Below are positions 1 through 35,488 of a stretch of 35,488 nucleotides of DNA, one piece after another. This stretch comes from Cellulomonas sp. B6. GTDB taxonomy: Bacteria; Actinomycetota; Actinomycetes; Actinomycetales; Cellulomonadaceae. The notes beneath the pieces were generated by a model. It was given only the letters and a program-made list of their open reading frames with translations. It did no database searches and was not told the DNA's origin. The position numbers and the translations under genes are program-made. Each line of letters starts with the position of its first letter. The first letter of the stretch is position 1. Location of the stretch: the NCBI RefSeq assembly GCF_001462455.1, contig NZ_LNTD01000166.1:1-35488 (forward strand), given 5' to 3'.

Positions 1-3000
1 CACCGCACCGGTCGCGGCGGGCACGCCACCCGTGGCCGGAGCACCGGCGCGGGGCGCTCGCGCCGTCGGCACGGCCGGCACCGCACCGGTGCGCGGCGGG
101 GTCACGACGTCCGCCGCGGGGCCGACGGTCGGCGCGCCACCGGGCTGCGCCGCCGAGTGCGGCACGGCCGAGGGCCGCACGCCGGAGGGTTCCGCGGCCA
201 CGGGGACGGCCGCGGTCGCCGGGCGCGGCGCCTGCGGCAGGGGCGCGGGACGGTCGTCGTCCTCGACGGGCACGGGCACCGCACGCACGGGCACCGACAC
301 GGGGGCGGCGAGCTCGGGTCGCCGCGCGAGCAGCGCCGCGTGGACGGCTCGCCGGACGCGGTCGACCTCCGCCTGCGGGTCCAGGAAGGCCGCGGCCGAC
401 CACACGCGCACGACCGACCAGCCGAGCCGCTCGAGCCGGTCGGCGACCAGGCGGTCGCGCACCCGCACGCTGGGCTCGCTGACGTACCCGTCGTCGTCCG
501 TGAGGACGGCGACGAGCATCTCGTCGGGCAGCTCGGGGTGCCCCACGACCAGCGGGATGCGGGCGCCGCCCGGCACGCCGTGGTCGACGTCGACGACCAG
601 CCCGTGCTGCCACAGGCGCTCGGCCAGGTCCAGGACGAGCCGGTCGGGGTCGGGGCCGCCCGTGGGTCGCTCCGACGCGTCCGTGCCCGGCTCCTGCGCA
701 CCGCGCTCGGCGGCGAAGCGCAGCACGTCGGCGAGCAGCTGCGGGCCGGGGCCGCGCAGCCGCTCCGGGTCCAGGTCCTCACCGGTGAAGCACGCGACGA
801 CCGTGAGCCGGTGACGCGTCGAGCCGAGCGCGTCGAGCAGGAGCGCGTCGCCGCCCGGGCGGCTCACGGGCCCGAACGTGTGCAGCACGCGGCGGTGCGG
901 CGTGCGTCCCAGGCCGACGGACAGGATCACGGCGTCGCGCTGCAGGCCCGCGACGTTCGCGATGTCGACGACGAGGAACGGGTCGGCGCGGCCCGCGTCG
1001 AAGAACGCCCCGAGCGCGGGGTTCCCGCGCACCTCGGACATGACGACCTCGCGCACGGCGTCGGCGTGCCGCGCCGTCAGCGTGACGACCGCGAGCGACT
1101 CGTCGGGGTGCTGCAGCACGTGCTCGACGACCAGCTCCAGGACGCGCTCGACCTCGGCACGCGTCGAGTCGACCATGCTCGTCGCGGGGTCGGGCATGCC
1201 CGTGCCGTCGACTATCTCGAGCGCGACGAGCGGTGCCGAGGCGGGCAGCGGCGTCGGCACGAGCACGCCCTCGTAGCCGTGCTCGGCGAGGAAGCGCGTG
1301 AGGTACGGGTCGCGGCGCGACGCGTCGGCGTGCAGCGCGACCGCGGGCAGCACGTCGGCGAGCTCGCGGACCGCGCTGCCGGACGCGCACCGCGCGTCCC
1401 CCACCACGACGACCTGACGCCCGCGGGCGATCGCGGGCAGCGCCGCCTCGACGGGCAGGTGCGCGGCGGCGTCGACGACCACGAGGTCGACCGTGCGCGA
1501 CGCGGGCAGCACCTGGGCGACGAGCATCGGCCCGGCGACGAGCACGGGCCGCAGCCGCCGCGCGAGGTCGGGGTACCGCGCGACGGTGTCCCGCAGCGAT
1601 GTCATGCGCTCGTCGACGAGCTCGGCGAACAGGCCCTCGGCCTGGTCGCGGTACGTGCGGACGGCCGACGCGACCCGGCCCAGCGCCGCCGCGAGCACGG
1701 GCGCCGCCCGGCTGACGACGTGCCGGCGGTCGAGCTCGGCGTACCGCGCGGACAGCGCGCCCAGCGCGGCGCCGTCGTAGCCCGCGAGGGCGGGGTCGGC
1801 ACCGAGCACCTGCTCGAACACGGTGCTCCACCACGCGAGGTCGAGCTCGGCGGCCGCGAGCGGCGGCGCGACGCGGCGGGCCGTGAGGTCGTCGACGAGG
1901 TCGCCGAGGCCCGCGGCGCGCAGGCCGTGCAGCAGCTGGGTGCGCTCGGGGAGCGTCTCGAGCGCGGACGCGCCCTCGCGCAGCCGCACGAGCCGGTCGC
2001 GCAGCTCGTCGAACGAGGTGGTCGTGAGGCGGCCGCCGCCCGGGGTCGTGGACAGGACCTCGGCGAGCCCCTCGACGTCCTGCCGGACCGCGAGGTGCTC
2101 GGCCTCGACGACCTCGAGACCCTCGGGCAGCCGCGGCCAGCCGCCGGCCGGGCAGTGGGCCTGCCACACCTCGCGGCGGGCCTGCACCTCGATGAGCGCG
2201 CCGTGCAGGTCGGCGACGGGGCGGCCCGGGCGCAGCATGTCCTTGGCCTGCTTGCGCAGCCGGCGACGGACCCAGAAGCCCATCGGCACGTCGTGCTCGG
2301 CGCGCCACTCCTTGGTGGCGGTCGCGGCGACGAGGTCGGCGGCGGTGCGCTCGAAGACGAGCGGCTGGAAGACGTCGAGCGAGTGCCGCACGCCGTCGAG
2401 CATGCGCAGCTGCTCGGCCCACTGGTCGAGCGTCGTGGCACGCGTCAGCCCGGTCTCGGCGGCGACCTGCGCGACACGCTCGACGAGCTGCGGCAGCGTC
2501 ACGTCGAGCAGCCGGTCGAGGCGGTGCCGCACGACCTGGGCGTCGGCCGCGGTCCGCAGGTCGGCGTCGAACCACGGGGTGTCCTGCGGGCGCAGCCGGT
2601 AGGCGCCGAGCTCGCCGGCGCGCACGAGGTCCTGCGCGAGGCGCGAGCGGCGCTCGGCGTCCAGCGGGCGCGCGACGTCGGTGGACAGCCGCACGGTCGT
2701 CGCCGGCGCGGGGCGCGTCGAGGTCAGTCGCGCGAGCTCCTGCAGCGCGTCGTAGGCGGACACGCCCCACGGCTCGCGGGGGGCGTGCAGCGCGTCGACG
2801 TAGCCGCGCAGCCGCTCGCGCTGCTCGACCAGCGGCACCCGCACGGCCTGCACGGCGTCGACGTCGACGACGGGCGGCTCGAGCGTCATCGCGCCCAGCA
2901 GCCGGCGGGCCGCGGTCGTGCGCCACGCGGCGTGCGGCTCGACGTCGAGCACGAGCTCCCCGACGCCGAGACGCTGCAGCCGCTCGACGAGCGACACCGC

Positions 3001-4170
3001 GGCGCGCCGGTGGCCGGGGACGTACAGCACGGTGCGCCCCTCGGCGGCGGCGTCGGCGACGATCGCCGCGAGCGTGCCGGTGACGTCGGAGCCGGTGGGC
3101 GCGTCCACGAACACGTGGTGGCCCGTCGCGACGACGTCGAGCACGTGCTGCTGCGCGGGGTCCAGGTCGCCGATGCCGCGCTCGAGCGCGGGGTCCCGGT
3201 CGCCGGGCACGGGTGCGGGCAGGCGGACGTCGAGGGCGGCCCGGGCGTCCTCCAGCCCGGCCAGCGCCCGCACGACGTCGTGCCGGTCGAGCGTGCCCGC
3301 GAGCTGGTCGAGGTCGTCGACGATGATCTGGCCGGGGTGCACGAACGTGCCGACGACGACGCGCTCGACGAGCGTGAAGTCCTCGAGGACGGCCTCGCCC
3401 AGCGACGACAGCCGCTGCAGCGCGCCCCGCGGGTCGAACCCGGCGCCCGTGAACGTGCCGCGCGCGACCGCGCCCGGGTCGAGGAGCGCGCCGTGCCCGC
3501 GCAGCGCACGCGCCAGCACGGGGTTGACCTCGATCGACGGCTCGAGCTCGATCTCGTGGTCGCCCTCGCCCGAGCCGCGCGCGCGCAGCACGACGGGCCG
3601 CAGCAGCACCGGTGCGCGCACGGTGCGCACGGGGACGTCAGGGCCGTCGTCGCCCGGGCCGCGGCCGGTGGGCGTGCGCGGGTGGCGGGTCACGTGCGCG
3701 AGCGCACCGACGTCGTCGGACGCGAGGTCGGCGGTGGATCGGTCGGTCCACGTCGCGACGCCGATCGCGAGCGACGTGGAGGCGATGCCGTACCGCTGCG
3801 TGTACGCGGCCGCGCGTGCGGCGACGGCGCGCGCGCGGCGACGCGCGGCGGACTGCGCACCTGGCTCGCGCACGAGGTTCGACAGGCGCGTGGGTCGGCC
3901 GGCGAAGAGCTGCGCCATGCCGGACGGGTGCGCGGCCGAGAGGTCGAGGGCGGCGTCGCCGAGCTGGTCGACGTCGGCGAGCGTCGACGCCCCGGCCGCC
4001 TCGACGAGCGCGGCCCGCCACGTCGCGACCGCCCCCTCGAGGACCTCGGCGGGCGACGGCGGTTCGACGAGGGCCACGGGGGGTCCGTCCGCGGCTCCGG
4101 GCGCCGCGGGCACGGCGGCGTCGGGCTCGGGCCGGTCGCCCGGGCCGGGTGTGCGTGCGGGAACGGTCAC
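1..4170 (-). CDS. Large SF1 helicase-like protein with C-terminal endonuclease-like domain (partial, stop beyond left edge)
   Basis: An open frame of 1390 codons runs from a GTG at 4170 to base 1 without a stop, so the C-terminus is missing. The N-terminal region (about residues 85-230) has the SNLVREP and YGIASTSLAIGVATW blocks typical of large actinobacterial DUF4011-like helicases. A P-loop position near residue 353 reads APTGSDVTGT, without the Walker A lysine. The motif II position near residue 898 reads VVVDAAAH, without DE. Motif III-like VVVVGDARC follows, then LQRDAVILSVG and a motif VI-like STRHRLTVV. Residues about 1220-1290 (SVRVRDRLVADRLERLGW, VVRVWSAAAFLDP) match the REase_MTES_1575 style of endonuclease domain, followed by a Pro/Ala-rich tail. 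The role is probably nucleic-acid related. The ATPase motifs look degenerate, so helicase activity is doubtful. No clear Shine-Dalgarno precedes the GTG. Longer opposite-strand frames here are shadows. Confidence 0.85.
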   Translation of the reverse strand, partial: MTVPARTPGPGDRPEPDAAVPAAPGAADGPPVALVEPPSPAEVLEGAVATWRAALVEAAGASTLADVDQLGDAALDLSAAHPSGMAQLFAGRPTRLSNLVREPGAQSAARRRARAVAARAAAYTQRYGIASTSLAIGVATWTDRSTADLASDDVGALAHVTRHPRTPTGRGPGDDGPDVPVRTVRAPVLLRPVVLRARGSGEGDHEIELEPSIEVNPVLARALRGHGALLDPGAVARGTFTGAGFDPRGALQRLSSLGEAVLEDFTLVERVVVGTFVHPGQIIVDDLDQLAGTLDRHDVVRALAGLEDARAALDVRLPAPVPGDRDPALERGIGDLDPAQQHVLDVVATGHHVFVDAPTGSDVTGTLAAIVADAAAEGRTVLYVPGHRRAAVSLVERLQRLGVGELVLDVEPHAAWRTTAARRLLGAMTLEPPVVDVDAVQAVRVPLVEQRERLRGYVDALHAPREPWGVSAYDALQELARLTSTRPAPATTVRLSTDVARPLDAERRSRLAQDLVRAGELGAYRLRPQDTPWFDADLRTAADAQVVRHRLDRLLDVTLPQLVERVAQVAAETGLTRATTLDQWAEQLRMLDGVRHSLDVFQPLVFERTAADLVAATATKEWRAEHDVPMGFWVRRRLRKQAKDMLRPGRPVADLHGALIEVQARREVWQAHCPAGGWPRLPEGLEVVEAEHLAVRQDVEGLAEVLSTTPGGGRLTTTSFDELRDRLVRLREGASALETLPERTQLLHGLRAAGLGDLVDDLTARRVAPPLAAAELDLAWWSTVFEQVLGADPALAGYDGAALGALSARYAELDRRHVVSRAAPVLAAALGRVASAVRTYRDQAEGLFAELVDERMTSLRDTVARYPDLARRLRPVLVAGPMLVAQVLPASRTVDLVVVDAAAHLPVEAALPAIARGRQVVVVGDARCASGSAVRELADVLPAVALHADASRRDPYLTRFLAEHGYEGVLVPTPLPASAPLVALEIVDGTGMPDPATSMVDSTRAEVERVLELVVEHVLQHPDESLAVVTLTARHADAVREVVMSEVRGNPALGAFFDAGRADPFLVVDIANVAGLQRDAVILSVGLGRTPHRRVLHTFGPVSRPGGDALLLDALGSTRHRLTVVACFTGEDLDPERLRGPGPQLLADVLRFAAERGAQEPGTDASERPTGGPDPDRLVLDLAERLWQHGLVVDVDHGVPGGARIPLVVGHPELPDEMLVAVLTDDDGYVSEPSVRVRDRLVADRLERLGWSVVRVWSAAAFLDPQAEVDRVRRAVHAALLARRPELAAPVSVPVRAVPVPVEDDDRPAPLPQAPRPATAAVPVAAEPSGVRPSAVPHSAAQPGGAPTVGPAADVVTPPRTGAVPAVPTARAPRAGAPATGGVPAATGAV

Positions 4171-4398
4171 CCTGGCACGGTAACCGCGTGGTGCGCGGAT
4201 CCCGGGGCGGCCACGCCGTACCCGCCCGGGTTGCGGCGTCCGGGTCGCCGCGCGTCGCCGCGCGCGGGTGCGGAGCGGGCGCGGTGCGGAGCGGGCGCGG
4301 TGCGGGTCCGAGGCGGCGTCGCCCGGCGGTACGCCGCGGCACGGGGGGCGCGTCCGATCGGACGCCGCAGATCGATGCCGTCGGAGAGCCCGGGAACG

Positions 4399-4434
4399 AC
4401 CGACGGGACGGGCCGTGTGGCCCGTCCCGTCGGT
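4399..4434. terminator. Perfect 16-bp inverted repeat, terminator-like
   Basis: The arms ACCGACGGGACGGGCC and GGCCCGTCCCGTCGGT are exact complements around a four-base GTGT loop. This is the strongest hairpin in the left third of the window. It lies between two divergent genes, where a terminator is not expected unless a small transcript ends there. Confidence 0.6.
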
Positions 4435-4486
4435 GCGAAGCTGAAACGGTGCGCACCGCGCAGGGGGCAGGCGATGCGCACCGTCA
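4399..4486 (-). ncRNA. Candidate small RNA with two stem-loops
   Basis: On the minus strand, a -35/-10 pair (TTGACC, 17-base spacer, CAAACT) would start a transcript near 4486. That RNA would begin at once with a hairpin of 9-bp arms (4484-4476 pairing with 4454-4446), then an 11-base linker, then a perfect 16-bp hairpin with a GTGT loop (4434-4399) that could end it. The product would be about 88 nt. No known RNA family is recognised. It could instead be part of a longer leader of the helicase-like gene 230 bp downstream. No U-tract follows the second hairpin. Confidence 0.3.
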
Positions 4487-4492
4487 GGAATG

Positions 4493-4521
4493 AGTTTGGG
4501 CCATCGCAGCGTGTCGGTCAA
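4493..4521 (-). promoter_or_regulatory. Possible sigma-70-type promoter reading leftward
   Basis: On the minus strand TTGACC (4521-4516) is followed after 17 bases by CAAACT (4498-4493). The -35 matches consensus at five of six positions; the -10 matches at only three. It is placed so that transcription would start just before the two hairpins. Confidence 0.35.
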
Positions 4522-4553
4522 ACGTCCAGGCACGCCCATCACGGTGAAAATCC

Positions 4554-4571
4554 GATGACTCTGGAGTCATC
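4554..4571. promoter_or_regulatory. 18-bp palindromic operator candidate
   Basis: GATGACTC and GAGTCATC are perfect 8-bp arms around a central TG. It lies about 100 bp before the inferred MFS promoter and about 33 bp upstream of the leftward promoter. Length and symmetry fit a site for a dimeric regulator; no family can be named. Confidence 0.45.
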
Positions 4572-4574
4572 CAT

Positions 4575-4593
4575 GACACGCGCTCGGCGTGTC
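4575..4593. promoter_or_regulatory. 19-bp inverted repeat next to the palindrome
   Basis: GACACGC and GCGTGTC form 7-bp arms around a five-base centre, only three bases after the 18-bp palindrome. It may be a second operator or a hairpin. Confidence 0.35.
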
Positions 4594-4674
4594 GCGCCGG
4601 AAACCGCTTCCGCCACGCCCCGCGGGCCCACGGGTGGCGCGACGCCCGGCGTCCTCGCGACCGCGCACGACGCC

Positions 4675-4680
4675 TAGGCT
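4675..4680 (+). promoter_or_regulatory. -10 box for the MFS gene
   Basis: TAGGCT fits the actinobacterial TAnnnT -10 pattern and lies 28 bases before the ATG at 4709, giving a short 5' leader that contains the GGAGG ribosome binding site at 4699-4703. No good -35 is visible. Confidence 0.45.
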
Positions 4681-4708
4681 GGCTCGGGACGAGGAGACGG
4701 AGGACGGG

Positions 4709-6010
4709 ATGCGCGGGCGCCGCAGCCCCACCGCGGTGTGGGCGGTCGCCGCACTGGCGTACCTCGTGGCGGTCGTCCACCGCACGGCCCTGGGCGTCGC
4801 GGGCGTGGACGCGATCGACCGCTTCGGGCTCAGCGCGACCGGCCTGGCCATGTTCTCGGTGCTGCAGCTCGGCGTGTACGCCGCGCTGCAGATCCCGGCG
4901 GGGCGTGCGCTCGACAGGTTCGGCGCGCGCACGCTCGTCACGGTGGGCTCCGCGGTCATGGCGGTCGGCCAGGGGCTGCTCGCCGTGGCCGCCGACGTAC
5001 CCCTCGCGCTCACCGCCCGCGCGCTCATCGGCGCCGGCGACGCCGCGATCTTCATCAGCGCGTGCCGCCTCATCGCCGAGTGGTTCCCGGCACGCCGCGT
5101 GCCCGTCATGGTCCAGGTCACGGGCCTCGTCGGGCAGTCCGGGCAGATCGTGTCGGCCGTGGCCGTCGCGTGGGTGCTGCACGCGCAGGGCTGGGGGCCG
5201 ACCTTCGGCGCCCTCGCCGGCGTCGGGGCGCTCGTGACCGTCGTCGCCGCGACCGGCCTCGCGGCACGCCCCCGCCCCGAGCCGTCACCGCTGGAGACCG
5301 CCACCCGCGAGCGCTTCGTGCATGCGGTGCGCGCCGCCGCCCTGCCGGCGGGCACCCGCCTGGGGTTCTGGTCGCACTTCCTCACGCCGTTCTCGTTCAA
5401 CGTCGTCGCGATGCTGTGGGGCGTGCCCTTCTTCGTCACCGCGCAGGGGCGCACGCCCGCCGAGGCCAGCCTGCTGCTGACGACGATGACGGCGTCCGCG
5501 ATGGTCGCGGGCCCCCTGGTCGGCCAGTGGACCGCGCGCCACCCGCTGCGGCGCTCGTGGGTCGTGCTCGCGTCGGCGGGTGCGACGTTCGCCGTGTGGG
5601 CGTGGCTGCTGCTGCCCGCCACGCCGCGCCCCCTGGCCCAGCTCGTGGTGTTCGCCGTGGTCATCGGCGCCGGCGGGCCGGTGTCCCTCGTGGGCATCGA
5701 CTTCGCGCGGACCTTCACCACGGGCGACCGCCTGGGCACCGCGACCGGGTTCGTCAACACCGGAGGCTTCGTCTCGACCATCACGGGCGTCCTGGCCGTG
5801 GGCGTCGTGCTGGAGCTCGTCTCCCCCGCGGGCGCGACGACCTACCCGCTCGACGCGTGGCGCCTGGCCTTCGCCGTCCTGGTGCTGCCGTGGGCCGTCG
5901 GGGTCGTCGGGGTGCTGCACCACCGCCGCCGGGCGCGCGCCGACCTGAGCGCCGCCGGGACCCCCGTGCCGCCGCTGCGGGACGTGCTGCGCCGGCGACG
6001 CGCGTCGTGA
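4709..6010 (+). CDS. MFS transporter
   Basis: This 433-residue integral membrane protein belongs to the major facilitator superfamily (MFS_1-like). It has about twelve hydrophobic segments. The loop after helix 2 contains the MFS motif A signature GRALDRFGART (about residues 65-75), and the two halves are separated by a basic cytoplasmic loop near residues 185-220. The substrate is not evident; related proteins move small organic solutes or drugs with protons. The ATG at 4709 is chosen because GGAGG sits five bases upstream (4699-4703); an in-frame extension back to 4589 would add a low-complexity basic stretch and lacks this site. The next transporter gene follows after 102 bp on the same strand. 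Confidence 0.85.
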   Translation: MRGRRSPTAVWAVAALAYLVAVVHRTALGVAGVDAIDRFGLSATGLAMFSVLQLGVYAALQIPAGRALDRFGARTLVTVGSAVMAVGQGLLAVAADVPLALTARALIGAGDAAIFISACRLIAEWFPARRVPVMVQVTGLVGQSGQIVSAVAVAWVLHAQGWGPTFGALAGVGALVTVVAATGLAARPRPEPSPLETATRERFVHAVRAAALPAGTRLGFWSHFLTPFSFNVVAMLWGVPFFVTAQGRTPAEASLLLTTMTASAMVAGPLVGQWTARHPLRRSWVVLASAGATFAVWAWLLLPATPRPLAQLVVFAVVIGAGGPVSLVGIDFARTFTTGDRLGTATGFVNTGGFVSTITGVLAVGVVLELVSPAGATTYPLDAWRLAFAVLVLPWAVGVVGVLHHRRRARADLSAAGTPVPPLRDVLRRRRAS

Positions 6011-6112
6011 CGCGCACCGGACGCCGGGGGTGCACGCTGTGCACGTGACCGAGACCTGCGCGCCGCCCCCGCACCACCGCCCGCGCGGCTCTCACGAGGC
6101 GGCGACCCGCCG

Positions 6113-7255
6113 GTGAAGACGCTCGTCATCGGCGCCGTGCTGCTCGGCGCCGGCCTGCTCGCGCTGGCCACCGGGGTCCTGCCCGGCGACGCCGCGCTCG
6201 CGCTCGTCGAGCGCGTGTGGCCCGTGCTCACGTTCGTCGTGGCCGTGACGGTGGTCACCGAGCTCGCGGCCGAGGCGGGGCTGTTCCGCGCCGTCGGGGC
6301 GGGGGTCGCGCGCCGCGCGCGGGGGCGCACGCTCGTGCTCTGGGGCGGCGTCGTGGTGCTCGCCGTGGTGTGCACGGTCTTCCTGTCGCTCGACACGACG
6401 GCCGTGCTGCTCACGCCCGTCGTGCTCGCGGTCGCCGTGCACGCCGGGCTCGACGCACGGCCGTTCGCCCTGGTCACCGTGTGGCTCGCGAACGCGGCGT
6501 CGATGCTGCTGCCCGTCTCCAACCTCACGAACCTGCTGGCCGAGCACCACGTCGGCGGCATCCGGGAGTTCGTCGCGCTCACGTGGGCGCCCGCGCTCGC
6601 GTGCGTCGTGGTGCCGGTGGCCGTCGTCGCGCTGGTGCACCGGCGGGAGCTGCGCGGCCGCTACACGGTGGAGACCGAGGAGCCGGTCGCCGAAGACCCG
6701 GTGCTGCTGCGCTGGAGCGCCGGGGTCGTCGCGGCGCTGCTCGTGGGGCTCGTGAGCGGGGCGCCCGTGTGGATCCCGGCCACGGCCGCGGCCGTCGTGC
6801 TGCTCGCGGTGACCGCGTGGCGCCGCCCGCGCGTGCTGGGCGTCGGGCTCGTCCCGTGGCCGCTGATCGTCTTCGCCTCGGGCCTGTTCCTCGCCGCCGA
6901 GGCGCTGCAGGAGGCCGGGCTGCGCACGCTGCTGCAGCAGGACCTCGCCGGCGGCGGCCCCTGGACCGTCGCCGCGGCGGGCGCCGTCGGGGCGAACCTC
7001 GTCAACAACCTGCCCGCCTACCTGGTGCTCGAGCCGGTGGCGGCGCACGACCCGCGGCTGCTGGTCGCGCTGCTCGTCGGCGTCAACGCCGGACCGCTGG
7101 TGACGCCGTGGGCGTCGCTGGCCACGCTGCTGTGGCACCGCGCGCTCGTGCGCGCGGGGGTCGACGTGTCGTGGCGCCGCTACGTCCTGCTCGGGCTCGT
7201 CGTCGCACCGCTGACGGTGGCCGCGGGCGTGGGGACGCTCGTCCTGACGAGCTGA
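6113..7255 (+). CDS. ArsB/CitMHS-type membrane transporter (SLC13/arsenical pump superfamily)
   Basis: This 380-residue, roughly ten-segment membrane protein has the two matching halves of the ion transporter superfamily: LLPVSNLTNLLAE near residue 135 and NLVNNLPAYLVLE near residue 300, the Asn-rich re-entrant signatures also seen in ArsB and NhaD. It probably exports an anion such as arsenite or exchanges ions. No arsR, arsC or arsA is adjacent, so arsenite is only one option. It starts at GTG 6113 with GAGGCGG about ten bases upstream. The 102-bp gap from the MFS gene has two GTGCAC palindromes three bases apart (near 6031-6046). The gene ends at a large hairpin that also faces the convergent mini-gene. 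Confidence 0.75.
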   Translation: MKTLVIGAVLLGAGLLALATGVLPGDAALALVERVWPVLTFVVAVTVVTELAAEAGLFRAVGAGVARRARGRTLVLWGGVVVLAVVCTVFLSLDTTAVLLTPVVLAVAVHAGLDARPFALVTVWLANAASMLLPVSNLTNLLAEHHVGGIREFVALTWAPALACVVVPVAVVALVHRRELRGRYTVETEEPVAEDPVLLRWSAGVVAALLVGLVSGAPVWIPATAAAVVLLAVTAWRRPRVLGVGLVPWPLIVFASGLFLAAEALQEAGLRTLLQQDLAGGGPWTVAAAGAVGANLVNNLPAYLVLEPVAAHDPRLLVALLVGVNAGPLVTPWASLATLLWHRALVRAGVDVSWRRYVLLGLVVAPLTVAAGVGTLVLTS

Positions 7256-7268
7256 ACGCGCCGTCACC

Positions 7269-7335
7269 GACGCCCGCCCCTGCGCCGACGCCCCGGGACC
7301 GGCGTGGTCGTCCCGGTGCGGCGGCGCAGGGCGTC
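7269..7335. terminator. Compound hairpin between convergent genes
   Basis: CCTGCGCCG (7279-7287) pairs with CGGCGCAGG (7322-7330), and inside it CCGGGAC (7293-7299) pairs with GTCCCGG (7310-7316). GACGC (7269-7273) can extend the base with GCGTC (7331-7335). It probably terminates the transporter transcript and the 39-residue peptide transcript from the other side. Confidence 0.6.
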
Positions 7336-7356
7336 GTCAGCGTGGGAGCGCGTCCG

Positions 7357-7476
7357 TCACATCACCTTGCAGCAGGGCGAGGAGAGCGACGTGGTCGCAC
7401 CCGACGCCACGGTGGCACCGGCGACGCCGGAGAACGCGGCGAGGGCGACGACGAGCGCGAGGGAGAGCTTCTTCAT
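7357..7476 (-). CDS. 39-residue secreted mini-protein with terminal CC motif (candidate signalling propeptide)
   Basis: A complete ATG-to-TGA frame encodes a 39-residue peptide: MKK, a hydrophobic core (residues 4-21, LSLALVVALAAFSGVAGA), then a short polar tail ending SSPCCKVM. An AxA-type cleavage site after Ala21 would release 18 residues; later cuts would release 12-13. The start is well supported: AAAGGGG lies seven bases upstream of the ATG. The gene lies 182 bp downstream of, and on the same strand as, an XRE-TPR regulator, from which it is separated by a terminator-like hairpin, so it should have its own promoter. This layout resembles receptor-propeptide pairs of the RRNPP type. The vicinal Cys pair could instead bind metal or arsenite, given the neighbouring ArsB-like gene. 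I recognise no family. That it is a real gene is fairly sure; its function is not. Confidence 0.65.
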   Translation of the reverse strand: MKKLSLALVVALAAFSGVAGATVASGATTSLSSPCCKVM

Positions 7477-7574
7477 GGTGGGACCCCTTTGAACGGTGCA
7501 CCGGACTTTCCGGCACCCCGGCATGGTCCCCACGTCCGTGTCGTGACCGCAATGACTAACGACAGACCGGGGTA

Positions 7575-7608
7575 GACACTCCCGGGTCGGCCGTCACCCG
7601 GGCGTGTC
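7575..7608 (-). terminator. Terminator hairpin after the XRE-TPR regulator
   Basis: GACAC, one mismatch, CCCGGGT (7575-7587) pair with ACCCGGG, one mismatch, GTGTC (7596-7608), a 13-position stem with an eight-base loop. It starts about 50 bases past the regulator stop and separates it from the peptide gene. Confidence 0.6.
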
Positions 7609-7658
7609 GGGCGCACGGCCTCCGGCGCCTGACGTCGCCCGGACGGACGCGCGGCCGC

Positions 7659-8963
7659 TCAGGCGCGCACGACCCCGACGCCCGCGGCGTCGATCGCCCG
7701 GCGGTAGGCCGCGGCGACGTGCGCGCCGTCGTCGCCGGCGGCACGCAGCCGGTCACCCAGCCGACGCCACGACCGCGCGGTCGGACGCCCCGCGGGTGCG
7801 AGCTCGAGACGGTCCGCGACCTGGCGGTACGCCTTGATCGCGGCCGTGCGCTCCCCCGCCGCCAGCAGCGCGTCGCCGAGCGCCTCGTGCGCCGCCGCGG
7901 CGTCGCGCCGCTCACCGGCGAGCATCTCGACGGCGCGAGCCGCGTGCGCGAGCGCCGCACGGTGCTGCCCCAGCAGGAGCGTCGCGCGCGACCGGATGGT
8001 CGCGGCGCGCGCCAGCTCCACCTGCGACTCGCCGACCTCGAGGGCGGTGGCGGCCGCGTCGAGCTCGGCGAGCGCCTCGCGGGGGCGCGGCGGGTCGACG
8101 GTGAGCAGCAGCTGCGCGAGGTCGAGGCGCAGCCGCGGCACGTTGCGCTCGACCTCGTCCCCGCCCGCGATCGCGAGCGCCGAGCGCAGGTGGGACAGCG
8201 CGTCGTCGGCGTCGCCGAGCGCGTCGTCCACGAACGCCAGGTTCCAGTGCACCGACCAGACGGCGCGCGCAGAGCCGTGCACGAGAGCACGGCCGAGCAG
8301 GTCCTGGCCGCGCACGCGCGCGTAGGTGACGTCGCCTCGCGCGACGTACGCCCACACGAGCGTCGACTCCAGCCGGAAGATCTCGTCGGTGCCGGCGGCG
8401 AGGCCGGCGAGCGTCGCGAGGTGCTCCTCGCCCGTGCGCACCGCGGCGTGCAGGTCACCGGCCTCCGTGAGGGCCATGACCAGGCGCGTCGCGGCGTACG
8501 TCGCGCGCTCGGGGCGGTGGCCAACCACCAGCCGGTGCGTGACGTCGGCGAGCAGGCGCGCGGACGTCTCGAGGTCACCCGCGAGGTCGAGCGCCTCGGC
8601 ACGGGCCAGCAGGACCTTCGCGGCCTGGTCGACGTCGAGCGCCGCGAGCTCGACGCCCTCGAGCTCGACGGCAGCGTCGGCGGCCCGCCCGGCGCGCATG
8701 AGCTGCCGCGCACGGACGAGGGCCGCCTCGGACTCCAGGTACTCGGGCGAGCGGTCGCCCTGCTCGAGGTACTGCGCCGTGACCCCGAGCGCACGCGCCA
8801 GGCGCACGAGCGCGGCGTCACCCGGCCCCCGCACGCCGCGCTCGAGGTGCGAGACATAGCTGGGGTGCATCATCGCCGCGCGCGCGAGATCGGCCTGGGA
8901 CAGGCCGCTGCGCTCACGGGCGTCACGGATGCGTTCACTGACGGGGTGCACGGATATCACCAT
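7659..8963 (-). CDS. XRE-family HTH regulator with TPR repeats (RRNPP-like architecture)
   Basis: This cytoplasmic 434-residue protein has an XRE/Cro-C1 helix-turn-helix at about residues 9-66 (SERIRDARERSGLSQADLA, then SYVSHLERG) and a long alpha-helical C-terminal part (about 75-430) made of TPR-like helix pairs, for example residues 300-400. This is the plan of RRNPP peptide receptors (PlcR, Rgg, PrgX), and also of many uncharacterised actinobacterial regulators. The ATG at 8963 is used; GTG at the next codon is equally possible. No Shine-Dalgarno is visible, so the mRNA may be leaderless or weakly translated. A perfect 12-bp palindrome touches the start and a second inverted repeat lies 50 bp upstream, suggesting autoregulation. 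Its downstream same-strand neighbour is the secreted mini-protein. Confidence 0.85.
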   Translation of the reverse strand: MVISVHPVSERIRDARERSGLSQADLARAAMMHPSYVSHLERGVRGPGDAALVRLARALGVTAQYLEQGDRSPEYLESEAALVRARQLMRAGRAADAAVELEGVELAALDVDQAAKVLLARAEALDLAGDLETSARLLADVTHRLVVGHRPERATYAATRLVMALTEAGDLHAAVRTGEEHLATLAGLAAGTDEIFRLESTLVWAYVARGDVTYARVRGQDLLGRALVHGSARAVWSVHWNLAFVDDALGDADDALSHLRSALAIAGGDEVERNVPRLRLDLAQLLLTVDPPRPREALAELDAAATALEVGESQVELARAATIRSRATLLLGQHRAALAHAARAVEMLAGERRDAAAAHEALGDALLAAGERTAAIKAYRQVADRLELAPAGRPTARSWRRLGDRLRAAGDDGAHVAAAYRRAIDAAGVGVVRA

Positions 8964-8964
8964 A

Positions 8965-8976
8965 GGGACCGGTCCC
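8965..8976. promoter_or_regulatory. 12-bp palindrome at the XRE-TPR start codon
   Basis: GGGACCGGTCCC is a perfect palindrome ending one base before the ATG at 8963. Half-sites GGGACC (7480-7485) and GGTCCC (7525-7530) also occur upstream of the peptide gene, but six-base matches are expected by chance in such DNA. Confidence 0.35.
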
Positions 8977-9003
8977 GCCGCACGGAAGAGGGGCGGAGGC
9001 GAC

Positions 9004-9014
9004 TCGTGTCACGA
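9004..9014. promoter_or_regulatory. Inverted repeat upstream of the XRE-TPR gene
   Basis: TCGTG and CACGA flank a single T, about 40-50 bp upstream of the regulator start. The overlapping 8-mer GTCGTGAC (minus strand, 9015-9008) recurs at 7540-7547 on the plus strand, upstream of the peptide gene. It is a candidate common operator. Confidence 0.3.
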
Positions 9015-9072
9015 CGACGGTGACCGATCCGTCCGCAACGCACGCGGAAGCGACGAATCGGCACCCGACGTG

Positions 9073-10101
9073 TCAGATCTCACCCTGCGCGGACGCGGGC
9101 GTGGGGGTAGGCGCGGCCGTGGGAGCGGGCGCGGCCACGTGGCGCTCGCGGGTGATCCCGGTGCGCCGCGCGAGCACCTCGACCAGGCCGACGAACGCGA
9201 GGTTCGACGCGGTCGACACGGTCAGCGCGACGGGTCCGACGTCGACGAGGTCGAGGTCGGCCAGGCCCACGGCGCCGAGCGAGAACACGACGAGGTTGTT
9301 GACGACGTGCGCCGCGGAGGCCGCCTCGAGCCCGCCCGTGCGCCACGTGAGCCAGCCCATCGCGAGCGCCCAGACCGCGATGTCGACCATCGCGAGGTTG
9401 ACGTACTCGTGGCCGAGCACGAACAGCGGCACGGGCAGCACGATCGCGAACGCGGGGTGCCGCAGCCACGTGCCGACGGTCTGCAGGAGGTACCCGCGGA
9501 ACACGACCTCCTCGGCGACGCACTGCGCGGGCACGAGCAGCAGCGCGAGCCCGATCAGCAGCCACGACGTCCCGTCGACCTGCGGCTGCCACGCCCGGCC
9601 GGACGCCGCGGCGACGACCGCGTCACCCGTCTGGACCACGAGCGCGAGCCCGGCCGCGAGCGCGAGGCAGCGCGCGGCCCACGTCCAGCGCACGCGCCCG
9701 GCGACCGAGGCCAGCAGCCCCACGGGCCGTGCCCCGAGCAGCCGGGTCGCGACGAGCACGGCGGGCAGCAGCGCGATGATCGACAGCATCGCGACCACGA
9801 AGGTCAGCGGGTCGCTGAAGTCGGTGACGTCCAGGTCGTTCAGGGCGTCCCACCCGTCAGGACCGTTGGCGACCGCGGTGGCGACGGCGACCGCGATGCC
9901 GACGACGTGCAGGGCGACGTACAGCGCGAGCGCCACGAGACCCACCAGCAGCGGGCGCCACCAGCGCGTGCCGGGGCGCGTGCGCTGCAGCCGGTGGTAG
10001 GCGTAGGTGCCGGGCGCCTCGAGCGTGCGCCGCGGCACGGGGACGGCGGTCGCGCGGCCCGGCGGCGGGACGGGGGCGGGGGCGACGGACGAGGTGCTCA
10101 C
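9073..10101 (-). CDS. CPBP family intramembrane metalloprotease
   Basis: This 342-residue membrane protein has about eight hydrophobic segments and the full CAAX-protease/bacteriocin-processing signature: EEVVFRGYL (E197, E198, R202), LFVLGHEYVN (H231) and HVVNN (H265, N269), the residues that hold the catalytic metal and water in Rce1-type enzymes. The N-terminal 45 residues are Pro/Ala-rich and cytosolic; the C-terminus is Pro/Ala-rich too. The GTG at 10101 (VSTSSVAPAP) is preferred over a much longer in-frame extension, whose sequence is low-complexity and overlaps the radical SAM gene on the other strand. The upstream site is weak. The substrate is unknown; family members process peptides, act in immunity to bacteriocins, or cleave anti-sigma factors. 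The gene stands alone and diverges from the radical SAM gene across 121 bp. Confidence 0.85.
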   Translation of the reverse strand: MSTSSVAPAPVPPPGRATAVPVPRRTLEAPGTYAYHRLQRTRPGTRWWRPLLVGLVALALYVALHVVGIAVAVATAVANGPDGWDALNDLDVTDFSDPLTFVVAMLSIIALLPAVLVATRLLGARPVGLLASVAGRVRWTWAARCLALAAGLALVVQTGDAVVAAASGRAWQPQVDGTSWLLIGLALLLVPAQCVAEEVVFRGYLLQTVGTWLRHPAFAIVLPVPLFVLGHEYVNLAMVDIAVWALAMGWLTWRTGGLEAASAAHVVNNLVVFSLGAVGLADLDLVDVGPVALTVSTASNLAFVGLVEVLARRTGITRERHVAAPAPTAAPTPTPASAQGEI

Positions 10102-10222
10102 GCGTCCATCGTCACCGCGGCGCGGCGCGCGTCGCATCGGCCGCGCGACCGACCGCGGGGCGCCCCGGCTCCGTCGCGGAAGGGACGCTCGTCCCGGGGC
10201 CGGCGCCCGTGCCGGGTGTCTG

Positions 10223-11422
10223 ATGCTGCCCATGCGCCCGCACGGCCCCGTCGTCCGCACCGTCCGCCACGACCCGGCCGACCGGCCGCTGCTCGTCATC
10301 TGGGAGGCGACGCGCGCGTGCTCGCTGTCGTGCGTGCACTGCCGTGCCGAGGCGCAGCCCCGCCGCCACCCGCGCGAGCTGGGCACGCAGGAGGCGACCG
10401 CGCTCATGGAGCAGGTGGCCGCGTTCGGGCGGCCGTCGCCGATCTTCGTCATCACGGGTGGCGACTGCTTCGAGCGTGAGGACCTCACCGAGCTCGTGCG
10501 CCGGGGGCGCGCGCTGGGGCTCACGGTCGCGGTGTCGCCCTCGGGCACCGAGAAGCTCGACCGGGCCGCGCTGCGCGAGCTGCAGGACGCGGGCGTCACG
10601 GCGCTGTCGCTGTCGCTGGACGGCGCGACGGCCGCGGTGCACGACGGCTTCCGGCGCGTGCCCGGCACGTTCGACCGCACGGTGCAGGCGTGGGCGGATG
10701 CGCGCGAGCTCGGCATGAAGGTGCAGGTCAACTCGACCATGTCGAGCCGCACGGTGCACGAGCTGCCCGACCTCGCGGCGCTCGTGCGCGCGCAGGGCGC
10801 GATGACGTGGAGCGCGTTCATGCTCGTGCCGATGGGCCGCGGCGTGGACCTGGGCGCGCTGACGGCGCAGCAGGCCGAGGACGTCATGAACTACCTGTAC
10901 GACCTCGGACCGCACGTGCCGGTCAAGACGACCGAGGGGCACCACTTCCGGCGCGTGTCGCTGCAGCGGGCGGTGCTGGCCGAGCGCGGGGTCGACCACG
11001 TGGCCGCGCTGGGGCTGGGCGAGCTGTACGCCGAGCTGACCGAGCGGACGGCGGCGTTCGGGTGGGGCGACGGCGCGCGCGTGCGACGCCCCCCGGTCAA
11101 CGTGAACGCCGGCTACGGGTTCGTGTTCGTGTCGCACGTCGGCACGGTGCACCCCTCGGGGTTCCTGCCCGTCTCGGCGGGTGACGTGCGCGAGCAGCCG
11201 CTCACGGAGATCTACCGCACGTCGGAGCTGTTCACGGGGCTGCGCGACCCCGGCCGCCTGACCGGGCGCTGCGGCGCGTGCGAGTTCGGGCGCGTGTGCG
11301 GCGGCTCGCGCTCGCGCGCGTACGCCTCGACCGGTGACCCGTACGCGTCGGACCCGCTGTGCGGGTACCGGCCGGGCTCCTTCCCGTACCCGCAAGACGT
11401 CGCGGCGCTGCTCGCGTCCTGA
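10223..11422 (+). CDS. Radical SAM/SPASM protein (TIGR04053-like)
   Basis: This 399-residue cytosolic enzyme has the radical SAM iron-sulfur motif CSLSCVHC (C33, C37, C40) after WEATRACSL, a SAM-contacting ITGGDCFER stretch near residue 76, and a C-terminal SPASM-type cysteine set (C350, C353, C359, C380) for a second cluster. The sequence style matches the TIGR04053 radical SAM/SPASM group, related to heme d1/alternative heme enzymes (NirJ, AhbC/D) and peptide-modifying SPASM enzymes. The reaction is unknown here. No precursor peptide or porphyrin gene is adjacent. ATG 10223 is chosen; ATG 10232 (MRPHGPVV) is nearly as likely because neither has a strong ribosome binding site. A two-component operon follows after 98 bp. 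Confidence 0.85.
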   Translation: MLPMRPHGPVVRTVRHDPADRPLLVIWEATRACSLSCVHCRAEAQPRRHPRELGTQEATALMEQVAAFGRPSPIFVITGGDCFEREDLTELVRRGRALGLTVAVSPSGTEKLDRAALRELQDAGVTALSLSLDGATAAVHDGFRRVPGTFDRTVQAWADARELGMKVQVNSTMSSRTVHELPDLAALVRAQGAMTWSAFMLVPMGRGVDLGALTAQQAEDVMNYLYDLGPHVPVKTTEGHHFRRVSLQRAVLAERGVDHVAALGLGELYAELTERTAAFGWGDGARVRRPPVNVNAGYGFVFVSHVGTVHPSGFLPVSAGDVREQPLTEIYRTSELFTGLRDPGRLTGRCGACEFGRVCGGSRSRAYASTGDPYASDPLCGYRPGSFPYPQDVAALLAS

Positions 11423-11508
11423 GCGCGACCGACGCCACGGGCCGCGCGTCGTCCCGCCGGCCGACCCGGTCGTCCGCGCGACCGATCCGGCGGGGCGCCG
11501 TACCCGCC

Positions 11509-11514
11509 TAGCAT
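11509..11514 (+). promoter_or_regulatory. -10 box of a leaderless promoter for the kinase operon
   Basis: TAGCAT ends six bases before the GTG at 11521, which has no Shine-Dalgarno. This spacing places the transcription start at or next to the start codon, a common arrangement in actinobacteria. No convincing -35 is visible. Confidence 0.5.
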
Positions 11515-11520
11515 CACGGG

Positions 11521-12765
11521 GTGTCCCTGACCCCCGCCCCGCCGAGCCGCGCGCGCCGCGTGTGGTCGCACACGTGGCGCCTGATGCTCGCGCTGCCGAT
11601 GGGGCTCTTCTCGGGCACGGCCGTCTACGGCGCGGGCATCGCGCGGGCCGAGACGACGGGGACGTCGAACCTCCTGGCCGAGGTGTGGATCGTCGTCGAC
11701 CTCGCGGTGCTCGTCGTGGCCGCGGTGCTGTACGTGCTGCGCCACCGCGCACCGCTGCCCATCACGGGTGCCCTGGTCGTGCTGGGGTCGTTCTCGGTGT
11801 TCTCGGCGGGGATCGCGACGCTCGCGGTGGTGTCGCTGTCGACACGGCGCCGCTGGGGCGAGATCTCGGCGGTCTGCGCGCTGTGGTTCGGCGCCGGCCT
11901 GGTGGCCGACCGCGCGCTCACGCACGTGTTCCTGCCCGCGGACATGCTGTTCCCGCCGCGCTGGGTGCTGCTGCTCTCGGTGCTCGTGGGCATGGCGCTG
12001 CCCGTGGTCACGGGCCTGTTCATCGGCGGTCGGCGCGCGCTCGTCGCGTCGCTGCGCGAGCAGGCCGCGATCGCGCGGCGCGAGGCCGACGCGCGCGGCG
12101 ACACGGCCCGCGCGTCCGAGCGCAACCGCATCGCGCGCGAGATGCACGACGTCCTCGCGCACCGGCTGTCGCTCGTCGCGCTGCACGCCGGGGCGCTGGA
12201 GTACCGCGCGGGCCTGGACCCCGAGCAGGTGCGCGACACCGCCGCGATCGTGCGGGAGAACGCGCACGAGGCCCTCGGCGAGCTGCGCGAGGTCCTCGGC
12301 CTGCTGCGCGACCCGACGGCCACCGACGAGCAGTCGCGCCCGCAGCCGACGCTCGCGCAGGTCGACGAGCTCGTCGACGGCACGCGCGCCGCGGGCTCCC
12401 CCGTGTCGTACGTGCTCGACCAGGTCGCGGAGGACGACCTCGCGCGGCTCCCGCTCTCGACGAGCAGGCACCTGTACCGCGTCGTGCAGGAGACCCTGAC
12501 GAACGCGCGCAAGCACGCGCCGGGTGCGCCCGTGAAGGTGCGCCTGCACGGCGCGCCCGGTGACCGCGTCGGCGTCGAGGTGACCAACCGGATGCCCGAC
12601 CACCCGCCGGCGACGCCGCTGCCGTCGTCCGGGTGGGGGCTCACGGGGCTCGCCGAGCGGCTGCGGCTCACGGGCGGCGAGCTCGACGTGCAACGACGCG
12701 CGGACGGCACGTTCGCGGTGCAGGCGTGGCTGCCGTGGGCGGCCGGGACGGAGGGACAGGCATGA
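11521..12765 (+). CDS. Sensor histidine kinase, NarL/LuxR-system type (HisKA_3)
   Basis: This 414-residue membrane sensor has four to five hydrophobic segments in residues 20-168, a short coiled-coil linker (about 175-198), and the HisKA_3 dimerisation helix ERNRIAREMHDVLAHRLS with the phospho-acceptor His209. An HATPase_c domain follows, with an N-box-like LTNARKHAPG near residue 325 and a glycine-rich GWGLTGLAER near residue 378. It has no clear extracellular sensing domain, so the signal is probably membrane-borne. It overlaps the response regulator gene by four bases (ATGA), so the two are translationally coupled and should form one system. Translation probably starts at the first base of a leaderless mRNA. 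Confidence 0.9.
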   Translation: MSLTPAPPSRARRVWSHTWRLMLALPMGLFSGTAVYGAGIARAETTGTSNLLAEVWIVVDLAVLVVAAVLYVLRHRAPLPITGALVVLGSFSVFSAGIATLAVVSLSTRRRWGEISAVCALWFGAGLVADRALTHVFLPADMLFPPRWVLLLSVLVGMALPVVTGLFIGGRRALVASLREQAAIARREADARGDTARASERNRIAREMHDVLAHRLSLVALHAGALEYRAGLDPEQVRDTAAIVRENAHEALGELREVLGLLRDPTATDEQSRPQPTLAQVDELVDGTRAAGSPVSYVLDQVAEDDLARLPLSTSRHLYRVVQETLTNARKHAPGAPVKVRLHGAPGDRVGVEVTNRMPDHPPATPLPSSGWGLTGLAERLRLTGGELDVQRRADGTFAVQAWLPWAAGTEGQA

Positions 12766-13445
12766 CGGGCACCACCACGGGTGACGGACGGCCGGCGACG
12801 CGGGTCGTGCTGGTCGACGACGAGACGCTCGTGCGCGTCGGGCTGCGGCTCATCCTGGGCGCCGACCCGACCATCGAGGTCGTCGGCGAGGCCGGCGACG
12901 GGCTCGAGGCGCTCGACGTGGTCCGTGCGACGTCGCCCGACGTCGTCCTCATGGACATCCGGATGCCGCGGCTCGACGGCCTGCAGGCCACGCAGCGGCT
13001 GCTGGCCGAGCAGCCCGACGCGCGCGTCGTGATCCTCACGACGTTCGACACCGACGAGATGGTGCTCGGCGCGCTGCGCCTGGGCGCCGCGGGCTTCCTG
13101 CTCAAGGACACGCCGCCCGCCGAGATCGTGCGGCACGTGCACGACGCGGGTGCGGGACGCACGACGCTGTCGCCGTCGGTCACGGACCGGCTCATCGCGT
13201 CGGTGACCGACCAGCCGCGCGACGAGCGCCGCGCGGTCGCGCGCCGCAAGCTCGACGCGCTGACCGAGCGCGAGCGCGACGTCGCGCGGGCGATCGGGCG
13301 GGGCCTGTCCAACGTCGAGATCGCGTCCGAGCTGTTCATCACCGTGGCGACCGTGAAGACGCACATCAGCCGCATCCTGGAGAAGCTGCCGGCGGACAAC
13401 CGCACGCACATCGCGATCTGCGTGCACGAGGCGGGCGACGTCTGA
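12762..13445 (+). CDS. LuxR/NarL-family response regulator
   Basis: The 227-residue protein has a receiver domain (residues 13-130) with the acidic pair D19/D20, phospho-acceptor D65 in VVLMDIRMPRLDG, the switch Thr in ILTTFD and the Lys in LLKDTPP. A C-terminal LuxR-type helix-turn-helix spans about residues 165-215 (LTERERDVARAIGRGLSN, then ATVKTHISRILEKL). The ATG at 12762 overlaps the kinase stop and has GGAGGG nine bases upstream. It is the cognate regulator of the kinase before it, and its targets may include the lipoprotein gene that it overlaps by one base. Confidence 0.93.
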   Translation: MTGTTTGDGRPATRVVLVDDETLVRVGLRLILGADPTIEVVGEAGDGLEALDVVRATSPDVVLMDIRMPRLDGLQATQRLLAEQPDARVVILTTFDTDEMVLGALRLGAAGFLLKDTPPAEIVRHVHDAGAGRTTLSPSVTDRLIASVTDQPRDERRAVARRKLDALTERERDVARAIGRGLSNVEIASELFITVATVKTHISRILEKLPADNRTHIAICVHEAGDV

Positions 13446-13792
13446 TGCGTCGCGGCGCGCGGACGGCCGGGGGCGCCGTCGCGGCGTGCCTGCTGCTGCT
13501 CACGGCGGCGTGCTCGGGCGGCGGCGTGCTGCCCGCCCGGGCGCCCGACGTCACGGGGACCGTCGCGCTGCGCGCCGACGGTCCGGTGCTCGCCGACGCG
13601 TCCGACGCGTACTTCGAGGGGATGTCGCTCGGCTCGGTGCAGGACGCGGCGGTGGTCCGCGGCCGGGACCGGGTGGCGGCGGGCGTCGACGAGCTCGAGG
13701 ACGGTGAGCCCGTGCGCGTGTGGATCGGCGGCGGGTGCCGCGAGTCCTCGCCCGTGCAGTGCGACGTGGTGGCGCTGCACGTCGCGCCCTGA
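13445..13792 (+). CDS. Small secreted lipoprotein, third gene of the two-component operon
   Basis: The 115-residue product has a basic N-terminus, a hydrophobic stretch (residues 10-22) and a lipobox LTAAC with acceptor Cys23. The mature part (about 92 residues) reads like a small beta-barrel, with VTGTVALRAD, DAAVVRGRDRVAAG and EPVRVWIGGGC, and has two cysteines near the end that could form a disulfide. It resembles OB-fold-like DUF3221-type lipoproteins, but I am not sure of the family. The start codon overlaps the regulator stop by one base (TGATG), so it belongs to the operon and may sense or tune the signal for the kinase. Confidence 0.8.
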   Translation: MRRGARTAGGAVAACLLLLTAACSGGGVLPARAPDVTGTVALRADGPVLADASDAYFEGMSLGSVQDAAVVRGRDRVAAGVDELEDGEPVRVWIGGGCRESSPVQCDVVALHVAP

Positions 13793-13813
13793 GCGGCGCC
13801 AATGCACCGCACC

Positions 13814-13868
13814 GCGCCGCGTCGGGCCAGCCGGTCCGCTCGCGAACGACCCGGCGGCGACGCGGCGC
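13814..13868. terminator. Inverted repeat between convergent genes
   Basis: GCGCCGCGTCG (13814-13824) and CGACGCGGCGC (13858-13868) are perfect 11-bp arms around a 33-base loop. It lies between the lipoprotein stop and the ligD stop and can serve both. Confidence 0.5.
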
Positions 13869-13873
13869 CCCGC

Positions 13874-15556
13874 TCACCGCAGCGTCGGCAGCACCTGGTG
13901 CGCGTCGAGGACCCCGCGGAACGGGTCACCGACGTCGGCGAGCCGGTCGAGGACGGTGCGCACCGTGAACGCGTCGGGCCGCAGCCAGTCGGCGTCGAGC
14001 TCGTCCCACGTGATCGGCGCCGACACGGGCGCACCGGCGGCGGCGCGCGGGCTGTACGGCGCGACGAGGGTCTTGTTGACGGCGTTCTGCGTGTAGTCGA
14101 GCCGTGCGTGCCCGCCGCGCTCGCGCACCTCCCACCGCCAGCTCACGAGGTCGGGCACGACCTGCCCGACCGTCCGCGAGAGCCGCTCGACCCACGCGCG
14201 CGTGTCGTCGAACGACGGCCCCGGGGCCACCGGGACCCAGATCTGGATGCCACGTCTCCCGGTGAGCTTGGGGTACGCGCGGACGCCCAGGTGCTCGAAC
14301 GCGTCGCGGTGCAGGCGGGCCAGCAGCACGAGGTCGTCCCACGTGGTCGACGTGCCGGGGTCGAGGTCGACCAGGGCGTACGTCGGCAGGTCGGGCGCGT
14401 CGGTGCGCGACGTCCACGCGTGCCACTCGAGCGCGCCGAAGTTCGCGGCCCACACGAGCGCGGCGGGCTCGTCGACGACGAGGTACGTGGTGGTGTCCCC
14501 CGGGTCGACGTCGGGGCGGTCCCAGCGCGGCACCCAGTCGGGTGCGTGGTCGGGCAGCTGCTTGTGCCAGAACCCCGCGGTGCCGGCGCCCTGCGGGAAC
14601 CGGTGCATGTTGAGCGCGCGCCCCGCGAGGTACGGGAGCACGACGGGCGCGACGCGCGCCGCGTACCGCAGCAGGTCGCGCTTGGTGACCGGCGGCTCGC
14701 CGTCGCGCCCGCCGAACAGCTCCTTGTCGAGGTTGGTGACGCGCAGCCGCCGGCCGTGGACCTCCCACGTGCCCGAGGTCCCGAGGTCGTCGAGCGCCGC
14801 GAGCGCGTCGTCGTCGCCGGGCAGCGGTGCGGGCGTTGCCTGCGCTTCCGCGTGCAGGTCCACCTCCGCCTCGGCCGCGGGCACGCCAGAGCGCCACAGC
14901 CGGTCCGGGTCGGCCGCGACCTCGTCGTTGGTGCGTCCCGAGACGACCGACGTCGGGTGGTCCTCGGCGTCCCAGCCGTCGACCGCGTGCTCGTCGTGCT
15001 TGTGGATCAGCAGCCACGGCTCCGTGCCGTCGCCACCGTCCCGCCCGCGGCGGTCGCTGCGGACCAGCAGGAACTTGCCGCGCAGCCGCTCGCCGTGCAG
15101 CTCGGCGTGCAGCTGGCCGTCGCGCAGCTCCGCGGCCGGGTCGTCGCTCTTGTACGGCACCCACGTGCCGCGGTCCCACACGATCACGTCGCCGCCGCCG
15201 TACTCGCCGCGCGGGATCACGCCCTCGAACCCCGCGTACTCCAGCGGGTGGTCCTCGACGTGCACGGCCATGCGCCGCACGCCCGGGTCGAGCGTCGGGC
15301 CCTTGGGCACGGCCCAGCTCAGCAGCACGCCGTCGAGCTCGAGACGGAAGTCGTAGTGCAGCCGACGCGCGCGGTGCCGCTGCACCACGAACCGGCGCTC
15401 GACGGCGCCGTCCGCGGCGGGCGGCGCGCCGGACGGCTCGGGCGTGCGCGTGAAGTCGCGCATCGCGCGGTACGTGCCCAGCGCGTCGGCGTCGTCCGTC
15501 GAGCGCACGTCGTCCGTGCTGCGCCCGCGCGCGCCCGCGCCGTCCGGGCGGTTCAC
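13874..15556 (-). CDS. ligD: LigD-type DNA repair protein: 3'-phosphoesterase plus polymerase/primase, no ligase domain
   Basis: This 560-residue protein joins two of the three LigD modules used in bacterial non-homologous end joining. The phosphoesterase module (about residues 34-215) has HYDFRLE (H67, D69, R71), EDHPLEY (H103) and EGVIPRGEYGGG, which trims 3' ends. The polymerase/primase module (about 262-545) has the metal-binding LVDLDPG (D397, D399), KLTGRRGIQIWVP and RLDYTQNAVNKT. No ATP-dependent ligase module (KxDG) is present, so sealing must come from another protein. No ku gene lies in this window. The GTG at 15556 overlaps the stop of the 43-residue gene by four bases (GTGA), so it is translationally coupled and third in an operon with the SDR gene. 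An internal ATG at residue 32 is a less likely start. Confidence 0.88.
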   Translation of the reverse strand: MNRPDGAGARGRSTDDVRSTDDADALGTYRAMRDFTRTPEPSGAPPAADGAVERRFVVQRHRARRLHYDFRLELDGVLLSWAVPKGPTLDPGVRRMAVHVEDHPLEYAGFEGVIPRGEYGGGDVIVWDRGTWVPYKSDDPAAELRDGQLHAELHGERLRGKFLLVRSDRRGRDGGDGTEPWLLIHKHDEHAVDGWDAEDHPTSVVSGRTNDEVAADPDRLWRSGVPAAEAEVDLHAEAQATPAPLPGDDDALAALDDLGTSGTWEVHGRRLRVTNLDKELFGGRDGEPPVTKRDLLRYAARVAPVVLPYLAGRALNMHRFPQGAGTAGFWHKQLPDHAPDWVPRWDRPDVDPGDTTTYLVVDEPAALVWAANFGALEWHAWTSRTDAPDLPTYALVDLDPGTSTTWDDLVLLARLHRDAFEHLGVRAYPKLTGRRGIQIWVPVAPGPSFDDTRAWVERLSRTVGQVVPDLVSWRWEVRERGGHARLDYTQNAVNKTLVAPYSPRAAAGAPVSAPITWDELDADWLRPDAFTVRTVLDRLADVGDPFRGVLDAHQVLPTLR

Positions 15557-15684
15557 GCGCCCGCCGTGACGTCCGGGTCCTCCTCGGGCTCGAACGTGCT
15601 CGGGGCGCCGTCGGACGTGCCGCCGACGCCCTCCTCGTTCAGCTGGTCGGGGTGGATCGTGCTGCCGTAGTCGGTCTCGCTCAC
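15553..15684 (-). CDS. 43-residue acidic small protein between SDR and ligD
   Basis: A complete GTG-to-TGA frame encodes 43 residues, beginning VSETDYGSTIHPDQLNEEGV and ending in an acidic stretch FEPEEDPDVTAGA. GGGAGG lies about six bases upstream of the GTG, and the last codons overlap the ligD start (GTGA), which argues strongly for real translation. It is strongly acidic, glycine/serine-rich, probably disordered, with no cysteine, membrane segment or known motif. The gene lies 37 bp after the SDR stop. I do not recognise a named family. By position it could be a stress-response accessory peptide, or simply a coupling device for ligD. Confidence 0.75.
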   Translation of the reverse strand: MSETDYGSTIHPDQLNEEGVGGTSDGAPSTFEPEEDPDVTAGA

Positions 15685-15721
15685 GGTGGTCCTCCCGGGG
15701 TGGTGGTCGGGTCGGCGGCTG

Positions 15722-16642
15722 TCAGGGGGTCGGCGAGCCGCCGTTGACGTTGAGCGTCTCGCCCAGCACGTAGCTCGACTCGGGCGACGCGAGGAAGACG
15801 TACGCGGGCGCGAGCTCGGTCGGCTGGCCCGCGCGGCCCAGCGGCACGCTCTGCCCGAACTCCGGCAGGTCCTCGGCGGGCTGGCCGTGCGAGGGCTGCA
15901 GCGGGGTCCAGATCGGCCCGGGCGCGACCGCGTTCACGCGGATGCCCTGCGGTGCGAGCTGCTGCGCGAGGCCCTTCGTGAAGTTGTTGATCGCGGCCTT
16001 GGTCGACGCGTAGTCGAGCAGCGTCGGCGACGGCTCGTACGCCTGCACCGACGTCGTGTTGATGATCGCCGACCCCGGCGGCAGGTGCTTCAGGGCGGCC
16101 TTGGTGAGGCGGAACATCGCGAGGATGTTGGCCTGGTAGGTCGCCTCGAGCTGCTCGTCGGTGATGTCGTGGATCGACTCGGTGGCGATCTGCTTGCCCG
16201 CGTTGTTGACGAGCACGTCGAGGCCGCCCAGGCCCTCGACGGCCCGGTCGACGACGCTCGCGCAGAAGTCCGCGTCGGTGAGGTCGCCCGGCAGCAGCAC
16301 GGCCGTGCGCCCGGCCGCCGTGACGACGCGCTCGACGTCGCGCGCGTCCTCCTCCTCGGCCGGCAGGTACGAGATCGCGACGTCGGCGCCCTCGCGCGCG
16401 AACGCGATGGCCACCGCGGCGCCGATTCCGGAGTCGCCGCCCGTGATGAGCGCCTTGCGGCCGACGAGCCGCCCGGTGCCGCGGTACGAGTGCTCGCCGA
16501 GGTCGGCCGCGGGCGTGAGCTCGCGCTGCGAGCCGGGCTCGGCCTGCGTCTCCTCGGGCGGCGAGATCGACGGGTAGCGGTCGACGGGGTTCTGGAACGT
16601 CAGCTGGTCGGTCGTGGTGGTGTCGGTGTCGTCGGACGCCAC
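15722..16642 (-). CDS. SDR-family oxidoreductase (YghA/glucose dehydrogenase-like)
   Basis: This 306-residue NAD(P)-dependent short-chain dehydrogenase has the cofactor motif TGGDSGIG (67-74), NNAG (146-149) and the catalytic triad Ser198, Tyr211 and Lys215 (DYASTKAA), followed by NAVAPGPIWTPLQPS. The 60-residue N-terminal extension before the Rossmann fold (QLTFQNPVDRYPSISPPEE) is typical of the YghA/YhdF branch, often a stress-related enzyme of unknown substrate. The GTG at 16642 has GAGGAGG four to five bases upstream, better than the ATG nine codons earlier. It is first in an operon with the 43-residue acidic gene and ligD, which links it to DNA-damage or stationary-phase stress, by inference. 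Confidence 0.88.
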   Translation of the reverse strand: MASDDTDTTTTDQLTFQNPVDRYPSISPPEETQAEPGSQRELTPAADLGEHSYRGTGRLVGRKALITGGDSGIGAAVAIAFAREGADVAISYLPAEEEDARDVERVVTAAGRTAVLLPGDLTDADFCASVVDRAVEGLGGLDVLVNNAGKQIATESIHDITDEQLEATYQANILAMFRLTKAALKHLPPGSAIINTTSVQAYEPSPTLLDYASTKAAINNFTKGLAQQLAPQGIRVNAVAPGPIWTPLQPSHGQPAEDLPEFGQSVPLGRAGQPTELAPAYVFLASPESSYVLGETLNVNGGSPTP

Positions 16643-16812
16643 GGGGCCTCCTCGGGTCGGTGCGTGCACCCACGTCTCGAGCGCGTCCCCAGTCTGTGCG
16701 GGCTGCGCCGGGCCCGCACGCCGCGGGCGGCTCGCGCCCCGACGTGCGGTCGGGGCACCGGGTGGCGACCATCGAGGGACCGGAACCGAGTCGGACAGCG
16801 AAGGAGCACCCG

Positions 16813-17019
16813 ATGAGCGAGAACCCCGGCCCCGCGGACCCCGGCGGGCACACCCACGAGCACGACCACCCGCACACCCACGACCACCCGCACGAGCACG
16901 ACGGCGACCACGCGCACGACGGCGACCAGACGCAGCCGCCGGTCGACACGGGCCCCGGCCCGGACGAGGCGGACGTCGACCACGGACGGCGCGAGGGCGG
17001 CCGGCACGTCGCCGGCTGA
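16813..17019 (+). CDS. Histidine-rich 68-residue mini-protein
   Basis: The product is a 68-residue, hydrophilic, probably unfolded protein with 13 His. Residues 13-29 alternate His with Thr, Glu, Asp or Pro (HTHEHDHPHTHDHPHEHD), a strong chelating pattern for Ni, Zn, Co or Cu, as in Hpn-like or SlyD-type tails. There is no signal peptide, so it should act in the cytosol as a metal buffer. AAGGAG lies seven bases before the ATG at 16813, which fixes the start; an in-frame upstream extension is low-complexity. It diverges from the SDR operon and is followed by a hairpin, then the GH15 gene. No metal transporter is adjacent. Confidence 0.75.
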   Translation: MSENPGPADPGGHTHEHDHPHTHDHPHEHDGDHAHDGDQTQPPVDTGPGPDEADVDHGRREGGRHVAG

Positions 17020-17073
17020 CCCGCCCGCCCGGGCCCGCGCGGTGCTCGTCCGCCGCCCGGACCCGGGCGAAAC

Positions 17074-17103
17074 CGGACGCCCGTCCTGCGGGGCGGGCGT
17101 CCG
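17074..17103 (+). terminator. Hairpin between the His-rich gene and GH15 (terminator or attenuator)
   Basis: CGGACGCCCG and CGGGCGTCCG are perfect 10-bp arms around a ten-base loop. It ends only 18 bases before the GH15 start and abuts its AAAGGACGAG ribosome binding site. It would stop read-through from the His-rich gene. If GH15 is transcribed from upstream, it is a leader attenuator. Confidence 0.55.
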
Positions 17104-17121
17104 CACCGTAGAAAGGACGAG

Positions 17122-18990
17122 GTGAGCACGCACCTCGAGGACTACGCCCTCCTGTCCGACCTGCGCACCGGCCCGCTCGTGTCCCGCGACGGCAGCATCG
17201 ACTGGCTGTGCCTGCCGCGCTTCGACTCCCCCGCGGTGTTCTCCGCGGTCCTCGGCGGGCCCGACGACGGGCGCTGGCAGCTGTCGGCCGTCGACGGCGA
17301 GGTGATCGAGCGGCGGTACCTGCCGCAGACGTTCGTGCTCGAGACCACGTGGCGCACGCCGACCGGCACCGTGCGCGTGACGGACTTCCTGCCCCTGACG
17401 TCGGGGCGCGACGACCTGGTGCGGCAGGTCGAGTGCCTCGAGGGGACGGTCGAGGTCGAGCACGACCTGCGCCTGCGGTTCGACTACGCGCGCGCCACGC
17501 CGTGGGTGCGGGTGGTCGACCACCACGGGCGCGAGGCGCTGCAGTCGCTCGCGGGTCCCGAGGGGATCCTCGTCACGGGTCCGCTGCTGAAGCGCGTCGA
17601 CGGCGACGACGGCGTCGCGCAGGACGGGACGTCCGCCGAGCCGGGCGCGTTCTCCGCGGCGGGCGGCGCGCGCACGCCGCGGCTCGGCGGCCGGTTCCGG
17701 CTCGAGGAGGGCGACGTCCTGGACTGGGACCTCGTGTGGTTCCCGTCGTACGCGGACCCGCCCGAGCCGATCGACGCCGACCAGGCACTCGCGGCGGCCG
17801 TGAGCTTCTGGACGGACTGGTCGTCGAAGCTCGAGGTCCGCACGACGCACGACCCGCTCGTGCTGCGCTCGCTGCTCGTGCTGCGGGCCCTCACGCACGG
17901 CGACACGGGTGGGATCGTCGCGGCGCCGACCGCGTCGCTGCCCGAGGAGCTGGGCGGCGTGCGCAACTGGGACTACCGGTTCGTGTGGCTGCGCGACGCG
18001 GCCCTGACCATCGAGGTCGCGGTCGCGCACGGCCTCACCGAGGGGGCGTGCCTGTGGCGCGACTGGCTGCTGCGCGCGGTCGCGGGCGACGCCGACGACG
18101 TCAAGATCATGTACGGCGTGGGCGGTGAGCGGGAGCTCGACGAGAAGGAGCTCGACCACCTCGACGGGTACGAGGGGTCACGGCCCGTGCGGATCGGCAA
18201 CGGCGCGGCCGACCAGTACCAGGCCGACGTCGTGGGCGAGGTGATGATCGCGCTGGGCATGCTGCGCGACGCGGGCGTCGGCGAGGACGAGTACACGTGG
18301 GGCCTGCAGAAGAGCCTGCTGCGGTACACCGAGACGCACTACGACCGCCCCGACCACGGCATCTGGGAGATGCGCGGCGACCTGCACCACTTCACGCACG
18401 GGCGCGCCATGATGTGGGCCGCGTTCGACCAGGGCGTGCGCGCGGTCGAGGAGCACGGGCTCGACGGCCCGGTCGAGCGGTGGCGCAAGCTACGGGACCG
18501 GCTGCGCGCCGAGATCGACGAGCGCGGCTACGACCCCGAGATCGAGAGCTTCACGCAGACGTACGACAACGCCGAGGTCGACGCGTCGCTGCTGCAGCTG
18601 CCGCACACGGGGTTCCTCGCGTACGACGACCCGCGCATGCTCGGCACGGTCGCGCGCATCGAGCAGGAGCTGACCGACGAGCACGGCCTCGTGCACCGGT
18701 ACCGCACCGACACGGGCATGGACGGGCTCGAGGGCGACGAGCACCCGTTCCTCATCTGCTGCTTCTGGCTGGTCGAGCAGCACGCGAACAGCGGCCGGCT
18801 GGAGGACGCCGAGAAGCTCATGGCACAGCTCGTGGGCTACGCGAACGACCTCGGGCTGCTGAGCGAGGAGTACGACCCGGGCGCCGGGCGGCTGATCGGC
18901 AACTTCCCGCAGGCGTTCAGCCACATCGGGCTGATCCGCGCGGCGGACGCGATCGCCGCGGTGCGGGCGCGCGGGGACGGGGCGAGCTGA
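17122..18990 (+). CDS. Glycoside hydrolase family 15 protein (glucoamylase/trehalase-like)
   Basis: This 622-residue cytosolic protein has the usual bacterial GH15 plan: an N-terminal beta-sandwich (LEDYALLSDLRTGPLVSRDG at residues 5-24, to about 240) and an (alpha/alpha)6 catalytic barrel from about residue 245. Barrel signatures are NWDYRFVWLRDAAL (282-295), GIWEMRGDLHHFTHGRAMMW (413-432) with candidate acid Glu416, and EGDEHPFLICCFWLVEQ with candidate base Glu540. There is no signal peptide. Mycobacterial members of this group are trehalases, others glucoamylases or glucodextranases, so the substrate is alpha-glucan oligosaccharide or trehalose. The GTG at 17122 is supported by AAAGGACGAG. 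It ends convergent with the L,D-transpeptidase gene. Confidence 0.88.
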   Translation: MSTHLEDYALLSDLRTGPLVSRDGSIDWLCLPRFDSPAVFSAVLGGPDDGRWQLSAVDGEVIERRYLPQTFVLETTWRTPTGTVRVTDFLPLTSGRDDLVRQVECLEGTVEVEHDLRLRFDYARATPWVRVVDHHGREALQSLAGPEGILVTGPLLKRVDGDDGVAQDGTSAEPGAFSAAGGARTPRLGGRFRLEEGDVLDWDLVWFPSYADPPEPIDADQALAAAVSFWTDWSSKLEVRTTHDPLVLRSLLVLRALTHGDTGGIVAAPTASLPEELGGVRNWDYRFVWLRDAALTIEVAVAHGLTEGACLWRDWLLRAVAGDADDVKIMYGVGGERELDEKELDHLDGYEGSRPVRIGNGAADQYQADVVGEVMIALGMLRDAGVGEDEYTWGLQKSLLRYTETHYDRPDHGIWEMRGDLHHFTHGRAMMWAAFDQGVRAVEEHGLDGPVERWRKLRDRLRAEIDERGYDPEIESFTQTYDNAEVDASLLQLPHTGFLAYDDPRMLGTVARIEQELTDEHGLVHRYRTDTGMDGLEGDEHPFLICCFWLVEQHANSGRLEDAEKLMAQLVGYANDLGLLSEEYDPGAGRLIGNFPQAFSHIGLIRAADAIAAVRARGDGAS

Positions 18991-19036
18991 GCGCGGGGGC
19001 GGCGGCCCGGCCCGGGCGCTGCCCGCGCGCGCCCGC

Positions 19037-19957
19037 TCAGGAGACCGTCAGCACCGTGCCGGGCGGCACCTTGCCCCACAGCAGGTCGAGCACGTCGGCG
19101 GTCACGCGGACGCACCCGTTGGAGATCGCACCCGTCGCCGTGAAGGGCGACGTGTGGATCGCGGTCGCGGACGTGCGGGTGCGCGTGTCGTAGGCGTCCA
19201 TGGTCTCGCTCTGGCTCGAGAGCAGGAGGCTGCGCGGCGTGTACGTGCCGGGCTGGTCCCACTGCGACCCGGTGAGGAACTGCGCGGCCGCGGGCGTCGG
19301 GGTGCCGGGCGCGCCCACGGCGAGGACGGGCACCGTGCGGGGCGTCGTGCCGTCGTCGATCGTGAGCGTGAGCGCCGTGCGGTCCAGGTGCAGGCGCCAG
19401 CTCGTGCCGCTCGCCGCGGTGTCCTGCTCGCGGATCCACGCGGTGCGGCCGTTGACCTGCGCGGCGTCCTGGCTGGGCAGCGCGCTGCGGGTCGCGACCA
19501 TGACGCGCAGCCACCCGGCGCGGCGCTCCACCACGGGCAGCACGGTCGGCACGTCGAGCGTCGCCGTGGGCACCGTGCCGCGCGGCGTGCCGTAGGGCGC
19601 GTCGTACGCGGCGGTGTCCCGCACGACCGTCGCGGTGCGCCACGTGCCGAGCGCCGGGTCCTGCGAGCGCAGCTGCTCGAGCCCGTCGTCGCCGGGCAGG
19701 CCCGGCACGACCACGCGCGGCTCGACGACCGGCAGGGCCGTGAGGTCGACGGGCCCGATCACCGGCGGCGGGGGCACGGCCGCCTTGGCCGCGACGACGG
19801 GCGCACGCACGACGACGGTCTCGGGCGTCGCCGCGGGTGACGAGGTGGGCGACGACGGTGCGCACGCGGCCGCGAGCGCCACGACCGCCGCGGCGAGCAC
19901 GGGGCGCGAACCAGGGCGCGAACCGGCACGCGGTCCGGGGCGCTGCGGGGTGCTCAT
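19037..19957 (-). CDS. L,D-transpeptidase (YkuD) lipoprotein
   Basis: The 306-residue exported protein has a basic N-terminus, a hydrophobic segment (residues 20-31) and a likely lipobox LAAAC (Cys32), followed by a Ser/Thr/Ala/Pro-rich linker. Residues about 105-180 look like an SH3-like cell-wall region (TATVVRDTAAYDAPYGTPRG, then AGWLRVMVATR). The C-terminal YkuD domain (about 190-306) has the catalytic signature with His268, Ser279, Cys282 and Arg284 (HTSPF, then SNGCVRV). It should form 3-3 cross-links in peptidoglycan or attach proteins to it, outside the membrane. The ATG at 19957 precedes the signal sequence; longer frame extensions are low-complexity and overlap the ABC ATPase gene. 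Confidence 0.88.
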   Translation of the reverse strand: MSTPQRPGPRAGSRPGSRPVLAAAVVALAAACAPSSPTSSPAATPETVVVRAPVVAAKAAVPPPPVIGPVDLTALPVVEPRVVVPGLPGDDGLEQLRSQDPALGTWRTATVVRDTAAYDAPYGTPRGTVPTATLDVPTVLPVVERRAGWLRVMVATRSALPSQDAAQVNGRTAWIREQDTAASGTSWRLHLDRTALTLTIDDGTTPRTVPVLAVGAPGTPTPAAAQFLTGSQWDQPGTYTPRSLLLSSQSETMDAYDTRTRTSATAIHTSPFTATGAISNGCVRVTADVLDLLWGKVPPGTVLTVS

Positions 19958-20038
19958 CCGTCCATGGTGCGTCCGGTCGGGCAGCGGCACCAGGCTGCGG
20001 GACCCGTGGCCGTCCCGGCTCGGGCCGTGGGCCGTCGC

Positions 20039-20070
20039 GGCGCCGGCCGGGGTCCGGCGGCCCCGGCGCC
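20039..20070 (-). terminator. Bulged GC-rich hairpin after the siderophore uptake operon
   Basis: GGCGCC (20039-20044) and GGGG (20049-20052) can pair with CCCC (20061-20064) and GGCGCC (20065-20070), leaving a four-base bulge and an eight-base loop. It lies just past the ATPase stop at 20080, where the operon should end. Confidence 0.4.
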
Positions 20071-20079
20071 CGGCGGCGG

Positions 20080-20904
20080 TCAGCGGGTGTCCGCGGGGAC
20101 GACGAGCGGCGCACCCGTCACGGGGTCGGGCACGACGGTGGCGTCGAGCCCGAACACGTCGCGCACGCGCTCGGCCGTCACGACCGCGGCGGGGTCGCCC
20201 TGCGCGACCACGCGCCCGTGCTTCATCGCGACGAGGTGCGTCGCGTAGCGGGCCGCGTGGTGCAGGTCGTGCAGCACGGCGACGACCGTGCGGCCCTGCA
20301 CGTGCAGGTGGTGCAGCAGCGTGAGCACCTCGAGCTGGTGCGTGACGTCGAGGTACGTGGTCGGCTCGTCGAGCAGGACGAGCGGCGTGTCCTGCGCGAG
20401 GACCATCGCGATCCACGCGCGCTGCCGCTGCCCGCCGGACAGCTCGTCGAGCCGACGGTCGGCGATGTCGGTGGTGCCGGTCGCGGCGAGCGCGCGCTCG
20501 ACCGCGTCGACGTCGGCCGCCGAGTAGCGGCGCAGCACGCGCTGGTGCGCGAACCGGCCGCGCGCGGCGAGCTCGGCGACCGTGATGCCCTCGGGCGCGG
20601 TCATGGTCTGCGGCAGGAACGCCAGGCGCCGGGCCCGTTCGCGCGCCGCGTAGGAGGTCAGCGGTGCGTCGTCGAGCAGCACGCGCCCCGCGGCGGGCGT
20701 GAGCAGCCCCGACAGCGCGCGCAGCAGCGTGGACTTGCCGCACGCGTTGGGGCCGATGATCACGGTGAACGAGCCGTCGGGCACCGCGAACGTGAGGTCC
20801 TCGCTGACCGTGCGGGCGTCGTAGCGCAGCGTGACGCCCTCGGCGCGCAGCCGCGACGCGGTGCCGAGGTGGTGCGGCGAGGTCGGGGCGGTCGTGGCGG
20901 TCAT
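20080..20904 (-). CDS. Iron-siderophore ABC transporter, ATP-binding protein
   Basis: This 274-residue ATPase of the FecE/FepC/FhuC type has Walker A GPNACGKST (about residues 51-59), a Q-loop FLPQTMTAPEG, the ABC signature LSGGQRQRAWIAM, Walker B LVLLDEPTTYLD and the switch His in VAVLHDLHHA. It drives ferric-siderophore import through the two adjacent permeases. The ATG at 20904 overlaps the stop of the second permease gene by four bases (ATGA) and has an AGGCGAGGA site upstream. It is the last gene of the operon. A longer in-frame extension upstream is a shadow of the permease gene. Confidence 0.93.
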   Translation of the reverse strand: MTATTAPTSPHHLGTASRLRAEGVTLRYDARTVSEDLTFAVPDGSFTVIIGPNACGKSTLLRALSGLLTPAAGRVLLDDAPLTSYAARERARRLAFLPQTMTAPEGITVAELAARGRFAHQRVLRRYSAADVDAVERALAATGTTDIADRRLDELSGGQRQRAWIAMVLAQDTPLVLLDEPTTYLDVTHQLEVLTLLHHLHVQGRTVVAVLHDLHHAARYATHLVAMKHGRVVAQGDPAAVVTAERVRDVFGLDATVVPDPVTGAPLVVPADTR

Positions 20905-22031
20905 CGGGTCCTCGCCTCTCGGAGCAGCAGCCACAGCAGGTAGGCGCCGCCGATCACGACGGTGACGACGCCGACGGGCACGGTCAGGGGCAGCACGTGC
21001 TGCGCGACGAGGTCGGCGCCGAGCAGCACGACCGCGCCGACGCCCGCGCTCGCGGCGAGCGGGATGCCGGGCGACCCGGCGGCGCGGCGCGCGATCTGCG
21101 GGGCCGCGAGCGCGACGAACGCGACGGGTCCGGCGACGGCGGTGACGGCGCTGACGAGCCCGACCGCGGCGACCAGCAGCACGGTGCGGTCGCGGCCCGC
21201 GGCGACGCCGGTGGTCGCGGCGACGTCCTCGCCCAGCTCGAGCTGCGCGAGCGCACCGGCGCGGGTCGCGACGACTGCGAGCAGCACGACGACGCACACC
21301 GCGACGGGCCGCACGAGCTCGGCGGTCGCGGTCGTGAGCGTGCCCGCGCCCCAGGCCGACGCGAGCAGCGCGGTCTCGAGGTCGGCGCGCAGCAGCACCC
21401 ACGTGTTGAACGCGCCGAGCATCGACGACACCCCGATGCCGACGACGATGAGCCGGAACCCCTGCAGACCGCCGCGGTGCGCGAGCAGGTGCACGACCAC
21501 GGCCGTGAGGACCCCGCCGACCAGGGCGCCGACCGTGCGGGACGCCCAGCCGCCGCCCAGCGACACGAGCGCGATCAGCATGCCCGTGAACGCGCCGTTC
21601 GACAGGCCGACGACGTCGGGGCTCGCGAGCGGGTTGCGCGTCACGGCCTGGAACACGCCGCCCGCGACGGCGAGCGCGGCGCCGAACAGCACGGCCGCGG
21701 CGACGCGCGGCAGCCGCCACTCGAGCACGACGGTCGCGGCGAGGCCCTGCGTGCGGCCCGTGAACGCGCCCACGACGTCGGGCCACGGCACGGGGAAGTC
21801 GCCGACCGCGAGCCCGACGACCGCGAGGACCAGCAGCACGGCGGCCAGCACGAGGCACAGCACGCCCTCGCGCACGCCGACGCCCACGTGCAGCCGGTCG
21901 GTGCCGACGAGCACGCGCGGGCGCGGGCCGCGCAGCAGCCGCACGGGAGCGGCACGGCGCGCGGGTGCGGCCGCGGGCGCGGTCGGGGCGGTGCCGGCGG
22001 CGTCGCGCACGTCCGGGCGCGTGGCGGTCAC
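20901..22031 (-). CDS. Iron-siderophore ABC transporter, permease 2 (FecD/FhuG type)
   Basis: This 376-residue FecCD-family permease has about nine to ten membrane segments after a 50-residue Ala/Arg-rich N-terminal extension. Family signatures are WRLPRVAAAVLFGAALAVAG, QAVTRNPLASPDVVGLSNGA, ATTGVAAGR and GPVAFVALAAPQIAR. The last is the loop that contacts the ATPase. The GTG at 22031 overlaps the stop of permease 1 by four bases (GTGA) and its own stop overlaps the ATPase start, so the three genes are tightly coupled. It forms the heterodimeric channel with permease 1. Confidence 0.93.
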   Translation of the reverse strand: MTATRPDVRDAAGTAPTAPAAAPARRAAPVRLLRGPRPRVLVGTDRLHVGVGVREGVLCLVLAAVLLVLAVVGLAVGDFPVPWPDVVGAFTGRTQGLAATVVLEWRLPRVAAAVLFGAALAVAGGVFQAVTRNPLASPDVVGLSNGAFTGMLIALVSLGGGWASRTVGALVGGVLTAVVVHLLAHRGGLQGFRLIVVGIGVSSMLGAFNTWVLLRADLETALLASAWGAGTLTTATAELVRPVAVCVVVLLAVVATRAGALAQLELGEDVAATTGVAAGRDRTVLLVAAVGLVSAVTAVAGPVAFVALAAPQIARRAAGSPGIPLAASAGVGAVVLLGADLVAQHVLPLTVPVGVVTVVIGGAYLLWLLLREARTR

Positions 22032-23086
22032 AGCGCCGTGGCCCGTCGGCGGCGCGCGAGCGCGATCATCACGGGCGCACCGACGAACGCGGTGACGACG
22101 CCCACGGGCATCTCGCCGGGCGGCACGGCGACGCGCCCCACGACGTCGGACGCGACGACCAGCACGCACCCGCCCAGCAGCGACCCCGCGAGCACGCGGC
22201 GCTGGTCGGTGCCGAGCGTCCACCGCACGACGTGCGGGACCATCAGCCCGACGAACGCGACGGGCCCGGCGATCGCGGTGGCGCCGCCCGCGAGGACCGT
22301 GACCGCGGCGAGCACGAGCACGCGCGTGCGGCGCACGTCGACGCCCTGCGCCTGCGCGACGTCGGGCCCGAGCGCGACCGCGTTGAGGCTGCGCGCCGTG
22401 AGGGCCGCGACCAGCAGCCCCAGCACGATCAGCGGCAGCACCGGCAGCACGACCTGGGGGCCGCGCTCGAGCAGGCTGCCGGCGGCCCAGCCGCGCATGC
22501 GGTCGAACGTGTCGGGGTGCGTGAGCGTGAGCCCGCTCGTGAGGCCCGCGAGCACGGCGCCGACCGCGACGCCCGTGACGACGAGGCGCGCGGGGCTCGC
22601 GCGCAGGTCGGCCGCACCGCCGAGCACGTGCACGCCGACGGCCACGACCAGCGCACCGAGGCACGCGAGCCACATGTACCCCGCGGGCATCGTGACGCCC
22701 AGGAACGTGATGCCCAGGGCCACCGCGAACGCCGCGCCGGCGTTGACGCCGAGCAGGCCCGGGTCGGCGAGCGGGTTGCGCGTGAAGGCCTGCATGAGCG
22801 CGCCCGCGACGCCGAGCGCGCCGCCGACCACGAGGCCCGCGAGCGTGCGCGGCAGCCGCTGGTCCCACACGACGAACCGTGCGGTGTCGGTGCCGCGGCC
22901 CAGCAGCGCGTCGAGCACGTCGCCCGGCGGCACGGGGTTGGCCCCGACCAGCACGGACAGCGCGACGACCCCGAGCAGCACCGCGAGCGCGCCGACCACC
23001 CAGCCGGCGGCGTGCCGGCGCGGCGGACGCGCCCGGCCCGGCGACCGGAGGGTCGCCGGGCGGGCGGTCGGTGCTGCGGTGCTCAC
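22028..23086 (-). CDS. Iron-siderophore ABC transporter, permease 1 (FecC/FhuB type)
   Basis: This 352-residue FecCD-family permease has about nine to ten membrane segments and the signatures DQRLPRTLAGLVVGGALGVA, QAFTRNPLADPGLLGVNAGA, AQGVDVRR and GPVAFVGLMVPHVVR. The GTG at 23086 lies 25 bp after the binding-protein stop; the ribosome binding site is weak, so coupling with the upstream gene is likely. Substrate cannot be told from sequence; it follows that of the binding lipoprotein. Confidence 0.93.
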   Translation of the reverse strand: MSTAAPTARPATLRSPGRARPPRRHAAGWVVGALAVLLGVVALSVLVGANPVPPGDVLDALLGRGTDTARFVVWDQRLPRTLAGLVVGGALGVAGALMQAFTRNPLADPGLLGVNAGAAFAVALGITFLGVTMPAGYMWLACLGALVVAVGVHVLGGAADLRASPARLVVTGVAVGAVLAGLTSGLTLTHPDTFDRMRGWAAGSLLERGPQVVLPVLPLIVLGLLVAALTARSLNAVALGPDVAQAQGVDVRRTRVLVLAAVTVLAGGATAIAGPVAFVGLMVPHVVRWTLGTDQRRVLAGSLLGGCVLVVASDVVGRVAVPPGEMPVGVVTAFVGAPVMIALARRRRATAL

Positions 23087-23111
23087 GGGTGCGCGGGTCG
23101 GCCGGTGCGGG

Positions 23112-24074
23112 TCAGGACGCCGCGGAGAGGATCTTCTCGATGTCGTCGAGCACGGCCTGCCCGCCGAGCGGGCCGACGCCCGTGATCCACCACGCCTGGT
23201 CGACCAGGTGCAGCTGCGGGAACGCCGCGGCGTTGGCGCGCACGGCCTCGGGGACGCTGGACTCGTCGGTCACGTCGGTCGTCGTGACGAACACGTGGTC
23301 GGCCTTCGCGTCGAGCACGTTCTCGGGCGAGACGTCGACCGAGATCGAGTTCTCCCAGTCGCGCTCGGGGGTCGTGAAGCCGACGCACTCGAGCGTGCTG
23401 CCCGCGAACGAGGTGGGGCCGTAGAGCGTGAGGATGCCGTCGCGCGGGCGGATGAGCTGCGCGGTCTGGCCGGCCGTGCCGAACTCGTCGGCGATCTTCT
23501 TGCAGCGCGCGTCGTACGCGTCGAGGAGCTTCTGCGCGTCGGACTCGTCGCCCAGGGCGGTCGCGGTGAAGCGCACGTTGTCCTGCCACGGGTCGGTCTG
23601 CGTGGCCATGAAGACGGTGGGCGCGACGTCCGAGAGCTGGTCGTACAGCGCCGAGTGGCGCGACTCGGTGCCGATGATGAGGTCGGGCTGCAGGGCCGCG
23701 ATCTTCTGCACGTTCGGCTCCTGCACGGTGCCGACGGTCTGCACGTCGGCCGCGGCGTCGCCGAGGTAGGCGGGCACGCCGAGGGCCTCGTTGAGCACGG
23801 CGGCGCCGACGGGCTCGACGCCCAGCGCGACGGCGGTGTCGAGCTGCACGGGCTCGAGGACGACGACGCGCTGCGGGTGCGCGGGGACCTCGGTCTCGCC
23901 GCGCGCGTGCTCGACGACGCGGGGCGCGTCGGACGCGTCGGCGGAGGCGGACGGCGTGGGGTCGGCGGTGCCGGCGTCCGCGTCGGCGGCGCACGCCGAG
24001 AGGCCGAGACCGAGGGCCGTGACGGCCGCGAGCACCGCGACCCGCGACCGCACCGTGGAGACTGCTGAACGCAC
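23112..24074 (-). CDS. Iron-siderophore ABC transporter, substrate-binding lipoprotein
   Basis: The 320-residue lipoprotein has a signal sequence with lipobox LSAC (Cys28), an Asp/Ala-rich linker (29-50) and a class III periplasmic-binding fold (FecB/FepB type): HPQRVVVLEPVQLDTAVALG, KIAALQPDLIIGTES and a C-terminal VDQAWWITGVGPLGGQAVLD. It captures a ferric siderophore outside the membrane and hands it to the permeases. The GTG at 24074 is chosen because GGAG lies five bases upstream; an in-frame extension to 24131 would cover the iron box. A DtxR/IdeR-type box at 24125-24143 lies 50 bp upstream, so expression should rise on iron starvation. Confidence 0.93.
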   Translation of the reverse strand: MRSAVSTVRSRVAVLAAVTALGLGLSACAADADAGTADPTPSASADASDAPRVVEHARGETEVPAHPQRVVVLEPVQLDTAVALGVEPVGAAVLNEALGVPAYLGDAAADVQTVGTVQEPNVQKIAALQPDLIIGTESRHSALYDQLSDVAPTVFMATQTDPWQDNVRFTATALGDESDAQKLLDAYDARCKKIADEFGTAGQTAQLIRPRDGILTLYGPTSFAGSTLECVGFTTPERDWENSISVDVSPENVLDAKADHVFVTTTDVTDESSVPEAVRANAAAFPQLHLVDQAWWITGVGPLGGQAVLDDIEKILSAAS

Positions 24075-24124
24075 GCCAACTCCTTCGTCCGTGACGGTCC
24101 GCCCGTCGCGGACCGGGGGTGACG

Positions 24125-24143
24125 TTAGCAAAGCCTTACCTCA
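24125..24143. promoter_or_regulatory. DtxR/IdeR-type iron box upstream of the binding-protein gene
   Basis: On the minus strand TGAGGTAAGGCTTTGCTAA matches the DtxR consensus TWAGGTWAGSCTWACCTWA at 16 of 19 positions. It lies between the siderophore-reductase gene and the binding-protein gene, so the transporter genes have their own iron-responsive promoter. Confidence 0.75.
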
Positions 24144-24161
24144 CCGCGTACGTGCGGTCCG

Positions 24162-25046
24162 TCACACGGCGACCGCGTAGCCAGCGGGTTCGGGTGCCGG
24201 GACCCCGCGCGGGCGGTCGTGCCAGTACCCCTGCGTGTGCACGCGCTCGGGCGCGAGGCCCGCCCCGGCGAGCGCGGAGCGCGCCCCGGCCAGGCGCGTG
24301 CTCTCGGTCGCGACCCACGCGTAGAACGCGTCGCCCGCGGCCGCGGCGGCGGGCCCGTGCGCGGCGACCCACGACTCGACGGCCGCCACGAGCGCCTGCC
24401 CGCCGCGCCGCCCGTGGCGGAGCAGCACGTGCGCGTCGTGCTCGGCCGTGACGTCGTCGAGCGTCGCTGCGTCGGCCGCGTGGCCCGCCTCCAGCAGGAC
24501 CGTCGCGCGCACACCCGCGGGCAGCGCCGCGAGGATGCCGCGCACGGCGGGGTACGCGGTCTCGTCGGCCGCGAGCAGCACGCGCTCGACCGCGCCGCCG
24601 GGGCACCACTGCACGCCGTGGTCGGGCGCACCCGCGCGCACGTCGGGGCCCGAGACCAGCAGCGCGTCGCCCGGGCGGGCGGCGAGGGCCCACTCGCTCG
24701 CGGGGCCCGCGGGGTCGTGCACGTAGAAGTCGAGGTCGAGCTCGCGCGCGTCGGGCCGCACCTCGTAGGCGGTGTAGCTGCGCAGCACGGGCCGCCGCTG
24801 CTCGGGGACCGCGCGCCACACGCGCCGCCACTCGCGCTCGGGCAGCCCGGGCAGCAGGCCGTCGCACGGCTCGCCCAGCAGGATCTTGATGCGCTGGTCG
24901 AGCCCGTACGGCGCGAACACGCCCAGGTCGGGCCCGGCGAGCGTCACGCGCACGAACCCGGGCGAGAGCCGCACGACGCGCGTCACGACCGTCGCGAACA
25001 GCACGTTCGGCGACGTGCGGAAGCGGGGCTCGACGGCGGGAGGCAC
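24162..25046 (-). CDS. Siderophore-interacting protein (ferric-siderophore reductase, ViuB/YqjH family)
   Basis: This 294-residue cytosolic flavoprotein has an N-terminal FAD-binding barrel with the signature RSYTAYEVR and the DLDFYVHDPAGPASEWA block, followed by a SIP-type NAD(P)H-binding domain (VLLAADETAYPAVRGILAALP, then a C-terminal GYWHDRPRG). It reduces Fe(III) in the imported siderophore and so releases iron. The GTG at 25046 has no Shine-Dalgarno and an iron box begins four bases upstream, so the mRNA is probably leaderless or nearly so. It is the first gene of the leftward iron locus; the transport genes follow after 87 bp with a second iron box. Confidence 0.9.
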   Translation of the reverse strand: MPPAVEPRFRTSPNVLFATVVTRVVRLSPGFVRVTLAGPDLGVFAPYGLDQRIKILLGEPCDGLLPGLPEREWRRVWRAVPEQRRPVLRSYTAYEVRPDARELDLDFYVHDPAGPASEWALAARPGDALLVSGPDVRAGAPDHGVQWCPGGAVERVLLAADETAYPAVRGILAALPAGVRATVLLEAGHAADAATLDDVTAEHDAHVLLRHGRRGGQALVAAVESWVAAHGPAAAAAGDAFYAWVATESTRLAGARSALAGAGLAPERVHTQGYWHDRPRGVPAPEPAGYAVAV

Positions 25047-25050
25047 GGGA

Positions 25051-25069
25051 TAAGGGTTGCCATACCTCA
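25051..25069. promoter_or_regulatory. DtxR/IdeR-type iron box at the reductase start
   Basis: On the minus strand TGAGGTATGGCAACCCTTA matches the DtxR consensus at 15 of 19 positions. It lies four bases before the GTG at 25046 and would overlap the transcription start and -10 region (TATGGC), the usual place for iron-dependent repression. Confidence 0.7.
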
Positions 25070-25084
25070 GCCCTCACGTCCAGT

Positions 25085-25112
25085 CCGCGCCCGCGCCCGC
25101 GACCGCGACCGC
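25085..25112. repeat. Hexanucleotide tandem repeat
   Basis: CCGCGC occurs twice, then CCGCGA twice, then a partial CCGC, in a 28-bp run between the divergent reductase and Fic genes. Confidence 0.6.
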
Positions 25113-25206
25113 AAGGATCGTCGGCCGTCGCCAGGGTGTCCTGCCGGAACGATGTGAGTGAAGATTATCGCTGTAGCCTTCAACTGCGCGCGACCAGAGG
25201 AGAAGG

Positions 25207-26400
25207 ATGACCACCGACGAGATGTGGCCGGCGGTCGACCACGAGGCGCTGCCCTGGGCCGCGACGAGCCCCTACCTCGACGCGTTCCAGCGACGGCGCG
25301 TCGCGCGCCCCTACGAGGCCGCCGTGCCACCGTCGATCGCGGCGGCGAGCCCCCGCGTCAGCGCCCGGGTGGCGACGCTCGCCGAGGAGGCGACGCTCGA
25401 CGTCGCGCGCTTCGACAGCGCGATGGCGTCGCTGCCCGTCCCCATGCCGACCGTGCTGCTCCGCACCGAGTCGGCGTCGAGCTCGCAGATCGAGCACCTC
25501 ACCACGAACGCGCGCAACCTCGCGCTCGCGTCGCTCGGCGTGCCGTCCCGGCAGAACGCCGACATCGTCGCAGCCAACGTCCGAGCCATGACGGGTGCCC
25601 TCGCCGCGGGCGACGACGTCACCGCAGCGGGCATCCTCGCGGTCCACCGCGCGCTCCTGGCGGAGTCGGAGCCCGAGACCGCGGGACGCTGGCGGTCGGA
25701 GCAGGTGTGGGTGGGCGCCTCACCGATCAGTCCGCACGGTGCCGACTTCGTCCCTCCGCACCACGATCGCGTGCCCCTGCTCGTCGACGACCTCGTCGCG
25801 TTCGCCGCGCGGGACGACGTGCCCGCGCTCGTCCTGGCGGCCGTCGTCCACGCGCAGTTCGAGACCATCCACCCGTTCACCGACGGCAACGGGCGCACCG
25901 GGCGCGTCCTGGTCCACACGGTCCTGCGTCGACGCGGTCTCGCGCTGCACACGACGGTCCCGGTGTCCGCCGGGCTGCTGCGCGACCCGGAGTCGTACTT
26001 CCGCGCGCTCGGCGCCTACCGGGACGGCGACCTCGACCCGATCGTCGAGCAGATCGCGTCGGCCGCGGTCGCCGCGACCGCGAACGGCCGCCAGCTCGCC
26101 GCCGAGGTCGTCGCCGCCCGCGCACGCTGGCACGACGCGATCACCGCGCGGTCGGACTCGGCGGCGTGGCCGTTGTCCGACCTGCTGTTCTCCCAACCCG
26201 TCGTGACCGCCGAGTACGCGGCCCGCATGCTCGGGGTGTCCGACCGCGCGGCACGGAACGCGATCGAGGTGCTCCAGGAGGCCGGGGTGCTCCACTCCCC
26301 GTCGACCGGCCACCGTGCACGGGTGTGGCAGGCACCCGAGGTGCTCGCCGCGATGGACGCCTTCTCGGCGCGCGCGGGGCGGCGACGCGCGGGACGGTGA
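25207..26400 (+). CDS. Fic-family protein with C-terminal winged-helix domain
   Basis: The 397-residue protein has the Fic core motif HPFTDGNGRTGR (His222, Asp226, Gly227, Asn228, Arg233), which transfers AMP or another nucleotide monophosphate to a protein hydroxyl. The N-terminal region (about 30-110) has SSSQIEHL; Ser92 and Glu96 fit the autoinhibitory (S/T)xxxE(G/N) helix of class II Fic proteins, although His replaces the usual Gly/Asn. A C-terminal winged-helix segment (about 325-385, VTAEYAARMLGVSDRAARNA) may bind DNA. The ATG at 25207 has AGGAGAAGG directly upstream; a possible -10 TAGCCT lies at 25174-25179. The target is unknown. The gene stands next to a Phd-VapC pair, which hints at a small defence or stress cluster. 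Confidence 0.9.
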   Translation: MTTDEMWPAVDHEALPWAATSPYLDAFQRRRVARPYEAAVPPSIAAASPRVSARVATLAEEATLDVARFDSAMASLPVPMPTVLLRTESASSSQIEHLTTNARNLALASLGVPSRQNADIVAANVRAMTGALAAGDDVTAAGILAVHRALLAESEPETAGRWRSEQVWVGASPISPHGADFVPPHHDRVPLLVDDLVAFAARDDVPALVLAAVVHAQFETIHPFTDGNGRTGRVLVHTVLRRRGLALHTTVPVSAGLLRDPESYFRALGAYRDGDLDPIVEQIASAAVAATANGRQLAAEVVAARARWHDAITARSDSAAWPLSDLLFSQPVVTAEYAARMLGVSDRAARNAIEVLQEAGVLHSPSTGHRARVWQAPEVLAAMDAFSARAGRRRAGR

Positions 26401-26447
26401 GCCGGGCGCCGCACACTCGGGCCCGGCCCGCGCCGATTCGCCGACTC

Positions 26448-26855
26448 TCAGAGCCGCGGGACGAGGACCACCTGGACCTCGGGGAGGTCGCCGAACCGCG
26501 CGCGGGCGTCGCACGACGCGACCGTACGACCGTGCTCGGCGGCGTGCGCGGCGATGATCAGGTCGTGCGCCCCCCGCGGCTGGCCCGCGCGGCGGACGTG
26601 CGCGATCAGACGCGCGTGCTCGGCGGCGGTGCGCTCGGTGTAGTCGAGCACGGTGATCGCCGACGTGATCGCGGCGAGCACCCGCGCACGGTCGGCTGCC
26701 CGCTGCGCGGTGTCGGCGAGCTCGATGCCCGTGCGGAACTCCGCGACCGTCACCGCGGCGATCGCGAGGTCGTCGTCGTCGAACAGGTCGCGGTCGACGG
26801 CGCCGCGCTCGTAGGCGATGAGCGTCGTGGTGTCGAGGATCAGCCGGCGTGCCAC
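26448..26855 (-). CDS. vapC: PIN-domain toxin (VapC-like ribonuclease)
   Basis: The 135-residue protein has the acidic PIN active site: Asp8 in LILDTTTLIAYERG, Glu39 in VAEFRTG, Asp98 in HDLIIAAHA and Asp116 in SCDARARF. VapC toxins are Mg-dependent RNases that cut tRNA or rRNA and stop translation. The GTG at 26855 has GAGGAG nine bases upstream and overlaps the antitoxin gene by 16 bases, the usual order (antitoxin first) and coupling of such pairs. Length is normal for the family. It ends 47 bp from the convergent Fic gene. Confidence 0.9.
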   Translation of the reverse strand: MARRLILDTTTLIAYERGAVDRDLFDDDDLAIAAVTVAEFRTGIELADTAQRAADRARVLAAITSAITVLDYTERTAAEHARLIAHVRRAGQPRGAHDLIIAAHAAEHGRTVASCDARARFGDLPEVQVVLVPRL

Positions 26856-27097
26856 GGGTCGCTCTCCTCGGCCGTGAGCAGCGCGGTCGCGCCGGCGACG
26901 TCGCCCTCGAGGTCGTCGTCGAGCGTGGGGACCCCCGCCAGCGCGGCGCGGAGCGCACTGCCGGTCGTGGAGACCGCGGGCGCGATCTGGGCGACGACGC
27001 GCCCGCCACGCGTGATCGCGATCGTGTCGCCGTGCTCGACGGCGTCCAGCAGGTCGGAGAAACCGCGCGAGGCGTGCGTGGCGGTGACGGTGCGCAT
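26840..27097 (-). CDS. Phd/YefM-family antitoxin
   Basis: The 85-residue antitoxin begins MRTVTATHASRGFSDLLDAV and continues GDTIAITRGGRVVAQIAP, the Phd/YefM DNA-binding fold, with an acidic toxin-binding tail (TLDDDLEGDVAGA). ATG 27097 is preferred over ATG 27118: a -10 box TACGAT ends six bases before it, which gives a leaderless mRNA. Direct repeats of ATCTGA lie 20-33 bp upstream, where an autoregulating antitoxin would bind. It should neutralise the overlapping PIN toxin and repress the operon with it. Confidence 0.88.
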   Translation of the reverse strand: MRTVTATHASRGFSDLLDAVEHGDTIAITRGGRVVAQIAPAVSTTGSALRAALAGVPTLDDDLEGDVAGATALLTAEESDPWHAG

Positions 27098-27103
27098 GAC
27101 AGG

Positions 27104-27130
27104 ATCGTACGCGCACATCTGAGAATCTGA
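27104..27130 (-). promoter_or_regulatory. Leaderless promoter and direct-repeat operator of the toxin-antitoxin pair
   Basis: On the minus strand TACGAT (27109-27104) lies six bases before the antitoxin ATG. Just upstream, ATCTGA occurs twice on the plus strand (27117-27122 and 27125-27130), two bases apart, in DNA that is unusually AT-rich for this window. It fits an autoregulatory operator. Confidence 0.5.
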
Positions 27131-27192
27131 TAGGAGTGACCCCGTGGTTTGCCGCGGGTGCGCGCCGTCGGCCCGCGGGCGACAGTGGGGCC

Positions 27193-27744
27193 ATGACGTC
27201 GGACACCTCGGCCTGGCACCCGCGCACCACCCCGCCCGGCGGCCGCGCCGCCGTCCCGCCCGGGCCCGGGCAGGAGTCCGTCTGGGACTACCCGCGGCCG
27301 CCCGCGGTCGTGCCGAGCGACGAGCACGTCGTCGTGCGGCTCGGGGACACGGTGGTCGTCGACACGCGCCGCGCGCTGCGCGTGCTGGAGACGTCGCACC
27401 CGCCGACGTACTACCTGCCGCTGGCCGACGTCGCGCCCGGTGCGCTCGCGCCGGTCGCGGGCCCCTCGACGGTGTGCGAGTTCAAGGGCCGCGCGACGTA
27501 CTTCGACGTCGTCGGCACCGACGCGGGCGCGCGCGTCGTCCGCCCGCGTGCCGCGTGGGGCTACCCCGACCCGCGGCCCGGGTACGAGGCGCTGCTCGAC
27601 CACGTCGCGCTCTACCCGGCCGGGCTGGTCTGCACGGTCGACGGCGAGGTCGTCGAGGCGCAGGAGGGCGACTTCTACGGCGGGTGGCGCACGCGCCGCG
27701 TCGTCGGGCCGTTCAAGGGCGGCGCGGGCACCTGGGGCTGGTGA
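27193..27744 (+). CDS. DUF427 domain-containing protein
   Basis: The 183-residue cytosolic protein matches the DUF427 family (Pfam PF04248): VWDYPRPPAVVPSDEHVVVR, VLETSHPPTYYLPLADV, then STVCEFKGRATYFDV and a YPA segment near the end. The function of this beta-rich family is not established. The ATG at 27193 follows GTGGGG; an in-frame start at 27136 lacks support. The last 25 residues (YGGWRTRRVVGPFKGGAG) are a common extension. It diverges from the antitoxin gene over 95 bp and ends three bases before the convergent SNF2 gene. Confidence 0.85.
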   Translation: MTSDTSAWHPRTTPPGGRAAVPPGPGQESVWDYPRPPAVVPSDEHVVVRLGDTVVVDTRRALRVLETSHPPTYYLPLADVAPGALAPVAGPSTVCEFKGRATYFDVVGTDAGARVVRPRAAWGYPDPRPGYEALLDHVALYPAGLVCTVDGEVVEAQEGDFYGGWRTRRVVGPFKGGAGTWGW

Positions 27745-27747
27745 CGC

Positions 27748-29895
27748 TCAGGCGGCGACGCCCTCGGCGCGCAGCGCGTCGGTGAGCAGGCCGACCAGGG
27801 CGTCGAGCTGCACGTCCGTCGACGCGGCGTCCTCGTCGAGCGCGACGCCGTCGAGCGCCGCCGCCGCGAGCCCCGACTTGGCGTCGATGAGCTCGGCGAT
27901 GCGCGCGTCGATGGTCTGCGCCGCGATGACGCGCCACGCCGTGACGGGCTGGTCCTGGCCGATGCGGTGCACGCGGTCGATGGCCTGCGTCTGCTCGGCG
28001 TCGGTCCACGGCAGCTCGGCGAGCACGAGGTTCGACGCGACCTGCAGGTTCAGCCCGACGCCCGCCGCCATGAGCGAGCACACGACGATCTGCACCTCGG
28101 GGTCCTCGACGAACGCCGTGACGTTCTTCTCGCGCTGGCGCGGGGTCTGGTCGCCGCGGATCGACGCGTGCTTGAGGCCGCGCTCGGTGAACAGCTGCTC
28201 GGCGGCGTCCATGACGTCGACGTGCTTGGCGAAGAACACGACCTTGCCGACGTTGCGCGCGAGCTGCGCCGCGTAGTCCGCCGCGAGCCCGGCCTTCGCC
28301 TGGCCGATGCGGCGGACCATCGTGAAGACGTTCTCGCCCTTCTTCTTCGACGACGCGTCCTTGAGCTCGGCGGCCGCGACGCGGCGCGCGAGGTCGAGGT
28401 CCACGCGGTCGACGATCTCGCCGCGGGCCGCGACGGCCGAGCGGTAGTGCTCGACGAGGCGCTGCGCGAGCGCCGCCTCGGCGGCACGGATCGAGCGGCC
28501 GACCGCACCGTCGAGCTCGACGGGCAGGTCCGCGACGCGTCGCGCCGGGATGTCCGCGGCGACGTCGACCTTGCGGCGTCGCACGATGCCCATGTCGATG
28601 ACGGCGGCGCGCGCCTCCCGGGCGAACCCGGGGTCGGCGGGCGTCAGGCCCGTCTCCTCGAGCGCCGACATGAGCGGTGCGAGCGGCTTGTCGTCGTCGA
28701 TCCACCCGAGGAACTGCCAGATCGCGCGGAAGTCCTCGATGTCGTTGATGAGCGGCGTGCCCGTCAGCGCCATGAGCAGCGGCCGCGTGGCGCGCAGCCG
28801 GATCTTGTCGGCGATGCCCAGCACGTGCTGCGAGCGCAGCGACGACTTGTTCTTGATGAAGTGCGCCTCGTCGACGACCATGCCGCGGAACCCGTGCGTG
28901 CCGAGCCACCCGGCGTGCCGGTCGAGGATGTCGTAGTTGACGACCACGACGTCGGCGAACCCGTCGACGTCCTCGCCGTCGCCGTGCACCACGGTGACGT
29001 TGCGCAGCGGCAGCCACATGCCGACCTCGTGCGCCCAGTTGGTCTTGACGACGTTGGGGACGACGACGAGCAGCGGGAACGCGTCGGCGGCCTGCGCGGC
29101 GAGCAGCGCCTGCGCGGTCTTGCCGAGGCCCGGCTCGTCGGCCAGCAGGAACGTGCGGTGCCCGCGCGCGGCGGCGGCCACGAGCCGCGCCTGGTGCGGC
29201 ATGAGCTCGCGCCCGTGCAGACCCGGCAGGGTGCGGACGTCGGGCAGCTCCATGCACGCGGGCGAGCCGTTGGCGGCGCGCTCGAACGACCGGAACAGCG
29301 GCTCGAGCAGCTCCCACCCGTCGAGGCGGTGCGTGCGAGGCGCGGCGCGCAGGGCCGCGGCGGCCTCGAAGTCGGGTGCGAGGAACGGGTTGGCCAGGCG
29401 CGCGGCGATCACCGACTGCGGGACGACCCGCCTCTCGGTGGCGGCGGTCGGCGCGGGCGCCGGGGCGGGCTCGGGCTCGTCGGGGACGTCGAGGCCGCCC
29501 GCGCGCATCACGGTCTCCTTGTAGGAGCGCGCCGCGTCGGAGAGCTTCGCGTCGTCGCTCAGCAGCGTCAGCAGGGTCGTGTCGCGCGCGGCGATGCGTG
29601 CGAGCTGCGTCGCGACGCCGTCGAGCCGCTTGAGCTGCTGCGCCTTCTTCGCCTCCGACAGGTCGGCGTCGGCCATGACGCGAGCCCGCTCCTCGCGGAC
29701 GAGCAGCGCGACGACCTGGAACTTGGTCCGCACGCCGGAGCGCGTGGGCGTGCGCTGCACGGCGTCGTCGACCTCACGGGCGATCCCGGCGAGGACGGGG
29801 ATGATCCCCTCCTGGTCGGGGTGCGCGGTGCGGCGGCGCTGGCCGCCCGCGTCGGGGCGCGCACGCCCGGGGCGTCGCTGGCCGGCTCGGGCCAC
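27748..29895 (-). CDS. SNF2-family DEAD/DEAH-box helicase
   Basis: This 715-residue SF2 ATPase has all SNF2 core motifs: LADEPGLGKT (Lys259), VVPNVVKTNW, VVDEAHFIKN (DEAH at 342-345), LTGTPLINDIEDF, and in the second lobe VVFFAKHVDVM, GVGLNLQVASNLV and QAIDRVHRIGQDQPVTAWR. The N-terminal 215 residues are helical with a Pro/Ala linker (136-152). Such proteins move along double-stranded DNA; bacterial members act in recombination, transcription recycling or defence. GTG 29895 is chosen for its GGAGGAGGATCT ribosome binding site; the upstream in-frame extension is low-complexity. No nuclease or methylase gene is adjacent, so a defence role is unproved. Confidence 0.88.
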   Translation of the reverse strand: MARAGQRRPGRARPDAGGQRRRTAHPDQEGIIPVLAGIAREVDDAVQRTPTRSGVRTKFQVVALLVREERARVMADADLSEAKKAQQLKRLDGVATQLARIAARDTTLLTLLSDDAKLSDAARSYKETVMRAGGLDVPDEPEPAPAPAPTAATERRVVPQSVIAARLANPFLAPDFEAAAALRAAPRTHRLDGWELLEPLFRSFERAANGSPACMELPDVRTLPGLHGRELMPHQARLVAAAARGHRTFLLADEPGLGKTAQALLAAQAADAFPLLVVVPNVVKTNWAHEVGMWLPLRNVTVVHGDGEDVDGFADVVVVNYDILDRHAGWLGTHGFRGMVVDEAHFIKNKSSLRSQHVLGIADKIRLRATRPLLMALTGTPLINDIEDFRAIWQFLGWIDDDKPLAPLMSALEETGLTPADPGFAREARAAVIDMGIVRRRKVDVAADIPARRVADLPVELDGAVGRSIRAAEAALAQRLVEHYRSAVAARGEIVDRVDLDLARRVAAAELKDASSKKKGENVFTMVRRIGQAKAGLAADYAAQLARNVGKVVFFAKHVDVMDAAEQLFTERGLKHASIRGDQTPRQREKNVTAFVEDPEVQIVVCSLMAAGVGLNLQVASNLVLAELPWTDAEQTQAIDRVHRIGQDQPVTAWRVIAAQTIDARIAELIDAKSGLAAAALDGVALDEDAASTDVQLDALVGLLTDALRAEGVAA

Positions 29896-30326
29896 AGATC
29901 CTCCTCCAGCTGCGATGCCTGCACCGTCAGCACGATGCAGCACGACGGGCCGCGGCCCACGGGCGGGCCGCTCACGCCGGGCGCCGCGCACCAAGGACGG
30001 TGCGTACGCCGACGGCGGCACGGGCCGTCCGCCCGTCGGGGGCGGGCCACGGACCTCGAGGTCCGCTCCCAGCTCTCCCGGCGCGTCGACGACGCGAGGC
30101 CCCCATCTGATCACACGTGGGGCCCGATCCACGAGCGGCGGGCCGCGCGCGGGCAGTCACCACGTCGCGGGAGCACCGCTCGGTCCCGGCTCGACGCCGG
30201 GCACTGGGCCGACCGGGTGGTCGTGCGCACGGGAGTCACGAGGTCCCAGGTCGCGACACCTCCGCCGTCGCTACGCTCCGACCGCCTGCCCGGGGACGGC
30301 CCGGGCCGCTCGCCCTGGAGCCGATC
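29896..30326. other. 431-bp divergent intergenic region
   Basis: This region lies between the divergent SNF2 and small-membrane-protein genes. It holds a -10 box TACGCT (30272-30277) for the rightward gene, a palindromic stretch GGGCCGCGGCCC near 29948-29959 and an imperfect GGCCCCCA/TGGGGCC inverted repeat near 30091-30122. No coding frame here looks real. Confidence 0.5.
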
Positions 30327-30887
30327 ATGTCCGACGCCATCGTCGATCCCCCTGCGCCCACGCAGCCCGCGCCCACCCCGGCCCCGGAGAACCTCGGACG
30401 GGGAACGCTGGCCGCTCTCCTCACCGTCCCGGTGGGTGTCGGCGTGTGGGTCCTCGTGTGGAGCCTCGGCTTCATCGCGTCGCTCGTGGGCGCGCTCGTC
30501 GCGTTCGGGGCGCTGCGCCTCTACGTCTGGGGCGCCGGACGCATCAGCCGCCCGGGCGCGGCGATCGTGCTGCTCGTCACGGTCCTGACGCTCGTCCTCG
30601 CGTTCTTCGGCGGGATCGTGTACGACGTCGCCGCGGGCCTCGGCGAGCTGAGCGGTACGGGCACCTGGTCGATGCTGTGGCACCCGCAGTTCTGGCCGGC
30701 GTTCAGCGAGCTGCTGCCCGAGCTCTTCCCGGAGTACCTGCCCGACTTCGGCTGGGCGCTGGGCTTCGGTGCGCTGGGGTCGTTCGCGACGCTGCGCGCG
30801 GCGTTCGCCGCGGGTGGCGCGCCGGCCGCGCCCGCACCGGCGACGCCGCCGACGACCGACCCGCAGGCGTTCCCCGAGCAGCACTGA
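30327..30887 (+). CDS. Small membrane protein of unknown function
   Basis: The 186-residue product has a Pro-rich cytosolic N-terminus (residues 7-22), then three to four hydrophobic segments: about 28-68 (one long or two tight helices), 78-100 and a weaker one near 140-160. The C-terminus is Ala/Pro/Thr-rich. The region between ([20 protein letters not shown]) is aromatic and probably lies at the membrane surface. I recognise no family. The ATG at 30327 has GGAG six bases upstream, and a TACGCT -10 box lies about 50 bp before it. It ends at a strong bidirectional terminator shared with the first xylanase gene. Confidence 0.7.
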
Positions 30888-30900
30888 CCGACGGTGTCGC

Positions 30901-30943
30901 CGCGCCGGCCCCGGGGAGGTTCCGCCTCCCCGGGGCCGGTGCG
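30901..30943. terminator. Strong bidirectional terminator hairpin
   Basis: CCGGCCCCGGGGAGG and CCTCCCCGGGGCCGG are perfect 15-bp arms around a TTCCG loop (30905-30939), extendable by a G-T pair and three more pairs. It lies between the convergent stops at 30887 and 30955. Confidence 0.8.
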
Positions 30944-30954
30944 TCGTGCGACCG

Positions 30955-32820
30955 CTACCGCCGCTCGAGCGCGGCGACCGCCTCGTGCAGCGCGGCCGTG
31001 GCCGCGTTGACCTTGCCCTGCGCGCCCGGCGTCACGAGCACCGCGACGACGCGGCCCAGCACGGCCTTGACGCGCGCGATGCTCAGGCCCGTGAAATCCT
31101 TCGCGCTGAGCTTGAGCGCCTTGACCTCGGCGATCGCGGCCTCGAGCTTCGAGGTGTCGACGACCGGGTGCCGCTGCCCGAGCCAGCGCTCGGGGTTCGC
31201 GGACGCGGCGGCGCCGAGCTTCTCGGAGAAGTCGCTGTTGAAGATCAGCGGGTTGTGCGTGGACCGCCACGACGCCTGGTCGGTCATGCCCCAGAACGTC
31301 ACGCGGTTGATGTCGGTCGAGTACTTCTTGTAGACGGCGAAGTACTCGGCGAACCGCTGCGCCTGGATCTTCTCGAGCTCGGCGCGGTTGCTGATCTTGC
31401 CGACCCAGTAGTCGAACTCGCCGCGCGAGATGCGGTCGGCGACGGTCGGGTCGGTGAGGTCGCGGTACGCGGCGCGGTCCTCCCCCTCGGGCTGCCCGTT
31501 CCACGCCTCCCAGACCTGCAGGTCGAGCTCGCTGATGCTGGCGGTGAAGCCGGCCTCGGTGATGAGCTGCAGCGACCGCTCGACCGACGCCTCGTTCGAG
31601 CACGCGCCGGGCTGCCACTCCGCCGCCGCGTCCGTGACGAGCGAGCGCAGGCGCGTGCGGTCCGAGCACGCGAACGCGGGGGTCTGGTTGATGTAGTTGT
31701 GCGACTGCAGGCCGATCGACTCGACCAGCTGGCGCGGGTCCTCGGGGTGCTCCGCCTTGTAGCGGGCGTTGAGGTCGGTGGCCATCGCGAGGATCGCCTG
31801 CGCCTTGCCCTCGGACTGGAAGACGTTGAAGTCGTTGTACTCGAGGCGGGTCTCGGGCCCGTACTGCCGCGCGTAGACGAACGCGTCGTACAGGAAGTCG
31901 GCGGGGTGCTCGCCGGCGGCCGTGTCGGCACCGTTGGCGTACGCGCTGTACCAGCGGGACTGCCCGCCGTTCGGGCCGCCGCGCAGGTAGTCGCGCCAGT
32001 CCTGCGTCGCGGGGTCGAACTCCGCGAGCCCGTCGACGAACGCCTCGTTGACGACGTCCCACGACTCGGCCTTGCCGCGGTAGTGCGTGAGCACCTCGCG
32101 GATGTAGTCCTCCATGTTGGCCTTGGCCTGCGCGCGCGTGCCGCCCGTGGCGCCGCTGTTGATCCGCGCGGGCGACTGCCCGTGCCACACCAGCACGTGC
32201 CCGTGGACCTTCATGCCGCGGGCGAGCGTCTGGTCGACGAACGCGTCGGCGGGGCCGAAGTTGAACGTGAAGTCGCCCGTCACGGGGTCGATGTTGCTGT
32301 TGGGCAGCAGCTGGTCGGGCTTCATGTTGTTCTCGGCGGTCATCACCGAGTAGTGCCGCGCGACCGTCGACGAGGTCGGCGACCCGTCCGCGTAGGTGCC
32401 GGCGTCGGAGTAGATGTTCCCGACGTCGAAGTAGTCGCGGTACACGTCCTTGAGCGGCGCGATCTGCGGCCGGAACGACGTCTCGAGCGTGACGTCGCCC
32501 TCGGGCATCGTGAACGACAGGGCGCGTGCGCCGATCCACGCGAGGTCGGCGGACGTCCAGCCGGCCCACACCTGCCCCGCCCCGGGCGTCGCCGTGAGCT
32601 CGACCGTGTCGCCGGGCGCGTACGTGCCGCCGCCGGTGACGGTGCCCGCGCCGGTCGCGCGGATCGTGACGTCGTACGTGGCCGCGTCGACCGCGGCGTG
32701 CGCGGGTGCCACGAACCCGACGGTCGCGAGCGCGACCGCGAGGCCCGCGCCGGCCCAGCGCACGGGCCGCCTCCCGTCGCGCCGTGCCTCGGTCCGGCCA
32801 CCTCTGGTCCGTCGGGTCAT
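30955..32820 (-). CDS. Secreted GH10 endo-1,4-beta-xylanase with N-terminal repeat domain and C-terminal FIVAR-like domain
   Basis: This 621-residue secreted enzyme has an Arg-rich n-region, a hydrophobic stretch (23-37) and an APAHA-AVD cleavage site near residue 42. Residues 48-117 ([20 protein letters not shown], then [15 protein letters not shown]) form a bacterial-repeat (Flg_new/InlB-like) beta domain. The GH10 barrel spans about 122-535, with HVLVWH (208-213), acid/base Glu259 in DVVNEAF, nucleophile Glu431 in ISELDLQVW and the WGMTDQASW motif (510-518). Four Cys-free insertions include an unusual loop at 280-305. The tail (556-620, [20 protein letters not shown]) is a FIVAR-like three-helix bundle that may hold the enzyme to a polymer. 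A GGGGAGGAG site precedes the ATG at 32820. It should be controlled by the shared operator described below. Confidence 0.9.
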
Positions 32821-32979
32821 CGACTGCTCCTCCCCAAGGGTCGACCCGGGCAGGCGCGCGCCGCAGGACCACGTCGTCCTGCACGTCCGCGCTGCTCAGG
32901 GGTTCGACGCGCGGGCGACGACCGCCCGCGACGACGCGGGAGGACCCGGCGTCGGGTCCCGGGCGGCGCCACCGTCGTC

Positions 32980-33001
32980 GTCGACGGCAAACGCTCGCCA
33001 C
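32980..33001 (-). promoter_or_regulatory. Operator copy for the leftward xylanase (LacI-type candidate)
   Basis: On the minus strand the element starts GTGGCGAGCGTTTGCC and ends GTCGAC. It matches the rightward copy at 18 of 22 positions and contains a CG-centred pseudo-palindrome GGCGAGC-GTTTGCC, the layout of LacI/GalR operators. It begins 14 bases after the -10 box, at about +8, where a bound repressor would block transcription. Confidence 0.55.
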
Positions 33002-33015
33002 ACCGCGTGGGCGAC

Positions 33016-33045
33016 ACCGTAGGCGCGGCCGGAAACGGACGTCAA
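33016..33045 (-). promoter_or_regulatory. Promoter of the leftward xylanase
   Basis: On the minus strand TTGACG (33045-33040) and TACGGT (33021-33016) are 18 bases apart. Confidence 0.6.
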
Positions 33046-33073
33046 GACCCGACCAACCGGACGTGGCGGACTC

Positions 33074-33104
33074 TTGACAACCCCGGAGCGTGGCGGGCTA
33101 GGTT
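33074..33104 (+). promoter_or_regulatory. Promoter of the rightward xylanase
   Basis: A perfect -35 TTGACA (33074-33079) is followed after 19 bases by TAGGTT (33099-33104). The spacing is slightly long; CTAGGT with an 18-base spacer is an alternative reading. Confidence 0.6.
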
Positions 33105-33118
33105 CGACGTCATCACGG

Positions 33119-33140
33119 GTGGAGAACGTTTGCCATCGTC
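33119..33140 (+). promoter_or_regulatory. Operator copy for the rightward xylanase (LacI-type candidate)
   Basis: The element starts GTGGAGAACGTTTGCC and ends ATCGTC, and matches the leftward copy at 18 of 22 positions, with an identical CGTTTGCC core. It begins 14 bases after the -10 box, exactly as on the other side. Confidence 0.55.
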
Positions 33141-33198
33141 CTCCGCCGTCGCCGAGCCCCGCGCACCGTCGCGCCGGGGAGCGCCCCTGGAGGCACCC

Positions 33199-35488
33199 AT
33201 GCCGGGTCCGGACGTCACCGCACCCCTGCGCCCGCTCGTCCCCCGTCGTCGTCGCGCGGGCCGCACCGCCGCCCGTGTGGGCGCACCGCTGCTGGCCGCG
33301 GTGCTCGCGGTCGGTGCGCTCGGGCCCGCCGGCCCCGCGGCGGCCGCGCCGGAGCCCGCCGCGCTGCCCGAGCCGGGGCAGACGTTCGAGCACTACCCGC
33401 CCATGAAGGACCAGCACGCCGACCGGTTCTCGATGGGGATCTTCGGGGCGGGCGAGATCGAGGGGCTGCTGTACAACTACGCGTCGTACACGCCGGGCAA
33501 CGAGATGAAGCCCGAGAGCACGCAGCGCGACAAGGGCGTGTTCACGTACGACGCGGCCGAGGCGGCGTTCGCGCGGTACACGTCGCGCAACCCCGACCTG
33601 GCGCTGTACGGGCACACGCTCGCGTGGCACTCGCAGTCCCCGACGTGGCTGTGGGACGCGCCGCCCGCGCGGTTCGACCAGCCGGGCACGTTCGACCGCG
33701 ACACCGCGCTGGCGAACCTCAACACACACGTCGAGAACGTGCTGGGGCACTTCGGGGACCGGCTCGTGGCCGTCGACGTGGTCAACGAGGCCGTCGGCAC
33801 CGCGAACCCCGCGGACTGGCGCGGCTCGCTCGCCAAGGGCGAGGGCTGGTACCAGGCACTGGGCGCCGACTGGGTCGAGCTCGCGTTCGTCAAGGCCGCC
33901 GAGGTCGTCGACGCGCACGGCTGGGACGTCAAGCTCACGTACAACGACTTCGGCCTGGACTCCCCCGCCAAGGCGCGCGTGGTCTACGAGATGGTCAAGG
34001 ACATCAACGCGCGGCACGCGGGCGAGCGGCCGGGCGGGCGTCCGCTCATCGAGGTCATCGGCATGCAGGGCCACTACAACCTGGCCACCGACGTCGCGGC
34101 CGTCGAGCAGAACATCCGGCTGTTCGCGTCGCTCGGGGACGTCGAGGTGCACGTCACCGAGATGGACATCGCGCTGCCGCCGGGCGAGCTGACGCCCGAG
34201 GCCGAGAACAACCAGGGCATGAAGTACGCCGAGCTGTTCAAGGTCTACCGCGACTACGGCGCGGGGCCGGGCAACACGACCGGCAACCCGAAGGTCGTGC
34301 ACGCCGTGAAGCTCGCGGGCGTGCGTGACGTGCGGCAGGGCTGGAAGGGCGGCGAGTTCGCCATGCCGTACGACTACGACGGCAACGCCAAGCTCGCGCT
34401 GCTGGGCATCCTGTACCCCGAGGAGTTCCTGGCGACGCACGAGTACGTGGACCTGCCGGGCGGCGGCGACCGCGAGCCCGTGCCGGGCGTGCATGTGTAC
34501 GACACGTCGCTGGGCGACGCGTGGAGCGGCGCGAACGTCGTGCTGGGCGACGACGCGACGGTGTGGCCGTGGTCGACGACCGACGACGGCGAGGTCGCGT
34601 TCCGCCCCGAGGCCGGTACGACGTACCGGCTGACGGTGAGCTACACCGCGAAGGGCACGACGGCGATCCGCGTGCGCTGGCTCAAGGACAACACCAACGG
34701 CGGGTACACCACGAGCGACGGCGCAGTCATCAACGACCACCAGTACGCCGCCGGGCAGGTGGCCACCCACATCCCCGCGTACTTCAACAGCGGCATGGTC
34801 AACATGGGCAGCTACGACCTGGTCACCGAGATCACGCTCGACGGCGACCAGCCCGCCGACGGCCTGATCGGCAACATCGGCATCCGCGGCGGCGGGGGCG
34901 GCAACGCGTTCTCGATCAACGCGCTGCGCGTCGAGAAGCTCGGCGCCGGTGGCGCCGAGACCGTGGCGCAGTGGCCAGGTGAGGTCGCGCAGCCGCCGGC
35001 CACCGCGCCGTCCGCGCCGACAGCCGTCACCGCGACTGCGGGCAACGGCACCGCGGACGTGTCCTGGACCGCGCCGTCCGACGACGGCGGCAGCGCCGTG
35101 ACGTCCTCGACCGTGACCGCGCAGCCGGGCGGGGCCACGTGCACGACGGACGCCACCGGGTGCACGGTCACCGGGCTGACGAACGGGACGGCGTACACGT
35201 TCACGGTGACCGCGACGAACGCGGCCGGCACGTCGGAGGCGTCGGCGCCGTCGGCCCCCGTGACGCCGTTCGGGGCGCCCGGGACCCGCGGGGCGGTCGC
35301 GCTGGCCGTGTCCGCCGAGGCGGTGTGCGTCGACGGGACGCCACGCGTGACCGTGCGCGTGCGGAACGCCGAGCGCGTACCCGTGCTGGTCGCGGCGACG
35401 TCGCCGTGGCGCGGGGTCGGCGGGTGGCTGGTGTGGCCGGGGTCGACCGTGCAGAAGACGTGGACCGTGCCGGGCACGAGCGTCGAGG
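33199..35488 (+). CDS. Secreted GH10 endo-1,4-beta-xylanase, multidomain (partial, runs off the right edge)
   Basis: The frame stays open for 763 codons to the window end. An Arg-rich n-region and hydrophobic stretch (28-50, ending PAAAAPEP) form the signal peptide. The GH10 barrel (about 62-415) has FTPGNE-like [20 protein letters not shown] (139-148), acid/base Glu197 in DVVNEAV and nucleophile Glu321 in VTEMDIAL. The usual WGxxD..SW motif near the end is replaced by [14 protein letters not shown], so the active-site Trp is not where expected. Residues about 428-582 form a beta-sandwich that may be a carbohydrate-binding module. A fibronectin type III domain (602-690) and the start of a further beta domain (697 on) follow. 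The ATG at 33199 has GGAGG five bases upstream. It acts outside the cell on xylan and is divergent from the other GH10 gene. Confidence 0.9.

What the first reader, a model, noticed from the sequence alone, without database searches (positions are those of the whole stretch)
7357..8963. XRE-TPR regulator followed by a secreted 39-residue peptide: a possible RRNPP-like signalling pair in an actinobacterium
A 434-residue HTH-TPR protein is followed, on the same strand and 182 bp downstream, by a mini-gene with a strong ribosome binding site that encodes a signal peptide and a 12-18 residue tail ending PCCKVM. Receptor plus downstream secreted propeptide is the layout of PlcR-PapR and Rgg-SHP systems in Firmicutes. 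The genes are separated by a terminator, so the peptide can be controlled separately. The 8-mer GTCGTGAC occurs upstream of both genes. The peptide is easily missed by gene callers. An alternative is a metal-binding exported peptide, since CC sites bind arsenite and the next gene is ArsB-like.
Basis: partly seen in the sequence, partly recalled or inferred. Interest (0 to 1): 0.75.

Follow-up and report, generated by a model that had tools for sequence, protein, structure and literature searches.

The report
Actinobacterial receptor–pheromone peptide gene pair
A gene for a DNA-binding protein sits beside a tiny gene for a probably secreted peptide, and related pairs recur in many actinobacteria, which suggests a so far unnoticed family of peptide signals by which these bacteria may sense one another.

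Summary
The 39-residue peptide ORF and the XRE-TPR regulator are where stated. Among 98 genomes, all 21 close orthologues of the regulator, all in the window's genus, have one to four signal-peptide-like ORFs with a PCCK tail downstream on the same strand. In 67 of 67 named loci, mostly Cellulomonas, a dicysteine peptide lies within 1.5 kb; reversed copies gave 1 hit against 78 real. Other actinobacterial families keep the pairing in 60 of 90 regulators checked, often with tails ending exactly in CC, seven times without CC. In other classes of the phylum 17 of 24 loci have 28-34 residue peptides ending in motifs such as YPWPK or PWPHCC. The peptides evolve as coding sequence (dN/dS 0.28-0.74). 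The receptor model has nine TPRs, and PlcR:PapR is among its structural matches. Best reading: an RRNPP-like system of secreted pheromone and cytoplasmic receptor; binding, reimport and regulon are inferred. Arsenite binding is unlikely: the ArsB-like gene neighbours 2 of 21 pairs.

The parts
7357..7476 (-). 39-codon propeptide gene: signal-peptide-like N-terminus (MKKLSLALVVALAAFSGVAGATVASGA) and tail TTSLSSPCCKVM
   Evidence: homologues with PCCK tail beside all 21 subfamily A regulators; dN/dS below 1. Export and cleavage site are inferred from composition; no signal-peptide predictor was available
7659..8963 (-). XRE HTH + nine-TPR regulator, the putative receptor. Probable true start is GTG at 8951 (leaderless)
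   Evidence: AlphaFold2 pLDDT 90.9; PlcR:PapR match; conserved -10-like box and GTG
7575..7608 (-). hairpin between regulator stop and peptide promoter, GACAC-GCCCGGGT...ACCCGGG-GTGTC; terminator-like without a T run
   Evidence: fold of 7570-7658; similar sequence in the ten-locus alignment; no T-run terminator
7539..7556 (-). element GTCATTGCGGTCACGACA in front of the peptide gene, containing the dyad-like TGTCGTGACC on the other strand; candidate operator or promoter
   Evidence: alignment (GTCATTGC in 10 of 10, GTCACGACA in 6 of 10, TCACGACA in 7 of 10); only exact copy in the own genome; dyad matched
8959..8964 (-). -10-like box TATGGT (TATCGT in relatives) 7 nt before the conserved GTG start of the regulator
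   Evidence: alignments; inferred
9008..9015 (-). GTCGTGAC upstream of the regulator; core CGTGAC aligned in 10 of 10 A1-clade loci
   Evidence: candidate autoregulatory site, weak evidence
9073..10101 (-). CPBP/Rce1-like intramembrane protease gene upstream, same strand. Neighbour in the A1 clade only; conceivably a processing enzyme, but not part of the core pair
   Evidence: PF02517, E 4.7e-15, window copy only; same cluster in 9 of 21 subfamily A loci

Best explanation
The pair is a self-contained peptide-signalling module that works like the RRNPP systems of Firmicutes. The small gene makes a propeptide exported through Sec by its signal sequence; signal peptidase, and perhaps a further protease, releases a short C-terminal peptide (here within TTSLSSPCCKVM). 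The peptide accumulates outside, is taken up again by an oligopeptide permease, and binds the concave face of the nine-TPR superhelix of the HTH regulator. This changes the regulator's DNA binding at the promoter of the peptide gene (autoregulation) and at unknown targets. Shown by sequence: the two genes, their conserved pairing, coding constraint on the peptide, tails that differ by clade, predicted TPR fold, a promoter dyad in some clades. Inferred: export, maturation, reimport, binding, regulation.
For: Pairing: 21 of 21 subfamily A regulators carry 1-4 PCCK peptides downstream. Of 23 more distant loci (L069-L088, L111, L112, L114), 22 carry a CC peptide (L111, with CC far from its C-terminus; L112 lacks one). 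67 of 67 named loci carry one. In other families of the class, of 90 regulators checked, 53 have a CC peptide (52 by the scanner after dropping a spurious one at L241, plus L151 found by eye) and 7 have a same-place peptide with another tail. In other classes, 17 of 24 loci have a 28-34 residue peptide with an aromatic-Pro tail (pattern chosen after seeing them) and 2 more a WSDGH tail. Controls: 1 hit in 475,777 reversed bases against 78 real; for the aromatic-Pro tails 0 in the reversed loci and 0 in 252,508 background bases. dN/dS 0.28-0.74. Gene order and strand vary while the pair stays. AlphaFold2 model read as nine TPR hairpins; Foldseek finds PlcR:PapR7:DNA 3u3w at E 1.9e-6; the A1 profile hits PlcR over positions 3-187, E 1.4e-7. 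Helix-A positions are on average more conserved than helix B (1.68 vs 1.45 bits), with W240 and W399 the two highest and N241 also high. The dyad TGTCRTGACA lies upstream of 20 of 25 peptides of one family (null 1%) and of 6 of 10 A1-clade peptides. The own genome has 6 SBP_bac_5 genes.
Against: No binding, secretion or expression data. One regulator clade (17 of 17 loci, L160 and L254-L269) and 11 other regulators have no convincing peptide nearby (L160, L163 and L260 show unconvincing short ORFs). Of nine plasmid or phage records opened, six showed no CC peptide beside the regulator (L272, L274, L275, L276, L278, L279). Two genomes (G030, G056) have a PCCK peptide and no regulator at E up to 1e-20. 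PlcR disappears when only the 21 A sequences are used as profile. The best Foldseek matches are eukaryotic TPR proteins. In all four sets tested the signal segment is more constrained than the tail, and the A-clade tails are near neutral overall. Among the 40 most conserved positions, helices A and B have 8 each. The dyad is hardly or not enriched in the mixed CC-end group (2 of 34) and other classes (1 of 18). The regulon is unknown: the promoter element has no convincing second copy in the genome.
Confidence: 0.75

Rival explanations
1. The secreted peptide is an effector (antimicrobial, RiPP-like or surface-active peptide) whose gene is controlled by the neighbouring regulator; the regulator senses something else and does not bind the peptide.
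For: Tandem arrays of up to four peptides behind one regulator (L107, L108) and five in C. massiliensis (L179) would suit an effector; two genomes hold a PCCK peptide without a detected regulator.
Against: No family besides the regulator is a consistent neighbour across the groups, so no consistent modification or immunity gene was seen (the families were not annotated one by one). The part left after the membrane segment in other classes is only a few residues (inferred). The pairing is kept while tails change. Tandem propeptides are also known in RRNPPA systems (title and start of abstract of PMC11343458, seen in the listing).
Confidence: 0.15
2. The CC tail is an exported metal- or arsenite-binding peptide tied to the ArsB-like neighbour; the regulator is a metal-stress regulator.
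For: ArsB/CitMHS-like gene next door; CC is a plausible soft-metal ligand (established knowledge).
Against: The ArsB-like gene is a neighbour in only 2 of 21 orthologous loci. Relatives keep the pair with tails lacking cysteine. The window regulator has no cysteine (sequence).
Confidence: 0.03
3. Toxin-antitoxin-like pair: a small hydrophobic membrane peptide repressed by the XRE protein.
For: Small hydrophobic peptide beside an XRE repressor-like protein; very short forms in other classes; the hydrophobic segment is more constrained than the tail in all four sets.
Against: The fixed signature residues lie in the C-terminal tail (PCCK beside all 21 A regulators; tail profiles). A nine-TPR domain is not needed for an antitoxin. 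A PCCK peptide is present without a detected regulator in two genomes.
Confidence: 0.05
4. Leader peptide for cysteine-responsive attenuation, or a chance ORF.
For: In subfamily B the CC ORF lies upstream of the regulator on the same strand, and Cys codons stand near its end.
Against: In the window and the other subfamily A loci it is downstream of the regulator; in many other families it is divergent. Some tails have no Cys. Signal-like start and coding constraint. Controls show far fewer chance hits.
Confidence: 0.01

Closest known systems
PlcR-PapR (Bacillus cereus group, RRNPP)
   Same: XRE HTH plus TPR regulator followed by a short secreted propeptide whose C-terminal end is the signal (recalled); structural match 3u3w/2qfc and weak sequence match over HTH plus first TPRs.
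   Different: Other phylum; nine TPRs, longer than PlcR (434 aa against PlcR chains of 280-293 residues); tails with CC or Trp-Pro unlike PapR's (PapR7 is ADLPFEF, abstract start in the listing); no PlcR hit with the narrower profile.
Rgg-SHP and ComR-ComS (streptococci, RRNPP)
   Same: Short hydrophobic propeptides next to or divergent from the receptor; conserved C-terminal residues; orphan receptors occur (recalled).
   Different: No Rgg-type family match of the window protein in Pfam or NCBIfam; ComR matches only in the HTH; dicysteine tails.
NprR-NprX / Rap-Phr / AimR-AimP (RRNPPA)
   Same: TPR superhelix of 5-9 repeats reading short peptides (PMC9765709, passages read).
   Different: Not among the 60 of 130 PDB rows shown; viral contigs gave HTH-only matches, and phages one partial hit in an unverified fecal record.
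RamB-type XRE-TPR regulators of actinobacteria (NF038139)
   Same: HTH matched weakly; similar general architecture (recalled).
   Different: Score far below cut-off (28.1 against 700 bits).

Membership tests
RRNPP(A) peptide-receptor systems | 5-9 tandem TPRs forming a superhelix with a concave face | tested here: met
   AlphaFold2 model, mean pLDDT 90.9, helices after the HTH that I pair into nine hairpins; TPR_2 in 42 of 44 members at E up to 1. The 5-9 figure is from PMC9765709. The concave face was not inspected in coordinates.
RRNPP(A) peptide-receptor systems | N-terminal XRE-type HTH (most subfamilies) | tested here: met
   HTH_3 in 44 of 44
RRNPP(A) peptide-receptor systems | Adjacent short propeptide gene with export signal | tested here: met
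   export signal by composition only
RRNPP(A) peptide-receptor systems | Sequence membership of a described subfamily (PlcR, Rgg, ComR, NprR, PrgX, Rap, AimR) | tested here: not met
   No such Pfam or NCBIfam family for the window protein (part B shows 25 of 45 families); PlcR hit with profile A1 (E 1.4e-7) but not with A2. Not filed in any named subfamily.
RRNPP(A) peptide-receptor systems | Mature peptide binds the TPR groove and changes activity | not testable with these tools
   Needs binding assays or co-structure; the fold tool takes single natural proteins only
RRNPP(A) peptide-receptor systems | Reimport by oligopeptide permease | tested here: inconclusive
   6 SBP_bac_5 matches in the own genome; presence only, and the family is common (11 of 14 control genomes)
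RRNPP(A) peptide-receptor systems | Autoregulation of the propeptide promoter | tested here: inconclusive
   Dyad TGTCRTGACA (at least 9 of 10 bases) before 20 of 25 f38 peptides and 6 of 10 A1-clade peptides; 1 of 18 in other classes and 2 of 34 in the mixed CC-end group
Arsenic or metal resistance module | Conserved linkage to a metal transporter | tested here: not met
   ArsB-like cluster in 2 of 21 subfamily A loci

The most novel reading that the evidence does not exclude
Actinomycetota as a phylum possess an ancient, previously undescribed family of peptide-pheromone systems: an XRE-nine-TPR receptor with its own adjacent propeptide, whose pheromone ends in a dicysteine (PCCK, GxxGCC[KR], -CC-COOH) or in a Trp/Pro motif. 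The tails diverge by clade like pherotypes. The dicysteine, likely oxidised outside and reduced inside, would make the signal redox-sensitive.
Probability: 0.6. Interest if true: 0.93.

Novelty: new variant of a known kind. Interest (0 to 1): 0.85.

Why it matters
In the papers that I could search, RRNPP peptide signalling is described for Firmicutes (PMC10075063 introduction; PMC9765709 passages; PMC13220807 passages), and actinobacterial signals are called typically small molecules (PMC10075063), although a 2016 review passage also speaks of cyclic or modified peptides (PMC4748050). A short propeptide beside a TPR regulator, traceable through families and classes of the phylum, would give these organisms (including antibiotic producers) a genetically encoded pheromone system. 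It would predict the signal sequence for each receptor and make peptide communication in actinobacteria directly testable with synthetic peptides. Such genes are easily missed by gene callers (inference; the CC ORF is annotated, as a hypothetical protein, in two of the nine records opened, L273 and L280).

Tried and rejected
Rejected as sole explanation: arsenite or metal binding (neighbour not conserved; Cys-free tails); leader-peptide attenuation (gene order excludes it in subfamily A and in divergent loci); chance ORF (controls). Shared 8-mer as evidence by count: rejected, 8 found against 6.2 expected. Intrinsic terminator with T run: not found. CAAX-like reading of CKVM next to a CPBP/Rce1-like protease: considered and dropped, because most relatives' tails do not fit C-a-a-X and the protease is linked in only 9 of 21 loci. 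Search for a regulon with the promoter element: only its own site exact, two places with 3 mismatches not followed. Phage-borne copies: viral contigs gave 7 loci, all HTH-only matches; one partial hit in an unverified fecal phage record with no peptide seen. Hit G060 was judged spurious (25-residue partial match). Differences between CC-tail and Trp-tail receptors are suggestive only: 14 positions, 6 in helix A, not tested against chance. In one search, L290, L291, L302 and L306 show no candidate peptide and L305 one of unclear status (tail GGGFVDGS); not pursued. 13 weaker rows were not fetched.

Full report
The observation. The peptide ORF lies at 7357-7476 on the minus strand and the regulator ORF at 7659-8963 on the same strand, 182 bp apart. 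The regulator has an XRE HTH (HTH_3, E 1.3e-15) and weak TPR matches. Of 98 genomes (own included), 24 matched the 39-residue peptide at E up to 0.1; 23 are in the window's genus (60 genomes including its own) and one, G060, I judge spurious. The nearest named relatives are Cellulomonas species; the C. iranensis regulator is 94% identical.

Pairing within the genus. The regulator search gave two subfamilies. Subfamily A (about 58% identity or more) is in 21 of 98 genomes, all of the genus. In 21 of 21 a short ORF with a ribosome-binding sequence, a signal-peptide-like start and a PCCK tail begins 101-348 bp beyond the regulator stop on the same strand. Six loci have two in tandem and two loci (G006, G010) have four. 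Subfamily B (about 40%) includes a second regulator in the window's own genome, on contig C85; it has a different CC peptide upstream, MKHLASALAALAIVGSLAVATPVVTASATLNGGASGCCKDFH (L069). Of 23 loci checked beyond subfamily A (L069-L088, L111, L112, L114), 22 have a CC peptide beside the regulator; L112 has none, and at L111 the CC lies about 30 residues before the end. Two genomes (G030, G056) hold a PCCK peptide with no regulator at the threshold used.

Named genomes and controls. A genome-contig scan with the regulator alignment gave 67 loci, mostly Cellulomonas, with Cellulosimicrobium, Actinotalea, Streptomyces sp. SID12488, a Streptosporangiaceae strain and several MAGs. In 67 of 67 the scanner (ribosome-binding sequence, signal-like start, CC in the last 12 residues) finds a peptide within 1.5 kb. 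The scan selects regulators with a conserved motif, so this is not a prevalence estimate. The same scanner found 1 hit in 475,777 reversed bases of those loci against 78 in the real ones, and 3 hits in 284,042 bases of other sequence. One of those three is the own subfamily B peptide, and the other two are copies of one 84-residue ORF.

Other families of the class. The regulator profile hits 77 of 394 genomes at E up to 1e-20, in 35 of 138 genera, own included. I examined 90 of the 103 match rows other than the window genome's own (29 loci; 13 weaker rows not fetched). The scanner, with CC allowed in the last 16 residues, reports 53 of 90 with a peptide within 0.9 kb. I drop L241, a long ORF 662 bp away, as spurious, and add L151, found by eye, which again makes 53. 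Seven loci (L234, L241, L244, L245, L246, L247, L251) have a divergent signal-peptide-like ORF at the same place whose tail has no CC, such as SFGWNHPG, QAGPWGYPI, IQSIGWVYPG or RIQLGPLNNAE. Seventeen loci of one paralogue clade (L160, L254-L269) have no convincing peptide, 11 others have none, and 2 are cut by a contig end near the regulator. In these families the peptide is often divergent from the regulator, as in family f38 about 75-121 bp from the start of the regulator match, and often ends in CC exactly. Among 168 distinct CC peptides (two known spurious ORFs dropped), 58 end in CC, with Phe, Trp, Tyr or Met at the preceding place in 37 of 58; 43 carry PCCK and 54 GCC[KRWL], with Gly four places before the first Cys in 54 of 54 (the sets are defined by the letters named).

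Plasmid and phage records. A f38 regulator query finds 16 plasmid records (14 Streptomyces) and 1 phage record. Of nine opened, three have a CC ORF beside the regulator: two Streptomyces plasmids, where it is annotated as a hypothetical protein ending IPLCC, and the Nonomuraea record; six do not.

Other classes of the phylum. A 396-genome sample gave 23 genomes with the regulator at E up to 1e-30, own and one of the same class included. Of 24 loci outside the window's class, 17 have a 28-34 residue ORF with a signal-like start and an aromatic-Pro tail, for example GYPWPK, NWPKH, KWPWG, PWPHCC or PFPGCCG; the pattern was chosen after I had seen them. The same rule gives 0 hits in the reversed loci and 0 in 252,508 background bases. 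Two more loci have WSDGH tails, one (L305) an unclear candidate, and four none.

Coding constraint and tree. Summed pairwise dN/dS of the peptide (Nei-Gojobori, equal-length orthologues only: 7, 8, 11 and 14 sequences) is 0.67 and 0.74 in the two A clades, 0.28 in a B clade and 0.45 in f38. The signal part is 0.56, 0.62, 0.21 and 0.39; the tail is 0.89, 0.94, 0.42 and 0.50. The tail is thus the faster part in each set, and in the A clades nearly free to change outside the fixed PCCK. On a tree of 164 regulators the tail types follow the receptor clades by eye (103 CC, 19 aromatic-Pro, 39 none, 2 at contig ends, 1 other, by an automatic label that misses some, such as L273 and L280); no statistical test of this was run.

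Receptor. AlphaFold2 on the 44-row alignment gives mean pLDDT 90.9: an HTH followed by helices that I read as nine TPRs. Foldseek's best PDB matches are eukaryotic TPR proteins; PlcR with PapR is in the top 50 at E 1.9e-6 and 1.6e-5. The A1 profile reaches PlcR over positions 3-187 at E 1.4e-7, but the narrower A2 profile does not. Helix A of the TPRs is on average more conserved than helix B (1.68 against 1.45 bits), and W399 and W240 are the two highest positions, but the 40 most conserved positions hold 8 of each kind. I have no co-structure and could not model a complex.

Promoters. In the ten A1-clade loci the intergenic region keeps a hairpin-like sequence, GTCATTGC in 10 of 10 and GTCACGACA in 6 of 10; the hairpin was folded for the window only. 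A dyad TGTCRTGACA with at least 9 of 10 bases is upstream of 20 of 25 f38 peptides (shuffle rate 1%), and those f38 sequences are closely related. It is enriched but not general in subfamilies A (15%, null 1.4%) and B (17%, null 2.8%), and rare in the mixed CC-end group (2 of 34) and other classes (1 of 18). The regulator start appears leaderless: TATCGT, then GTG 6-7 nt later, in relatives, so the 434-residue reading is probably four residues too long.

Neighbours. No family besides the regulator is a consistent neighbour across the phylogenetic groups (clusters of a simple ORF picker). The ArsB-like gene is present in 2 of 21 subfamily A loci and the CPBP protease in 9 of 21. The unit that persists is regulator plus peptide.

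Mechanism and known systems. The parts list, the C-terminal signature, tandem propeptides, tail switching with retained pairing and the TPR fold fit a secreted pheromone read by a cytoplasmic receptor, as in RRNPP systems. It works like them; I do not file it in any named subfamily, since no such family profile matched the window protein. Ten literature searches and passages of five papers (PMC10075063, PMC9765709, PMC13220807, PMC13419125, PMC4748050) showed me no such system in actinobacteria; where the passages place RRNPP, it is in Firmicutes or in Gram-positive bacteria in general. The library lacks preprints and most subscription papers, so priority cannot be excluded.

Noticed in passing
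G000 contig C85 (L069 4688-4816 and 4967-6295): The same genome carries a second receptor-peptide pair with a different tail (GGASGCCKDFH), peptide upstream of the regulator; useful for testing cross-talk.
   Followed up: partly
L160, L254-L269: A paralogous regulator clade in one actinobacterial family (f35, probably Streptosporangiaceae-like) has no convincing peptide nearby (17 of 17); possible orphan receptors.
   Followed up: partly
L234, L241, L244-L247, L251: Receptors whose divergent peptide has no dicysteine and mostly carries Trp/Gly/Pro-rich tails: a natural tail switch.
   Followed up: partly
L125, L129, L132, L134: A second CC peptide (ending PDGGSDFCC, PDGGSDYCC or PDGGSLYCC) lies on the other side of the regulator in some f38 genomes.
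   Followed up: no
L109 9245-9367, L110 683-805: Solitary PCCK peptide without a detected regulator; neighbours look like a DUF222/HNH gene (L109) and an HxlR gene (names recalled, not from a family search); possible eavesdropping signal or relic.
   Followed up: partly
L077, L079: Two tandem regulators with one CC peptide between them.
   Followed up: no
L273, L280: Streptomyces plasmid copies: the regulator is followed by an annotated hypothetical protein (WP_008741297.1 in L280) ending IPLCC and a second small secreted-looking protein without CC.
   Followed up: partly
window 9073-10101: CPBP/Rce1-like intramembrane protease directly upstream of the regulator in 9 of 21 subfamily A loci; could process the propeptide.
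   Followed up: partly
MT836207.1 275-1069: Regulator-like partial hit in an unverified fecal phage record; no peptide seen.
   Followed up: partly
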